A DNA stretch of 64,000 bases from Taxawa tesnikishii (nom. ined.) (taxonomy: Eukaryota > Ascomycota > Dothideomycetes > Dothideales), in assembly GCA_030247885.1 (NCBI GenBank), contig JAPDRO010000025.1, positions 186,001 through 250,000 on the forward strand, read 5' to 3'. Position 1 is the stretch's first letter; every line of letters begins with the position of its first letter. Below the pieces are notes generated by a model. That model saw only the letters and a list, made by a program, of their open reading frames with translations. It had not been told where the DNA came from and did not search any database. Positions 1 to 64,000 of this stretch are shown in pieces. The position numbers were made by a program, and so were the translations under genes.

Positions 1-184
1 CGAGGAACGATCGCAGGTCCAGAACTTCGCGCTTATGCCCGTCTTTGGCAGCGATGGGTTTGCGAGCGCGCCACTCGCCGGCAGTGGGGGCGTGCCCGAG
101 CGAGGCGCCGGCGATCCAGGATGTGAATTTGGGTAGAGGGTCTTGGTCTTCGATCCGCTTGCGCCTGGACTGATTTGCTGACAT
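1..184 (-). CDS. Unknown protein, N-terminal part only
   Basis: A reading frame opens at an ATG (minus strand, base 184) and runs off the left edge of the window after about 61 codons. The start of the protein is hydrophilic and basic (begins MSANQSRRKRIEDQD), followed by a short stretch with TSWIAGASLGHAP and WRARKPIAAKDG. No signal peptide or membrane segment is visible, and I do not recognise the family. Codon use looks normal. The call rests on an open frame with a sensible ATG, so both the start and the reality of the gene are moderately uncertain. Confidence 0.5.
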   Translation of the reverse strand, partial: MSANQSRRKRIEDQDPLPKFTSWIAGASLGHAPTAGEWRARKPIAAKDGHKREVLDLRSFL

Positions 185-1082
185 GCTGTTGAGATACAGG
201 AGGGTTAGGAGGGATAGGAGTTTAGGAAGGTTCGGTGGCTTAGGAGTGTTTGTGGCGAGCTACGAGGGGAATAGGTTAGTATGACATCCCACTAGATGTT
301 CGCAGGAATGGATGAGTAGGGTTACTGAAGTGGTAGTAGAGGCGGAGGCAGAGGAGTGAACAGTATATCAGAGCAGCTTGGTGGCGCATGGGTAGCCGGT
401 TTATGGTATGCGGCTATACCAATATGGAGATTGTGGAAAGAATAGCTTACCGCACGTGCAGCCTTCCGATTAGAAAAATTGGGTAGTCAAAGCCGTGGGT
501 AGGACACCTGGGGTAGAGCAGACGCTGACGGTCGGATCGGTTGTCTGGGTTGGAGGTATTCAGTCGTAGGTATCAGTATGTAGGGTGGGAATAGAGGCAG
601 GCTGATGTTGGAACTTCCCGCAGGATCAATTGTACGGAACAGGCTGTTGATGGCATTGGAAAACTCTGACGCTGCTGTTGTGCTGATTTCATGGCACATG
701 ATAAGTCATGCGCTCGCCGGAAAAGGTGATCATGCCCACAGGCTCTGTAGAACACGAGTGACGTAAGATAGCTGGTGCACTCAAGAACAACAGAGAAACG
801 ACGCGTGTTTTGACTTGGTACAGGTGCGGATGACTCTTGTGAACCATTGTTGCGGCCTAGCCAGGCTTGCTCTGGTGGAACAAGCGGCCGTATAGCACTA
901 GTTCGCGACTGGCGATGAGCCGTCGCCAGCTGCATGTGTAGTTGTAGGGTGGACTTCGTTTCCAGATTCGTGGTCCCAGGTTCGGAAGCTCGGAGACAGT
1001 GGGTGTCCAGTGCGAGTGAAGGCTCGCCCAGCAGACGGCTAGGAACGTGGAGTACCCTGCTAAGCGTAGCGAAGATGACCGT
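185..1082. other. Intergenic, nothing recognised
   Basis: This is the 5' region of the partial gene on the left and the 3' flank of the GPI12-like gene. Short open frames occur on both strands but none shows a domain, splice logic or codon pattern that supports a gene. Confidence 0.6.
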
Positions 1083-1925
1083 TCAGATGACACGCTCTTT
1101 CTTCAGATCGTTGATGATCATGTATCGAGAAACACTAATCCAGCCCCATCTAAACCAGATCATCTGGCTTCTGTGAGCCTCGGTCATGGCTTTCTGCGCC
1201 ATCCTGTACCCATTTACGCCACTGATCGGGAGAAGAGGAGTTGGAAAGTTTCCAATTTCCTTTTTCGCGATGATGGCGCTGATCATGGTCATTGGTGCAT
1301 CGAGAATACTAGAGTACTTCCGGAGGATATTCGTGGAGGTCAGAGTGTAGAGCTTGATAGGACACTCCCATCCAGCATGGCGTTGCATCAAGGTCTTCAA
1401 AAAGCTCACAGCGCCGTGGAAGAGCGATACGTGGTTCGGATGAGAAGAGATTCCGCCTTTGTCGAAGGTTATGAGGACATCGATGGTAGCCTCGGGCGCG
1501 GATTTGGCAGATATTTTGGCCATCTTGGGTGCAAAGGTTGACATTAAAAGATTCGTTATGTTGCGGGCGTCCCAGGTGACGGTCATGGAGTCTGGGAAGT
1601 TCGGATCGTCCAATACAAGAACATCATCCTCAGATCTTAGGCCTAGCAACATTCCGCTCTTGATGAGTTCCTTCTTTCTGGTCTCGCCCAGACCATCGGC
1701 GTTACCGCTGCTGAGGCAGAGGATCTTCAGATGGTTCCCAAGATGCGGACTTGTCAGGGCGAGGACTGTCGGTGCAAAGAACATCGCCTCATCGTCTGGA
1801 TGAGCGATGAGCAGACATATGCGCTTGTTTTGAAGCGTAGGGAAAGAAGTGCTCAGCTGCGCTGTGTAAAACCATAAGAGAGCAATGAGTACGGGAATAG
1901 AAGCCGCCCAGGTGAGCCAATTCAT
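1083..1925 (-). CDS. GPI12: N-acetylglucosaminyl-phosphatidylinositol de-N-acetylase (PIG-L/GPI12)
   Basis: Removes the acetyl group from GlcNAc-PI, the second step of GPI anchor synthesis, on the cytoplasmic face of the ER. The 280-residue protein begins MNWLTWAASIPV, an N-terminal membrane anchor. It then shows the LmbE/PIG-L signature AHPDDEAMFF at about residues 40-49 and the second metal/catalytic element SSHPNHVSLFHG in the middle. Length fits the family (yeast Gpi12 is about 300 residues). The frame stays open to base 2066, but the ATG at 1925 places the membrane segment at the N terminus and is preferred. No intron is needed. It is divergent from the next gene with 224 bases between the start codons. 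The family call is strong from the AHPDDE motif. Confidence 0.92.
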   Translation of the reverse strand: MNWLTWAASIPVLIALLWFYTAQLSTSFPTLQNKRICLLIAHPDDEAMFFAPTVLALTSPHLGNHLKILCLSSGNADGLGETRKKELIKSGMLLGLRSEDDVLVLDDPNFPDSMTVTWDARNITNLLMSTFAPKMAKISAKSAPEATIDVLITFDKGGISSHPNHVSLFHGAVSFLKTLMQRHAGWECPIKLYTLTSTNILRKYSSILDAPMTMISAIIAKKEIGNFPTPLLPISGVNGYRMAQKAMTEAHRSQMIWFRWGWISVSRYMIINDLKKERVI

Positions 1926-2149
1926 GATTGCAGTCCAGACCTGTAAATGTGTTGAACGTATCAAGAAGAAGACAAGACCTGGAAAGAAGCAATGGTTATG
2001 CCAATCTTGTATGTTCTTGTTGATTGGGTCAACGGCAACGTGTAAGAACAGCGCGTGCCGTTGCAAAACGCACGGACGACGCGTCTAGAAGTCTTTCGTC
2101 CATCGATAGAACTGTTTCTCATGCTACAAAAACCCATCGACAGAAGATC
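1926..2149. promoter_or_regulatory. Shared divergent promoter region
   Basis: The only sequence between the two start codons of the oppositely oriented GPI12-like gene and the four-span membrane protein gene. Both promoters and both 5' leaders must lie here or overlap the neighbouring gene. No specific factor site is claimed. Confidence 0.5.
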
Positions 2150-2830
2150 ATGTCTGACAATGATGCGCCTCGAAACCGCAAGGAAAGGCGAGCAGCGGCT
2201 CGCAGCAGTGGCAAAGGCAAAGAGTCGTCTCAGCCCAAGGTCAAATCCGCCGCCGACATTCCCATGAAGCAACCAGATCGATCCGGACCCAAAGGCAAAA
2301 CACTCTTCGAGATCGCCGAAGAGCGACAGGCGCTCCTCTCTAAGGGGCAACCCTTCGACAAGAGATACGAAGATGGTATCGCTCGGGACGAAGAGGGCAA
2401 TGTTCTTGCTGCACCCATCGGACCGTTCGGCGAAGCCCTCTTCTTCACCTCCACACTAGGGATGTTGCATTTCACTCTCGACGTGCTCGTCTACAACCAA
2501 TACCGACAGGAGATCGAGTGGAATGCTATCTTGATGCACACGGCGAAGATACTGCCCATCTTGTTTTTTCTGATCTACACGATGCACTCGCAGACCGCGT
2601 CGAGGTTTCCGATCGCTAGACAGCTATTCTACCTCGCCACTGCGGTGGCGGCGGGGTGTTATATGATCTACGCCGGCAACACATACAGTTACTACGCTGT
2701 TATGAAGCGAGCGCCGTCGATTGGTACCCTTTGGGTGTGGAGCATCATTGAGTCGGGACTCGCATACGCCCTTCTTGGCCTTTCCATCAACCTCATATAT
2801 ATGAAGTGGAATGGATACACCGTGTTTTGA
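2150..2830 (+). CDS. Conserved fungal four-span membrane protein (DUF7719-like)
   Basis: A 226-residue protein of unknown function. It has a basic, disordered N terminus (MSDNDAPRNRKERRAAARSS), a KTLFEIAEERQ segment, and four hydrophobic segments in the C-terminal half: around FGEALFFTSTLGMLHF, ILPILFFLIYTM, LFYLATAVAAGCYMIY and SIIESGLAYALLGLSINLIY. The ATG at 2150 is chosen over an upstream open frame because the KERR-rich start is typical of this protein group; the assignment to DUF7719 is from memory. No intron. It is probably an endomembrane protein. Its divergent pairing with GPI12 makes an ER role possible, but that is inference only. Confidence 0.82.
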   Translation: MSDNDAPRNRKERRAAARSSGKGKESSQPKVKSAADIPMKQPDRSGPKGKTLFEIAEERQALLSKGQPFDKRYEDGIARDEEGNVLAAPIGPFGEALFFTSTLGMLHFTLDVLVYNQYRQEIEWNAILMHTAKILPILFFLIYTMHSQTASRFPIARQLFYLATAVAAGCYMIYAGNTYSYYAVMKRAPSIGTLWVWSIIESGLAYALLGLSINLIYMKWNGYTVF

Positions 2831-3696
2831 GCGGCGATCCGACCATCGTGGATGAGGCGAACTGCAGTTACGACGTGACCAAGTCCGTCTCACCTTCTCG
2901 CGATGCTATCGCACCTGGAGTGTATCTTACCCAGCTGTCGCGCACAAGATGGCCTTTAAACGAGGTTTCTCAAAATGCAAGCTAATCGCGAATGGTTCCT
3001 TCGAACCTCAATTGGAGACTTGACTGAGACGCCCAGAGTGCTGGTCCATGCCGAAGAGTGGGCAAGATTGCATTCTACCCTACTACTTTCACCATCTCCA
3101 CTATGGCAACCTTCCAAGGCTCGACTGGGCCTTTAGAAACCCGATCTAACCGGGAGTCTCTCTTTCAACTCCATGGTTGGCTCTCGGAAATGTCGAACGT
3201 GTGCTGGGACATCCTGTATCACAACGACCGGCGTTGCAGATGCTGTGGGGAATCGGATATGCACTAGGTCCGCTGCTGTGCAGCAAGCATTGTCTTCTAC
3301 TAGGGTATTACGGAGTTCCGAGAATAATTGTGGTTCTGTCATGTTCCCAGTACGCTGTGTCGGGCCTCACTGTTAGATTTTTTTAGGTACAGGAATCACG
3401 TCCGATGTCAGTCAAGGGACGGACTGGCTTCCGAATACAAAATCCCTGCCGGGCTTCACTCCGGCGTCGGAATTCACGCCATTCCAAATACCCGGGATAT
3501 CACTGTTAGGATTATCGAGAATTTCAGATCAAGTCAACAGGGTTGACTGCTTTCAACTATCATTAAAACTATATAGACCGGAGATCTCCCCAAAAGCCGG
3601 AGACATGATCCCTTGCATATGCCAATCCAGCCCAACCATTTCCTGCCTTGAACACCAATCGCGATACTAAAAACACAAAGTGAGGGGTTGATAGAA
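2831..3696. other. Intergenic, convergent 3' regions
   Basis: Lies between the stop codons of two convergent genes. No domain-bearing frame, tRNA or terminal repeat was seen. Confidence 0.6.
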
Positions 3697-4846
3697 TCAG
3701 TAGCCGCCGAAAGTCGAAGTGCGCTGGTGAGGCTGGTGGAACATGCTGCTGCCGGCGTATTCGCTGTCCTGGTAGATAGTGTTTCTCCGGTCGTCGTCGT
3801 GAAGGATCTCCTTAACATCCCAGTTGTTTTGCCTCGCGCCAACCGAGAACTCGAGATCCTCTTTGGTGATGGAATCCCAGTACTGCAGGTTTGTTAGCTC
3901 ATGCCCTGCAGACCGTCGGAATAAACAACACCTCACCTTATAGATCATCATCACCGCGAGCAAATTGCAAACAGTCGCAAAGAAAACGCCGTCCATGTAG
4001 TGCTGAATGCCTTCGCAAACTTGCTTGCTGAAAGCATAAAGAATGAGCTGGCCAATGACGAAGAAGAAGACACCGAAGAAGATATGTCCCAATGGCCATC
4101 TGTCCTCCAGCGTGCCGACAACAAGCAAGAGTTGCATGACAAGGTAGACAAATATGAATATGGCGTTGAAGATGTATAATACCACGAAGAGGCCGATCGT
4201 GTTCGTTGGCGACAAGCCGGCCCAGCCCTTGAAGGTGAGAAGGCTTACCGCAAAGCTGATGATCCACATTGTGAATGAGCAGGTTCTTAAAAGCCAGACA
4301 CTGAGAGTTGTTCCATCCTCGTAGAGCTGGAATCCGACGAATCCGTTAATCATAAGACACACGCAGGTTGCGGATGTGAAGCCGGACTGAACAGCGACGA
4401 AGTAAGGGTAGGCCCCAGATGCTGGAGGTACGACACCGCAGTCGAGGATGAGCGAAGTGAAGGTCAAGGCCATGTAGAAGTAGAAGAAGGTCGTGATTTC
4501 CTTGCGTCCTGTTGCGAACAAGGTCAGTCCAATCGCCCGAAACAGCCAGGTTTGTCCACGCCATGCCTGCGCAAGCGCATATCCCGTCTCCTGTATTCTG
4601 TCACGTACCGACTGCCGTGAACTTGCTCCGTACGTGAATTATCATTATTACTGTCATGATAAGGGCCGCGATGTGGGCGAAGCCTGCCGCGCCCTGGAAG
4701 ATGATTGTATTTGCGACTTCGACCGTCCTCGCATAACATTGCGCCTGTATTCCCGTAGATCCTGTGATGCTGTTCGCTGGCCCGACCAGCGAGCACAGCG
4801 GGAGGGCAGCTCTAGAGCATATCGAGTCGAAGTCTCCAAAGCCCAT
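3697..4846 (-). CDS. chs7: Chitin synthase export chaperone Chs7
   Basis: ER membrane chaperone needed for export of chitin synthase (Chs3 class) to the cell surface. Three exons: 4846-4609, 4508-3937 and 3882-3697. Introns are 4608-4509 (gtacgt donor) and 3936-3883 (gtgagg donor, ctaac branch, cag acceptor); phases agree, giving 331 residues, the usual length. The start MGFGDFDSICSRAALPLCSLVG is the family signature, followed by CYARTVEVANTIIFQGA, the VGRKEITTFFYFYMALTF block across intron 1 and YWDSITKEDLEFSVG after intron 2. About seven hydrophobic segments are present. The frame is intact, in contrast to several neighbours with apparent base losses. Confidence 0.96.
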
Positions 4847-6449
4847 GTTGGGGCAAAAGGAGACGCGGACAGAGGTAGACGAGGAGGCGGTGAAAACGGA
4901 GCGTTTGCTGTAGTGTGCCTAATTCGCTGTGGCTAGTGTGTAGAGGCTGTGTAACGAGTGACTGCACCGTAGTGGCGGAGAGTGTTTGAAGGTGGTGCGA
5001 TGGTAGAGATGGTGGATATGGTGATGGCAGAGGTGGTGTTTCTAATTACAGCACGAATCCCAAAGGTTCGTTGCCCCCCAAAACGAACAAACGCAAGTCT
5101 TGGCAGGGTCTTATCGTGATGTACGAGTGTACGACTGCACGCGCGCGTGCGGGCGAACTCACCAATGTGGTGATAGGATGTTCGACAGGGAACAGACGGC
5201 TCATGCACACGGTGGAAAGGCTTCTCTCGACTTCATGCCTCATCTTTTTCTTACCAATCTTTGGCGTGACAACTCAAACGTCTGTTGCTCTGCGATGCCT
5301 TGGTCGATGCCTTAGTGTGCAATCATAGCAGCTTCTCTAACCCGAACAAAACTTAACAGTTCAAACGAGTTGGGCCTGCTCATTTACCGGCCCAACAACG
5401 CTCCGTCCGCCGGCGAGGCTTTCTGTCGCCGAGGCTTCCTATCGCCAAAGCTTGCATCAGGTCATCTGCTCCGCGCATCTCACTTGCAGTTCTCGCTCCT
5501 CGTATCACGACCCCAAGGCTTTTGAAGGTAATGATGTACAGATGTACAGATGTACATGACCCTTGACCTGATTGGGATAGCCAGATCGAACGCGTCACGC
5601 TCCGTGAGACGGCTTACTCGCAAAGCAATCCCCACCCAGCGTCTGCAGCGTACCACAAGCGCGCGAGTGATTGAGTGGGAAAGCAAGCACATCCCAGGCC
5701 TCCCAGGCCTCCCAACCCCCGCCCACCTTCACCAGGGCCTTCGTCAGAGATGTTCAGGAACTTCTAAGACAGGGTACTTTGCTTGCAACAATCGCATTCG
5801 GCAGCCGGCATTTCTCCACCGAAGCGTTGTGCTTCTCACATAGGCTAAGTTAGGAACCTTTCGTTCAAGCATTTGTTTAAGCTCGTTCAGCCTCCCTTCT
5901 CAACCAATATCATTCTATGCCAACACACATCAACCCCTGCTAGGCCTTGCGTCCTGCAATATTTTTTACCCCGACGCATATGCGGGGCCGAACTCCTCAG
6001 CAGATCACCCCGCCGATCACTTCTCTTCTCCCCGGGGTGCATATCGTTACCTTGTAGCTGCCTATCAATGTCAAATAGACTTTGAACCAATGCTTATCTT
6101 CGCTCTGCCGGCTAATGACGGAGTTACAGTTCTCGTACCTCAAGGCTTAGCCTCAGCGATCGCGTGCAGCTTCGCTAGGACACTCCAGCCTGTCGGACCA
6201 CGGCAGACGAGGTCATGGATACAGAAGCGTCAATTGCACCCAGCACTATGATGACTTCACGCAGATCACATTCAGCCCGGTATCACCTTGGTGTTCCACC
6301 GGATGCACTCCCGGTGGTTTGGAATCAGCAGACAAGGTGAAAGTCCGTAGCGAGCATGTGAGAAGGCTCTATATGAGAGAGACCGCTCCCCGAGGCTGGT
6401 GTAGGTTGTTCCATTGCTTACTCTTGTTGTTCTCATCGCCCTGCCCGCC
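4847..6449. other. Long intergenic region between divergent genes
   Basis: A 1.6 kb region upstream of both chs7 and the P450. It holds a small GATGTACA tandem repeat and a CCCAGGCCT pair near 5695. No supported coding frame, tRNA or transposon end was seen. It probably contains the two promoters and the chs7 leader. Confidence 0.6.
5533..5556. repeat. Three perfect copies of GATGTACA
   Basis: An 8-base unit repeated three times head to tail, directly visible in the sequence. It sits in the chs7/P450 intergenic region and is probably a minor microsatellite. It could be a factor site cluster, but nothing shows that. Confidence 0.8.
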
Positions 6450-8138
6450 ATGTTGCCTCTTCCATATCTTGGCCTGGCTTTGCTGGGATTCGCCATTGCC
6501 TTGAAGCTTGTCCAAAAGATCAAGACAGCCTACTTCACCCCATTGGCAAAGATTCCTGGCCCTTGGTATGCCCCTCTTACCAACTTCGGCCTCAAGCGGG
6601 CCGTTATCGGAGCCCGCAGGTGCCATTACGTCCACGAAATGCACCAGAAGTACGGACCGATTGTACGCCTTTCGCCGGATGAAGTTGCTATTGCAGGTAC
6701 GAAACGCTCAGGTCTCTATCTGTGGCGCATGTGCTGACAGCCCCTCAGATGCTTCTGCTTTCAAGGAGATTCATCGTATCGGAGGTGGCTACAACAAGAG
6801 CGTCTTCTATGACCATCTCAGCACAGGAGGCACCGGCAGGCCCGGTTGCTTCAACATGACGAACCCAAAGGATCACGCAGCCCGTAGGAAGCTGCTTGCA
6901 CGAGGCTTCAGCCAGCGGTATCTGCGTGACACATGGGAGCATGCCGTGAAAGACAAGGTCGACCTGGCTGTCAGGCGGATCAAGGAAGAGGCCAGCAAAG
7001 GCAATGTGGATATCTTGAAGTGGTGGATGTTCATGGCCAGTGAGTTCATTGCTTCTATGAGCCTCTCGTCAACGGCCTGTTTCACTGACCTCCACGACAG
7101 CCGACGTATCTGCTCTTCTCATGTTCGGCGAATCCTTTAACATGCTGGAGCTTGGAAAGGTGAGCGCCACTGTACGCTTTAACGGAAAGCTGTTACTGAC
7201 CAGTCTATCAGAAAGTTCCTTACATAATGGCTCTCCAGACCACTAACAAGGGTGCTGCAATCGAATGGGAGATGCCTATCGTCCATGCACTGGGGCGCCT
7301 CATTCCGAACAAGGCCATGAAGGCTCTCTTCCATGCTCACGATCAGATCTTGGCGTACGGAGTTAAGGCTGTGGACAACAGCCGCGCTCGGGAGCAAAGC
7401 AAGAGCAATATCTTTGCAACAGTTCTCGCAGAGGGCGAGAAGGACGAGGGTGGCCTCACCGACGCTCAAGTGCAAGTCGAGGCTGGCAATCTCATCGTTG
7501 CTGGATCCGACACAACTGCTATCTCCCAAACCTTCTTGACCTGGGCTGTGCTCTCCCAGCCTGCTCTCCAAAAGGCACTGGAAGAGGAAGTCAATGCCGT
7601 TGAAGGTCCCCTTGACGACGTCACGCTGGAGAAACTCCCCGTCCTCAACGCCGTCATCGAGGAGTCTCTGCGTCTCTACGGTGCTGTGCCAGGCAGCCTT
7701 CCTCGCGTCGTCCCCAAGGGCGGTGCAACACTTGGTGGCTACTATATCCCCGAAGGAGTCACGGTTGGTACCCAATGCTGGTCAATGCACCGCGACCCTA
7801 CCCTCTTCCCCGACCCAGAGAAGTAAGTTCCCTCTCCATTGTCTTCGTCCACGTGTGATCCCCGACTCACAGATATCTTCAGGTTCGACCATACCCGCTG
7901 GATGCCACCCAACAAGCTTTCCGACATGGCCAAGATCGCCTACTCGCCTTTCGGTGCAGGCTCGCGCATCTGTCTTGGAATCCACCTTGCTCGCATGGAG
8001 CTTCGTCTCGCCACTGCTGTTTTCTTCCGCGAGTGCAGGGGCGCCAAGCTCGCTCCTACCACTACTTCCGAGATGATGGATGTTGAGAACTACTTCTTGA
8101 TCGCGCCCAAGAGCCACCGCTGTGACATCACACTGTGA
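6450..8138 (+). CDS. Cytochrome P450 monooxygenase
   Basis: Microsomal haem-thiolate oxygenase. Five exons: 6450-6696, 6749-7039, 7101-7159, 7212-7822 and 7883-8138; all phases agree, giving 487 residues. A hydrophobic N-terminal anchor (MLPLPYLGLALLGFAIAL) is followed by the proline hinge KIPGPWYAPLTN. It also has the oxygen-binding helix AGSDTTA, the ExxR motif EESLRLY, a FDHTRW variant of the PERF region and the haem loop FGAGSRICLGIHLARMEL with the ligand cysteine. The first in-frame ATG is 6450; the frame upstream has only non-ATG codons. Substrate is unknown. The broad look is that of fungal secondary-metabolism P450s related to CYP65-type enzymes, but that subfamily call is tentative. 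No backbone synthase is adjacent. The gene is intact. Confidence 0.93.
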
Positions 8139-9696
8139 GCCACGGGTTGTCGGCACGTTATTTTTGGCTCGACATGAGCTATGCGTCATGGTGTAGGGTT
8201 TCTTCGGCTGGGGGCTGCATGGGATAGTACATTGGGGTGGTAGCCTACGGGCGCCTAAACAATAGCATCGGGTAGCGATATTGAGTTTTTGTGCACCGCC
8301 TAATCCCAACACTTGAGCAAACGTTCCTAGCTGTGGAGCGATCTCCGCCAACTCGTTACACAGTGGCCCCCACCCCCGCGACACCCACAATAATCGATAG
8401 ATTGTCAATAGCATCGCGATAAGCTGCATGGTTTAGTCGTCCAGCCTGACAATCTTTGGCTATCTGCCTGCGTCAGATCGGAGGGAATTGTTGCCGCATT
8501 CCTTCCGGTGTGGGTAATGACCATTCGCTTTCCGCTGCTGTTATTGCATGGGCTGAATTCGATCGACTTGGGCCAAAATCGCTCTCTCCTCGAGGACTCA
8601 ACTGCAGAATCGAAACAGCAGGACGCGGGAACAGAGTTGTACGCAATCGAACTGTTCGAAGAAGTCGCCAGGCATACGTCTCGGCTCTGCGGTCCGTACT
8701 AGCTTCCATTTCGGGAATGGTTCCTGCCTTCTCGCCTCCTGGCCTCCAGCCTTGTTGTGGCTGCAGTGCTTCGCAGCTTCGCAGCTTCGCACTCACACGC
8801 CCACTCAAGCCAGGTGGCAGTAGGTGTGCCGATCTTCCAGCCAATCCAACAAAAATGTTGTCACACAATCTGACAACTACCTTGAGGGTACACTGTTTTG
8901 TACCCGCTCAGGATCGATAGCGCATGCAAGGGAATGCGAACCAATCGGGGAAAGAGGCTTCCTAGTTGGTTGTCAACCTGTGCTACAGGTGCCCTGATGG
9001 TTGCTCTTGCAGAGGGGTTTCATGTCGTTCGTCGGCAGGGCTGAGAGAACTGTGTCGACCATGCCATCCACACATTCTTCGCTCGAGCTGCGAAACCATC
9101 GCCGACAACATGGCTTTTTGACGGTCTTTCAAGTGGAGCGCCATTCTCACAACTATTGTGCTTCTGCTTCCGAGCCCATGTCCACACGCATCCTCGTGAG
9201 AGGGAAGACTGGAGCCCGTTGTATTCCAGCCGACCGGAGAATGGTAAAGTCTACATCCTACGACCCTGCTTTTACCATGGCTGTTACGTTCGCCGACACC
9301 GCACAACCAGGTTAGGCAACGACGGATCGTGGTCAGTATTTGGACTTAACACCGGTACAATTCAGCAATGGTTACGCATCCTCCCTGCGACTGAGAGGGA
9401 ACCTGTTGAAGCAGATTCAGGAGATGGTAAACATGAGTTACCAGGCGAGGTGCCCTTGTACGAACTCCCTGGGAACGAAGTACACGATGGAGTGAGGTAA
9501 GGTCATTGGTGTGGATTCTAGGGATTGTCTCATTCTACTTTTGATGATTCAGACCACCCTTTCCTTTCAAGTCATCGGCGCATCTCATGGCTATTGTGAA
9601 CCCAAGCTGCAAGTTGCTTGGAGGGCTTGCTCAGGTACTTCTGCCTATTCCGCGTGCGTGTGCCATAAGCGTGAGGACTTTGCACGTGCTCCACAC
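8139..9696. other. Gene-free stretch between convergent genes
   Basis: About 1.5 kb with only short open frames. A CTTCGCAG motif repeats three times near 8768. Frames at 9001-9500 were examined as a possible small gene relic but show no recognisable domain. Confidence 0.55.
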
Positions 9697-10536
9697 TCAT
9701 CGCTTTTTCACCAGAACGCCCAGGACGTGAGGGATGGTGTCGTATTTGCCCTCCCCTTTGCTGGGTGAAGGCCCACCGAGTCCCACTCGCCTGCTTGGAG
9801 GAGCCATTCATCGGTCGGACGAGTGATAGAGCAGCCACCGAAGAAGGAGGGCCAGATGTTGTCAATTGCAGCTAAACGAGTCAGTTCGACCTGTGTGCGT
9901 AGCGAGACAACAAAAACAACCCATATACGTACCCTGCCACGTTGCGACGAAATCGTGTTGGTGCGGTGTCCGTACGTGTTCGTAGACCAGCCACTGTCCT
10001 CCCGGCTTCAGGTATGGATACAAACTCTTGATGATGTCCTCTGGCCCAGGCACACTGCACAGACACTGAATCGTAGCAATCGTATCCACGGATCCCTTCT
10101 CAATCCCGCAACTCTCCAGATCCTCAACCCCAACCGGCAGCACCTCGTAAATCCCCTCCAATCCGGCGCTCTTGACCCTCTGCCGCAACGCAGCATGGTG
10201 GTCCGGATTAGGCTCCACGCCGTAGATCTTCTTAATGTCCTTGTTCTTAGCCGCAGAGAAGAGATTCACCCATTGCCCGTTGCCAGGCCCGATATCGAGC
10301 ACCACGCCGCGCGCTTTGGCTAGGATGGGCTCGACCGCGGGTCCTCCGTACTCGCGCGATTGGGGTCCGAACCAAGCCCAGAAACGGCCGAACCAGGCAT
10401 GTTGGAAGGCGGCCCAGGAGGCGAGTTTTGAGAACTGGAACGTCGTTACGAGTTTGAAGATGGTGATTGGGATGAAGGCGGCGGAGAAAGCCAGGAGGAG
10501 GAGGGGTCGGAGCAGGTTCAATTGAGGCGGTGCCAT
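9697..10536 (-). CDS. METTL7-like SAM-dependent methyltransferase, apparent frameshift near the 3' end
   Basis: Membrane-anchored class I methyltransferase of the Methyltransf_11/METTL7 type. Exon 1 is 10536-9933, with an N-terminal hydrophobic segment (LRPLLLLAFSAAFIPITIF), motif I VVLDIGPGNGQW, IYGVEPNPDHH and the C-terminal LKPGGQWLVYEH. Intron 9932-9872 has a gtacgt donor and ctgac branch. Exon 2 continues IWPSFFGGCSITRPTDEWL, then loses frame: the family-like end GKYDTIPHVLGVLVKKR lies one base out of phase, ending at 9697. Restoring one base at the run 9753-9756 (four C on the plus strand) gives 259 residues and a multiple of three. Read literally, the frame stops at 9708. I think the loss is an assembly error. 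Substrate unknown. Confidence 0.85.
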
Positions 10537-10938
10537 GCTCGTTTTCTTTTTTTTTTTTTGGTCTTGGTTACCTAGAGGTTGTCCGCTGTAGCACGTTCCG
10601 TCAATCCATGTGTGGTCTTGTTCTACTATGTATTGCACAGCTGTGATTAAGTCGCCGACCGTTCTTTGCGATGTCGGCGACTTATCGACGTCGTGAAGGG
10701 CGTGTATGTAGGGCGTGTCGCCATCGCGCAATATTGAAGCAGGTGGCACAGCCACGCGCAAGTGGGGTAGCCCTTGGCAGTGATCGACCGTATCAGGAAG
10801 GGCTCCCCAAGGGGATACGTTTGTATGTTTTATAATGATGGCAGGGTGCTATAGTGACCTTCGCCAGGCCTCGATTTCCTAGCATTGGGGAAATCCGTCA
10901 CCTTCGCTTTCGTGCACGCAGAAACCAACGTTGCGGGG
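10537..10938. other. Divergent intergenic region with an A/T tract
   Basis: Separates the start codons of the methyltransferase and the HET-WW gene. An uninterrupted A/T run lies near 10547-10558 (T on the plus strand), just upstream of the methyltransferase start. No gene seen. Confidence 0.6.
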
Positions 10939-13053
10939 ATGGCACGTCTTAAAAGGTTCAAATACTCGCGGCTAAGAGATCAGAGCAACATCAGGGTTAT
11001 CAAGCTTCTCCCTGGTAGGAGAGACGATGTGGTTGTGTGCTCAATGTTCGAACTGCAGGCCGGCCAGACGAAAGCGTACGAAGCCTTATCTTACTGCTGG
11101 GGCAAACCGGATCGTCTTGTCGATATCGTCTGCAATGGACGCAGGATGAAGGTGACACCTAATCTCCGCGCAGCGCTGCAGAACCTACGCAAGGACGACT
11201 CCAATAGAATGCTATGGGTTGACGCGATGTGTATCAACCAAGACGACGTGGCGGAAAAGTCAGTGCAAGTCCAGCGGATGAAGGAAACCTACTCCGACGC
11301 GGAGCATGTGATTGTGTGGTTGGGCGAAGCGATGGAAGACAGCGACGAGATTATGGATCTGATCGCGGCCATTGAAGCGACGCCTATGGTTGCAGAATTC
11401 GCTCACTACATGAAGGACGGTCGCCAAGACCTCAGATGGCGAGGGACGCCCCGTTTCAGTCTTCCGCTGCTCCCGTTAGAAAACGATTCGCCCTTACACA
11501 TTGCTTTGGAACGATTCCTGCAGCGACATTGGTTCTTCAGGATCTGGGTGCAACAAGAAGCCGCTGTGAACAAGAATACCAGCGTCGTTTGTGGTCAGAA
11601 GACATGTTCTTGGGACCAGCTATACGGCCTCTCGTGGTCTTGCGATTACGACTGGCATACCCGGGGTCTCACTTTGAGCAGAAAAGCATGGACGGCTTGC
11701 GATTCGATTGATGAGATCCAGAAGAATAGATTTGTCTGTTGCGGCGACTTGCATCCTCCCCGGCTACTCCAACTGCTATCGATGACCTCTGGGTGCCAGT
11801 GTGAACGGCCAGGCGATAAGATCTTTGCCCTACTCGGACTGATAGCGCAGAAGGATATAGATAAATACGCCCCCATTCCAGACTATTCCATTGCACCACA
11901 GACGTTGTTTTCCAATCTTGCCATACGTTATTTAGAAATGGGTAATACCTCTTTTCTGGAAAACGCTGGACGGTACAGACACGAACTCCCAGATCTTCCA
12001 TCGTGGGTTCCCGATTGGAGCTGGAGTGCAAGAATAGACAGATGGACTTCCTTTAAAAAGTTTCCCTTCAAAAGCGATGGGAGAGTCCGGATGAATCGGC
12101 TTGGTCACATTTACATAACGACGGGAGTTCTGATCGACAGACTAGCTTTTGTCAGTGGGGTCACCAAAGAGGCCTACTGGGTACAGACGCAGTTCTCTTT
12201 GCATGCTTGTCAAACCCTGCTGTCCTTCCTGGATAGGTGTATTACCGCGGCGGCAAGCTCTACTATATACGGAGACCAACGAGATCGGGCTTTTCTGGCT
12301 TCGCTATCGGACCAGCACTCCGCGCTATGGGACCTTATTGGAGATTCTCGAGGAAGTCATATACTCAAGTCATTACGAGATTGGCTTTCCAGAGAATCAC
12401 CTGTAGTACCGTTGTCCAGTTCTGACCATGACCTGGACCCTGGTACTCTCGTTGTAAAATTGGAGAGCGCAAGGATTTTCGACTCGCGGCAGTTTGGTGT
12501 TACTGAGAGAGGCCGATTCTGCCTTCTTCCTCCCCAGGCGCGCTTGAATCAATCCATCGCCATCATCACGGATTCGGTGTATCCGCTAGTGATTGCTCCT
12601 CACGGGAAGTATCATGAGATAATAGGTCCGTGCTATGTTCAGGGGATAATGGATGGGGAGCTGTTCGGCCAGGACGAAGTGATCCGAGGTCTTACGCAGG
12701 AGCATCGCAGAAGAGAGCGTTGCGCAAATGGGGACTATTCTGGAGAAGACACGAAATTGCCTTTTCCACCTGGTTGGAGTGTGAGCAGCCGCACCAGCGA
12801 GTCAGGCTGGCAATTTTTCGAGCACCTGGGCCTTGGGATTGATACATGGCAAGATCCGCGGTTTCCGCACTCCGAAACCGGACCTTGCCCGAGAGGTTGG
12901 CGAGCCGGTAGATGCAGTCGTACGGACAGACCGTTAGGCCGAAGAGTCTACTTCATTAACGAGGAAACTGGTGATACGACTTGGGACGATCCATGCCTTG
13001 TAGACGACCCTCCCGAATTCCCTCCCGAATTCCCTGGCTTTTACTTCATCTAG
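10939..13053 (+). CDS. HET-domain protein with two C-terminal WW domains
   Basis: A 704-residue intronless protein. The HET (heterokaryon incompatibility) domain starts at about residue 47 with YEALSYCWG, then LWVDAMCINQDD and QVQRMKETYSDAEHVIVWLG, the three classic blocks. The middle has the usual CxRPGDKIFALLGL-like segment and LPSWVPDWSW. The end is unusual. At about residues 605-641 the sequence reads PPGWSVSS...FFEHLG...TWQDPR, and at about 650-685 PRGWRAG...VYFINEETGDTTWDDP. Both match the WW fold: first Trp, aromatic pair, then Trp and Pro; the second is the better match. The frame is open upstream of 10939 without an ATG, so the ATG at 10939 is the start. Known role of the HET family: non-self recognition and cell death. 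WW domains bind proline-rich partners, which here are unknown. HET call sure, WW call fairly sure. Confidence 0.92.
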   Translation: MARLKRFKYSRLRDQSNIRVIKLLPGRRDDVVVCSMFELQAGQTKAYEALSYCWGKPDRLVDIVCNGRRMKVTPNLRAALQNLRKDDSNRMLWVDAMCINQDDVAEKSVQVQRMKETYSDAEHVIVWLGEAMEDSDEIMDLIAAIEATPMVAEFAHYMKDGRQDLRWRGTPRFSLPLLPLENDSPLHIALERFLQRHWFFRIWVQQEAAVNKNTSVVCGQKTCSWDQLYGLSWSCDYDWHTRGLTLSRKAWTACDSIDEIQKNRFVCCGDLHPPRLLQLLSMTSGCQCERPGDKIFALLGLIAQKDIDKYAPIPDYSIAPQTLFSNLAIRYLEMGNTSFLENAGRYRHELPDLPSWVPDWSWSARIDRWTSFKKFPFKSDGRVRMNRLGHIYITTGVLIDRLAFVSGVTKEAYWVQTQFSLHACQTLLSFLDRCITAAASSTIYGDQRDRAFLASLSDQHSALWDLIGDSRGSHILKSLRDWLSRESPVVPLSSSDHDLDPGTLVVKLESARIFDSRQFGVTERGRFCLLPPQARLNQSIAIITDSVYPLVIAPHGKYHEIIGPCYVQGIMDGELFGQDEVIRGLTQEHRRRERCANGDYSGEDTKLPFPPGWSVSSRTSESGWQFFEHLGLGIDTWQDPRFPHSETGPCPRGWRAGRCSRTDRPLGRRVYFINEETGDTTWDDPCLVDDPPEFPPEFPGFYFI

Positions 13054-13067
13054 CTACATAAACCTGT

Positions 13068-13201
13068 CAGAGTTGGCAATGACTGAACATTCAATTAGTT
13101 TCATTCACTACGTTCAGTGCTGAATAGCTGAATATTCGGTGCTGAATATTCAGCAATCTCACTGGATACTACTGATGAGTGCTCAGTCATTGCCAACCCT
13201 G
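13068..13201. mobile_element. Non-autonomous hAT-type MITE, 134 bases
   Basis: Terminal inverted repeats of about 26 bases: left CAGAGTTGGCAATGACTGAA at 13068 onward, right the reverse complement CAGGGTTGGCAATGACTGAG ending at 13201, about three mismatches over 26. The 8 bases outside each end are AAACCTGT and CAACCTGA (6 of 8 equal), as expected for an 8-base target duplication of a hAT element that has drifted a little. The CAGRG terminus also fits hAT. The interior has no coding capacity and contains a perfect 16-base palindrome TGCTGAATATTCAGCA at 13140-13155. It lies just after the stop codon of the HET-WW gene. Confidence 0.85.
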
Positions 13202-13582
13202 CAACCTGAACACAACATGAGTTCGGTGTGTGGGAAATCCTCGTAGGGCTTCAATTAAAACCAAGACTGGGCAGTTCTCTTTGCAGTCGATGGAAACCTT
13301 CGTCTCTACACGATCCTAGAAGGAGCCTGGCGACATACCTCTCGTCCGTTGTGAGTGCCTAGTAGCTCGATGGGCTGAACATGCAATGTCCTAGGGCTTG
13401 ATCTGGCGGACATTGCGTCATACAGGTTCAGTATCTTGGCTTAGGAATCTCCATTCCCTTCTGCCAAAGTTGACAAAGGAAGGACCAGTTTGTGGAGTGA
13501 TTCATAGATGTCTCCAGCTTTCTCGACCTGAAGAAGGAAGGTTGCAAACTTGAGCCGTTCATGGAGTCGTTTTTGCAGCACT
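13202..13582. other. Intergenic, no gene seen
   Basis: Short stretch between the MITE and the 3' end of the GMC oxidoreductase gene. Nothing recognised. Confidence 0.6.
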
Positions 13583-15546
13583 TCAGGACAGATCTTGGAG
13601 GACAGGAACACATGAATGCAGATACGACCGGAGCATGGCCGGCCGAAAGGAATCGCCTTGGACTCTAAGCACTCGAAAGCAAGTCGGAATGGGTTTCGGA
13701 ATCACCTTAATTCCCCAGTCCTCCCTGATCGTCCTCGCCGCCTTCTCCGCGATACCATACAAACTCGAGCTCAAGTGCGCGCTCAGCTGTATCGGCAACA
13801 CAGATGCATCGACCGCACGCACATTGCCGAGCCCGTATACGCGCAGCCTGCTATCCACAGCCCCTCCCATATCTCCCTCCATCATGCTCAGCGTGCCGAT
13901 TGGATGCCAGACTGATGTGAACGTCTTCCTGACCCAGCTCTCCCAGTCGGCCTGTGTGGCATTTTCAGCAAGCGTGGACAGCCCTGGGCTCTTTTCAGTG
14001 GTGACGAGAAAAGACAGCGGCTGAGTCTGGTAGACATCCCGCGCCTGCATCGTGCCCGCCGTTTGAAGGATCAGATCGAGAGGGTGGCGGAAGTACGCCG
14101 GCTCGACGGTCGGATGCGTCCACGAGGAGTTCGAAGTGACATGTACGGTGCCTCGAGCGAGCACGATCAGGTTCCAAATGTCGACGCCCACTTCTCCAAT
14201 ATTGGGCGAGAGGGTGAAAAAGACCTCCACAGCAGCCGCACTTTGGTTGAACAGGTTGTCAACTTGCTGCCTTAGGGTATTGAGAGTTGCATTAGCGTTA
14301 ACCACATGTCCAGCTGCTGCGAGCGAAGCGGCATATGCAGGCAGACCGTGCATCACCTCTGCGTACACCGCAGAAGCATTATTTTTAGCAGTTGATGGAC
14401 GTTAGGGTAGACGATGGCGCTCGATGGACCGGTCCCATTGAAGTTGGTATTCTTGGGTACGTAGGTGAGGTGGGTCTTAACCTGTTCTTGCAGGTTCTTG
14501 CCTACCGAACGCAAGGCCTTGACGAGTGGAACACCGGCTCTTTCAAGCACAGTCGGGTCACCGACACCAGATAGCTCGAGGATTTGAGGGCTCTGCATAG
14601 AGCCTGCCGCAAGGAGTACCTCTCGCCTTGCTTTTGCACGGAAGACCTCGCCGTCCCGGGAGGCTTGGAACTCAACGCCATCGGCAGCGATCTCCGTGCT
14701 GTTTCTCCACCTTATCCGTGTAACACGGTGACCCGTAAGGACGACCAGGTTGCTTCTGGCCTCTGGAGCACCCTGTATGTATGCTGTGTAAGAAGATGAT
14801 CGATTCTGTTGCTGGTCGGGATGGAGCATGTCCGGAACCATGGTGGCACCGTTGACCAGACCGGATGCGGCATCACTGTTGATACGCAGACCCTCCCAAA
14901 CAAGCTGGGATGCGTTCAGTACTGGGAGTTGGATGTTGCCGAACATGCCCGGCGGGAAAGAGACTTGCACGGAACCATTATAACCGTGAGCTTCGGGCTC
15001 GAAGCGTGCGCCTTTGGCAATTTGCGCCGATGTGGGTGGGTGGAAGCACTCTGCCATTAACATATGGGGATTCAATCCTTCCCAGCCCCATGAATCATCT
15101 CCGCTAAGTGATGGGAGCAAGTCATATTGAGTCTTGGCGCCTTTGGTCCAGCTACCGCCGTTGATACTGGAAGAACCACCTAGGGTCTTGCCCGCAACCA
15201 TGGGCAAGGTTTCGTTGTTCCTCCATGGAATCGGCGTTGAAGTGATGTTGTAGTCTAGATCTGTTTGGAAGGCCTGACCGTAGGCTCGCACGTCGTAGAC
15301 ACGTGGATCGTCCGAATCGTTTTGCCCGCCTTCGATGACGAGTACACTGATGTTTCGATCCTCGCTCAAGCGGCCGGCGACGGTGAGACCGGTAAGACCG
15401 CCTCCAGCCACGATGTAGTCAAATGTCCTATCTCTGACGCTGGAGACATCTGAGGTGAGACTGCGTTTGACATTTGCAGGCGCCGAGAGTACTGGAGCGA
15501 CGAGTGACACGGCCGCTATTGCGGTGAGCTGAATGCGTGTCCTCAT
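13583..15546 (-). CDS. Secreted GMC oxidoreductase (glucose oxidase-like), apparent frameshift
   Basis: FAD-dependent alcohol/sugar oxidase, likely secreted. The ATG at 15546 gives a signal peptide (MRTRIQLTAIAAVSLVAPVLSA). The FAD-binding site is YIVAGGGLTGLTVAGRLSE, followed by the GMC signatures GKTLGGSSSINGG and AAGSMQSPQILELSGVG. The C-terminal half has WHPIGTLSMM and the active-site region SAHLSSSLYGIAEKAA. The two halves lie in different frames. They join at a five-base T run (14382-14386, A on the coding strand), where one more base restores VHQLLKNNASAVYAEVMHG. The last 40 or so residues after REDW are not family-like; one more base in the run 13713-13716 would end the protein at 13707 as DWGN, giving about 613 residues, the usual length. 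So one clear and one possible base loss. Substrate unproven. Confidence 0.88.
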
Positions 15547-16207
15547 GGATGAATGCAACAACGTGTATGAAATTGGTTGCCAAACAACAGAAGAGCGATG
15601 CTTTCGAACCAAGATCGGCTTGCTGTCATGGCCATGTCATTTATGTGCAACCACGTTACACCAGACAATGAAACACGCCAAGACGACAAAGCTCAGCAGC
15701 GAGTTTGTTGCCCACATCGCACGTCGTCTTGCAGATACGTGATTTCTGTTGAAGAACAGTAGCCCTTGGCTGCACGCATACCATGGACGCTAATCCCAAA
15801 ACAGCGGATACCACAAGCGTCGGCCGAAACATCAAGGCCAATGGAGGACGTGGTCGATAGAACGTGAAGGGGACGCCAACCGCTGAGCTGTTGTGGTGGA
15901 GTTCGGCATGAGGTCACGTCCGCCCACCCATCGTAGCCTGTAGGTGTCACAAAGAGTGGACAGACGCGGGGCTGGAAGAAAGAAGAGCACGCATTGCCTT
16001 TCCAACGAGATGGAGAACGCGCGGTGTGTGATGGATGGGAGAGAACAAGAAGCTGACCCAAGAGCCGCTTGTCTTGGCATCCGTCTCACTCTCGTAACAC
16101 TACCAGCAGTCGAACATCACTTCAACAAGGAGTGGAAAGAAGAGATCGTATACGGAAGTGTCATACAGCCGTTTCTCGTGAGAAATGTCTTGCACTCTCC
16201 GGGAGCC
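15547..16207. other. Intergenic, no gene seen
   Basis: 5' region of the GMC gene and 3' flank of the four-span protein gene. Short frames only. Confidence 0.55.
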
Positions 16208-17226
16208 TTACAAGGCAAAAACACTAGGCAGACCACCATTGCCCTTGGAGGCTGCCAGCGAGACCTGAGCATCCTCGCTCATCCCTGTCAGTCTCTTCTC
16301 CCTCGCCAGCAACGGACTACCAGCTTCAGAGTTCTCTCCATCCTTCTCCGCCTGCTTACCATCACGCCTATTCACCGCCGTCGTAACGAGGATCCCCAGC
16401 GTCTCAAGAGCACATTGAGCAATGGCCAGAACCCACGCCACCGTCTGCCAGAAAAAACATCAGCACGCGTGCAGCTCGAAGCCCAGAGAAACGTTGCGGG
16501 CACAAACTCACATCAGCAGCACAATTGAATCCCGCCATATTCACATGTCCCATCTCCGCCCCCTGCGCGCTGCAAGTCCAGCCCCAGAGATCGTGCCCGC
16601 CGCCCGCATCGAAGGAGCTGCGACACGCCGTCGCGCCAATCACGTACGCTACCCCTTCACCCCGGCGATCGCGTACGAGATGTCCGTCCCGACCCTCTCG
16701 ACCCGCGCCGCTGCGCGCTTGCCCGGAGCGCAGTAGAGCGCTGCGAGGCAGACGTCGAGCGCGAGCGCCAGCAGTGCGATCACCATGAGCATGACGGTGG
16801 GCGAGAGCGTAGGCTGCGTCGGCCACGCGTCGGAAACGTGTCTCGTACGCGTGTAGGTGACGTACGTGGCCAGCTGGAGCGAGGCGATCGCGACGGAGAG
16901 GAGGGACGTCAGAACGTGGTGGCCCAGGCGCACGAGCGCGAGCTTCGACACCCTTCGTCGCTGCGTCTGTGGCGGCGGAGAATCGGGTTCGGTGGAAAGG
17001 TCGGGCGACGCGGGATCCGATGCAGCAGGCGAGTAGTGGTGGAGGGAGCTTTGTCTCCTGTTCTGCTTCGCTTTGTTGCTGTTGTCTCGGAAGGCGAAGC
17101 AGGCGGCTGCGAAAGTCCTGTTCACGGGGAGAAGACTTCGGTGGTGGTGACTTGGGGCTGCTTTTTCGATTGCCCGGCGGCGGTGATGTCGTTGCCAGTG
17201 TATGCCATGCCGTCTCCTGTATCCAT
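16208..17226 (-). CDS. Four-span membrane protein (MARVEL-like), two apparent one-base losses
   Basis: Unknown-function fungal tetraspan protein. Begins MDTGDGMAYTG at 17226 with a hydrophilic, Ser/Pro-rich cytoplasmic N terminus of about 85 residues. Four membrane segments follow: near HHVLTSLLSVAIASLQLATYV, PTVMLMVIALLALALDV, YAIAGVKGVAYVIGATA and VAWVLAIAQCALETLGILV. The loop before the fourth span has two Cys (ATACRSSFDAGGGHDLWGWTC) and FNCAAD. The tail is hydrophilic. Exons are 17226-16512 and 16444-16208 (gtgagt donor, ctggcag acceptor). The frame is broken at the runs 17126-17129 and 16652-16655. One base added at each gives 317 residues with perfect phase. Overall layout resembles MARVEL proteins, but I see no decisive motif. 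Confidence 0.75.
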
Positions 17227-18047
17227 TGATGGCTTCGGGAACACTGTGCTCATCGCGGTGTTGGGATTCAAATGCGAGTATACAAAATCCAACTCAAGGG
17301 ATTATCTATTGCTTGCGCAGAGGAGCATGTCCGTACTTCCGCCTCAGCTCGACGAGACGGCGCAGCTATATCACCTATCTGCGGGCCGTCGCATGCCATG
17401 CACACCACACACACCCTACCTATCTACCTCCATCATCGCCACACAACTAGCTCGCCACATACGGACCCTGCGGGTGGACTTCATGTGTGCTGTGGGATGG
17501 AGACGATGCCGTGGAAAGGCTCAATTGAGGATAGTAAAACAGTGGCCTGACAGGTCTTGCATGCAAAGGAAATTCTGCGTCTGCCGCAAGCGGTATGATA
17601 TCTCCAGGGCTGGAAGCGAAGCTGCATGCAGCTCGCTCGGGAGGCTGGCTGAACATGCAGCCCGTTCGGGGGTGTCAGGAGGACGCCACGCTGAACTTCT
17701 ACCAATTGGGATCGACACATTTGTCGCGCGATCCCATCACGAGGTATACATTTGCTTTTTACACTCGGGGCATGATCAGGATTGGGAATGTTTTGCTGCT
17801 GCGCAAGCGCAAGCGAGGATGTTGTTGTGCGCTGTTACGACCTATGTACAGCTGCGAACCATGCAAAAGGCGCCTAACTCCAAACCCGACCAGCGGATAC
17901 ACCCAAGAAAAGGAAGAGCTGAGTGAACACCCATGCGGGTAGTCTCAATGATTCTGCCGGCGTTTCGGCATCCACTTACCTGACGCCCACACAACCCGAG
18001 AGCAGGTTCTGTTGACTATACTGTACCCTGGTCAAATCTGTATGACA
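17227..18047. other. Intergenic, no gene seen
   Basis: Upstream region of the four-span protein gene and 3' flank of the acidic orphan. A long plus-strand open frame crosses here from 16838 to 17926; I reject it as a shadow of the real minus-strand gene. Confidence 0.55.
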
Positions 18048-18665
18048 TTACGGCGACATGTCTCCAGCTACCAGAAGGTGCGCTGGATCAGAGTTCGAGT
18101 GGCTCTCGCAGCGGTAAAGAGGCGCCCACTCTTCCTCGGACAGAAGATCGGCGTCGATCTCTTCCATCCACTCCGGATCCTCTGCCAGCCTCTCCTGGGC
18201 ACGTTCCATCGAGTCTGGATCTTCTACCAGCACGTAAGGGTCATCCTCTGCGTACGGTTCGCTCTCCGTCCCGTACGGCTCACTCTCCATCCAACTGAAG
18301 ACCCAGACTGACTCCCCATCGCCTGACTCCTCTTCTGGCTTGCTGGTATCCACGAACCCCTCACCGGTGTAGTCAGCGTAGCGACCGGGAGCATACTCTG
18401 GATGACCGCGCCTGAACTTCCGCCAGTTGCGGTACCGCGACTCAGGGCGATGACCATGGTCCACGAAACGGACCTGCCGCTCTCGGGGCTCAGCCCCGTC
18501 AGCGTCCCGGCCTTCGTCTGCTGGTGTAGCAGTCGTGGCTGGTGCCATGCTTGGGCCTTCCTGAAGGGCCAGAAGGTTGGTCTGAGCCAGTGAACCGTCT
18601 TGCTCGGTCACGAAACGCACGTTGATATGGAGGTTGTCCAAGCAGGTTTCGGAAGACGACTTCAT
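18048..18665 (-). CDS. Acidic protein of unknown function
   Basis: A 205-residue open frame starting MKSSSETCLDNLHINVRFV. The N-terminal 60 residues are mixed. The middle has RQVRFVDHGHRPESRYRNWRKF. The C-terminal half is strongly acidic with repeated ESEPYGTESEPYAEDDPYV and EEEWAPL segments. No domain, signal or membrane segment was recognised. An in-phase-minus-one frame directly upstream (MSATNPHAPRPP, starting near 18701) stops exactly at this ATG. Given the one-base losses elsewhere in the window, the true protein may start there. Intrinsically disordered in appearance. Confidence 0.5.
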   Translation of the reverse strand: MKSSSETCLDNLHINVRFVTEQDGSLAQTNLLALQEGPSMAPATTATPADEGRDADGAEPRERQVRFVDHGHRPESRYRNWRKFRRGHPEYAPGRYADYTGEGFVDTSKPEEESGDGESVWVFSWMESEPYGTESEPYAEDDPYVLVEDPDSMERAQERLAEDPEWMEEIDADLLSEEEWAPLYRCESHSNSDPAHLLVAGDMSP

Positions 18666-19261
18666 GGAGGTCTGGGGGCGTGAGGATTAGTCGCAGACAT
18701 TGTAACTGTCAGGATTTCGATGGGAACTGCTGATTGCTGGAATGCTAGGCAAGAACGCCCTTTTTCTTTCCTAGCACGAACAAAGAGATTGTCGAAGGCG
18801 TTGGAGATGAACAAAGACCTGTGCCCGGTGTGAAAGCGTCGTCGACTGCACACAGGTTGCCCGAGGACAAGACTATTGTCGAACAAGAGCATGATCGAGG
18901 AGACAGTGCATTGTCACCGTTTCGCGCTGTATTGTCTGAGATGAGACCGTTCTCGGTCGTGAAGATCAAGTCGTCGAGCACAGAGTCTAAGACATTGCCA
19001 TTGTATCAGCGCGCTTTCAACTCTCTTTGTCTTCGAGATTCACTGCTGCCGAGTTAACCCTCCCATGAATTAAGGTAGAAAAAAGAAGAAAACACATACA
19101 GGGCCCTCCTGAGCGTTCACCGCAGCCGTTCTGATGCACAGGCAGGTCTTGTCGGTTTAGTACTCTTTCCTCTTCAGGCTCACCCTCTCGTCCACTGTAA
19201 GCAGCACCCCGTCCTCTCGTATCTCCTACATATTTTCGGAATCGCACATCGGAAGATCAAG
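18666..19261. other. Divergent intergenic region
   Basis: Lies between the start codons of the acidic protein gene and the C2H2 gene and probably holds both promoters. No gene recognised. Confidence 0.55.
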
Positions 19262-20607
19262 ATGGACTCAGCGCCGAACAGTACTCCTCCGGCAGGCCGT
19301 ACTGGTAAAACGTACCGGGAGAGAAAGACGACCCCGTGCAGCTACTGTGGACGGCTCTTCGCGGGCAACTTCAACGTCGAGCAGCACATACGGGAGACAC
19401 ACACGGGGAGAGACCGTTCGAATGCCCGGTCGAAGGGTGCGACTCGGCCTTCCCTCGATTTTGGTCGCTGAAGAGACATGTACGCTCCCGGCACTCAGAA
19501 GTAGCAGCTGAATGGGAGGCCAGTCGGGTCAACCAAGCCGGGCCGCCTGACGGCTCAGACGACGTCACCGAGGACCTGGGTACCGACACAGAGGACGGGG
19601 AGTGTCGTAGTCCAAGCCCAGTCGCCGTGGACATGGCCATGGTGCCGTCGTTCCAAGGCTTGGATGAGGGTACCCGCTTCATCTGCATAGTGGGTTGTGA
19701 GGGTGTGTATGGCTCTTTGCAGCAACTATTCGAGCACATGCACATAGCACATGCCCTGCCAGTTTCCGTGGCCTGTGTGTGCAACTACTGCCGGCCGGCT
19801 GATGAGAGCTTGAACTTCCCAGACGAGCATTCGCACTTGCTCCAGGAGAATCTGGTCCTTGGTGAACTTAGCGCTGAGGAAGCTGCGTACTTCGATTTTG
19901 GCGGAACAGATGTTCATGAGCCGTCGAACAGGAGTTCCACACAAACAACCGGAAACGCCCTGGTGGAAGTCAGAAGCATGGATATCGCGGATATGCGCAA
20001 CAACGTCTGTTACAGTGCGTTCGAAAACGGCGAGAGCGCCGAGGGTGCTGCGCAGCTTGGACTCGAGCATAACCGCCCCTCGACCAGCGGCCAAGACCTT
20101 GTCGTCAGCGATGCGTTCCCAGAACTTGCTCGCTCAGCAGGGATGGCACCATCCGAAGACTCTGGCTATTTTTCGGATTCAATGACGGTCGACCAACACG
20201 AGCGGCTCTTCGCAGCCGACAACCAGCAGCCTGGCATCGCTCAGGTCTTCTCGACACCTGAGCAGATTCCGCAAGCCATGTTGTTCCGAGGACTGACGCC
20301 TGTGGAAGCTCCTGCAACTCCTACGGAAGTGGAGCTACATTCAGTGCAGATGACGCATGGTGAGGGTCTGAGCCTTGCCAGTGAGGACCAAGATGCTGAC
20401 AAAACCACCGTATCGACAACTGGAATGACTTACAGTCTAACCGGTATGGAAGAGCGGACGGATACTGAGATGGCCGAAACCGGCATGACAATGGATCTTC
20501 AGCTCTTCCAACAAATGAATGAGTGGTGGGATGAGTATCTGGCGACGCAAGACCCCAACGCCCACCAGAACTTCGAGCAGCCGAAGTGGGTGAGTGACAA
20601 CGCGTGA
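19262..20607 (+). CDS. C2H2 zinc-finger protein, apparent frameshift between the fingers
   Basis: Putative DNA-binding regulator. The first finger (about residues 25-46) reads CSYCGRLFAGNFNVEQHIRETH. The linker is TGERPF, the classic inter-finger linker. The second finger is CPVEGCDSAFPRFWSLKRHVRSRH. The linker crosses an apparent one-base loss in the four-G run 19405-19408: finger 1 is in the frame opened by the ATG at 19262 and finger 2 in the frame ending at 20607. With one added G the protein has 448 residues. After the fingers it is acidic and disordered, with a possible third, degenerate CxxxC...HxxxH element (FICIVGCEGVY...FEHMHIAH) at about residues 140-160 and a Glu-rich end. No intron. 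Target genes unknown. Confidence 0.82.
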
Positions 20608-21387
20608 TCTGGAGCGAGACGCTGCCTGAGTATGCTTTCGCCGGAAAATCTTGGACGAGTTGTGCCTGGCTTCATTATAGGGGTTCGAGAGCGATGTACT
20701 ACGGCGCTCGTGCTTGACCACGAACAAGAGATGAGCTTGATGGGATGAGCTGATCTGAGTGGAACCTTTAAGCTAAGCAGTGCATCTACAAAATGATCAG
20801 ATGACCAGATGTGGATATGGGACAGATAGGCGCAGGTGGTTTTCGTAGCTCCCCGAACGGATATGTGGTGCAGGTCTCCTGACAAGAAACACGAAAATCA
20901 AGGCGTCTTCATCACTGTGACCCGTCTCAGAGTAAGTGATATAGTGACTTGTATTAATTATCAAGGATGAGTGTACGAAACGGTGATGGAGGTCGAGGGC
21001 AGAGTCGTCTGTCGCATCGCGTCGCGTCTCTCGGTCCGCTGCCGAGAGCACGGAGAACGCACAGACCCTAACACGCTAAACCCCAGGTTTACCAATCCTG
21101 CGGGATCAACCTGCGTCAGAATGAAGTGAATATTGCGCGAAAGGGAAGCTGCGCTTTGCAACACAACAACAGGTGTTGGTCGTAACCCCTGTTCCAAGTC
21201 CCAAGCCTCAAGCCGCATGATGCCAGTCTTCCGTAACCCTGCCGTCTGTACGACAGGTAACGTGTGCCAGCGAATGAACGTAGACCCATTATAAGCTCTC
21301 GCTTTTCGCTTTTCCCTCGTCATCTCCTTCTATACTTTTTCCCTTCAACCTCCCACCCCAAATCCCCCTGCTGCACCACCCGTCACC
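20608..21387. other. Intergenic, no gene seen
   Basis: 3' flank of the C2H2 gene and promoter side of the hemerythrin gene. Pyrimidine-rich just before the hemerythrin start, as common for fungal promoters. Confidence 0.55.
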
Positions 21388-22189
21388 ATGTCCGTCTCTC
21401 GCGTCATCCCGAGAGCCTCTCAGGCGGCCCGCCCTTGGTGGTGTGCCAGACCAACTCCCCTTGCCGTGCGCTGCTTCACCGCTTCCGCTACCAGCAATGG
21501 TCGTGTCTCCGAGCCCATCATACACGATCACCGCGAGCTTGAGCAGCAGTACAACAACATCCTCAGTGCTAAGAATGCGGACGAGAAGGAACGTTGGCAG
21601 AACCAGTTCACGTGGGAACTAGCTCGTCACTCCATCGCTGAGGAGATCGTCGTCTACCCATTGCTGGAGAAATACGTCACTTCCGGCGAGTACATGGCAC
21701 AGAAGGATCGTGATCAGCACAACAAGGTACGTTCCATATACTTGTCCTTGGCCCAACTTGACTGACCTCCACGCAAAACGGGGAACCTCGCTGACTGGAG
21801 AGGTCATAGATCAAGGAGCTGCTCTACAAGTTCGAAGGGCTCAAGGCCACGGATCCCCAGTTCGAGCCCACCATCAAGGAGCTCTGGAGCGTGCTGGGCG
21901 AACATATCAAAGAAGAGGAGAAGGACGACCTTCCGATGCTGGAGAAGGAGCTTTCTGAGCAGGAGTCCAACGATGCCGCTTCGTCATTCGACATGAGGAA
22001 GAAGATCGTGCCAACGAGGTCAGTCGACGTTCTCTCTTTCCTCACGGCCGCCATCTTGCTAACGCCGGTTTGTACAGGAGCCACCCTTCGGCCCCAGACA
22101 GGCCACCAATGGAGACGATTGCTGGACTATTTGCGGGTCCGATGGACAAGATCGGAGATCTCTTCCGCAAGTTTCCTAAGAAGCAGTAA
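21388..22189 (+). CDS. Hemerythrin HHE-domain protein, probably mitochondrial
   Basis: Di-iron four-helix-bundle protein. Three exons: 21388-21726, 21810-22018 and 22078-22189, phases correct, 219 residues. The first 40 or so residues are rich in Arg, Ala and Ser without acidic residues (MSVSRVIPRASQAARPWWC), typical of a mitochondrial presequence. Iron ligands fit the HHE pattern: HDHRELEQQY, then ARHSIAEEIVVYP (HxxxE), then RDQHNK, then LGEHIKEEEKDDLP (HxxxE). The C terminus ends KIGDLFRKFPKKQ. Known family roles are oxygen, iron or nitric oxide handling; the specific role here is unknown. The gene is intact. Confidence 0.9.
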
Positions 22190-23134
22190 AGGATGCGGAC
22201 GCTATTCCTTATGACTTGACGAGAACGCAAATCGTTCTCGAAGAACACTCCACGGCGAGCTTTGGCATGGCAAGGAGGGATCCACAATGGCTGGTAATTT
22301 GTACTGGGACTAGCTAGGCGCATGATACCTCTGCGCGAAGATGCATGATGAACAGCTGATTTCCAACATCTTGGCAACCCTTCGATCAGAACAAGGTACG
22401 AACACGAACAACCGCCGTCGCTTCAGCCATTGGGTTCGACTGAGCCGGGAACTCATCGCTCTGCTCTCTGGGTATCTTGTGCAGCCGCAACCACAAATCG
22501 CTGCATCATCCCGCGATGTCCTGTTCTGCCGCCAGTCGAACGCGTTGAAATGCCGTAGCTAGTTGCGAGGTTGTCGTAACCAGGAGGACACGCGGCACCC
22601 AATCCAGAGTCTGTAGGCATTTACAACCTGTAGTCGCCGTTCAGCGTCCCGAGAAGCCAGGGGTAGCTGTGATGTTGGCTGGTTTGGCTGGCCCGGGAAT
22701 CGTTCCAACATCGGGAGCGCCCAGGCTCGCTGCTTTTGGTTCTAAAGGTCAAGTGAAATTCGCATAACTGTAGACAAGTGGGCCGAGATGGGATTGGCCT
22801 GATGCCAGAAATCAACACGTGCGGGCGCGGTAGCGCGCTGGGCGCGAGTCCGCTCTGCATAGTGGAGGTGGCTCTGTCCGTTGTGTTTTTCCTCTCCTGG
22901 GATTCGGGGCGTTTTGCCCTTCGTCGAGATGGAAGTGGTTCTTGCATGAGCCGAAGCGGGGTGGGGTGTTCAGCAAAAATCGGTCGTGTTCTTGTAGCGG
23001 AGAATGGTCCAAGCCCCTTGCTGAGGAACGATTTTGGTGTCGATGCGGCGTAAGAAGCAGAGTGTCCCGGAACACGGTGGTCTCTCGGCCGCGATGTAGG
23101 AAAGACTGCTGGTATCAACCGCACATGGTCGGGC
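22190..23134. other. Intergenic between convergent genes
   Basis: A minus-strand open frame at 22621-23406 overlaps the 3' end of the F-box-like gene in another frame and has no domain; I treat it as a shadow. Nothing else recognised. Confidence 0.55.
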
Positions 23135-24988
23135 TCAAGTAAGCATAATGTCCAGGGTATCCGACTTCCAGATCTCGACATCCTTGACATCATCGAGCGT
23201 CGCCCACTCCACATGTCTCCTCCACACCGGATTTCCATTCCCGTCCACTGTTTGCTCCATACCACCAATTCTGATGACTCTATCAGCCCAGCCGAGCCAG
23301 CATAACTTCCGGAGTCCGGCTTTATCCAGATCCCGGCTGATGGCATCCAAGTCTTCAGATCTTTCTTTGTTTTCCTCTTTCCCCATTTCCTCCAATAGGG
23401 AGTCATTAGCCAGGACTCGCATCGCGAACAGTTTCGGCAGGAATGGTATGAGCAGTTTTAGGACCTCGTGGGTATCGCGGTCGAGCGCAACTCCGAGCTG
23501 CTCCAGGTTCGGACAGTTCCGGACCAGTTGGCCTATCTGTTCACCCGTGATGGAGAACTGTTCGGACAGAAGCAGGTGTTTGAGCGTGGAACCATGATTC
23601 TTGGTAAGGACGTGCAGATAGTCGTTTCCTAAATTAGCTATGCTGGGATCTTGACCACCCGGTTTCCCAGGCGACGCAAAAGGGGTTGGTGGAGAGAGCG
23701 CAACAGTTCCGGGTGTCAATCCATCCGCAGTTGACGCGGTAGACGGATTGCGAGATTCCCGTCTTGTACCAACCATATAAAAGTATTCCAATCCGGTGAA
23801 CTCTTCCAGAATTCTTACGTGTTGCGGGGCTGCCTCGTTGGTCCGGTGATGTTTCCATCTCACTTTGAAGCTTTCGTCTAGGGCCTTCCATGTATCATCG
23901 ATGTAGACGTTGGTAGATGCGCCTTTCGCGCCGCCGAAAACGTCTATGAAGTCTGCCACAACAAGACTGGAAGGTTCAAAGACCTCGGCAAACTCTCCAC
24001 GATTAGCGCCGTAGAAGTTCTGCATGGCTAAGTGCTTAATCTTCAACCTGTGCCTTGCCGCGAGGCATCTGCCAAAGAGAGCAGCAAGGTTTATACTTGG
24101 TTCGGCGTTTTGGCGCATTCGAGGGCTCCAATGTAGGCGCAGATCTTCAAGGCTTTTCGATCCAAGAAGTAGTAAAGAGATGTCGTCTTGAGAGCACAGT
24201 GGGTCCAGATTGGAGACCCGCAACGCTTTCAAGTTGGGTATGGCAGGAATAAGAACAGTAGGCTTCGGAGTACGGCTGATGGGAAATACGAGAGATAATG
24301 CCGTCAGTGATTTCCGCAGGGCCAGGCCTTGGTACACGGTCTTCAATGGCTTCGTATCTAGCTCCCATCTTTGTCCCATCAGTGAATGGAACGCGCCATG
24401 TGCAGAAATCCGGTCGACCTACGTGAACGCTTCCATGTTGACCATCTTGTCTATCGCGGCCCTGATGACAATGTCCAGCAGCATCGAGCTGTCCGGCACC
24501 CTGCCCAAGCTGTACTGTTCTGTTGCCGTCTCTTTCCATGAGCCCCTCAGGCGGAAGTCTTTTACGAATGTTGCGGCATTGTGCGTGGCCAATGCCCCGA
24601 GTGCGACGGTAAATGCGCTTCCTCCTCCATAACCCTCCGGACGGCCATTCTTGTAGCGGATCTCCGGATACGATGTGATTGAAACGCGCTGGTAAAGTTG
24701 AGGCAGGGTCATGTAATACAGGACACGCGAGGTACGCGTCACTCGAGCAATATCGCCTAGGTCATCGAGCTTGAAGACCAAGTCAGAATCGAACAGTGAG
24801 AGTAAGAAGGGAACACCCACGTAAGAGACAATCCGAGCGATGATGTTCAGCGGTAGCCCAATCCCTCCATTTCCTCGCGACTTTCCGGCTGGGTAGGTAG
24901 GCACAGGACTTATACTCAGCACACCAGGTGGAATGTCCAGAGAACGCGTTGGCCGAGGAACCCCTCTCTGCTCAGAGTCGGCCTGCAT
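23135..24988 (-). CDS. F-box/LRR-like protein of unknown function
   Basis: A 599-residue protein with two exons, 24988-24423 and 24368-23135. The intron has a gtaggt donor and aaag acceptor, which joins MVNMEAFT to WELDTKPLK in phase. The N-terminal 60 residues are Pro/Ser-rich. Then a helical region, LPLNIIARIVSYVG ... LARVTRTSRVLYYMTLPQLYQRVSI-like, fits a degenerate F-box. The remainder alternates short Leu-rich strands (LKALRVSNLDPL, LEDLRLHWS, LKHLLLSE, CPNLEQLGVAL), as in fungal F-box/LRR adaptors. A Pro/Ser insertion sits in the middle (TPGTVALSPPTPFASPG). If correct it would act in SCF ubiquitin ligase substrate choice. The F-box is weak, so the role is inference. Confidence 0.75.
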
Positions 24989-25348
24989 GTCGGCTCTGAG
25001 ACACGAAGAGACGGGCGCTGACGGTCAGGAATATATGAACCAGTGACTACATGACGCAGCACCAGCACCTGAGGGAGTTATACGGTACCATCGTTTCCAG
25101 GCATCACTGACTTGTACGCTACATGAAGCTTAAATCCGACTTTGCACGCGCAGTCGGAGGCGGCGGAAGTCCGCTGTCCGAGCCGCCTCAAAACCGTTTC
25201 ATCGAAGCTATGCTCGCAAACCACGTTCGTACGGACGGAATGCGTATGTAAAGCGCTCCCAGACTCTCTGTTCCATTCGAATCATCTCACCTAGGCCATC
25301 AGCTACCTAAGTTGCCCTACGGCTCCCGGCAGTCCCGCAAACCATCGC
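24989..25348. other. Short intergenic region
   Basis: Promoter side of the F-box-like gene and 3' flank of the CCCH gene. Nothing recognised. Confidence 0.6.
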
Positions 25349-27085
25349 TCAGACCACCTTTGTCATTATTACCGCTTTCTTGTCCACTCCGTGCATCTCA
25401 GGAGCAAACCTGCAGTCCTCTGCCATGATGCAGCCCTTGCCTCTCATAGAGCCAAGGGTGGCCTGTGGGAAAGGGCAGCTGTGGCCATAGATGCACTTAG
25501 GATCATTACATCCAGTACCGTGGATGCATGGGCTCATACGCGCCACAAGTTTCAACGACTGCAGCTCGTCCTTGCTGATCTTGTACTCATGCTCGTGAGT
25601 GCACTTGTTGTCAGCATATGGGCAATCGTCACGCAGATAATGCGCGTTGCAAAGCTTCATCTTCCTAAGGCGGTCGACTTCGTCCTTCTTGTAATCTGGC
25701 GGCGTCGGATCGATCCTCTGTCCCTTCTTGTTGCGACGGATACCGGGCACTGAAACCGGCTTGTTGAGCTGAGATGTCATAGTCAATGGCTGATCGGCGA
25801 CCTTCTGAGAAATCATTGCCCAAGTTGTAGCGGCCTGAGGGCCGGGAACTGGAGAGGTGACCCTGGAGCGGGACGGAAGGTTGGCTATGTCTTGACGAGA
25901 AAGAGGACGAGATAATGATTTGGGCGTGCTCGAAGGCGTCAGCACTCCACTGCCTATACCAGAACGCAACGTCGTCATCGATGGTGGCTCATGTGCCTGA
26001 TCAATCTGGCCATGTCCGTCCACACCGGTGTTTCGAAACAGGGTGAGCAGTTGAAAAGTTGGAAAGGGCAACAGCGAAATCTGCTTCTGGAAAGGAATGC
26101 CTTCAAGGAGACAGATGCGTTGGTAATTCCTCTCATTGACAACTAAATCATTGAGGATACAGGCATAGCGGCTATCGTTCGAGCAGCCCAAGAAGATCTG
26201 GCGACAGCGGAGATCGCCGAGGTGGAGCTTAAGTGTCTCTGGAACAAGCAGTGAGTAACGAGTGGCTCTGTTGTGTTGGCGCAGGCAACGCAGGATGTGC
26301 ACTTACCTTCAACCTTGCTCTTTACGTGACTCCCAGAACCAGTATCAATGAAATCGTACAGTGCCGTGGATTGCATGAAGCCTTTCGCGAACCCTTTGAC
26401 TTTCGCAGCATGGTCTACGATGCGTGCCCTCTCACACGCTTTGGCCAACCCCTCAATGTCAGCGTAGACTCGGATCAAGACCTTAATGTCCGTAGGGAGA
26501 GATGAGGCGCAGGCGCGGAGCAGTTCATCGATCGCTTGACGGAGCGTATCAGCGGCCCGACGCCCTCCAGCCACTCCCTCTTGAAGGAAAGCAGGGCGGA
26601 ACTGTGTTTTTGGTATCAGAAGAATATCGGAACATCCATATAAGGGAACATACAATCATGGAATCGCCATCAAGAAGCACAAGCACGAAAGGATCGGTCT
26701 GCTACAGTGTAGGGTCAGTCTTGTTAGCTGGCAGAAGTAGGGCGATCGATTTCCCTACAATTTGAGTTTCAAAGCATCGCAACTGGTCCTTCAAAATTTT
26801 CTCTCTCGACATCGCGTTCCGATTCCATTCTTGCTCACGCTCCCGATCCTTGCGCTCCTGATCCAATTCCGTGGTAACGTAGTAATATCGCTTCAGCAAC
26901 TCCTGCCTGATATTAGCATGGTTAGACGCATCGGAAAACGACGTTTACCATACCTCGGTGCATGTCTGCCTGTACTGTTCCCACTCCTGGCACTTTGCGA
27001 AGCGTCCAAGAAGCGATTCCAGGCTGCCGTCGTCTGGAATACCGTTCAGGCTGCTGAGGTTGTTGAGGTTATCATTTGTCGCCAT
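25349..27085 (-). CDS. DUF7923/CCCH zinc-finger protein (probable RNA-binding)
   Basis: Five exons: 27085-26954, 26902-26759, 26701-26654, 26601-26307 and 26238-25349. All phases agree, giving 502 residues. The N terminus has a coiled-coil stretch (LDQERKDREREQEWNRN). Next is the DUF7923 domain: DPFVLVLLDGDSMI, VLIRVYADIEGLAKAC, GFMQSTALYDFIDTGSG and LHLGDLRCRQIFLGCSNDSRY, a NYN-nuclease-like fold with conserved Asp. The C terminus has three CCCH-type fingers: CNAHYLRDDCPYADNKCTH, CIHGTGCNDPKCIYGH and CIMAEDCRFAPEMH. A disordered Ser/Pro linker lies between. The acceptor of exon 3 could be three bases later (26698). Probable role in mRNA handling by analogy with tandem CCCH proteins. Intact. 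Confidence 0.9.
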
Positions 27086-27877
27086 TTTCCCAAGGATTGT
27101 AGTCGGTGGGGGATATGTTTGTTTTTGCCACGCCGATGCTGGTTTATGGATGTTGTTGTCACTGGAGCAGGTTGTTTCTAGGTACAAGGTGGCGGTCACG
27201 TTTGAGTCCGCGTTTGTGTTTCCAGAAATGGAAGGAAGGGTCTGCGGCAAACGCCTGCTGTTCCGAATTTCCAGATCAGGTTGTGGAACGTGGGTTTCTA
27301 CGTCTCGCTCAGAGGTGAACTTTTTGTATGTGAAGTGATAGGTCGAAGACACTCAAGTGTAACGATGTCGTCAATGCGGCGGTTAAGTGGGTTGTGTAAC
27401 ACGACATGTCAGTTTTGACTCGCTACCAATATTCATATGCAGGCGGCGAGCTTGATAGCTGAGGCATAGTCGTTCTGTTGCCCATCTATCAGCCATGCAA
27501 GCCACAGCAAACACATGAAAAAGTCGATGGTCATCAAAGAACAATAGGCAGCTCTCGCTCCGCTACCATAATTCCAACGTTCCAGCGCTGAGAGCTAACT
27601 GAGAAGGGAACAAAACTAACAATGGTGATCTCTTTCCTCCCTTGCAGGCCTGTTGCTTTCAGCAATCCTCTTACATACAGCGAACTTTCACTTCGTTCTT
27701 CGGTTCTCCTTCACTTCCGATAGACGTCCCTCCCTAAGGCCCCGAATGCACCGCACATCTGTCGTTACGCTCATGGTCGATTGAACCCACGCGATTCATG
27801 TCCATATGTCATGGGTCCTTCTGTCTCGTACCATGAGCAGCACAGGCGGGGTGATACACGAACAAGAATGCAGTCAC
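27086..27877. other. Intergenic, no gene seen
   Basis: Promoter side of the CCCH gene and 3' flank of the aprataxin gene. Short open frames on both strands are antisense or upstream to the CCCH gene and lack domains. Confidence 0.55.
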
Positions 27878-28919
27878 TCATTGCCTTTTCCAATCCTCGA
27901 ACTCGTCTTGCAAGTGATCCTGAAGCCTCTTGAACTTGCGTCCGAAATTCTTTCCGCATCGCCAACACTTCACATCCTGATCCAAGAATCCTGACCTTCC
28001 CGGGGTCCTCCTCGGATCGTCCTTTGCCAAGGGGAACTGGTCAACATCCACCAGAAATGGTGTATTGAAGCTTTCGTAATGTCTTATGTGCCGCATGCAA
28101 TCACCCACCATATCTCGACTCATGACATGCACATGTACGTGGTTCATGGAAGGGTGCGCATGGATACCTGATATGACGTCCTTCATCCAATCGCGACCTT
28201 CAGGAAGCACATCCGGTGGGTTGTCTGACTCCATTGCTTCGATCCGTGGTCTTTCTGTTTTGGAGAAGCGCCCGTATCTTCTGCGTAGCTCATTGGCGAC
28301 CATTATCCGTGCTTTCTGGACCTCCTTCTGAACCTCTGCGAGAAACTTTTGGTCTTCGAACGCATCGAATGGGTGCAAGATATTTCTGACCGGGTCGCAA
28401 GGAAGGACAAGGGTATGGATGGTGGATTTCGGATAGAGATCGTTGATGACCACGACCTTCTCGTTGTGGTAAATGACTCGGCTAGGAGGGAACGCGGTGG
28501 GTTCAGCCGTATACGCTCCTAGACCGTCTCGACCAGCAAAGACCTGCGGTGGAGCCTTGTGGAGTTTCTGTGTAGGAGCTGGTGGTTTGGCTGTTTTTCG
28601 AGACATGAGCTCTGTGACTACCATCAACGATCAGACCTCGACCACAGGGACAACAAATGAAACATGGCTTACATGCATTGGCAGGTTTCTTAGCCTGACC
28701 ATCAGAAGGTATTGACGGGCGACCAGGAATCGCTGTTCCGGTCATTTCTTCTTCCATGATTGCGTCCGGCGCATTATCGTGACTGTCTGCCATCTTCCTA
28801 GGTTTGCGCAAAGCGTTTCTGGTGCTTTTCCACCTTAATGGATTGTGCGGACTGCTACGGTGTGATACAATTGGCTTGGAAACAGATCTTCGCAAGAGAA
28901 CTCGAATTTGGAGAAACAT
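27878..28919 (-). CDS. hnt3: Aprataxin-like DNA repair hydrolase (HIT domain plus zinc finger)
   Basis: Removes AMP from abortive 5'-adenylated DNA ligation ends. Exon 1 runs from 28919 (or 28793) to 28673 and exon 2 from 28617 to 27878 (gtaagc donor, ggtag acceptor). The HIT domain has VIYHNEKVVVINDLYPKS, HTLVLP and the catalytic triad MNHVHVHVMS. The C-terminal zinc finger is CWRCGKNFGRKFKRLQDHL, as in Hnt3 and human APTX. There are two in-frame ATGs. The one at 28793 gives MADSHDNAPDA and 286 residues. The one at 28919 adds 42 residues (MFLQIRVLLRRSVSKP..., many Arg, no acidic residues), which look like a mitochondrial presequence. Intact. Family call very strong; the start choice is open. 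Confidence 0.93.
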
Positions 28920-29243
28920 GTAAAGAGATCATCCTCGCATCAACAGAACTCCTCGACTCCATTCGCCGACCCGCATGCGGCTGCTCATGGTACCTTGTAA
29001 ACGCATGGTGACGTAGAGGAATATCCCGAAAAGGAAGTGACATGAGTGCACGTGTTCGCGGGGTAGATTCGCGTGTCGTGGCGCGATATTCATTTCGCCT
29101 CTTCACGTCTCCCACTCATGGATCTTTTTGCCTGTTAGCTCACTGCGTTTCAGTGAACCCTTTCGGCTACCCTTTTCGCATACCATCTATATCGCTCCTT
29201 TATTGCTACCTCCCGCTTCCCATCTTAACACACGGCATGCCTC
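28920..29243. other. Short divergent intergenic region
   Basis: Lies between the aprataxin and DUF4211 start codons. It probably holds both promoters. Pyrimidine-rich before 29243. Confidence 0.6.
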
Positions 29244-31466
29244 ATGGCTCCTCCAAAGTCTCGTAAGCGGCAGACACGCTTAACCTTCAGTCCCCTTCCG
29301 TCGTCATCGCCGGCTTCCGCATCTTATAATCAGCAAATCCGCGATCGTGCCGCAACAGTTGGCTATGAAGGCTCACCTGGACCATCCAAGAGAAGGAAGT
29401 TGCAAGATATGCCTGCTGCTTCCCCACTGAAGACCAGCAATGCTCAGATCGACAGCGCAGAAGATGATGCAGTGCTTCCGACTCCGGATCCTTCAGCTGG
29501 GCCAAAGGTATCGCTGCCAACTGGCGCTGCTCTAGGCGGCGACAGCGACAGCGAGCCGGTACGTCCGTCGCAATCCGTTCGCAAGCACCAGTCGCGCAGA
29601 AGGATGAACCAGCAGCGACTCGACTTTGCGCCTTCTAGCCCGATCAAACAGACACATGCGGCTACAAACTTGTCGCAACCAGTAAGAGCGAGGAAACAGA
29701 AACCGGTGGGATTCTTCGGTACACAGAAACAGATAGTCATCGATGACGATTCTAGTGAAGGCAACAACTCAGTCGTAGAACTATCACCTCCACCAAAAGA
29801 GACGTCACGGTCACAACGCCAGACGCGGAGTATGCAACAGACCTCATCACCCTCAAGTCCTAGGGCTACGCAAATTGCGCAACTTCCGACCGAGCGAAGA
29901 GCGAGCGCCGAGGATCGGTTTACCGATTTTGGCCAGCAGGATGATAGTGATGATTTACCTACCACTCCTGCGATCACACGACGAAAAGGCAGCAAGAACA
30001 CTGGCACCGCCGAACAACGGTCTTCCCCTTTCATTGTGGAGGATGACGACGACGAAAGTGACGATATCCAGGTTGTTTCGTCTCGGAGGCGACGGTCGCC
30101 GAAGAAACGTTCAAGGCGCGAGGACAGAGAATCTTCAGGCGACGAAGTCATAACGTCGTCTCCTAGGAAGAAATTGCGGAGGGGCAGGGATCGACGCAGC
30201 AGTCTCTCCAAAGAGGAACAGCAAGAGCTCAAGGATGAAATACAGGACCTTGCTTCTAGCGGCAGTGATGATGAAGTTAAGATCCGGCAATCTCAGAGAA
30301 AACTAAGCAGTCAAAAGACTGCACGTGAGATGGCGCTGGAACGCCTGAAGCAGAAGAGAGCCGGAGCCCTGCCAGTTGTTGAAGAGGACGAAGAACTGGA
30401 TAGCGAGGATGAGCAAGACGTTGATCAATTGGAAGACGAGGACGAGGATGAGGATGACGAAGTTGCTAGAGTTCCATACAGCAGCACGCGTGACATGTTC
30501 GCTCGAGATGAGGACGACGAGGGCTTCGTTCTGGAGGACGAAGATGGCCCATCCGGTGTACCGCAGGGTCTGCCGCTCGCCTTCACACGGTTCGCTTCCA
30601 TGAAAGCAAAAGATCTCTTCAAGTATGCTGTCGAGTGGATGGTGCAAAAGAAGATCAACCCGGCCTTTCAGATCGACGATGAAGTCTATGACCTTGCATT
30701 CAAGAAACTTGATGACGAGGTGGCGGGCCTTGCAGGTTCCAAATTCAGGTCCTCGGCCTGGACCCAGGATTTTGCTCTCGCTCTGCAGGCTCGCCCTCAA
30801 ATCGCGTTTGCCCCCATCAACCGCAAATCGGCAGAGCATTTTATGAGAGACAAGTGCGATGCATGCAATCGCAGTGGCCATCCGGCAACATACGAGATTC
30901 AATTCCAGGGGAAGCCGTATCATCGTCTGACTCTGGAAGACGTGGCAAATGGCGACGACGACGAGGATTTTGACTCCGATGAGAGTGGTTCAAACCACCA
31001 AAACCATGGTCCTGACCGTGATGCGAAAGGTCGCATTATTCTACCGGAGCACACAATCTTTTACGTGGGCAAATTCTGCAAGGGAATGCAGAAACCGCAC
31101 ATGCCCTCGAGCACTGGCGGTACCATCTGTACGAGTGGGTGGTCGATTGGCTGCAATCTGCTGGCTACAATACTCCCGAGAAGATCGTTGAGAGGGACAA
31201 GTGGAGCACTAGGAAGAGGCGTAAGTATGCCAATAAGATTGTCGACGCGATGGAGCAGCAAGGAAAGACCAAAGCGTTGTATCATGATTTCAAGAATGAG
31301 CTTGACAGAGCACGGCATTCGAAGCAGGGACGTTGGCACTCCTCTCCCTGAAGATTATCCGTTGGTGTATGAGTTGACCCGCATGGGAGTGGGACCAAGA
31401 TTGGAGTGGAAGAAGTGGGAATGGACTGAGCATCTTGTTAATACTTGGTTCAGTCCAGAATACTGA
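29244..31466 (+). CDS. DUF4211-domain nuclear protein with a displaced frame inside the domain
   Basis: A 741-residue (corrected) protein. The N terminus is basic and Ser/Pro-rich with repeated short motifs KRQTRLTFSPLP, NQQRLDFAPSSP and KPVGFFGTQKQ. Next come long acidic tracts and KKR-type nuclear signals (PKKRSRREDR). The C-terminal DUF4211 region covers DLFKYAVEWMVQKKINPAF, DKCDACNRSGHPATYEI and HTIFYVGKFCK. The frame then shifts: the family-like EHWRYHLYEWVVDWLQ to NELDRARHSKQ lies in another frame, and DVGTPLPEDYPLVYELTR returns to the first. One base short near 31080-31084 and two short near 31327-31329 explain this, and the frame between happens to be open, so a naive single-ORF call hides about 80 wrong residues. 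Probably chromatin-linked; function unknown. Confidence 0.85.
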   Translation: MAPPKSRKRQTRLTFSPLPSSSPASASYNQQIRDRAATVGYEGSPGPSKRRKLQDMPAASPLKTSNAQIDSAEDDAVLPTPDPSAGPKVSLPTGAALGGDSDSEPVRPSQSVRKHQSRRRMNQQRLDFAPSSPIKQTHAATNLSQPVRARKQKPVGFFGTQKQIVIDDDSSEGNNSVVELSPPPKETSRSQRQTRSMQQTSSPSSPRATQIAQLPTERRASAEDRFTDFGQQDDSDDLPTTPAITRRKGSKNTGTAEQRSSPFIVEDDDDESDDIQVVSSRRRRSPKKRSRREDRESSGDEVITSSPRKKLRRGRDRRSSLSKEEQQELKDEIQDLASSGSDDEVKIRQSQRKLSSQKTAREMALERLKQKRAGALPVVEEDEELDSEDEQDVDQLEDEDEDEDDEVARVPYSSTRDMFARDEDDEGFVLEDEDGPSGVPQGLPLAFTRFASMKAKDLFKYAVEWMVQKKINPAFQIDDEVYDLAFKKLDDEVAGLAGSKFRSSAWTQDFALALQARPQIAFAPINRKSAEHFMRDKCDACNRSGHPATYEIQFQGKPYHRLTLEDVANGDDDEDFDSDESGSNHQNHGPDRDAKGRIILPEHTIFYVGKFCKGMQKPHMPSSTGGTICTSGWSIGCNLLATILPRRSLRGTSGALGRGVSMPIRLSTRWSSKERPKRCIMISRMSLTEHGIRSRDVGTPLPEDYPLVYELTRMGVGPRLEWKKWEWTEHLVNTWFSPEY

Positions 31467-31638
31467 AGCTGTATAAGGTGAAGCATGGTTATGACACTAC
31501 CCTGATCTAGATCCCTTCGCAAGATACAAAAGCAGTTGTATCTGGGAGTGAACAGTGATTAAGCAATCCGGTGGCGCGTAGTAATCCCAAAAGGCAGTGA
31601 AAGGCCGTTGTGTTGGCCGCACTCCAAGATGCGGGTGC

Positions 31639-32210
31639 TCACTTCGTCGTCATCGTCCCATCCAAGTGTAATGTCACTCCTCGGCTGCGGCGAAGTGGAC
31701 ACGCTTCCGAACTCTGAGCAGAAACCTTAAGAAGATCAGAATCGATGAAGGGGTTGGCCCATGGCTGAGAATCTCCCTCTGGACAAGTACAGCTGGAACG
31801 CACCATTATGTGCTTCAGCACACTCTCGTACAATCGTTCAGAACTCGGACCCATAATCGTGACAAAATCCTCTACCATCTCATACCACATCACCGCGGCA
31901 ACACCCTACTCCCCGCTGCGCTATCACCCTTGCGCTTAGGTGGTCCCTCATTCAAGATTCTCTCGAGCCCAAGGTCTCGCCACGCTGGCTCCCGCTGCCG
32001 CTGTGTGGCGCGCTGAATTCCGAATGCCGCATGCTGCTCCGGAACAATGTCATCCTCGTCCTCGGGATTTGGAGGTTGGTACTGTGGTGGGACATAGATC
32101 TCCTCTTGGGGCAGCTTGATGCGGGTGAAGTCCTCGAGCATGTCGGCGTGGTGCGCTTTGTGCAGGTGGATGTAGGTATGCGAAGAGTCGCGAGACTGAC
32201 GAACGATCAT
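31639..32210 (-). CDS. Small conserved-looking protein of unknown function, apparent frameshift
   Basis: Two overlapping minus frames join into about 190 residues if one base is restored near 31891-31898. The first frame has IHLHKAHHADMLEDFTRIKLP, a Pro/Asp-rich stretch (PPNPEDEDDIVPEQ) and WRDLGLERILNEGPPKRKGD. The second continues VMWYEMVEDFVTIMGPSSERLY and ends HLDGTMTTK. The ATG at 32210 is used, but the frame remains coding-like further 5' (VLLHLYTL) up to a possible acceptor near 32240, so an upstream exon may exist. Not recognised. It is divergent from rps29. Confidence 0.55.
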
Positions 32211-32734
32211 CAGCGTATAGAGGTGCAGGAGAACGGCTGATTGTATCTACCATTTTCGTTGGTTTCTACCGCAACTTGAGCAGTGCTTTGATGCGTAGCT
32301 TAGATTTACGGATTCAAGGATGTTACGAAAAGGGTTACTTTGGTTTATATGGATAGAACCTCTGACTCGGACAAGGCTGTGTAGCTTTCCAGATGTTGCG
32401 CCGCCTGCTTCGAAAGAATACTCGAAGCCCTGCATGTAGTATATCTATCCATATGCAAAGGCAAGCAAGCAAACAAACAGAGGAAGTTGTAGGGAGACGC
32501 TTTAGGCTTAGTGGCTCGCTTAACATGACGCGGGACTTGCCGCCACAGAATTTGGGCTTTGCGGATTCTCTCGAATTGAAGGCACGACACGACAGACAGA
32601 CAAATTTCGGCCAGCGACCCTTTCGACACACCAACACCCCCGAACTGTACGTCCTGCAGTCTTGATACGTGCGCGCAGGAAATACTTAACCCTCAACCAG
32701 ATCCTTTCCGGGCCTTCAACAAACAACCGCAATC
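32211..32734. other. Divergent intergenic region upstream of rps29
   Basis: Contains a CAAG/AAAC simple-repeat patch near 32460-32480. It probably holds the rps29 promoter and perhaps the missing first exon of the neighbouring unknown gene. Confidence 0.55.
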
Positions 32735-33100
32735 ATGTCTCACGAATCCGTCTGGTACTCTCGCCCACGCACCTACGGCAAGGGCTCCCGTGAATGGTGC
32801 GTCAAGACCACGTCCAGCGAAGCGCAGAAGAGCACACACATGTGAAAAGGGTTGGGCGACAACAGCAAGGAGTGATGCTGACATCTTCTCCCCGAACAGC
32901 CGTGTCTGCACCCACAAGGCCGGTCTCATCCGCAAGTACGGCCTGAACATCTGCCGTCAGTGCTTCCGTGAGAAGTCTAGCGACATTGGCTTCACCAAGG
33001 TACGAATACTGCAACGACATCCGAAAGAGACGGAAGAGCGCGGACAAGAGAGGAAGATGCAAAGAGGGGCAGGGCTAACTCATTTGAACAGCACCGGTAA
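32735..33100 (+). CDS. rps29: 40S ribosomal protein S29 (uS14)
   Basis: Zinc-binding protein of the small ribosomal subunit. Three exons: 32735-32796 ([20 protein letters not shown]), 32900-32999 and 33092-33100 (His-Arg-stop). Spliced length is 171 bases and 56 residues, the exact size of the eukaryotic protein. The CxxC...CxxC zinc site is visible: CRVC spans the first junction, followed by [19 protein letters not shown]. Introns have gtgcgt and gtacga donors and cag acceptors. The gene is intact and its codon use is strongly biased (many C-ending codons), as expected for a highly expressed gene. The introns were checked by eye for a C/D snoRNA and none was convincing. Confidence 0.97.
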
Positions 33101-34865
33101 ACGGCTTATGGAAGGCGATGTTGGTTGATTGCAAGTCGGAATGGGACAAAAGAATCATGGGAGGAGTCTCTGGGTGTGCTTGATGGCTTAGCATCGGAAT
33201 TTATGGCTTTCTCTCGACCACACATTGCACGAAGCAAGCTCGAAACGAAATTCTTCTCGTCAAAGCTGCTCATTCATGTTTCGTGATCCAACGAACCTCC
33301 ATGCAGTTTTCTAGGCCAGGATCTGTGTCGTGGCCTTCGACTCGCAGTTTCACAACGGGACTTGGCAAGATTTGAACTCCATCCTCCCGGTCATCGCTGA
33401 ATCCAACGAGTATATCACAGATACATGTGTTCTCTCGCTTCTCTCTTATCAATCAATCTACCAATCTGCACAGAGCAGACGGAACGGATGCAGGGAAGTC
33501 CAGTATTGCTACTGCAGTCACGGACCTCACACGCAGATTTACGTCACTGAAATTCTGATGCTCGTGTCTGTATGCTGCTAACAACCAACACCTTCTGATC
33601 AATGCCCTGCAATTCCTTCGCAGTCTCTCTTGTTTCGGTCTGCGAACAATCGACCCTGTCCTGTTTTTTGCTGTTCGTGCCTCATCTGAATGGCCCAGAA
33701 CGATGCAGTGGTGCTCTCTTCAATTGTACATGAATTAACTCTGCGACAGTCAGAGTCTTCCTCTGTCCGATCATACCGGTGAGGCACAGCTGCACTTGCT
33801 AACGGCGGGCGCGCAAACCGAGTCTGCAATATACATAAACGGGCAATGGAAAAGGTGCGAACTACGAAGCGCAACGCGGCAAGCAAGCAGGGCGACCCGG
33901 CCAGTAGTGACGACGGTAAAACCGTCGGTAACGGTCATGTAACGATTCTTCAGTAGATCGATCCGGCCGCTCAACCGCATGGCTACTTTTGGTATTACAA
34001 CAGGACGATAAGTTGAGTTGGTTACGGCCGTCTGTGTAACTGCGGTACATAGGACAGCAAGACGTAGTTGGAAGAGACAGACGTGTGATCTTCGTTGTCG
34101 CAATGGATAGCTGCATACTGCATAAACCCCTCCGTGATGGGCTCCGTTTGTGTGACAGCGCTACCACCAAACTACAAACTGCTTATATGATCCGGATCGA
34201 CAACGAACTTTGGACGGAGACAGCGTCTGTGCCTGCCTGGGCCTACCAGGGTCATCCGTAAAGCGTAGGTACAGTGCTTGCTACTTGCAACCGCAACGGA
34301 GCAATGCGTCGAGAGAGTGTGCACAATGCTAACATTGTATTGTTAACCAAGAAAGGCGAGAGGCTGGGAGCGACTTTTCTAGTCGGTAAATGCTCCAGCA
34401 GTCGTTAAAAGATAGCAAATATTACAAGCGCCAGAACCGTGCACCCGTGCACTAATTTCGCTAGTTTAGGATTAGGCAAAGCGCCGAGTAGCCGGGCTGG
34501 TCGGCATCAAACTGGAAGTTGCTTAGGAGTCGGCGAGAAGCTCAGGGCCCATCCACTCTCCGCGAATCTCCTCAGAACCCCCATGCCACTCGCTGGACGT
34601 GCAGCACCTGCCAACACCTGCGTCTGCCTTCAACCGACTGCCTTCACTGTCTACTGCCATCGCTATTCTGCCCTGCGCGACACTCGTTGACAATCCTTTC
34701 CCTCTGTTAACCATCGCTAGTGCAGCGGTCGTCTGTCGTTCGACGCTCGTCTCCAGGTCTCGCCGCAGTCCTCCCCTGCGCCCTTCGCAGCCAGATCCCT
34801 TTCCTCCCCTCCCTTCCCCTTCCAGCAACCACCTCGTCGGAGCGGCTACAGCACAATCGGTGGCG
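33101..34865. other. Long intergenic region, no gene seen
   Basis: About 1.8 kb between the rps29 stop and the G-beta start. Only short frames without domains. The last 300 bases are pyrimidine-rich and probably form the promoter and leader of the G-beta gene. Confidence 0.55.
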
Positions 34866-36130
34866 ATGGCGGACGGCAGCGCAGAGTCAATCCAGCAGAA
34901 GATCGCAATCGCAAGGCGGGATGCAGAGGCCCTGAAGGATCGCATAAAGAAGAAGAAGGATGAGCTTGCCGACACAACGCGTCAGTAACCACTCCCAACC
35001 TGCACCATCCCATTCACTCATCACGTCCAAGCCACCAACAAGAGCAGCAACTGACTGTGATTCATGCAGTGCGCGATGTCGCGCGACAGCGGACGGAGGC
35101 CCTCCCGCGGCTGGCCATGAAGACCAAGCGGACGCTCAAGGGCCACCTGGCCAAGATCTACGCCATGCACTGGTCCACAGACCGGAGGCATCTCGTCTCC
35201 GCCTCCCAAGATGGCAAGCTCATCATCTGGGACGCTTACACGACAAACAAAGTGCACGCCATCCCCTCCGGTCGTCCTGGGTTATGACTTGCGCGTATGC
35301 GCCATCGGGTAATTACGTTGCCTGCGGTGGTCTCGACAACATCTGTTCCATCTACAACCTTTCTGCGCGGGAAGGCCCAACACGCGTCGCCAGAGAACTC
35401 TCCGGCCATTCCGGCTACCTGAGTTGCTGCAGATTCATCAACGACCGCCGCATCCTCACTTCTTCTGGCGACATGACCTGTGTGTTGTGGGATATCGAAA
35501 CCGGACAGAAGCTACACGAGTTTGCGGACCACCTGGGCGACGTTATGAGTCTGAGCATAAATCCCTGGACAACAACCAATTCGTCTCTGGTGCCTGCGAT
35601 GCGTTCGCGAAGCTCTGGGATATTCGCCAGCAGAAGTGTGTGCAGACCTTCGCCGCGCACGACTCCGACATCAACGCAATCCAATTCTTCCCTAACGGCA
35701 ATGCTTTCGGTACTGGATCTGACGACGCTTCGTGCCGTCTCTTCGATATCCGTGCAGACAGAGAACTACAAAACTACACGGTAAGCAGAACCCCGCTTCG
35801 AAGTTTCGGGTGTTCTGCAGTATACTAACATTCGTTTTTAAAGATCGGTGAGCCTGTCTGCGGTATCACCTCCGTAGCTTTCTCGGTTTCTGGAAGACTC
35901 CTCTTCGCCGGTTACGACGACTTCGAATGCAAGGTCTGGGATGTGTTGCGCGGCGAAAGAGTTGGCACGCTGCAGGGTCACGACAACCGTGTGAGCTGTC
36001 TGGGTGTTAGCAACGACGCCATGTCGCTCTGCACGGGATCATGGGACTCGATGGTAAGCTTCAGAAAGCAGTCAGACTTGCAATGGTAAGATAGTTACTG
36101 ACAAATTCACAGCTGCGCATCTGGGCATAA
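34866..36130 (+). CDS. gpb1: Heterotrimeric G-protein beta subunit, two apparent one-base losses
   Basis: WD-repeat beta subunit that pairs with G-gamma and relays pheromone, nutrient and virulence signals at the plasma membrane. Four exons: 34866-34980, 35070-35780, 35844-36053 and 36113-36130. An N-terminal coiled coil ([26 protein letters not shown]) binds gamma. Seven WD repeats follow, such as [30 protein letters not shown]-like, [48 protein letters not shown] and the ending GSWDSMLRIWA. Within exon 2 the frame breaks at the C runs 35263-35266 and 35563-35565. One base at each gives 351 residues and correct phase at every junction. The protein is too conserved to be decaying in the middle, so a sequence error is likely. 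Confidence 0.95.
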
Positions 36131-37338
36131 TGATTCTATGGTGATGCAGCATCCGATTGTCTATCAACGACATGACTTGGAAAGACCGCGACCACAGCGC
36201 GCTCTAGGTGGTTGACAGTTACCGCCCCTGACATACTCCGAAGGAGCGACGGCAATCTTCGACAACACTGCATTCGAACACGTCGTTGTAACATGCGCAA
36301 CAATTTCCTTTTCTCAAACACGGAGTTAGTCTAAGATTCGGGCGGATAAAAGAGGCGGTGGCAGTTGGAACCCTCAGTCGACTGGCAACCAAGTGTTTCC
36401 CCGGCAAGGTTTTCCTTTGTGCATTCCCCACCACTGCATCTGCTGGGTTTGTCTGTTTTGGGAGGGATCCTTCTTCGCCTTTTTCCACCGAGCTCTCATC
36501 CTCATCAGTCAGATCGGTTGCGGAGTTGGCACCTCGATGTTACGGCGCAAGTGTGTCGGAGCAGCAGCAATCGTTGCGGCCCCTTTCCTATCCTCCCCCA
36601 TGTTATCCCCTGTTACCTTCGAGCGCCTTTGCAGTGTTTCTGATTCCTTCTACCTCTTGTACTTTGTCCAAAACTCCAGATTCAAGCAGATACCACAGGT
36701 CTTAGCCGGACCGTATAATAGCTTCTTTACGAAAGTATTCAACAGCACGCGGGCAGATGGTGAACGTACGAGACGTTTTACCGGTACTGAAGTTGTGCAG
36801 CTTAGTCAGTCTCGAATGGCATGCTGTGCTAGCGTATATAAGAACGGTCAAGCACAGCATCTGTAACCGAAGAGTAGCTGCATGATATAGATGTTCTGTA
36901 GAGTGGAAGTCATGCACGTCGAGTCAGGCTACGATGCGGTATGTGGCTAGGGATCTGGTCTCCTGCATGCTGCATACGGTAGTCGGAGATTGAGCGAGGC
37001 CGGATGTCTGGCGAATGCTTTCCGGCAAGCCCACACACCTGTACCGGCATGGTCGACCGTCTATTGTGAAAGCTTCTTTTGGCCTCCTGACTATGAAAGT
37101 CCGTGCCTTCTCGTGTGTCTGCATTCGAATGTTCCTCGGTCTCGTCGTACTCATCCCACATGGCAGCCACGTCTTGTGCGTTGCTTCTGACATTCGCTAT
37201 GCGCCCGGACGTTTGCACATGAACCTGCTGTAGAACCTCCGTCTCCTTAACACTCGGTATCCCCTCGCCAAAGGAAGCACTCCTCCACTAAGATCGGGTA
37301 TTACACCGGCCGTTCTATCGGTACAGCAAATTGCAACC
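36131..37338. other. Intergenic, no gene seen
   Basis: Separates the G-beta gene from the phosducin-like gene on the same strand. Only short frames. Confidence 0.55.
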
Positions 37339-38323
37339 ATGTCCGCTGCGCAAGACGAGTTCAACGAGCTCTTCCGGGACAAGGACCGCCGAAGCCGACA
37401 CCCAGAGGACGACAACGACTCCCGCTCCTCCTCGCCCGCACGCTCCCCATCACCGCAGAACGAGGTCAACGACTACGACGACGACGAAGGTGACAATGAA
37501 GACGCTCTCGCCCGCTCAGCCTTTGCGCCGTCCAACGCCCGCAGCAACCGCACCTTCCTGCCTTCGCTCAAGGCCCACTCGAACACCGGCCCCAAGGGCG
37601 TCATCGCCGACGCGCATGCTTTCAAGGACGCCCGCCACAACCACCGTATCTCGCTGTCTGTGTCTCGGACGCCGGTGCAGGAAGGGTTCAATGAGCTGAG
37701 TCTGGATGATGAGCTGGATGATGACTTCATGCAGAGCTGGCGTCAAAGCAGGCTGCGCGAGCTGTCTGGGAGAGGGGGCTCGCAGTCCGCACAGGCTAGT
37801 GAGGGACAGGGTGGTGCCGCAGCCGCGAGGGGGCAACGTAGATATGGGGGTCTGCCGAGGGTGGATGAGGAGGGGTTTTTGGAAGCGGTGGATGGGAGCG
37901 GGAGTCATACGGTTGTGGTGGTCTTCATCTATGATGATATGGTGCGTGGTTTCTCTGCGTTTGAGGGTGGAAGTGAAAGGTTCGGACGAAGGGGTTTTGC
38001 TGACAATGGGTGCAGAGCGAAGTCAGCGAGCTGGTTGAGGACTGTATCAGCACGCTTGCGAGGAAGTACACTGCGACACGCTTCGTTAAAATGCATTACC
38101 AAGACGCAGAGATGGAGGTTGCAGGTGTACCGGCTGTACTGGCGTACAAGGCTGGCGAGAAGTTTGCTGGTCTGGTCCCCGTTGTGGATGAGATACCCGA
38201 TGATGCTGATTTGAGCCCGTTGACTTTGGGAACACTGTTCCAGAGGTGAGTGTTTGCTACAGTCCTGCAGACCAGTGTAGAACAGCTCTGCTAACGCATG
38301 CTTGTAGGCATCAGATACTCTGA
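37339..38323 (+). CDS. Phosducin-like protein (G-beta folding co-chaperone)
   Basis: Thioredoxin-fold co-chaperone that works with the CCT chaperonin to assemble G-beta-gamma (PhLP1; Bdm-1 in Cryphonectria parasitica). Three exons: 37339-37941, 38016-38245 and 38308-38323, 282 residues, all phases correct. The N-terminal half is acidic and Ser-rich, with the helix QEGFNELSLDDELDDDFMQSWRQSRLREL. The thioredoxin-like half has GSHTVVVVFIYDDM, SELVEDCISTLARKYTATRFVKMH and VAGVPAVLAYKAGEKFAGLVPV, and ends LGTLFQRHQIL, the typical short family C terminus produced by a tiny last exon. Its position 1.2 kb downstream of its client gene is notable. Intact. Confidence 0.92.
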
Positions 38324-38815
38324 TCAGTATGGTACCGGGACAACGATACTTGACGAGTTTCATGCTTCTCTTTCTATCAAGGTGATCCTTCCATGAAGGC
38401 TCTGGACGGTGGGAAATCTTCTCAATTGTGTATTTCCAATCCCCTTTACTGCGTCTTGCTATTTTGCGCTTGTGCAACTATTCCTTCACCATCAAGGTCT
38501 TCGTGAAATCTTCTGCTTTTCTGCATTTCTTCGGCGGATCTGGTATCTATGAAGTACCCACGCCTACCTGATCAATCACAGCTTCACTTCCATTCAACCG
38601 TGCGCAAGGTTTCTCTTCAACTAACAAACCCACGGTCTGGTCGCCTCATTGGGGCCTCACTGGGGTTGCGTTTTCCTCTATCTGAAGCTCGAGCCACTCC
38701 TCGACCATCTTTCTTTCTCTGAACCTGAAGCATTACTTCCACACTTGAGACACATCTCCCTGGTGCGGTACAACCCTCTTCTCAACAAGCGCAAAATCGC
38801 ACGGCTCGTCAAACG
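38324..38815. other. Intergenic, no gene seen
   Basis: 3' flank of the phosducin-like gene. Nothing recognised. Confidence 0.55.
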
Positions 38816-40260
38816 ATGGCGTACATGCCAACTAACGGCGTTCCTCATGTGCGTTCTGGAGAGACCGTCATTGCGGGTGGGGCAGGGCGAAAATGCCGCA
38901 AGCTCACATTCCTCCAAACCATGCCGCTACTTGAGACGGCAGAGCCACGGCCATCCACTGGAACTTCGTACGGATTCCGCGGCTACGAATCCGCCTTTAG
39001 CGAACGGCTTACGGCCGACTGGCCTGAAACACGGTCCGAAAACTTCCAACAAGATCATGAAGCCCTACAGGCCCAGAGACGCGCTTCCTTGCCAGCACTG
39101 GGCCAGCTCGAGACGACGGCCATGTCGCCATGCCACAGACCTGACGCCATGTTCTCTATGAACCCAACATCGACCCTTGAAAGCGCGAACACGCCGCTCG
39201 AGACAGGGGGTTAGTGCTGGCCGCAAACGTATAACAGAGTCGGAAGCGACAAGTACTGCAAGCAAGCGCGTGCGGTCTGCGTCTGCAAGTCAATTCGCAC
39301 CTTTAGAGGAGATCTCTGGCCGGGTTGAAGACACTTGCCGGTAACATCAGGCGCTCGGCGCGAAACATCTAGAAGGAGGTCATCTACACCGAAAAATATT
39401 TGGGTGTGGGCAAGTTCTTTGAAGAGGCGAGACGCTTGAGGATGCAAAATATGCTTCGTGTCGAGTGGGGTTCAGAGACAAATCCTATGGCTGTTGTTGT
39501 GGTTTCCGACGACAACACTCTTACCAATCTTGAAGGATGTGAAGTGAATCTGAACACGCAATCTCCAATCCATGGTGGTGTCCGGCCTGACGATGGAACC
39601 TCGACAGCATCTGATTCGCGGACGCGCAACCGGAAACCTCCCGCGGACCGGGTGACACTGCCTGACCGCTCACGCTCTAATACTCGCTACGAACATCTAG
39701 CGATGCGAAGCATGTCCGAGAACGTGGACTCAGACCGTGCCGAATCACTACACGAGACCCGGTCCGGACAGATCAATATGCACTCATCGTTGAAAATGTA
39801 TTGGCCCTGCTGGCATCTCGGCTCCACGATCTAGAAGACAGATTAACTGAATGATAAAGAACTGCGGCTGAGGGATAGAGACGGGATATTGAGGATACAG
39901 AATGAAACGTTCAAACTGCTACGGTGGAATGCTGCATCCTTCGGCAGGCGGGAACAATGATGTCTTGACAAGCTGGGCAGGATGGGCTAGGAGATCGTCC
40001 CTTTCGCCACAGACACATATTAGGAATTCGAGCGACGGAAAGAATATTCGACTAGGGAGCGTGACACTGCTGTGGCGGACAGTAACGATATTGTCGATCA
40101 CCGCTCCACTCTGGAAATTCTGGTTGACAAGGCGGTTGAGGATGTGCGTGAGGTCCACAAGGACTTCACAAAATGGAACACTCAAGATTCTTGTGCCACT
40201 CGGGGGTGTTGCAGGGCAGCCGAATGTCATCGACAGCCTTTCTTCTTTCCTCGATCACTG
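38816..40260 (+). pseudogene. Disrupted coiled-coil protein gene, unknown family
   Basis: A series of coding-like plus-strand pieces in alternating frames. It starts at the ATG 38816 (MAYMPTNGVPHVRSGET...) with a Ser/Thr/Arg-rich region (KRITESEATSTASKRVRSASAS, STPKNIWVW, DSRTRNRKPPADRVTLPDRSRS). A coiled-coil part follows: VLALLASRLHDLEDRLTE, NDKELRLRDRDGILRIQNETFKLL and later STLEILVDKAVEDVREVHKDF. At least four shifts and one in-frame stop interrupt it, more than one-base losses in runs easily explain. It may be a decayed gene, or a real gene hit by the same assembly errors as its neighbours. The family is not recognised and its 3' limit is uncertain. Confidence 0.45.
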
Positions 40261-41839
40261 CTAGAAGCAATACTAGCCGACCCCTGTGTAACATTCCAAA
40301 GCCCTTCAAGACCTGTATGTGCTAACTATAGGATCGCTCACACCGCTCTTTGAGCCTTACAATGTTTTGATACGGCGAACCTCCGGTGTCATTTTTCGCC
40401 ATTTTGCCTTTATTGCACGTCTCACCTTGACCGCCGGATCACTGTCCTGCGTGGTTCCAGACACCCTCGACATACACCTACTTGTGGCAATTCGCATCAC
40501 ATGCTGTGGCCATGACGCTGCCGCATTCGCCTAGAGAAAGGTACGAAATTGTTTTCGAAGACCTACAAGAAAGTCAACAAAAAAGCTACAACTTTTACTG
40601 AGGTATGCACGCGAAGAAGCAAAATGAGGTTCGTTTCGAGCCACTACAACCAACCCAAGACGGACCACACAAATCCTGCTGCAACCCCTATTGGAGAGGA
40701 AAGCACCTCGGAAGCTATTCAATCTATACCAAAGGCATCTGACGGTGGAGACACTGTTCCGGCTTTGAGCAATACAAAGTATGCCCACGACGACTAACTG
40801 AACTAGCGAGGCGAGCAAACCTCTCGAGCCCTCATACCTTCACATACACGTTCAGCAATAGTCCCATCAGCTACCTCAGCGTGGCGGGCGATGCCTCTAC
40901 GCTTACGGGCAGCTCACTGTATGGCTGCACTATTCTGGGGTGTGCGAGTGAACTTTTTGCATGAATGGCTACGGCTGGGTTTCTTGAGGGCGCAATGGGG
41001 GAAAGAGCTCTGCAGCGTGATACCAGCCATGCATGATTACAGCCCGAGCGAGAAACAAGCCACCAGAGTGCGGCCAACAGCAGCTCGAACCATGATTACT
41101 AGTGGGTATCATGCTGGCCGAGAGGCCTGAAGAGTGACCAAGAACGAAAGCGTCTGATCCCTGAACGTCGTACCGGTCATCTTGTTCATGCCCTTGCGGG
41201 TATGAGCCCTACAACAGTGCCGCCAGTGATGGCTTGGAAGCGGAGTTATCGCCGCGCCGAATAGGACCCTCACTCCAACCTCCACTTCGACTTAGCACAG
41301 TTTCTCCACGGGGTCGGCGGGATTTCCGTGATCTTCATCATTCCCAACGAATGGTTGTTGTTCGTGCGAGATATAGTACTATACAAGCCAAGCTGAGACT
41401 CCGGATCTAGATTCCTCATCAGCTGCGCCATGAACCATGCAGCGCGCTTGTGTAATGCTAATGCGCCAACACCAGCGTTATAGATAACACTCTTCCATTC
41501 AGTTTCAGGCGTGCCACATTATGTCACGCTGGACATACAGCCTGCATTCAGCAACGTCGCGTTGGATACGCAAGCCATTGATCAGTAACAGACCAATGTT
41601 GATGAGGCGCATCAAGCTCCAGCATGCCGGTATACGCTGCTGCACAGCTAACAGATGATATGTGGCCCTTCAATGCACCAAAGTAGAACGTCCACGGCCG
41701 GGTGGACAAGGACGGAACTATAAATGCGCTGGAGCCCAGCCGGCGTAGGACGTTCCGTTGCACCTCATATCCTGCTGACTCAATTTCTCTTTCTTTCCCA
41801 ATTTACACTGCTATCGCAGCTCGTTCTCCGAAGAACACC
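40261..41839. other. Intergenic, no supported gene
   Basis: A short frame at 40549-40797 (ends NTKYAHDD) lacks an ATG and may be part of the decayed gene to its left. The rest shows nothing recognisable. The last 150 bases are pyrimidine-rich, upstream of the methyltransferase. Confidence 0.5.
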
Positions 41840-43274
41840 ATGCCTTTGCTCATCGAGTCAGAGACCTATTGCCTTCCTCGAGGTGGTGAGGAGATCGAGC
41901 GCCTCAACAGGCAACACCTCTTCATCCGGGCCCTCTTTAACGGGAACCTAATTCACCCACATATCCCTCTCTCGCAGATCCGCTCGGTAGCGGATGTAGG
42001 TACAGGAACCGGGGCCTGGCTTCTGGACACCCGCAGCCAGTTGTTGCAGAACCAGCTACAGCAGCACAACAAAAAGGTCCAATCCCCTCTCCAATTCGTC
42101 GGTTTCGACATCTCAGACGCGCAATTCCCACTGGACGTAGGCAGAAGACGAGATGAATGTGAGGGAAGGTCCGACCTTGATTTCGTTGTGCACGACCTCC
42201 TGCAGCCCTTTCCAGCAGAATACCACGGCCAGTTCGACCTGGTGCACCTCCGGCTCCTGGTCGGCGGCACGAGGGTCGAGGATATACCTACATATCTTCA
42301 GCACGTCTCCAGCTTGTTGCGTAAGAGTGCCCTCTCCCATGTTCGTCCCCCTCGCAATCGCTGCTGAGTAAGACGTCACACGAACAGGTCCGGGCGGCTA
42401 TCTCTCATGGCAAGACCTTGACTTTGCAGACATCTGGACGGAGCCCTTCCACCCGGCCGTCCAGGCCTTCACCGCTGCAGCACACGAGTTGCAACTGCAG
42501 AGGAAGTCCAGCCTCAGGTGAGCGATGTCACTCCCCCACCACCCGTTGCGTCCTCTTTTCCCCCCTTCTTCCCCCTCCACCGGCCATCACCCCCACCAAA
42601 CCACCGAAGAAAACCCGCAGAATCAAAGCAATCCAAACCCCCACCCCGCCCCCTCCCCTCGCTAACCGCGTCGTCCTCGCAGCCTGCCGCAGGACCTCCT
42701 ACGCTCCCTCCTCAGCCTCCAAACGCCGCTGCGGGACGACGGCACGGCGGCCGCGTGGCAAGACGGCGACGGCGACGGCGGCGCCGACGGCCCCGTCAAC
42801 GCCGTCACAAACACAAACGCCACCTTCCGCCTCCTCGCCTTCGACAAATCCCTCACCCACGCCGCGTCGGACAAGGTGCAGGCGAAGGGCAATCTCGCCC
42901 AGCAGGGCGCTTGGGTCGGCATCGCGGAGCGGTGCATCGAGCAGCTCGAGCACGAGCTTCTGAGCCTCCCGGCCACGGGTTTGGCCCTCGGTCGTGGCGG
43001 GAGCGAGAGCGGCGGCGGAGGCGGCGGCGGCGTGGACGCTGTCGCGGAGGCGGAGGAGGAGGAGGAGGAGGTGGAGGTGGAGCGGAGGCGGTTGAGGCGA
43101 CGGCTCGAGGACCGGAGGGCGAACCTGGAGGAGGTCAAGGCGGCGTTTGCGCGCGGCGAGTTCAGGTGGCAGTGGGGGATCACTTGGCTGGTGGCGCGGA
43201 AGACGCATTTCTGCTCGCGCGACCCGTCCGGGTCCTTCATGAGGTCCAGGCGTGCCCAGTGCGTCGGGAGCTGA
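41840..43274 (+). CDS. SAM-dependent methyltransferase (LaeA/UMTA-like) with a Gly/Glu-rich insertion
   Basis: Three exons: 41840-42320, 42388-42517 and 42683-43274, phases correct, 400 residues. Motif I is VADVGTGTGAWLLD, followed by FVGFDISDAQFP and FDLVHLRLLVGG (motif IV region). Exon 2 brings PGGYLSWQDLDFADIW, the post-IV strand typical of the TAM/UMTA group. Exon 3 is unusual: a run of seven Gly (GGGGGGG) leads into AEAEEEEEEVEVERRRLRRRLEDRR, a charged coiled-coil-like insert, before the family-like end VKAAFARGEFRWQWGITWLVARK. Intron 2 is long for this locus (165 bases) and very C-rich. The ATG at 41840 (MPLLIESETYCLP) is preferred over the upstream open frame because the catalytic fold follows directly. 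Substrate unknown; small-molecule or regulatory roles are both known in the family. Confidence 0.85.
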
Positions 43275-43758
43275 GTGTTGGGCGACGACCGGGAGGGCCA
43301 GGATTGGTTTCCGCGACGTTTCTGTCGTACTGCCCTGAAGACAATTGTCCGTGGATACAACCCTTTCTCAAGCGGGTTCTGCATATTTAAACGTGTTTGG
43401 TTTGCTGAGTCTTCGGACCGGTGTGGAAGGGGGGACGGCTGCTCTTGAACACAAATATTCATTAAAAGGTAGTTCGGTCTCGAGACCTCTTGCAGTGTAT
43501 ACACGTCTAGGACATCGTCCCCTCAACCCCCCGCAAGCCAGCATCGGAAGCTGAAACATCGCACAATCAATGTGCTCTACTCTTCAAAATAAGAAGTCGA
43601 AGAAGAATCGAAAACCAGCCACGTCCATGACCATTTGAAGAACCTTTCCCAAACCGACCACGGCTGTTATAAACCCCATGCCCGATCGTGCCGTGCACCA
43701 AGTACTCCCAAAAACACCGACGCGAACCCGAAGACACAAGCAGACAAGAGCTGGCCGT
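43275..43758. other. Intergenic between convergent genes
   Basis: 3' ends of the methyltransferase and lcb2 genes. Nothing recognised. Confidence 0.6.
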
Positions 43759-45798
43759 CTAGATGAGCGGCAGCTTGACGTCCTGAACGCCCCTCTTGAC
43801 CACGTCCTGCAGTTTCCACCTTGGAGGAGTGAGGACGAGGTGCTTGCCCTTCTCCATCGCCTTCAGGTTCTTCTGCTCCTCGGCGTTGGTCAAACCGTCG
43901 GGGATGGGTTCGCGGCCGCCGGCGATGCCGCTGCTGAACTTGAGTTGCAGGATATCCCCGACTTGGTCGCAAGCGGCCAGGAGTCTGTCCAGATCGTCCT
44001 TGGTGTGAGCGGCGGAGACGCAGAAGCGGGCGCGGGAGGTGATGAGGGGCGTAGCGGGGTAGCCGACGACGACGACGGAGATCTTGCGCTTGAGCATCTC
44101 GTGTGAGAAGGCGGGGATCTTGGCCGGGTTGTACAGCATGACCGGGATGATTGGCGAGTCGTCGTGGCCGTAGACGATGAAGCCCAAACGCTTCAATCCC
44201 AGGCGGAGGTAGCGGGAGTTGAATGCGAGACGCTCCAGACGCTCCTGGCCCTGGCCTGGAACAAGGTCGCCAGTGATGATCTTGAGGGCGCTTTGGATCT
44301 GGACCAGAACTGGTGGGGAGGGCGTTTCACCGAAGATGGTACCGGCGTTTGTCACGCGGAGCTTGTCGATGATCCACTTGTCGCCCGCAACATAACCGCC
44401 GTTGGCGCCGAAAGACTTGGTCAGAGTACCCATGAGAATGTCAACGTTGGAGGGATCGATTCCGAAGTAGTCGCAAACACCCTTGCCGTGGGGTCCGAGA
44501 GCGCCGATGGAGTGAGCTTCATCAACGAAAAGAGCAAACTTGTACTTCTTCTTGAGTTCGACAAGACCTGGCAGATTGCACATTGTGCCTTCCATGGAAT
44601 ATAGTCCTTCGACCGAGACCAGAATCTTCTTCCAGGGCCGGTGGGTGCGTGGCTGACCTTGCGAGATGCGTTCGCGGAGGACGCGTTCGAGAGACTCCAT
44701 GTCGTTGTGCTTGAAAAGGTCGATCATTGCACCTGACAATCTGGCGCCGAAACGAATGGATGCGTGGTTGAGTTCGTCCGAAATGATCAAGCTGCCCTTT
44801 CCAACCAGTGCTGGGAAAGCCGTCGCATTGGTCACGTAGCCCATGGAGAAGATCATGGCCGACTCCTTTCCGACAAATCTGGCGATTTGATCCTCGACGT
44901 CAAGGTGAAGATCCGAAGTACCAACGTCGCCTCTGGAGCTAGCAAAGCTCACACCATACCTCTTCGTCGCGGCCTCCACGGCATCAGCACACTCTCCCTC
45001 TGCCTGAGCGAATCCCAAGTAGTTGTAGGAGCTCATGTTCAGCGTCTCGGTTGTGGTTCCAGTAAGCTTGAAACTCAGGTTGAAGTCGTCCGAGGTCCGG
45101 TCAAGCAGAGTGATGAATCTACCAGGAACGCCAGTGACTGGCCGGCGGAAGCAGTCATTGATGCGAAGCTGCAACCTCCGAGTGTAGAAGTTATCAAAAT
45201 CACTGTTCAGCGGCGCGTATCCGTCTCTTTCCCGCAAGTGCCGGTACTGTTCCTGCTTGAAGCGCTTGCCGAAGAAATCGCGAACATGGCCAAAAGCGAT
45301 CAGGATCAGGTAGCTGATGTAAGTCGTCAGGACGAAATAGTAGGGTGGTTCGTCTTCGATTGGTGTGGGAAACTCAGGCCCAACGAAGCGGCTGGAGTAC
45401 CTGTGCTCTTGCGATCCAATGGGCCCGAATGCTGCATTTGCCTTCTGCTGTCTGCGGACCTCTTCAGGAGACGGTGGTTGGAAAAGTGTCATCGGACCTT
45501 GTGGTTTCGATTTCTCGCCCGTAGCAGTAGTCAGATTGATTGTCGGCAGCGAAAGAGTGGCAGCGTTGATTTTCGGCGACGGCTGTCCAAACGTCGGTGG
45601 AAGAGGTGCGGTGGACTGTAGAGACGCCGGGTCTGCGGAACGAGATCTAGGAGAGGTGGAGAAGAAGGTAGAGATACGCTTGTTCGCTCTCTGTCCGGCT
45701 GGTTTTTGGATGTTGATTGGGGCTTTCTCGTTCAGCGCTTCGGTAGGGGCAGGGGCGGAAGGAGAGGGAGACGAGGCGAATGGGATGCGTATAGGCAT
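43759..45798 (-). CDS. lcb2: Serine palmitoyltransferase subunit 2 (Lcb2)
   Basis: PLP-dependent catalytic subunit that condenses serine with palmitoyl-CoA, the first step of sphingolipid synthesis, in the ER membrane with Lcb1. Intronless, 679 residues, longer than yeast Lcb2 (561), because the first 115 or so residues are an added Ser/Pro-rich tail (ISTFFSTSPRSRSADPAS). A membrane segment follows (FVLTTYISYLILIAFGHV). The catalytic fold shows MSSYNYLGFA, GTSDLHLDVEDQIARFVG, SDELNHASIRFGARLSGA, ILVSVEGLYSMEGTM and VDEAHSIGALGPHGKG. The PLP lysine motif is GTLTKSFGANGGYVAG. The family-typical C-terminal RFCVSAAHTKDDLDRLL is present. The frame is fully open. Confidence 0.96.
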   Translation of the reverse strand: MPIRIPFASSPSPSAPAPTEALNEKAPINIQKPAGQRANKRISTFFSTSPRSRSADPASLQSTAPLPPTFGQPSPKINAATLSLPTINLTTATGEKSKPQGPMTLFQPPSPEEVRRQQKANAAFGPIGSQEHRYSSRFVGPEFPTPIEDEPPYYFVLTTYISYLILIAFGHVRDFFGKRFKQEQYRHLRERDGYAPLNSDFDNFYTRRLQLRINDCFRRPVTGVPGRFITLLDRTSDDFNLSFKLTGTTTETLNMSSYNYLGFAQAEGECADAVEAATKRYGVSFASSRGDVGTSDLHLDVEDQIARFVGKESAMIFSMGYVTNATAFPALVGKGSLIISDELNHASIRFGARLSGAMIDLFKHNDMESLERVLRERISQGQPRTHRPWKKILVSVEGLYSMEGTMCNLPGLVELKKKYKFALFVDEAHSIGALGPHGKGVCDYFGIDPSNVDILMGTLTKSFGANGGYVAGDKWIIDKLRVTNAGTIFGETPSPPVLVQIQSALKIITGDLVPGQGQERLERLAFNSRYLRLGLKRLGFIVYGHDDSPIIPVMLYNPAKIPAFSHEMLKRKISVVVVGYPATPLITSRARFCVSAAHTKDDLDRLLAACDQVGDILQLKFSSGIAGGREPIPDGLTNAEEQKNLKAMEKGKHLVLTPPRWKLQDVVKRGVQDVKLPLI

Positions 45799-47270
45799 GG
45801 CTGAATATGCGCCTCTGCGATTAAATTATTACGATTAGTTTCTGTATCTCCAATGTAGGCAATGTGTGGTGGGAAGGCGTTGTTGTGCGAAGGTGAGAAG
45901 ACCGGCAATGGCTGGAGAGAGAGAGCAAAATAGATGATGTAAGGCTGGGGTGGCTTTGTTTTGCTTTGCTTTGCGTCGCTCTGTCGAAGTTCTCTGCGTC
46001 GCGCGCCTGCGCTATTTTTCGATGCCGTAGCGTTCCGGCCGATGCCGCAGGTACAATCAACAAATGAAGCAATGATCGTCGCACTGCAGATTCGACTCCT
46101 GAACAGCAGCAGGGGTTGGAGATGATGCCGTCTGCGTGCCCTCTGAAGCAGACTCAGGGACGGTCGTGGTCCTTGTTATTGTTGTTGTTGTCGGAGGTCG
46201 AGTAGGCGGATGACAAGAGTCGGGACGAGACGAGACGAGACGGTCCCGGGGAGCACAAGTAAATAAGGAAGAAATTGGCCGGCTTACCCAGTTGTGCAAT
46301 CTCACAGCTGCTCACACGTGCGCGTCGCGTATGGCAGCCAATGACTTGTCGCGCTGGACGAGATGCAGCGACGTACCCGACCAGGATGGGTTCCGCCGTT
46401 CCCGGTTCGCTTCTTGGGCTGCGGTGCTGCGATGCAAGGCGAACGTCTGCGCAGGTCTTGGAGAGGAAAGTCGCAGAAAAGCGAGAAGAGTTGCGGATCG
46501 ATAGGAGGGAAGGATTGTTGTGCGCCGCAGGATAGGATAAGTTAGGAACAGACTCGACTCGACCATCGGGAACCAACCTTCCCGCCGCTCCGTCCAAATT
46601 GATGGTAATTTCGAAGCAAAGCCCCTTTTTCACAACGACAGCCTAGGGCTGACCCGCCGCTATCCCGATAAGCATTCAACGTCTATCAACAAACAAGCCA
46701 TCTGAACACAGTCTGTCTCGATAAAATATATCTTGTCTGCCTGCGACCGATTGATGCTCTGACTCTATCCAGGAAAAGTACAGTTCGTCAACGCCACATC
46801 AAGCAGACGTTTAACTCGTCCACACCCACCCTCAGGAAGCGCACGCAGAGACACAGTGACAAATCCACCTACCGCTTAGCTAATATAAATCAAAAGGGTC
46901 GAAATTGTTCCGGGACCGGTCATCGTCAAATCAAAAGAGTACGAGCTAAGCTCCAGTACTATACATCCGTAAGCAGTGTAGGCCCTCCCTTGTACACTAT
47001 CCACCACTCCCCTACTCCAGGCATCCATAACCACTCCCCAACCAGACCCACCCTACTTTCCAGGGGAAAAAAACACACAAAATATCATCAACGCTCGCAA
47101 CACAAGATTCGTGACAGCCGTTCAATTGCTCCTCATGCCAAACTTTCCTCCTTCGACGACTCAGAACGTATCACCAATGTCGCCGTCATCCGTCCATCCT
47201 GCCTCGCTGCCCTCGACTCCCGTCGTGGCCTCCTCGACAATCATCTGACGCTGCGGGGATCCCACCGTCC
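45799..47270. other. Intergenic, no gene seen
   Basis: Promoter side of lcb2 and 3' flank of ase1. It contains GTT-rich and GAGAC-rich simple repeats near 46170-46240. A 159-codon minus frame (46154-46633) is repeat-driven and lacks domains. Confidence 0.55.
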
Positions 47271-49769
47271 TCAGCCCTCCCCGTAGCCCTTCGCACGCTT
47301 CCCCGCGCCGAGCGACTGAGCGGGAGCATCGTAGCCGCCTTCGGGCGTTCCGCGCTTGTTCGCTCGCATCCGGGCATAGTAAGCGTCGCGTGCGTCGGGC
47401 TCATCCTCGACGTCCGAGCCATCGGTATACGTTTCCCAGTTTTCGGATCCGGACACCGTCGATGCTGCTGCGGAGCGCGATGTCATGACGGAGGAAGTGT
47501 TGGACGTTTGCCGCGAGATTGGCGGTGGTGCTGAGGGGTAGTCGTGACGTGAGTATTGGTGGTGGTGTAGCACGGAGCCCGGACGCGAGAAGCTGGACGC
47601 GGTGGAAGAGGAAGGGTAACCACGCTGGTACTTGTTGTCGTCGTAAACGTCTTCTGGCTCCATCTGCCGGATGATGCTCGCGCTGCGATCACCCCCATAT
47701 CCAGTGCGTTGGTAGGCGTGGGTGTAGGCGGAGGCTGTTCGAAGAAGTCCTTGATTTTTGGCGGGGGTACGCGTGGTGGACCCATGCGGCCGCGAATAGT
47801 ACTGTTGAAGTCCTCCTTGCCGGTTACTGTGCCACCGAGCCGTGACTTACGCTCAGGAGAGTTGTTGCCGTGCGGCATGCTGCTCAAGGGAACCCTGGAA
47901 GGAATCTTCGACGGGCTGATAGGGATGCCGGATCTGTGCGCTGATACGGATGATCCTAGCATGGACGTGTTGTTACTTGCTGCTGACGAAGGACCCATGA
48001 CAGAGGAGGACAAGGGATTGCGATTCAATGTTGCTGCAGGAGTTTTTGGTCTGGCTGGCGGAGGACCTCGGAGAGTTCCGGCGCGACTGGCTGATGGTGC
48101 TGTCTTGACGGACGCCGTCTTCGCGGCCGGCGGTGGGTTGCAAGGCGTCTTCGCCCGAGGTGGCGCTGCTCGCGAAGCTGGGATCGGAGCTGACGCTGCC
48201 AACTCGTCGAGGTATCTATGTCCGTGGACGAGGAACGGCCGGCCGTATTCGTCTTCCCAGTTTTCGAGGATCTTCCGCAGATCCACTTCCACTTTCGGAA
48301 GTTCCTTAGCAATGCGTTTCCGCATCTTCTCTTCACGTAGCAGACGGGTTGGATCGCGCTTCTCGCCCTTCTGACCACGCATCATCAATCGGGAAGCGTC
48401 TTGCGAGGAGGCGGTCAGATCGTCGCGATCTTTGATGAGAGACCTGTGCTTGTCGATCATAGCCAAGGTTGGAGCACGCTGCTCCTTGAGTGTTTCCAAA
48501 CGCGCAATCTCGGCCTCGTGAGCGGACAGTAACGCGTCGGAGTACACATCTAATCATGTTAGCATAACCCCAACTTTCAAACTTTCGCTCAGAACTTACC
48601 AGAAAAGGCTGGAGTGAAATCAAGCATCTCTTCCTCGGAGAAGTAGAGACTGTCCCAAAGCTCCTGGAGCTTGAAACGAGCGTCTTCCACGAAAAGATGT
48701 AGGTTTTGGCGCTTGAGCTCATTGAGTCGGCTGAGCTCGTCCTCAAATTCATTGATGGTCCTTAGACCACAGCCGCGGTTGCTGGTCAAAAAGTTCTTGC
48801 GATCCGACTCTTCCACTCCTAGCTTGTCCCAGAGGCCCTCGACCTTGACTTTGAGCTCTTTCAACCTCCTTTCTCTTCCATTCCTCTCATCAATCAGCTT
48901 GTCGCGCTTCGCTTGCAAACGCTTCAAGTCGTCTTGATGTAACCCCAGCTGCTCCGGCGCATTCCTTGCGTGCTTCACAATCTGGCTATCGACCTGCGCT
49001 TGCGGTGTTCCAAGTTCTGCCCAAAGTTTGATGATCTCGTCTGCTAAGGTTGTGACTGTGACGACGCGCTTGCTGTACTCTTCGTAAACGCGACTGAATT
49101 CCTCGTCCAGCGCCGCAACGTATGTGGGTGACAGGTCGAACGTCGGAGATATCTTGGTGTTAGGAGATGTGGGTGGGAGCTTGACCCTGACGAAAGACGA
49201 CTCGAGATGAGATGCGTACGATTGAAGTGCTTCGACAAGTTCTGTGACCATGTCAATAAACTGTTCCCTGCAGGATGCAGCTCAACCTACTCTTGACTTG
49301 TTCGTAGCGCTCACGATGCAGCTTGCTTATAGTGTGGTGTTTCTCTTTCAGAGCCTGCAAGCACTCCAGAAGAGGGTATGTGATTTTCAGTTCTGCATCC
49401 GGGGCATCGTAATCATCTCTTGCTTTTGTATCGTCAAGGGAAGCTTCCATCTGTCGAATGGTCCTGACCAAGCGTTGTGCTTCTTCTGTGAGCTTGTGCT
49501 TCTCTCTATTGTCCATGTCAGCGTAGTCTGGCCGTCGCGCTGTCTGGGTACATACGTCGCAACAAGTTTGAGCTGATTGTGGAGTGTTTCCGACAGCGCA
49601 GAGAACAGCTGAGAATGGTCAGTCCTGATCCATAGGCGCAGCAGAAAAGCGTGCGCACCTCCGATTCCCGCGAGTCTCTTTCATGGCTCGGAACACCGAT
49701 CTCGTCAAAGTAGCCGTGCAGCTGATTGATGATTGTGGTGACCTGCTGTGAGAGGTAGCTGGTGTCCAT
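47271..49769 (-). CDS. ase1: Ase1/PRC1 microtubule-bundling protein, apparent frameshift near the 3' end
   Basis: Cross-links antiparallel microtubules at the spindle midzone and supports cytokinesis. Five exons: 49769-49659, 49608-49556, 49505-49291, 49241-48600 and 48549-47271, 766 residues after correction. The N-terminal dimerising coiled coil has EKHKLTEEAQRLVRTIRQME, followed by spectrin-like repeats. The microtubule-binding core shows IIKLWAELGTPQAQ, VEGLWDKLGVEESDR and KFKLQELWDSLYFSEEE-like segments. A long basic Ser/Pro tail (SPSKIPSRVPLSSMPHGNNSPERKSR) follows, with several S/T-P sites, consistent with Cdk control known for the family. The frame breaks at the five-C run 47692-47696 (plus strand). 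One more base joins the tail to SIIRQMEPEDVYDD and the ending at 47271. Confidence 0.93.
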
Positions 49770-52287
49770 GTTCTCAGGCTGCCAGCAGCTTTCGTTGCGA
49801 ACTCAGGATACCATGCAACCAATGTCGATCGGTAGTTGACAAGTCTAGCGAGGAATGCGGGATAAGGCTTAGCAGAATGGCGCAAATTCCGGAGCGAGTG
49901 AGATGCGGTAAGCGCGCTACAGGATGAGAAGCTGCGGTGTCTGCTGGCCGGCAGTGCTTTGCAGAATGGATTGTTGTCTGGAGTTTACGACGTGTATATC
50001 ACTCAACGGTGTGTATTTCTTGACAAAGTTCTGGTCGCGACCGTGAGATGCGGAGACTGAATCCACTTTGTTTGCCAAGCGCTGTTGGTTAGGCAACAGT
50101 GGGTCTGACCGCAGAACTTATCCTGGCCTGCGCGTCATATCAGATCGACAGCGCAGATGGCTTGCACCGTTGCTTACTTGCAATTGGCCTCTATCTTTGC
50201 AATTCATGTACAAAAAGGTACAACACGCACTGGAGAAGCAAAAGCGTATACCATTGATGTATACGGTATTGTGCAGACTCACTGCAAGCTGGTTGGAAGA
50301 GGGGACGCTGAGCTGTTTCGTTGCTCGTCGCTAGCATTGACCATTATTACATTACAGGCTCAAGTCTTCGGTGCGGGACCCAGCATGTGCACGTCGGCTC
50401 CGGAGCTTGACATGCAAGTAGACGGAGGAAGGCTGGTAGCACTCAACAACGCCCAAGCAGTTGTGAGCAAAATAGACAGTTGTTGTTGTTATTGTTGGGC
50501 AGAGTGCGTACAGACGGCTCGCCCCCACCCGCTTGTTTCGTGGCTGTTCCCGTCATGGAAGAAACGATTCCAACGAACTCTCACTGTTGTCCCTGCCTTC
50601 GTTAATCGATCTACTCACCGTGGCCGTCATCCTCGCGTGTTGCAGGTATCTTGTCGATTGTAGAGGCGTTGTACGTACAACGATCCGGCCGCAATGGATG
50701 TAGCGCCTGGTCAAGCCTTTTGCCGTTTCAACTCTCCGATGTGATGTGAAGCGCTGAACCGGCCGGGCTGTTTCTGGCCGTGTGGATCAGATCGGTATTC
50801 TGCTGCTGCCTCAGTGCCTCTTCAGAAGCCGGTCTTATCGCACTCGGCCTCGCCTGGAATACATACAGCACTTGTCTCTCGCGATGCTTATGAGTCGCTG
50901 GACTCCTCTCAGCTCGCTCTTGTACGGGCCCGTGCATCAGGGGGTTTAAAATTGCTGGTGAACCTTTCAGCTGCCACACTGCAAGCCTGAATGCGCCACA
51001 AAGCTACGCGCGCCCAATGTTCGTAGCTACCGAGCGGAACGATCACCTCATGTACTTCTTTCGGACTCTGACCAGCGCTACAGCGAACCAGGGCTTGCAC
51101 CGCCATATAGCATCTTGGCTGCCTGCACCGATGTTTCCAGAAACGGACACACTCATCCTAATGAGTGCGTGAACGCACGCGCTACTCGTACCCATGCAGG
51201 TGTTTCTATGTCGTGCCGAACCTATCTCGCTGCTGACATCAGGCCGGGACTTTGGTGATCCGCAATACGGCACACATCTCGTTCGTCAATCAGGGTCCAG
51301 ATGCGCGCTCGTTCGCTGCTAACTGTCACCTCACACCACACCGTTGAGCGTCTTCACACACGACTGCACCGCATCACCCATGGAAAACACACGCTGAGGT
51401 CAAGTCCAGCGGCGCCCCGCGTGCGTTTTTCGTGTTTGCCGGCACCGTCCCTGCAAGTTTTTGCCAGCGCAGAGTTGAGGCTCCACACTGTCGGTCTTGG
51501 CGGACGCAGGTACCCGTCGCAGGCTTCGATAGCCCTAGACTAGACCCATGGTTGTTCCATCTGCTGCTTTGCCTTGGTCCGCGGAACACTCGCTGCCCAC
51601 TTCACGGCCATCTGCGGCACTCCCGCGTCAATCCCTGATCTTCTCACTGAGCGTCCGCTTCCCCTGAGTGGAATTAGAAATTGGCGTGCGGGATCTGCTA
51701 CTCCGACACAAAGCTAGTCTCATTGCACGTGGAGAACCCTCACACGAGCACGCTACGCAAGCTGTCGACTATCGACAAGTGCTGGCATCGAAGCCTCCCA
51801 GACCGTTAGCCACGCCACTTGGTACATAGCGGCAGCTGGGCATCGGTTATCTCCTACCTCGTCGCCGAGTCAAAAGTCCGGTGGTGCACAGAGTTTGTGG
51901 TCTATTAATGGTCGCTGCAGCCAGCCGCAAGACGCTCAGTCTCAGAGAAACTGAGACTGGAAAGGCTAGTATGGTCTTGGACTCCACGGGTGGGCAGCAG
52001 CATGGACACTGTGTATGGCGGTTGCGGGTACGCTCCGCTCTACCAGAAGATAATCCTGGCCGAGACAATGGACCTGTGCCTGTAGCGGGCGCTATGGTAA
52101 TTGCGTAGGTGTGTTTTCTATGGTTCGTCTCGGTCGGAAAGTAGCCTGCAGCTCTAAGCTCTTGACACTATGCAGGAAACTTATAACGTCGTCGTCCCTG
52201 TGGGTATGTATCTGAGTGCCGTGTTTTTTCATCCCGTCGTTATACTTGCAGCCATTCTTTTGCGTCACTCATTTCAACAACTTTGCC
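49770..52287. other. 2.5 kb gene-free gap
   Basis: The longest gap in the window, upstream of ase1 and of the membrane synthetase. The longest frame (50157-50663, 168 codons, ATG) has no domain and no codon bias. A TTG-rich patch sits near 50480. No terminal repeats or tRNA seen. Both divergent promoters must be here. Confidence 0.55.
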
Positions 52288-55200
52288 ATGGACCACCTTC
52301 AGGTCCAGGGCCTACACGTTCCTTTCTCCTTCCCACTGTCCCTACCTCAGAACGACCGGGTGGCATATCTGCGTCGTGTCGACTTCGCTGTTAACCAATT
52401 AAGCAACAACAAGGCAACCCTACTTGCATCAATACCATTGACTGAGCAGCCATCATCAGCACCTTTGTCTGTTCTCTCCGCAGTTCTTGCTGCTGTTCCT
52501 GGTCCTTGGCCTATCTTTGATCTGCTATGTTGCTACGCCCGCCTTTGGAAACACCTCCCGGAGGCTGCCAAGAGCGGCAAGTCTTCCAACGATCTGCCAC
52601 TGCTCGAGCAGGTATCGAATCAGATCAGAGCCACATACACCGACCTTGCTTCATTGTTCCCATCAAACGACAGACCAGCTATTCACGATGCCAACTCATC
52701 TTCAACCCTGTCTCACCGGGCTCTTTCTTCATTCCTCCGCACATTCCGCCTACCGGTGCCGCAGACCAACCGCGTTGTGGCGATCGCACTGCCAAATGGA
52801 CCCCTACTGGCTCTTGCACTTCTCGCTACGGCGACTTACTACACGGCTGCTCCGGTGTCGGTATCGAGTGGAGCTGAGCAGTTCCGCAACGATGTCTTGC
52901 AGTCAGCAGCCAAGGTCATCCTTGCCACGCCTGCGGATGTTTCTCGCCTCGGTTTAAGAGAATCTTGGGTCCTATACCATGGCATAGAAGTGGTACTGTT
53001 GGAAAGCAACCAGAGCCTCACCTTCAATATGAACCGCATTGACGGTGGAAGACTCACCATTCAGGACAATCACACGCCTAATGCCGCCAACGATGTCGGG
53101 TTGATTCTTTTCACTTCCGGTACTTCGGGTACGAAGAAGGTTGTACCAATGAGTGTGCACTCAATCTTGTCCGGAGTTTCCTTTGTCATTGAATCATGGG
53201 GATTGTCAGAGGATGATGTGTGCTTGAACATGATGCCGCTCTTCCGTAAGCAGTTTTCATCCCATATTCACTCTGGCTTTGCTGACCTGTGCAGATGTTG
53301 GCGGAATCGTCCGGAATCTCTTCGCGCCCATCCTTGCCGGCGGGTCGACCGTTTGCTGCCCGGCTTTCGATCCGAACCTTTTCTGGGATGTAGTGGAAGA
53401 CAAGCAACCAACGTGGTACTATGCGTCCCCGACGATGCACTCCGCAATCCTCGAAGAAGGGCAGAACCGTCCTGAAGCCCTTGCCAAGAGCAACATACGC
53501 CTAATCTGCAACGCTGCTGGCGGTCTCCTTCCCTCTCTTGCATGCTCTCTGCGAGACACTTTCCACTGCATCGTCCTTCCTAGTTATGGTATGACCGAGT
53601 GCATGCCAATCTCGACACCGCCTCTGGATTATGAACTCGACCGACCGGGAACCTCAGGCATCAGTGTCGGTCCTGAGATGGCTATTCTAGATGGCAACGG
53701 ACAGCATCTTCTTCCACACAACGTTGGTCGGATCTCTGTTCGTGGTGCACCTGTTTTTGAGGGATACCTGAAAGGCTCAGGCGTCATTGACAAAAGCCCT
53801 TTCACAGATGACGGGTGGTTCGACACTGGTGATATGGGATACTTGGACCAAGACGGATACCTCTATGTTACTGGGAGGAGCAAAGAAGTCATCAATCGCG
53901 GAGGTGAACTCATCTCCCCTTTCGAAGTCGAAGAAGCCGTTGTGACTGCTGCAAGACGGGAAGGCTCTCCTACATATGGCCGTATCTCCGCTGCCCTTGC
54001 CTTCTCCATGCCACACAGCGTTCTTCAGGAAGTTGTCGGTCTCGCTGTGGTCACTCCACCCGGTAGTCATCGTGTTGACATTCAAGCGTTGCAAGACTCT
54101 GTCGCCGACTCCCTCAATCAGATCAAGTGGCCCGTCTTCCTAGTCTTCATGGATGCACTCCCAAAGAACAACAACAAGATAGTACGTATCAAGCTGGCGG
54201 AGCGTTTGGGTCTCAAGGATATATCTGATGAGACACCACCCTCGGAGCGTCATTACGAGGCCACATGCCCACCGCCAGATACCCCGCTGAGCAAGTCAAT
54301 TTCATGCTCTCCATGCCGTTACGATTCCAACCTTGTCATACGGACGATGGAAGACATCTTCGGGTCTGATGTCGAAGTCTTTGTGCGGCCTGCTGGAGAG
54401 GACCGAAGAGAGTCCGAGGCAATTATTGCGCCGCGTCCAAGTACAGCGACCACCATCGCCCCGGAGACTTTGGTTGAGCTCCAACGCAAAGTGGCTGCCG
54501 AGCTAGATTACTACATGGCTCCCAGGAAGTTCAGCTTTTTGATGAACCGCTGCCCCGAAGCGCCCGAGGCTCCATCGACTCGGCACAAGTGGACTCACTT
54601 CTGCAGGCAAAGCTTCCGAGTGGTCTTATCGATGACTCTTCAATGTCGCCGACCGAGAGTAAGATCGCACACATCTTCTCACAGATCCTTATATGCCCCT
54701 TGAGTAGTTTGTCCAGCGACTCCGATTTCTTCCAGATGGGCGGGGACAGTCTGCGAGCTGGCCGCCTGGTGTCTGAACTTCGTAAAGAGTTCAAGATCAG
54801 ACTGCCTATCGACTTGCTTTTCACTCATGGCAGAATTGAATCCTTGGCCCGCAACATCGACGAACGAGTCCAGGAGACGAGCAAAGAAGCGTCTGCGCCG
54901 TTCGTCGAGATACCCCTCGACAACCAAACCAACACAGTGACGTACAGCTCCACCAACCCCTTTCTGATGCTTCTCCAGCTTTTCCCTATCGCGCTTCTCT
55001 ATCCCATGAAGCGTGCTCTCACATGGACAATTTTCATGTACATGCTCACAGCGACTCAATCGTGGGCCACTACTCACACCCTGATCGGCCGCCTTGTGAA
55101 TTTGATCCTCTGCTTGGGTATTGGAAGAGCTATCACACGGCTCATCGTGCCTCTCGTTGGAATCTCACTGAAATGGATCATCATCGGGAGGATCAAGGAA

Positions 55201-57426
55201 GGAGTCTACCCTATGTGGGGCTCATATCACACCAGATGGTGGCTTGTCCAGAAAATCTTACAGGTGACCGGAAGAGGACACTTCGGCTCCTACAACTCGA
55301 CGCTCATCCTCTACTACCGTATGCTTGGTGCCAGAATCGGTTCGGGCGTCAAGATTGCCACCTCCGCAACGCTGGGCGAGTATGATCTGCTTGAGATTGC
55401 TGACGGAGCCAACCTGGACAAGTGCATTTGCAGGGGCTTTGCCGCTGAGCAGAACACTCATATGTACTTGGGCAAGATCCGCGTCGGAAAGGATAGTAGT
55501 GTAGGTCTCAACTCAATTGTTGCACCTGGAACAACCCTGCCGGACGGAGCTTGCATTGGTCCCAACTCGTCCAGCTGGGAGACCAAGGATGCAGACGAGT
55601 CGAACCGAGAGTTGTCTGCGAACCGGGTTCCTGGAGCCCACTGGGTATTCGATCTCTTCCTTAGCATACCAACGAGCCTCCTTGTCACGCTCGTGCAAGC
55701 TGGCCCTTGGATCGGCGGTCTTGTCGGTCTAGTCATGGTCGAGCCAGGGGAGTCCGATGACCAGGTCAGATCCACTATCGAGTGGTTCGCCGCACCACAC
55801 CGGATTGGCTTCCACTACCTCGCCCTGATCCTTAACTCGTACTTCGGTCCCATGGCATGGTTCCTGGCTGTGTTTGCGCTCAAGAAACTGCTCGATGCGT
55901 CTATTGGCAAGACAAGACCCGGACCGGCAGCACGCAGGAGTGAACTGCAAAAATGGCGCATGGCAGTGCTCAAGAAGATCGCACCTGTCGGCAAGTTTCA
56001 CAAGCTCTTGGAGATATTTGGTAGCCACTATGAATTCACTTCCATATTGTACCGAGCAATGGGCGCCAAGGTCGGCTCCAGGGTATACTGGCCGGGAACT
56101 GGACCTTTCTTCCAAGACTTCGACCTTATGGATATTGGCAATGATGTTGTCTTCGGGTCCAGAGCGCACATCATCACCTCCGACGGCAGCGGCAGCGATG
56201 TTGTCAAGGTCGGTAACGGCGCGATGATAGCTGACCGCGTGGTCCTTCTTCCAGGCGCGTCGGTCGGCGAGCAGACTGTACTCGGCAGCGGCGCTCTGAC
56301 ACGCCGCAACAAACACTACCCGTCAAACACTGTCTGGATCGGCAGTCAGCAGAACGAAGCTGTCTGTCTTTCCGGAAACTCGTCCAGTACCGATGACACG
56401 ATGAACGAAACCCTCGAGAAGAAAACGACAAGGGTCACAATTACCGCCTACGATAATAGCGAATACTCTTCCGACGACAGCAAACCCTCCAGCAGCGCCT
56501 CATCTGCCATCATCAAGATTGATGGATCGTCGACCAGCTCTTCACCTTTTGGCCGTGCCTTCTATGAGGGTAAAGCATCCTATTACGTATTCGGTCTTTC
56601 CACCATCTTCCTCTACTCCAGCTTCATCACCATCTTTACTGCCTTCTACTGGAATGTCAGCCCCACCTCATCCATTCAAGTCGTCTCCGCCCTTCTCGCG
56701 CTCGGCCACCATGCCCTCGCCAAGGAGCACTGGTATCGCCCTCTCGTCATCTACGCCCTCTTCACTCTCTCAATCGCCATCCTCATGGCTGCCCAAGCCA
56801 TCCTCGCACTCGCCCTCGTTATCGCCAGCAAGTGGATCCTCCTCGGTCGCCGCCAACCAGGCAACTACGACTGGGACAAGAGCCCCTACTGCCAGCGCTG
56901 GCAACTCTTCCTCACCATCGAGAAGCTTCGCAGACACTGTTACGGAGGGCACGGTATCCTGGGCCTGTTGACCGGCACCCACTACGCTGTTTTGTACTTC
57001 CGCGCGCTCGGGGCTACCATCGGCAAGGACTGCGCGCTGTTCGCGGGCGGTCTGCCCAGCCTCATGTTCACGGAACCGGACCTCCTGACCCTCGGCGATA
57101 GAGTCGCGGTCGACGACGCCAGTCTGGTCAGCCACATCAACTCCAGAGGCGTCTTCAACCTCAACAGACTTAGCGTTGGCGATCGCAGCGTGCTGCGCTC
57201 GGGCTCAAGGCTGCTCTCCGGCGCGCAGATGGGCAAGGACAGCGTCTTGCTCGAGCACACGCTCGTCATGGCGGGGGATGTTGCCGACGAGGGCTGCACG
57301 TACCAGGGTTGGCCGGCGGATGTGTTCCATCGATCCAGGACGCCGTCGAGGGCTCCTAGCATCAAGATCACTCATGCGAGCATGCAATTTCCCTCCACTC
57401 GAGCTGCCGGTCTTTCTTTCTCATGA
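52288..57426 (+). CDS. NRPS-like membrane synthetase: CoA-ligase-type adenylation, carrier, three membrane/beta-helix units
   Basis: 1696 residues (corrected). Exon 1 is 52288-53245; intron 53246-53294 joins MPLF to HVGGIVRNLF. The adenylation domain has LFTSGTSGTKKVVPMS, YGMTECMP, GWFDTGDMGYL and GRSKEVINRGGELISP, closest to Pcs60/oxalyl-CoA synthetase-type ligases rather than amino-acid A domains. A gap at 54549-54555 (one base short) restores RLPRSARGSID and links to the carrier domain FFQMGGDSLRAGRL (Ser at 54748-54750). Then come three units, each a hydrophobic cluster plus hexapeptide beta-helix repeats: about 54960-55600, 55640-56340 and 56560-57330. Examples are YYRMLGARIGSGVKIA, LYRAMGAKVGSRVYWP and YFRALGATIGKDCALF. 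This order matches the terminal region (TIGR02353) of poly-lysine synthetase Pls. Product unknown. Confidence 0.9.
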
Positions 57427-58351
57427 TACTGCGTTCCCTTCCTAATCATGGATTCTTTCTTTCTAGATGGGCTGTACATGGTACATAGATGAGGGTCTCC
57501 TTTTCTTCCTCTGCTGCTTGATGTTCGATATTAGCCCCTTCAGATTCTTGGGTGTGTTACGCTGTTAATGATTTTTTTGAGGCGAAAACAAATACACTAC
57601 CGACAGTCACGCTTTGACTTCTCCTAGCATAGTTATACTACTATAATATCATCCTTTGTTATTCCAAGGCTCCGGTCTTCTCAACCTTTTGAACAGATCG
57701 TAGGGCCTGGCAGCGGAATGCTTGGCGCACGTCCCTGTTGCGGTAAAAGTCCGGCTACAGCTACCCTACGACTGGGCATTACTTCCTCGTTCAAGTTTCA
57801 TCTACTGTTCCATTACCTGTCATCGTCGCGCCTCGAAGGAGGCTGACGCCAGGACCAAGAGTAACGGAAAAGATTAGAGGTGGGGGTTGCTTCGACGAAG
57901 GGTTACAAGATTGTCTAGCCTGAACAATCCAAGACATCTCGTGTGGAAATGAGCGCACTCCAGCGGCAAGATGTCCCGCCCGGTTGGTGGTGACTGCAAG
58001 CCACCTGCAGCTGGGATGGTGTGCAACGCAAGGCTGAACGCGGGGTTACTCTTTGACTGTTCTTCGGTCTCCGACATACTACGAAGGAAACTTGAAGTTC
58101 GCAAACCTGTATTGATGTCAATTATTCTTTCAAACCCTTCTTTGCAAAAAGGGTAGTTGCTACGTTCCACTGCGTGGCAGATGCAAAGAGGGTGGCCTCC
58201 AGTCTCCACTGCGTGACGGATGCAGGTCTCGGGAAACACAGCCGGGCCGGGCTCAACGCAGGTCAACAACATCAACGTCAATCGTAGGTGACACGGTTGC
58301 GCAGAAGATCCTCGTGTAGCAACTAAAGTGCTGACACCATCTGGTCCGTAG
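57427..58351. other. Intergenic/5' region of the NACHT gene, first exon not resolved
   Basis: The 3' flank of the synthetase followed by the upstream part of the NACHT gene. The first exon or exons of the latter should lie here or further left, but several acceptor-like CAG/TAG sites between 58156 and 58351 leave the structure undecided. Confidence 0.5.
58166..58224. repeat. Two 20-base direct repeats, 18 of 20 identical
   Basis: TCCACTGCGTGGCAGATGCA at 58166-58185 recurs as TCCACTGCGTGACGGATGCA at 58205-58224, 39 bases apart. Read directly. It lies in the probable 5' region of the NACHT gene. Function unknown. Confidence 0.75.
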
Positions 58352-61300
58352 CCGCCCGCAACGCGGAAAAGGAAGACGATAAGTGCCTGCTCGCTTTAAA
58401 CTGCCCGGACTCATTCACTGTCAAGATCCGCCTGTTGGACAGCAAGGGCGAAGTTCTACCCCAATGTTTCCACTGGATTCTTTCCACAGACGGCTATCGG
58501 GCGTGGCGGGACAGGGACAAGAGAGTCTTATGGATCAATGGAGGTCCCGGAAAAGGAAAAACTATGATGGCGATGGGGTTGATTAACGACCTCGGAGAGG
58601 CACAAGGGAGCAGTACATCCCAGCCCATGGTGTGCTACTTCTTCTGTCAGAACACGGACAACAGATACAACAGCGCCGTAGCCATTGTCAAGGGTCTGAT
58701 CGCTCAATTGGTTTCGGTCGACAGAACCCAGATTGCTCATCTGCGCAAGCATTGGGACGATGAGAAAGAGGCGTTCAAGAAGGACCCTGACGTGGAATCG
58801 CTGGAGACTCTATGGGAGATACTGCTGAAGATGCTGGATTCCATAACTTCCACAACGAAGCAGAGAATCTATGTGGTTGTAGATGCCGTGGATGAATGCG
58901 GGGATGGAAGAAAGCAGTTCCTCAGGAGGGTTGCGCGTTCCGGCACATCAATTTCTCCCAGGGTAAAATGGTTGTTCACCAGCCGTCCGCTCGACCACCC
59001 TGAGCGGTTTCTGCACGACGCATCAGGCTTCCCGACGATCAATCTTGAAGACAACCGAATCTCCCTAACATCCGCAATCAAAACTTTCATCAACCATAAA
59101 GTGGACGAGCTGTGCAGGACTCGAAAATACGATGATATTCCGCGCGGTCCTTTGGCATCTGGGCTTGAAGCACGGGCCGGGAATACGTTCCTCTGGGTAG
59201 CGTTAGTCTGTCAACAACTTGAGGATGTGCCTTCCGAAGAGATACTAACCGCAGCTGTGCGTTTCCCTTCCGGCTTGGATTCCTTTTATGCGCGTATGAT
59301 CCAGGAGATTCACGACCGAGACGAAGTGACGGCCAGGCTATGCAACCAACTAATCATGGCTGCCACACTAGCTGAACGTCCCCTACACGTACGAGAAGCG
59401 AGTCACATTGCCGGTTATCCGCATGATGAGAGACGAAAGGCTACGTCGGTCCGTCGCATTGTCGATAGCTGCAAATCGCTGTTGGCTTTGCAAGACGATG
59501 ATTGCGTACATTTCGTCCATCTGTCAGCTAAGGACTACATCAATTCGAAGATCTCTCCATCCGAACTTCCTAAGAAGCACGAGTGTATCGCAAAGCAATG
59601 CTTGGAGCTCATGATAGAGCGCCTCGATAAGAATATGGGCGAGCTGCCTTCCGTATCGACACATGTTTCAGAGCTACGAGAGGGAAAGCGCAAGGACCTC
59701 CTGGCCGAAATAGGGTATGCTTGCCGGTTCTGGATGGAGCACCTCATCCGCAGTTACGAGTCATACGGCGTCGGCAGTGGCCTTCCGGATGCTACTTCTT
59801 TGGACCAATTTTTCACCTCAAAGCTCCTCCATTGGCTCGAGGCCATAAGCATACTGGGTAACATACCTGAAAGTGTTCTCTTGCTGCAACGCCTGAAGAG
59901 AGCGGTAGACGTACGTAAACCCATGACGTTCCTGGTCAAGGCCTTGTCAGCTGACACACAGTAGCGCGTCGCCGGTAACAGTCACTGCTTGTCCACTCGA
60001 ACGGCTGATACATTGCGGTTCATCGCCAACAGCAGGGCAGGAATAGAGGGTTGGCCGCTACAGATATATTGTTCTGCATTGCTATTTGCCCCAACAACCA
60101 GCTGGATCCGGACTCAATACGGGGATAAAATTCCTAAATGGATTGTGCAAAAGCCCAACACGGAAACCGAATGGAGCAGCTGCCTGCAAGTATTCGATCA
60201 CGGTGTCCCAGTGGGGAGCTATCCTGAGCTGCTTGCCTTTTCGACTGATGGTGCTACAATCGCTGCTGCTTCATGGAGCGATATCAGACTTTGGGATGTG
60301 GCAACGGGCAAAGCTCGCTCGTTCAAGGCGAAATATCCGAGCGAAATTGTCCTTTGTAGAGGCGCCCAAGCTGCCAGATTTCTTACACTGAGTATTTACG
60401 ACAAACCCACCATACACAAAGAAGCTATCATAGTCAGAACTGTCCACCAGTGGGATATAGAAACCGGAGAGTCCTACTGCCTTCTCAAATTGGAAAGTCT
60501 TTCCATACAGTCGGGGGAAACGACGCAGCCGCGCTTTCTCCGGATGGTAATTTTGTTGCAAAGGTACAAAGCAACATTGTCACGTTGCTTGACCTGAGGG
60601 ATGGTCAAACTGGAAATTGGAGGAAGTCGTACAAGAAGATTCCCCTGTCGAAAGCTTGATATTTTCGCCAGACTCTAATCTCATTGCCGTTCTTGTGGTT
60701 AGTGGGATGATAAGGCTCTGTGGAGTCGCCCAGGGGCGGGTCCTCAGAACGCTTGAAGGCTCTGCAGGCGGACACTGCTTTGCGGAATTTTCTCCAGACG
60801 GCAAGATGCTCATCTCTGTTTCCGCAAAATCAGGAGAGGTCCGCCGCGCACCAGAGACGTCCATCGGAACAGCCTTCCGCATGTGGAACACAGAGACAGG
60901 AGAACTCAGATACGCTTTTGTTGACGCATGGCCAGAACCCCCGTCTCTGCAGTTCTCCCGAGATGGCAGATTGCTTGCTTATTCGATAAGTTATCAGAGG
61001 ATTATTCTTCGAGACACCGCAAGGGGAGAAGTTTGCTGTACCATCGGTGGCAGTAGAGTTTTCACCTTCTCACCAGAATCCACACGAATCGCATTCGTTG
61101 ATGGGATAGCAATTCGTTTATGGAACATTGCTCAGGCCAAGCCGGTCAGCACGTTCCAGGGGCACTCGGATTTCATCGTTAGACTCGCATTCTCCCCAAA
61201 CGGCCAACTTCTTGCGTCCAGCTCTCGCGACGGAACAATCAGGGTCTGGAGCACTAGTTCCCAGTTGGAGGCTCCAAAAGTGACCGATCAGCAGAGTGAC

Positions 61301-62636
61301 GATAATGCTATCGGAATGTCGTCGCCACAAGACATGGCCGCCACTACCAAGACCCAAACCGCGACCACTCCAGCTTCCAAGCCCGGCATTAGTTTGCCTT
61401 CACTACCATCAGCTGCGGATGCATTGCTCTCTGAAATCGATGGTGATGCAAATAGAGCCGAGTTGGCGATCGGGTCAGTTGTACTCGCAGAAGAAGGAGA
61501 GGTGGCTGCCTCACTACACGAGGATGATGCTATCAAGTTATGGGACGCTGAAGAGGCCAAGGTTTTTGCCACATTGGTTCCTAATCACTGGACCACATCT
61601 AAGCTTCCATCCCGCAAGGTCATCATCTCGCCTGACGGGCGAATGCTGGCCTACGCTGCCACGACTTACGGTTATGGTGCCGCGCAAAGAGGTGTAATTG
61701 CGTTGTGGGATATCGAGCACAGGAAGCCTTGTCATCAATCGGAGATAAAGGTCTCATACGATAGGGATAAGCTCACAGCAACCTTTTCGCGAGACGCCAA
61801 ATATTTCGCGTATTTACATGATCCCCAAACCGTCAAGCTCCTCAACGTGGCAGAAAGGGAAGAGTGCGCGTCAGTTGAGGTTCTCTACCTACCGTTGACA
61901 CATGTTGTCTTCTCACGGGATGCTGACATGTTCGCTTGTGGCTTTCTCGGTGGGTTCGCCGTGTGGAAACTTCGTAAACGACGGCAAAAGAGCGGACAAC
62001 CTCGTGCAAGCACTATCAGCGGCACTGGGAGACTATTCACGCATGAAAGGAATCGTCCTTATTTTCCTAAGCTCAAGTTCTCAGAAGACGGCACGCGACT
62101 CTTCGCCGGTGACTCGATCTACAAGCTACCAGAAGGAACTGACGTTCAACATGAAGAGATACCACTACGTTGCCCTCTCTCATACAACAGGCAATGGATC
62201 CGTTGTGGTGAGGAAGGACTCATCTGGGTCCCTCCGGATTATAGGCCGCTATCCGGATTTGAATGCTACTGGTCAGCCTCTCAGACGCGTAGAGGAAATA
62301 CGATCGCGTTGGGTCTAGCGAGCAACCGGCTTGTGTTCATCACAATAAATCCACGAGAAGCTTTGCGCGAATTTCCAACGGAGGTGTACAGCAAGTATAC
62401 GTTCCCCTCGTTTGTCGAGCCTATAGAAAGCGAGACAGAAAGCGACATTGAGAGCGGAACAGAGGACGACTGGCACTATGTTTCTGATGATGGTACCGAG
62501 GCCGGCGTTGGTGAGTATGGTTCTTCTCCCGCGTCTCATCCCCCGATGTTCAACCATCGCTCATCTACTTTTGTTGACATTGACACTGACGAGCCTGGCA
62601 GCTCTTGATGGATATCTCGGCGAGCGCCCAGCCTAA
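58352..62636 (+). CDS. NACHT/WD-repeat STAND protein (fungal NLR), N terminus unresolved
   Basis: Signal-transducing NTPase of the type used in fungal self/non-self recognition. Exons are about 58352-59910, 59965-62510 and 62602-62636, with good donors (gtacgt, gtgagt). The NACHT region has KCLLALNCPDS, WRDRDKRVLWINGGPGKGKTMM (P-loop) and YVVVDAVDECGDGRKQ (Walker B). The link region SHCLSTRTADTLRFIAN and LQIYCSALLFAP is typical between NACHT and WD parts. About eleven degenerate WD-like repeats follow, for example FSPDGKMLISV, AFSPNGQLLASSSRDGTIRVWS and IISPDGRMLAY. Unlike HET-E genes the repeats are not near-identical. Two one-base losses are inferred at 60500-60502 and 60614-60616. An acidic tail ends the protein (GYLGERPA). 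The exon carrying the ATG and the N-terminal effector domain was not found. Confidence 0.87.
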
Positions 62637-63077
62637 CAGAGAGGTGGAGATGTGCATCGTCGTAAGGACCTACCATCGGTTGTAGAGACGAGGAATGGCA
62701 GGCTTGCAGCCCGGCTTGCACGTATGGCTCCGCTTCATAGGAGGGCGCACAGGTACGGGCAACTTCCAGGGCTGTGAGGCGGCAGCAGACCGTTACTTGA
62801 GCATTAATCTGGCGCATTCGGAAGTTGACAGTGGACTGGGTGTCTGTGTTTCTTCTCTCTTTACCCACTACAACTGTTTCCGACAAACCACCACTATTTC
62901 CTTATGAGAAATGAGCTTTTTCTGATTAGACGGGAACCATGGACCTTTTGCTCCGCAGACTGTATGAATTATGACTATATTCCACGCTCTAACATCTCAT
63001 CGTTGATCCAACATGCTCATCCGGACAATACCGCTATTATGCCACAGTACACCTTCGTCTATCAAGAATTGACAAGG
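62637..63077. other. Short gap between two tail-to-tail genes
   Basis: Holds the 3' ends of the NACHT/WD gene and the HeLo-like gene. Nothing recognised. Confidence 0.6.
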
Positions 63078-64000
63078 TCAGTGACCTGCACCGCGAGGGT
63101 TCGCCCGTCTCCCCGAATCATGGTGCGCAAACTCCATGCTTGCGGTGGCTTCGTCACCAACGTCTTGAATCCTGGAAAAGGAGGCCATGGGATCGCTACA
63201 TCCCTCCTCCAACAGCAAACCACTCGTCGATTGGTGTGTCTGGTTCACCGTCCCCGCACGTGGCTTTCTAGCAGAAGAAGACAGGTTGTTGATCAGAGGA
63301 TCCAGATTTTCCCGTTGAGTGCCGCTGGGCATATTCCGTAGGGCTTCCAGTGCTAGCACCAGATCCGGGCGTGCATTCGAAAGGAAGGCTTGGATAGTTT
63401 CCGACGTGAACATCCCGTTGGCCTGAGCTGCTCCTGTACTGGCTTTGTTCGCGATGATGTTGAGTTCTCCAAGGTTCGCTGGTAGGCTACTGATGTCGCC
63501 CGCATTGGCTTGGACGGCGCCTGTATCGGCCTCGTTGCGTTCAATGCGTACTTTTGATCCTTTTTCGTCTTGTCTGCTTCTTTGTTAAGTGTTTCGAGGC
63601 ATGCCTGGAGCAGTTTGCGATGCTCTTCCAGCGCTTCAGCGTCTGCGGTCGAGCTGTCGCGGACTGCTCTCTGAATGTCTTGTAGCTGATCCTTAATGTC
63701 GTTCTGGATATCTTCTACGTCTTGGACAAGCTTAGTAATAGCCTCATGGGTCTTTGCGGAGTCGCTCCTTCTACACGTCAGCGAACAGAGTATTCGCGCG
63801 TTTCGGAAAACCATACAAGGTAACCGTCTGCATGGTGACGGTAAGGGTTGACTTGAACACCTCCAGCCGTTCCTTGAGTTCGTCAAACCTCTTTTCGTTG
63901 TGTTCCAATCTGAGCCAATCTCTGATGCTACGCCGCCCATCTTTCGAGTTCGGGGTGCACTTTTTGAGCAACTCGAAGAGCTCCAAGCATATCCTTTCGC
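63078..64000 (-). CDS. 3' part of a gene with a HeLo-like N-terminal domain, apparent frameshift
   Basis: The gene enters from the right edge. Exon 64000-63817 reads LELFELLKKCTPNSKDGRRS, DWLRLEHNEKRFDELKERLE and FKSTLTVTMQT, resembling the N-terminal helical domain of fungal STAND and HeLo-like proteins. Intron 63816-63771 has a gtatgg donor and ctgac branch. Exon 63770-63078 continues a coiled coil (SDSAKTHEAITKLVQDVEDIQNDIKDQLQ) with one base missing in the T run 63552-63555. Then come two imperfect repeats (DTGAVQANAGDISSL and STGAAQANGMFTSET) and a disordered end. It stops without a NACHT domain, so it looks like a stand-alone effector-type protein. The start lies outside the window. The HeLo-like call is from overall look, not a decisive motif. 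Confidence 0.65.

Follow-up and report, generated by a model that had tools for sequence, protein, structure and literature searches.

A candidate polymalate-type polyester synthetase combining a Pcs60-type adenylation domain with a Pls/PosA-like membrane part

At positions 52288-57426 of the + strand, the stretch of DNA analysed here (64,000 nucleotides, referred to as the window) carries the gene that is the subject of this text. Its product consists of an adenylation domain (A domain) of the acyl-CoA-ligase type, a carrier and a C-terminal part (C part) of the Pls/PosA type, in that order, the latter being built from three repeats of helices followed by a beta-helix. We favour, with moderate confidence and by comparison with published enzymes, the view that a polyester synthetase akin to fungal polymalate synthetase, and bound to the membrane, is or until recently was the product of this gene. 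By analogy we propose that malate is the monomer, that ester bonds are formed, that the polymer is exported and that the Aureobasidium enzyme is an orthologue.

Gene layout

The gene occupies 5139 bp of genomic sequence and has 5090 coding bases after removal of the intron, the frame break described below being ignored. The following features were located:

52288..53245, +, exon 1: assumed start codon, N-terminal extension and beginning of the adenylation core
53246..53294, +, intron 1: 49 nt, GT-AG, with consensus donor and branch site
53295..54175, +, exon 2: remainder of the Pcs60/oxalate-CoA-ligase-type adenylation domain with its own C-terminal subdomain
54473..54591, +, second, degenerate AMP-binding_C-like tail: 12.8-bit profile match, adjoining the carrier
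54500..54590, +, stretch containing the frame break: frame 2 to frame 1, without a consensus-like intron
54661..54852, +, carrier (thiolation) domain: PF00550, GGDSL, phosphopantetheine Ser at 54748-54750
54916..55557, +, C1 repeat: long hydrophobic helices (model residues 109-197) and beta-helix (247-322)
55636..56337, +, C2 repeat: helices (349-438) and beta-helix (518-582); the least confident repeat in the model
56338..56586, +, Ser-rich linker: model pLDDT < 50
56590..57324, +, C3 repeat: helices (667-751) and beta-helix (813-911); family-invariant His at 57133-57135
57424..57426, +, stop codon: gene end read from the sequence

The start codon was assumed to be the ATG at 52288; an in-frame GTG is also present at 52216. 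No Pfam match was found in the N-terminal extension (52288-52677), and the match to PF00501 begins at about 52726. This match is split between the two exons (1e-14 for the exon 1 part and 5e-24 for the exon 2 part), and excision of intron 1 produces the reading MMPLFHVGG. The A domain's own C-terminal subdomain is matched by PF13193 at 53990-54175 (1e-5), and further matches were obtained to PF00550 (1e-13) and PF00132 (2e-13). The order of adenylation domain, carrier and three membrane/beta-helix repeats, which had been read from the sequence in the original prediction, was confirmed by Pfam, by TIGR02353 and by an AlphaFold2 model. The adenylation motifs quoted there (TSGTSGTKK, YGMTECMP and GRSKEVINRGGE) are all present in the translation of the gene. 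The 49-nt intron, the frame change, the second AMP-binding_C-like tail and the polymalate precedent were absent from that prediction.

The adenylation domain

Among solved structures, those closest to the A domain are of oxalyl-CoA synthetase (6qjz, 2e-60; 5ie0, 1e-58), and further solved matches were yeast oxalate-CoA ligase (8aff, 4e-48) and malonyl-CoA synthetase (4fuq, 2e-37). Small dicarboxylates are the substrates of these nearest relatives. The known enzymes of this group, oxalate--CoA ligase (Pcs60/AAE3) and malonyl-CoA synthetase (MatB), are free-standing CoA ligases, whereas the window domain is fused to a carrier. BLAST gave 225 bits to an oxalate-type ligase versus 31 bits to the better of two Pls A domains. 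In a tree of 26 rows the A domain falls in the oxalate group with support of 97/95, the bacterial oxalate-type rows (L006, P0006, L109 and L111) being labelled by similarity, with records that read AMP-binding protein or are unannotated; its branch is long (2.03). The Asp of the FD (NRPS) type is missing, since the window reads HVGG where all five Pls rows shown have FD. The motif PLFHxxG is common to the A domain and the oxalate rows, and INRGGE to most oxalate rows.

As had been predicted, these data support a domain that belongs with Pcs60 and oxalate-CoA ligases and not with the amino-acid-activating domains. It had also been expected that the domain would group apart from the A domains of Pls. 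Motifs, BLAST and the tree agree with this; however, an AU test did not reject the tree in which the window A domain stands beside the Pls rows (p 0.121), so that such a placement is not excluded by that test.

Two columns of the alignment concern the choice of acid. The first holds Ser in 6/6 oxalate-group rows shown, and also in both malonyl rows, and is Ala in the window; the second holds His in five of the six oxalate-group rows shown and is Pro in the window. In AAE3 the oxalate-site residues of these columns are Ser289 and His319. As these columns read Ala and Pro, the acid activated is probably not oxalate.

The C-terminal membrane part

TIGR02353 matches the C part in three stretches (E 9.5e-59, 199.4 bits; 200.4 bits without the carrier). 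The anticipated match to this profile was therefore obtained as judged by E-value, but the whole protein does not reach the curated cut-off of 423.1 bits. The 944 aa of the C part were modelled with AlphaFold2 from a 28-row alignment (mean pLDDT 60.4, pTM 0.61), and the model contains, at moderate confidence, three repeats in which long helices are followed by a beta-helix, the second repeat being the weakest. The three repeats of transmembrane helices and left-handed beta-helix expected of Pls/PosA are seen in this model, and the same plan is described for PosA in section 13 of PMC10522769. A Foldseek comparison placed parts of the model on hexapeptide acetyltransferases and carrier proteins (four matches at E <= 0.001). 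These results support homology of the C part to the terminal part of Pls/PosA, a known iterative homopolymer-forming part. Given this homology and the Pcs60-type A domain, the natural reading is a membrane enzyme that would load a non-amino acid and then polymerise or transfer it, and in this respect the earlier proposal is supported.

The C part retains His848, E828 and D830, together with 64 of the 151 strongly conserved bacterial columns. The neighbourhood of the C3 His reads VSHINSRGVFN in the window versus QTHLFEDRVMK in the bacterial rows, and only H and V are kept. The other residues of QTHLFEDRVMK are found in 27/27 bacterial rows (M in 26), a count that is partly by construction because the search patterns, taken from three bacterial sequences, included the C3 motif [LP]QTHL[YF]ED; the 80 loci from that search lean towards canonical Pls. 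In a control with 23 bacterial ORFs found without the C3 motif (five plasmid genes and 18 ORFs from a genome search, L091 and L093 being the same place), Q, H, D and R were present in 23/23 and E in 22/23. Here, too, the result is partly by construction, as the pattern locating the motif requires H and R; no ORF lacked such a site. The label QxHxFEDR used below is our own and was derived from the bacterial rows. Loss of Q, E, D and R around the C3 His fits an acceptor other than a cationic amine. Overall, the window protein shares with bacterial Pls/PosA (TIGR02353) the carrier and the three-fold membrane/beta-helix C part, and differs from them in these four residues, in its score of 199 bits against the cut-off of 423, and in lacking the FD Asp that the examined Pls A domains carry.

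Surveys with the window C part gave matches in 14/294 genomes of one phylum (at most three candidates scored per genome) and in 8/100 relatives of another genome, with identities of 24-35% among the matches listed. A tblastn search of plasmids returned 62 records, none of which covered 80% of the C part, and a search with an alignment of the window and bacterial C parts found no stretch conserved enough. Among 108 loci there were 103 ORFs with a Pls-type C part, 94 of them also with an A domain, a few of these 94 being the same place counted twice. In none of the 94 was the A domain closer to acyl-CoA-type references; the remaining nine had no A domain within the ORF examined. Among the literature matches listed, no acid-activating Pls-like enzyme was found besides the papers on Pls, Epls, PosA and polymalate.

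The proposed polymalate reading and its alternatives

The original prediction held that no product was known for such a combination of domains and regarded the gene as the best candidate for an undescribed system in the window. This was not supported, because a polymalate synthetase with an A-like/T/C-like transmembrane plan has been described in Aureobasidium melanogenum, and the window gene more likely belongs to that known kind. According to the portions of PMC9210645 and PMC11905612 that deal with it (citing Wang et al. 2020), the A. melanogenum enzyme is an NRPS-like transmembrane protein which forms malyl-AMP and polymerises malate, and its gene is 5049 bp long. These portions give its domains no other names than 'A-like' and 'C-like', or else adenylation, thiolation and condensation domains, and the window gene was likened to it by this published description, namely by order and length. 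The enzyme of strain ATCC62921 (QHD40385.1) is a single transmembrane protein that comprises A-like, T and C-like domains but no thioesterase, and the length of its gene is close to the 5090 coding bases in the window. It comes from an ascomycete, and the window has a HET-domain gene. In contrast to the window protein, the six transmembrane segments of the A. melanogenum enzyme are placed by one review in the N-terminal part; a further difference is the frame break of the window gene.

In the proposed mechanism a small (hydroxy-di)carboxylic acid, with L-malate as the most likely one, would be activated as its AMP ester by the Pcs60-type A domain and then loaded on the carrier's phosphopantetheine arm. 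Within the membrane, the three-fold Pls-type C part would join the acid to the hydroxyl left free on the growing polymer, in cycle after cycle, and would move this polymer along or across the membrane. A scan of 22 other ORFs in the window, which exons split by introns can escape, brought up no recognisable transporter, polymer hydrolase or phosphopantetheinyl transferase. Against the polymalate reading we counted this negative scan, the frame break, the long A-domain branch, the AU result, the TIGR02353 score below cut-off, the retention of just 64/151 conserved columns and the N-terminal transmembrane segments in the description of the published enzyme. If the polymalate reading is right, polymalate-type synthesis would be linked to dicarboxylate-CoA ligases for monomer choice and to Pls/PosA for chain growth, and the residues beside the C3 His would be where amine and hydroxyl acceptors differ. 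The family assignment would also provide a concrete, testable structure for the synthesis of an industrially used polymer, and a signature (Pcs60-type A domain, carrier, and Pls part without QxHxFEDR) with which more producers could be sought.

In its Ser and His columns the A-domain pocket departs from the rows of the oxalate group, the branch of this domain is long, and the surroundings of the C3 His are unlike those of bacterial relatives; these features could also point to a related but different enzyme. This would have the same A(acid)-T-Pls architecture and another monomer, for example an aromatic acid, a dicarboxylate or some other hydroxy acid, and would make another polyester or cap a membrane acceptor once. 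We regard it as a tentative possibility, which has to be set against the fact that polymalate synthetase, as described in the portions cited above, is the only characterised precedent found with the described order and length.

The second AMP-binding_C-like tail scored 12.8 bits, the best among 2000 shuffles reaching 6.8, and no AMP-binding_C was called there by the Pfam scan. Ser replaces the usual catalytic Lys (LPRSARGSID), and by profile the tail is almost equally of Pls type (12.8 bits) and of acyl type (12.9 bits). The matches of four NRPS models span both the tail and the carrier, whose serine is present in GGDSL, and these models score higher with the tail than without it (MxcG, 42.6 versus 16.4 bits; PRK05691, 39.0 versus 30.1; AusA, 36.5 versus 22.0; EntF, 30.4 versus 19.0); the best-scoring model, TIGR03443, stops short of the tail. 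One somewhat unlikely origin for a polyacid synthetase of this kind would be a swap in which the amino-acid-activating core of a Pls was replaced by an oxalate-ligase-type domain. The second tail would then be a scar of the swap, the rewritten C3 motif would reflect a change from an amine to a hydroxyl acceptor, and the enzyme might make some polyester distinct from polymalate.

The coding frame changes within this tail, between about 54500 and 54590, and codon use favours frame 2 before this stretch and frame 1 after it. An intron was rejected as the cause on simple consensus patterns: 0/23 frame-fitting GT-AG pairs had a consensus donor or branch site. Consensus-like candidates do exist for intron 1 and, in the adjacent NACHT/WD40 gene, for its first break. 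With its frame broken, the copy as assembled would not yield the whole protein; the break may be genuine or may stem from a mistake in the assembly. The lack of a consensus-like intron at the break, the presence of candidates at those two other places and the switch of codon use in the same stretch would all suit a pseudogene, that is, a formerly functional member of the family inactivated in this strain. We consider this unlikely: the rest of the gene is open over about 5 kb, and the adenylation motifs, the carrier Ser and the C3 His are intact, which is what a recent break or an assembly error would lead one to expect. In the NACHT/WD40 gene, 0/14 candidates at the second break have a consensus donor, a result compatible with an error-prone assembly and with decay alike.

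The change of frame between the two parts, and the complete C-terminal subdomain that the A domain possesses ahead of the second tail, might suggest that two adjacent genes, one for a Pcs60-like ligase and the other for a protein resembling Pls, have been taken for a single gene. This is very improbable. The open frames overlap (frame 2 is open to 54701 and frame 1 from 54478), so that nothing intergenic lies between them; given the A-domain-like tail ahead of the carrier, the downstream part by itself would start mid-domain; and the summed length is near that reported for the A. melanogenum gene. Finally, a conventional synthetase of epsilon-poly-lysine or delta-poly-ornithine, like that of Epichloe, would agree with the TIGR02353 match and with the placement left open by the AU test, but is extremely improbable in view of the missing amino-acid Asp, the BLAST scores and the lost residues around the C3 His. 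For Epichloe Epls, by contrast, section 2.2 of PMC7179176 reports 51% identity to Streptomyces Pls and a conserved lysine pocket.

Layout of the gene and a break in its frame

The stretch at 52288-57426 is one gene with 5090 coding bases. The HET-domain and NACHT/WD40 genes of the window point to a filamentous ascomycete as its probable source. Its position relative to the neighbouring features is as follows.

Features of the window
52288-57426, + strand, gene studied; start taken at the ATG at 52288
53246-53294, + strand, intron 1 of this gene (49 nt, GT-AG), with a consensus donor and branch site; it joins both halves of the adenylation (A) domain
47.5-49.3 kb, minus strand, MAP65/ASE1 gene, upstream of the gene studied
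58435-62608, NACHT (NPHP3_N) and WD40 gene in three open pieces, downstream of the gene studied
10885-13053, ORF with a HET (heterokaryon incompatibility) domain; close to its end a weak WW match, below the cut-off of that family

Pfam analysis revealed the adenylation core in both exons and its C-terminal subdomain, then a carrier and hexapeptide repeats; residues 1-130 had no Pfam match with an E of 1 or less. TIGR02353, the NCBIfam model of Pls/PosA homopolymer synthetases, matched in three stretches. These matches are beyond chance and bear out the layout proposed in the original prediction, every quoted motif of which was found in the gene. The comparison with TIGR02353 that it called for gave a match at 9.5e-59, but the score of 199.4 bits is below the curated cut-off of 423.1.

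Upstream, the gene reads in frame 2, and downstream it reads in frame 1; both frames stay open over 54478-54701. Codon use was best in frame 2 for six out of seven 60-base windows starting at 54320-54500 and in frame 1 for all five starting at 54590-54710; two windows in between gave no clear frame, and an earlier one (54260) favoured frame 1. When screened with simple patterns, none of the 23 frame-fitting GT-AG pairs across the break showed either a consensus donor or a consensus branch site. In contrast, the same patterns detected both elements in intron 1 and in an intron candidate at the first break of the NACHT/WD40 gene (approximately 59.91-59.96 kb). Since the frames differ and no consensus-like intron was found among the 23 pairs, the copy as assembled is broken, which lowers its value; the sequence was kept as assembled at this point and no base was restored. 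An assembly or sequencing problem in the contig is as likely a cause as decay, because the second break of the NACHT/WD40 gene (approximately 60.5-60.7 kb) also has no consensus donor among its 14 candidates and may be another frame break in the contig.

Three of the 25 ORFs scanned in the window are pieces of the studied gene. No transporter, polymer hydrolase or phosphopantetheinyl transferase was recognised in the other 22, in a scan that intron-split exons can escape.

The adenylation domain and a second tail

The best PDB matches of the A domain (phmmer) were oxalyl-CoA synthetase 6qjz (2e-60) and Arabidopsis-type oxalate-CoA ligase 5ie0 (1e-58), followed by oxalate-CoA ligase 8aff (4e-48), which we take to be yeast Pcs60, and malonyl-CoA synthetase 4fuq (2e-37). 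In BLAST comparisons it scored 225 and 197 bits against two bacterial ligases labelled oxalate-type by similarity, 171 bits against a FadD-type enzyme, 132 bits against malonyl-CoA synthetase and 31 bits against the better of two Pls A domains. The phylogeny suggested in the original prediction placed it within the Pcs60/AAE3-type oxalate group (26-row tree, support 97/95, long branch of 2.03), but a tree with the domain beside 12 Pls rows was not rejected by the AU test (p 0.121), so the deep placement is less sure than 97/95 suggests.

The motifs, as read from the sequence, weigh most for the type of the domain. HVGG, as in acyl-CoA ligases, is present where all five Pls rows shown have the FD motif, the Asp of which, in A domains of NRPSs, binds the amino group. 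The domain is a predicted acid-activating member of the oxalate-ligase family; its earlier assignment to the acyl/oxalyl-CoA ligases rather than to the amino-acid type is upheld by 225 versus 31 bits and by HVGG in place of FD. Oxalate is probably not the acid, because a column with Ser in six out of six oxalate-group rows shown, and in both malonyl rows, has Ala here and a column with His in five of the six has Pro. These are presumably the oxalate-binding Ser289 and His319 of AAE3.

The complete A domain is followed, ahead of the carrier, by a stretch that looks like a further A-domain end (...LVELQRKVAAELDYYMAPRKF... and LPRSARGSIDS); here Ser occupies the position expected for the catalytic Lys. 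With an X bridging the frame break, it scored 12.8 bits with a profile of 52 Pls C-subdomains (best of 2000 shuffles 6.8) and 12.9 bits with an acyl-type profile (best shuffle 4.7), so that these scores do not settle its type. Pfam reported no AMP-binding_C here. Four NRPS models span tail and carrier in one stretch, the tail adding 9 to 26 bits (most in MxcG, from 16.4 to 42.6 bits); TIGR03443, the best model here, spans the carrier alone. The second tail may be what remains of an A domain of the amino-acid type.

The carrier and the C part

The carrier contains GGDSL with the attachment Ser. Among NCBIfam models, L-aminoadipate-semialdehyde dehydrogenase (TIGR03443) matches it best, through the carrier part of that model (54661-54852, 1.7e-12), and the Asp position of GGDSL is occupied by His in 27 out of 27 bacterial rows. 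The carrier and the C part may differ in origin.

The C part shares 21-27% identity with 27 bacterial relatives and keeps 64 of the 151 columns in which at least 90% of these have one residue, including D45, S53, K194, Y206, W209, R215, D548, K747, E828, D830 and H848. The bacterial QTHLFEDRVMK of the third repeat (C3) is replaced by VSHINSRGVFN: His and Val are kept, the Glu-Asp pair and its Arg are lost and another Arg is gained. Nine of the 11 motif positions are fixed in the 27 rows (M in 26, V in 24), the loci of which were found in part through the motif itself. Its conservation is real, because 23 ORFs found without it also carry Q, H, D and R (E in 22). As the characterised relatives join amines, we infer that the acidic pair would help to hold a cationic amine acceptor; its loss would fit a neutral or anionic one. 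In nine ORFs of the phylum survey (bacterial loci L092, L094-L098, L100-L102) QAH followed by S or T replaces QTHL, and these form a putative variant group of Pls-type proteins. By eye, SRAHIITSD in C2 (56143-56240) resembles the C3 His motif (VSHINSRG), and no such His was seen in the printed bacterial C2 rows; there may be two sites of this kind in the fungal protein.

An AlphaFold2 model of moderate confidence (mean pLDDT 60.4, pTM 0.61) contains the same plan three times: helices, then a short strand and a pair of helices (seen clearly in repeats 1 and 3), then a beta-helix. This is the plan described for PosA (PMC10522769). The Foldseek matches, with a best E of 6e-4, were partial and fell on hexapeptide acetyltransferases and carrier proteins; the 19 sequence hits with E of 0.001 or lower included no solved whole Pls-type C part.

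Comparison with polymalate synthetase

Polymalate, in which a small hydroxy-dicarboxylic acid is linked into a polyester, fits an A domain of the oxalate/malonate family combined with a C part without the amine-type motif. One enzyme of the same plan was found in the literature searched, as far as the available excerpts go: polymalate synthetase of Aureobasidium melanogenum. These describe an NRPS-like protein, encoded by a gene of 5049 bp, with an A domain making malyl-AMP, a thiolation and a condensation domain, no thioesterase and six transmembrane segments placed N-terminally; removal of the gene left growth unaffected and its restoration returned one third of the polymer (PMC9210645). Elsewhere the enzyme is termed A-like/T/C-like, and a 96.5% similar A. 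pullulans gene belongs to an NRPS-like cluster listed separately from one NAPAA cluster (PMC11905612).

Compared by these partial descriptions, the two genes have the same domain order and similar length (5049 bp versus 5090 coding bases). On this, the A-domain family and the C part without the amine motif, we settle on a polymalate-synthetase-type enzyme as slightly more likely than not, likened to the Aureobasidium one by its published description. The combination seen in the original prediction is real, but the interpretation given there is half right: it knew of no characterised product, and the excerpts on Aureobasidium provide a precedent. The A-domain family, the second tail and the changed C3 motif go beyond the descriptions of that enzyme, as excerpted.

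Of 94 bacterial ORFs in which an A domain and a Pls-type C part occur together, none had the A domain closer to the acyl-CoA-type references, in a sample biased by the choice of 80 out of 108 loci through canonical-Pls patterns. With the C part as query, only distant matches were obtained, in 14 of 294 genomes in one survey and in 8 of 100 in another. In Azospirillum ramasamyi a Pls/PosA gene (locus L003:2345-8231) adjoins a fumarate hydratase gene; its A domain has FDLS and is of the amino-acid type. Two other bacterial Pls genes (loci L001:2375-6936 and L005:2327-6996) have a 4'-phosphopantetheinyl transferase gene immediately downstream.
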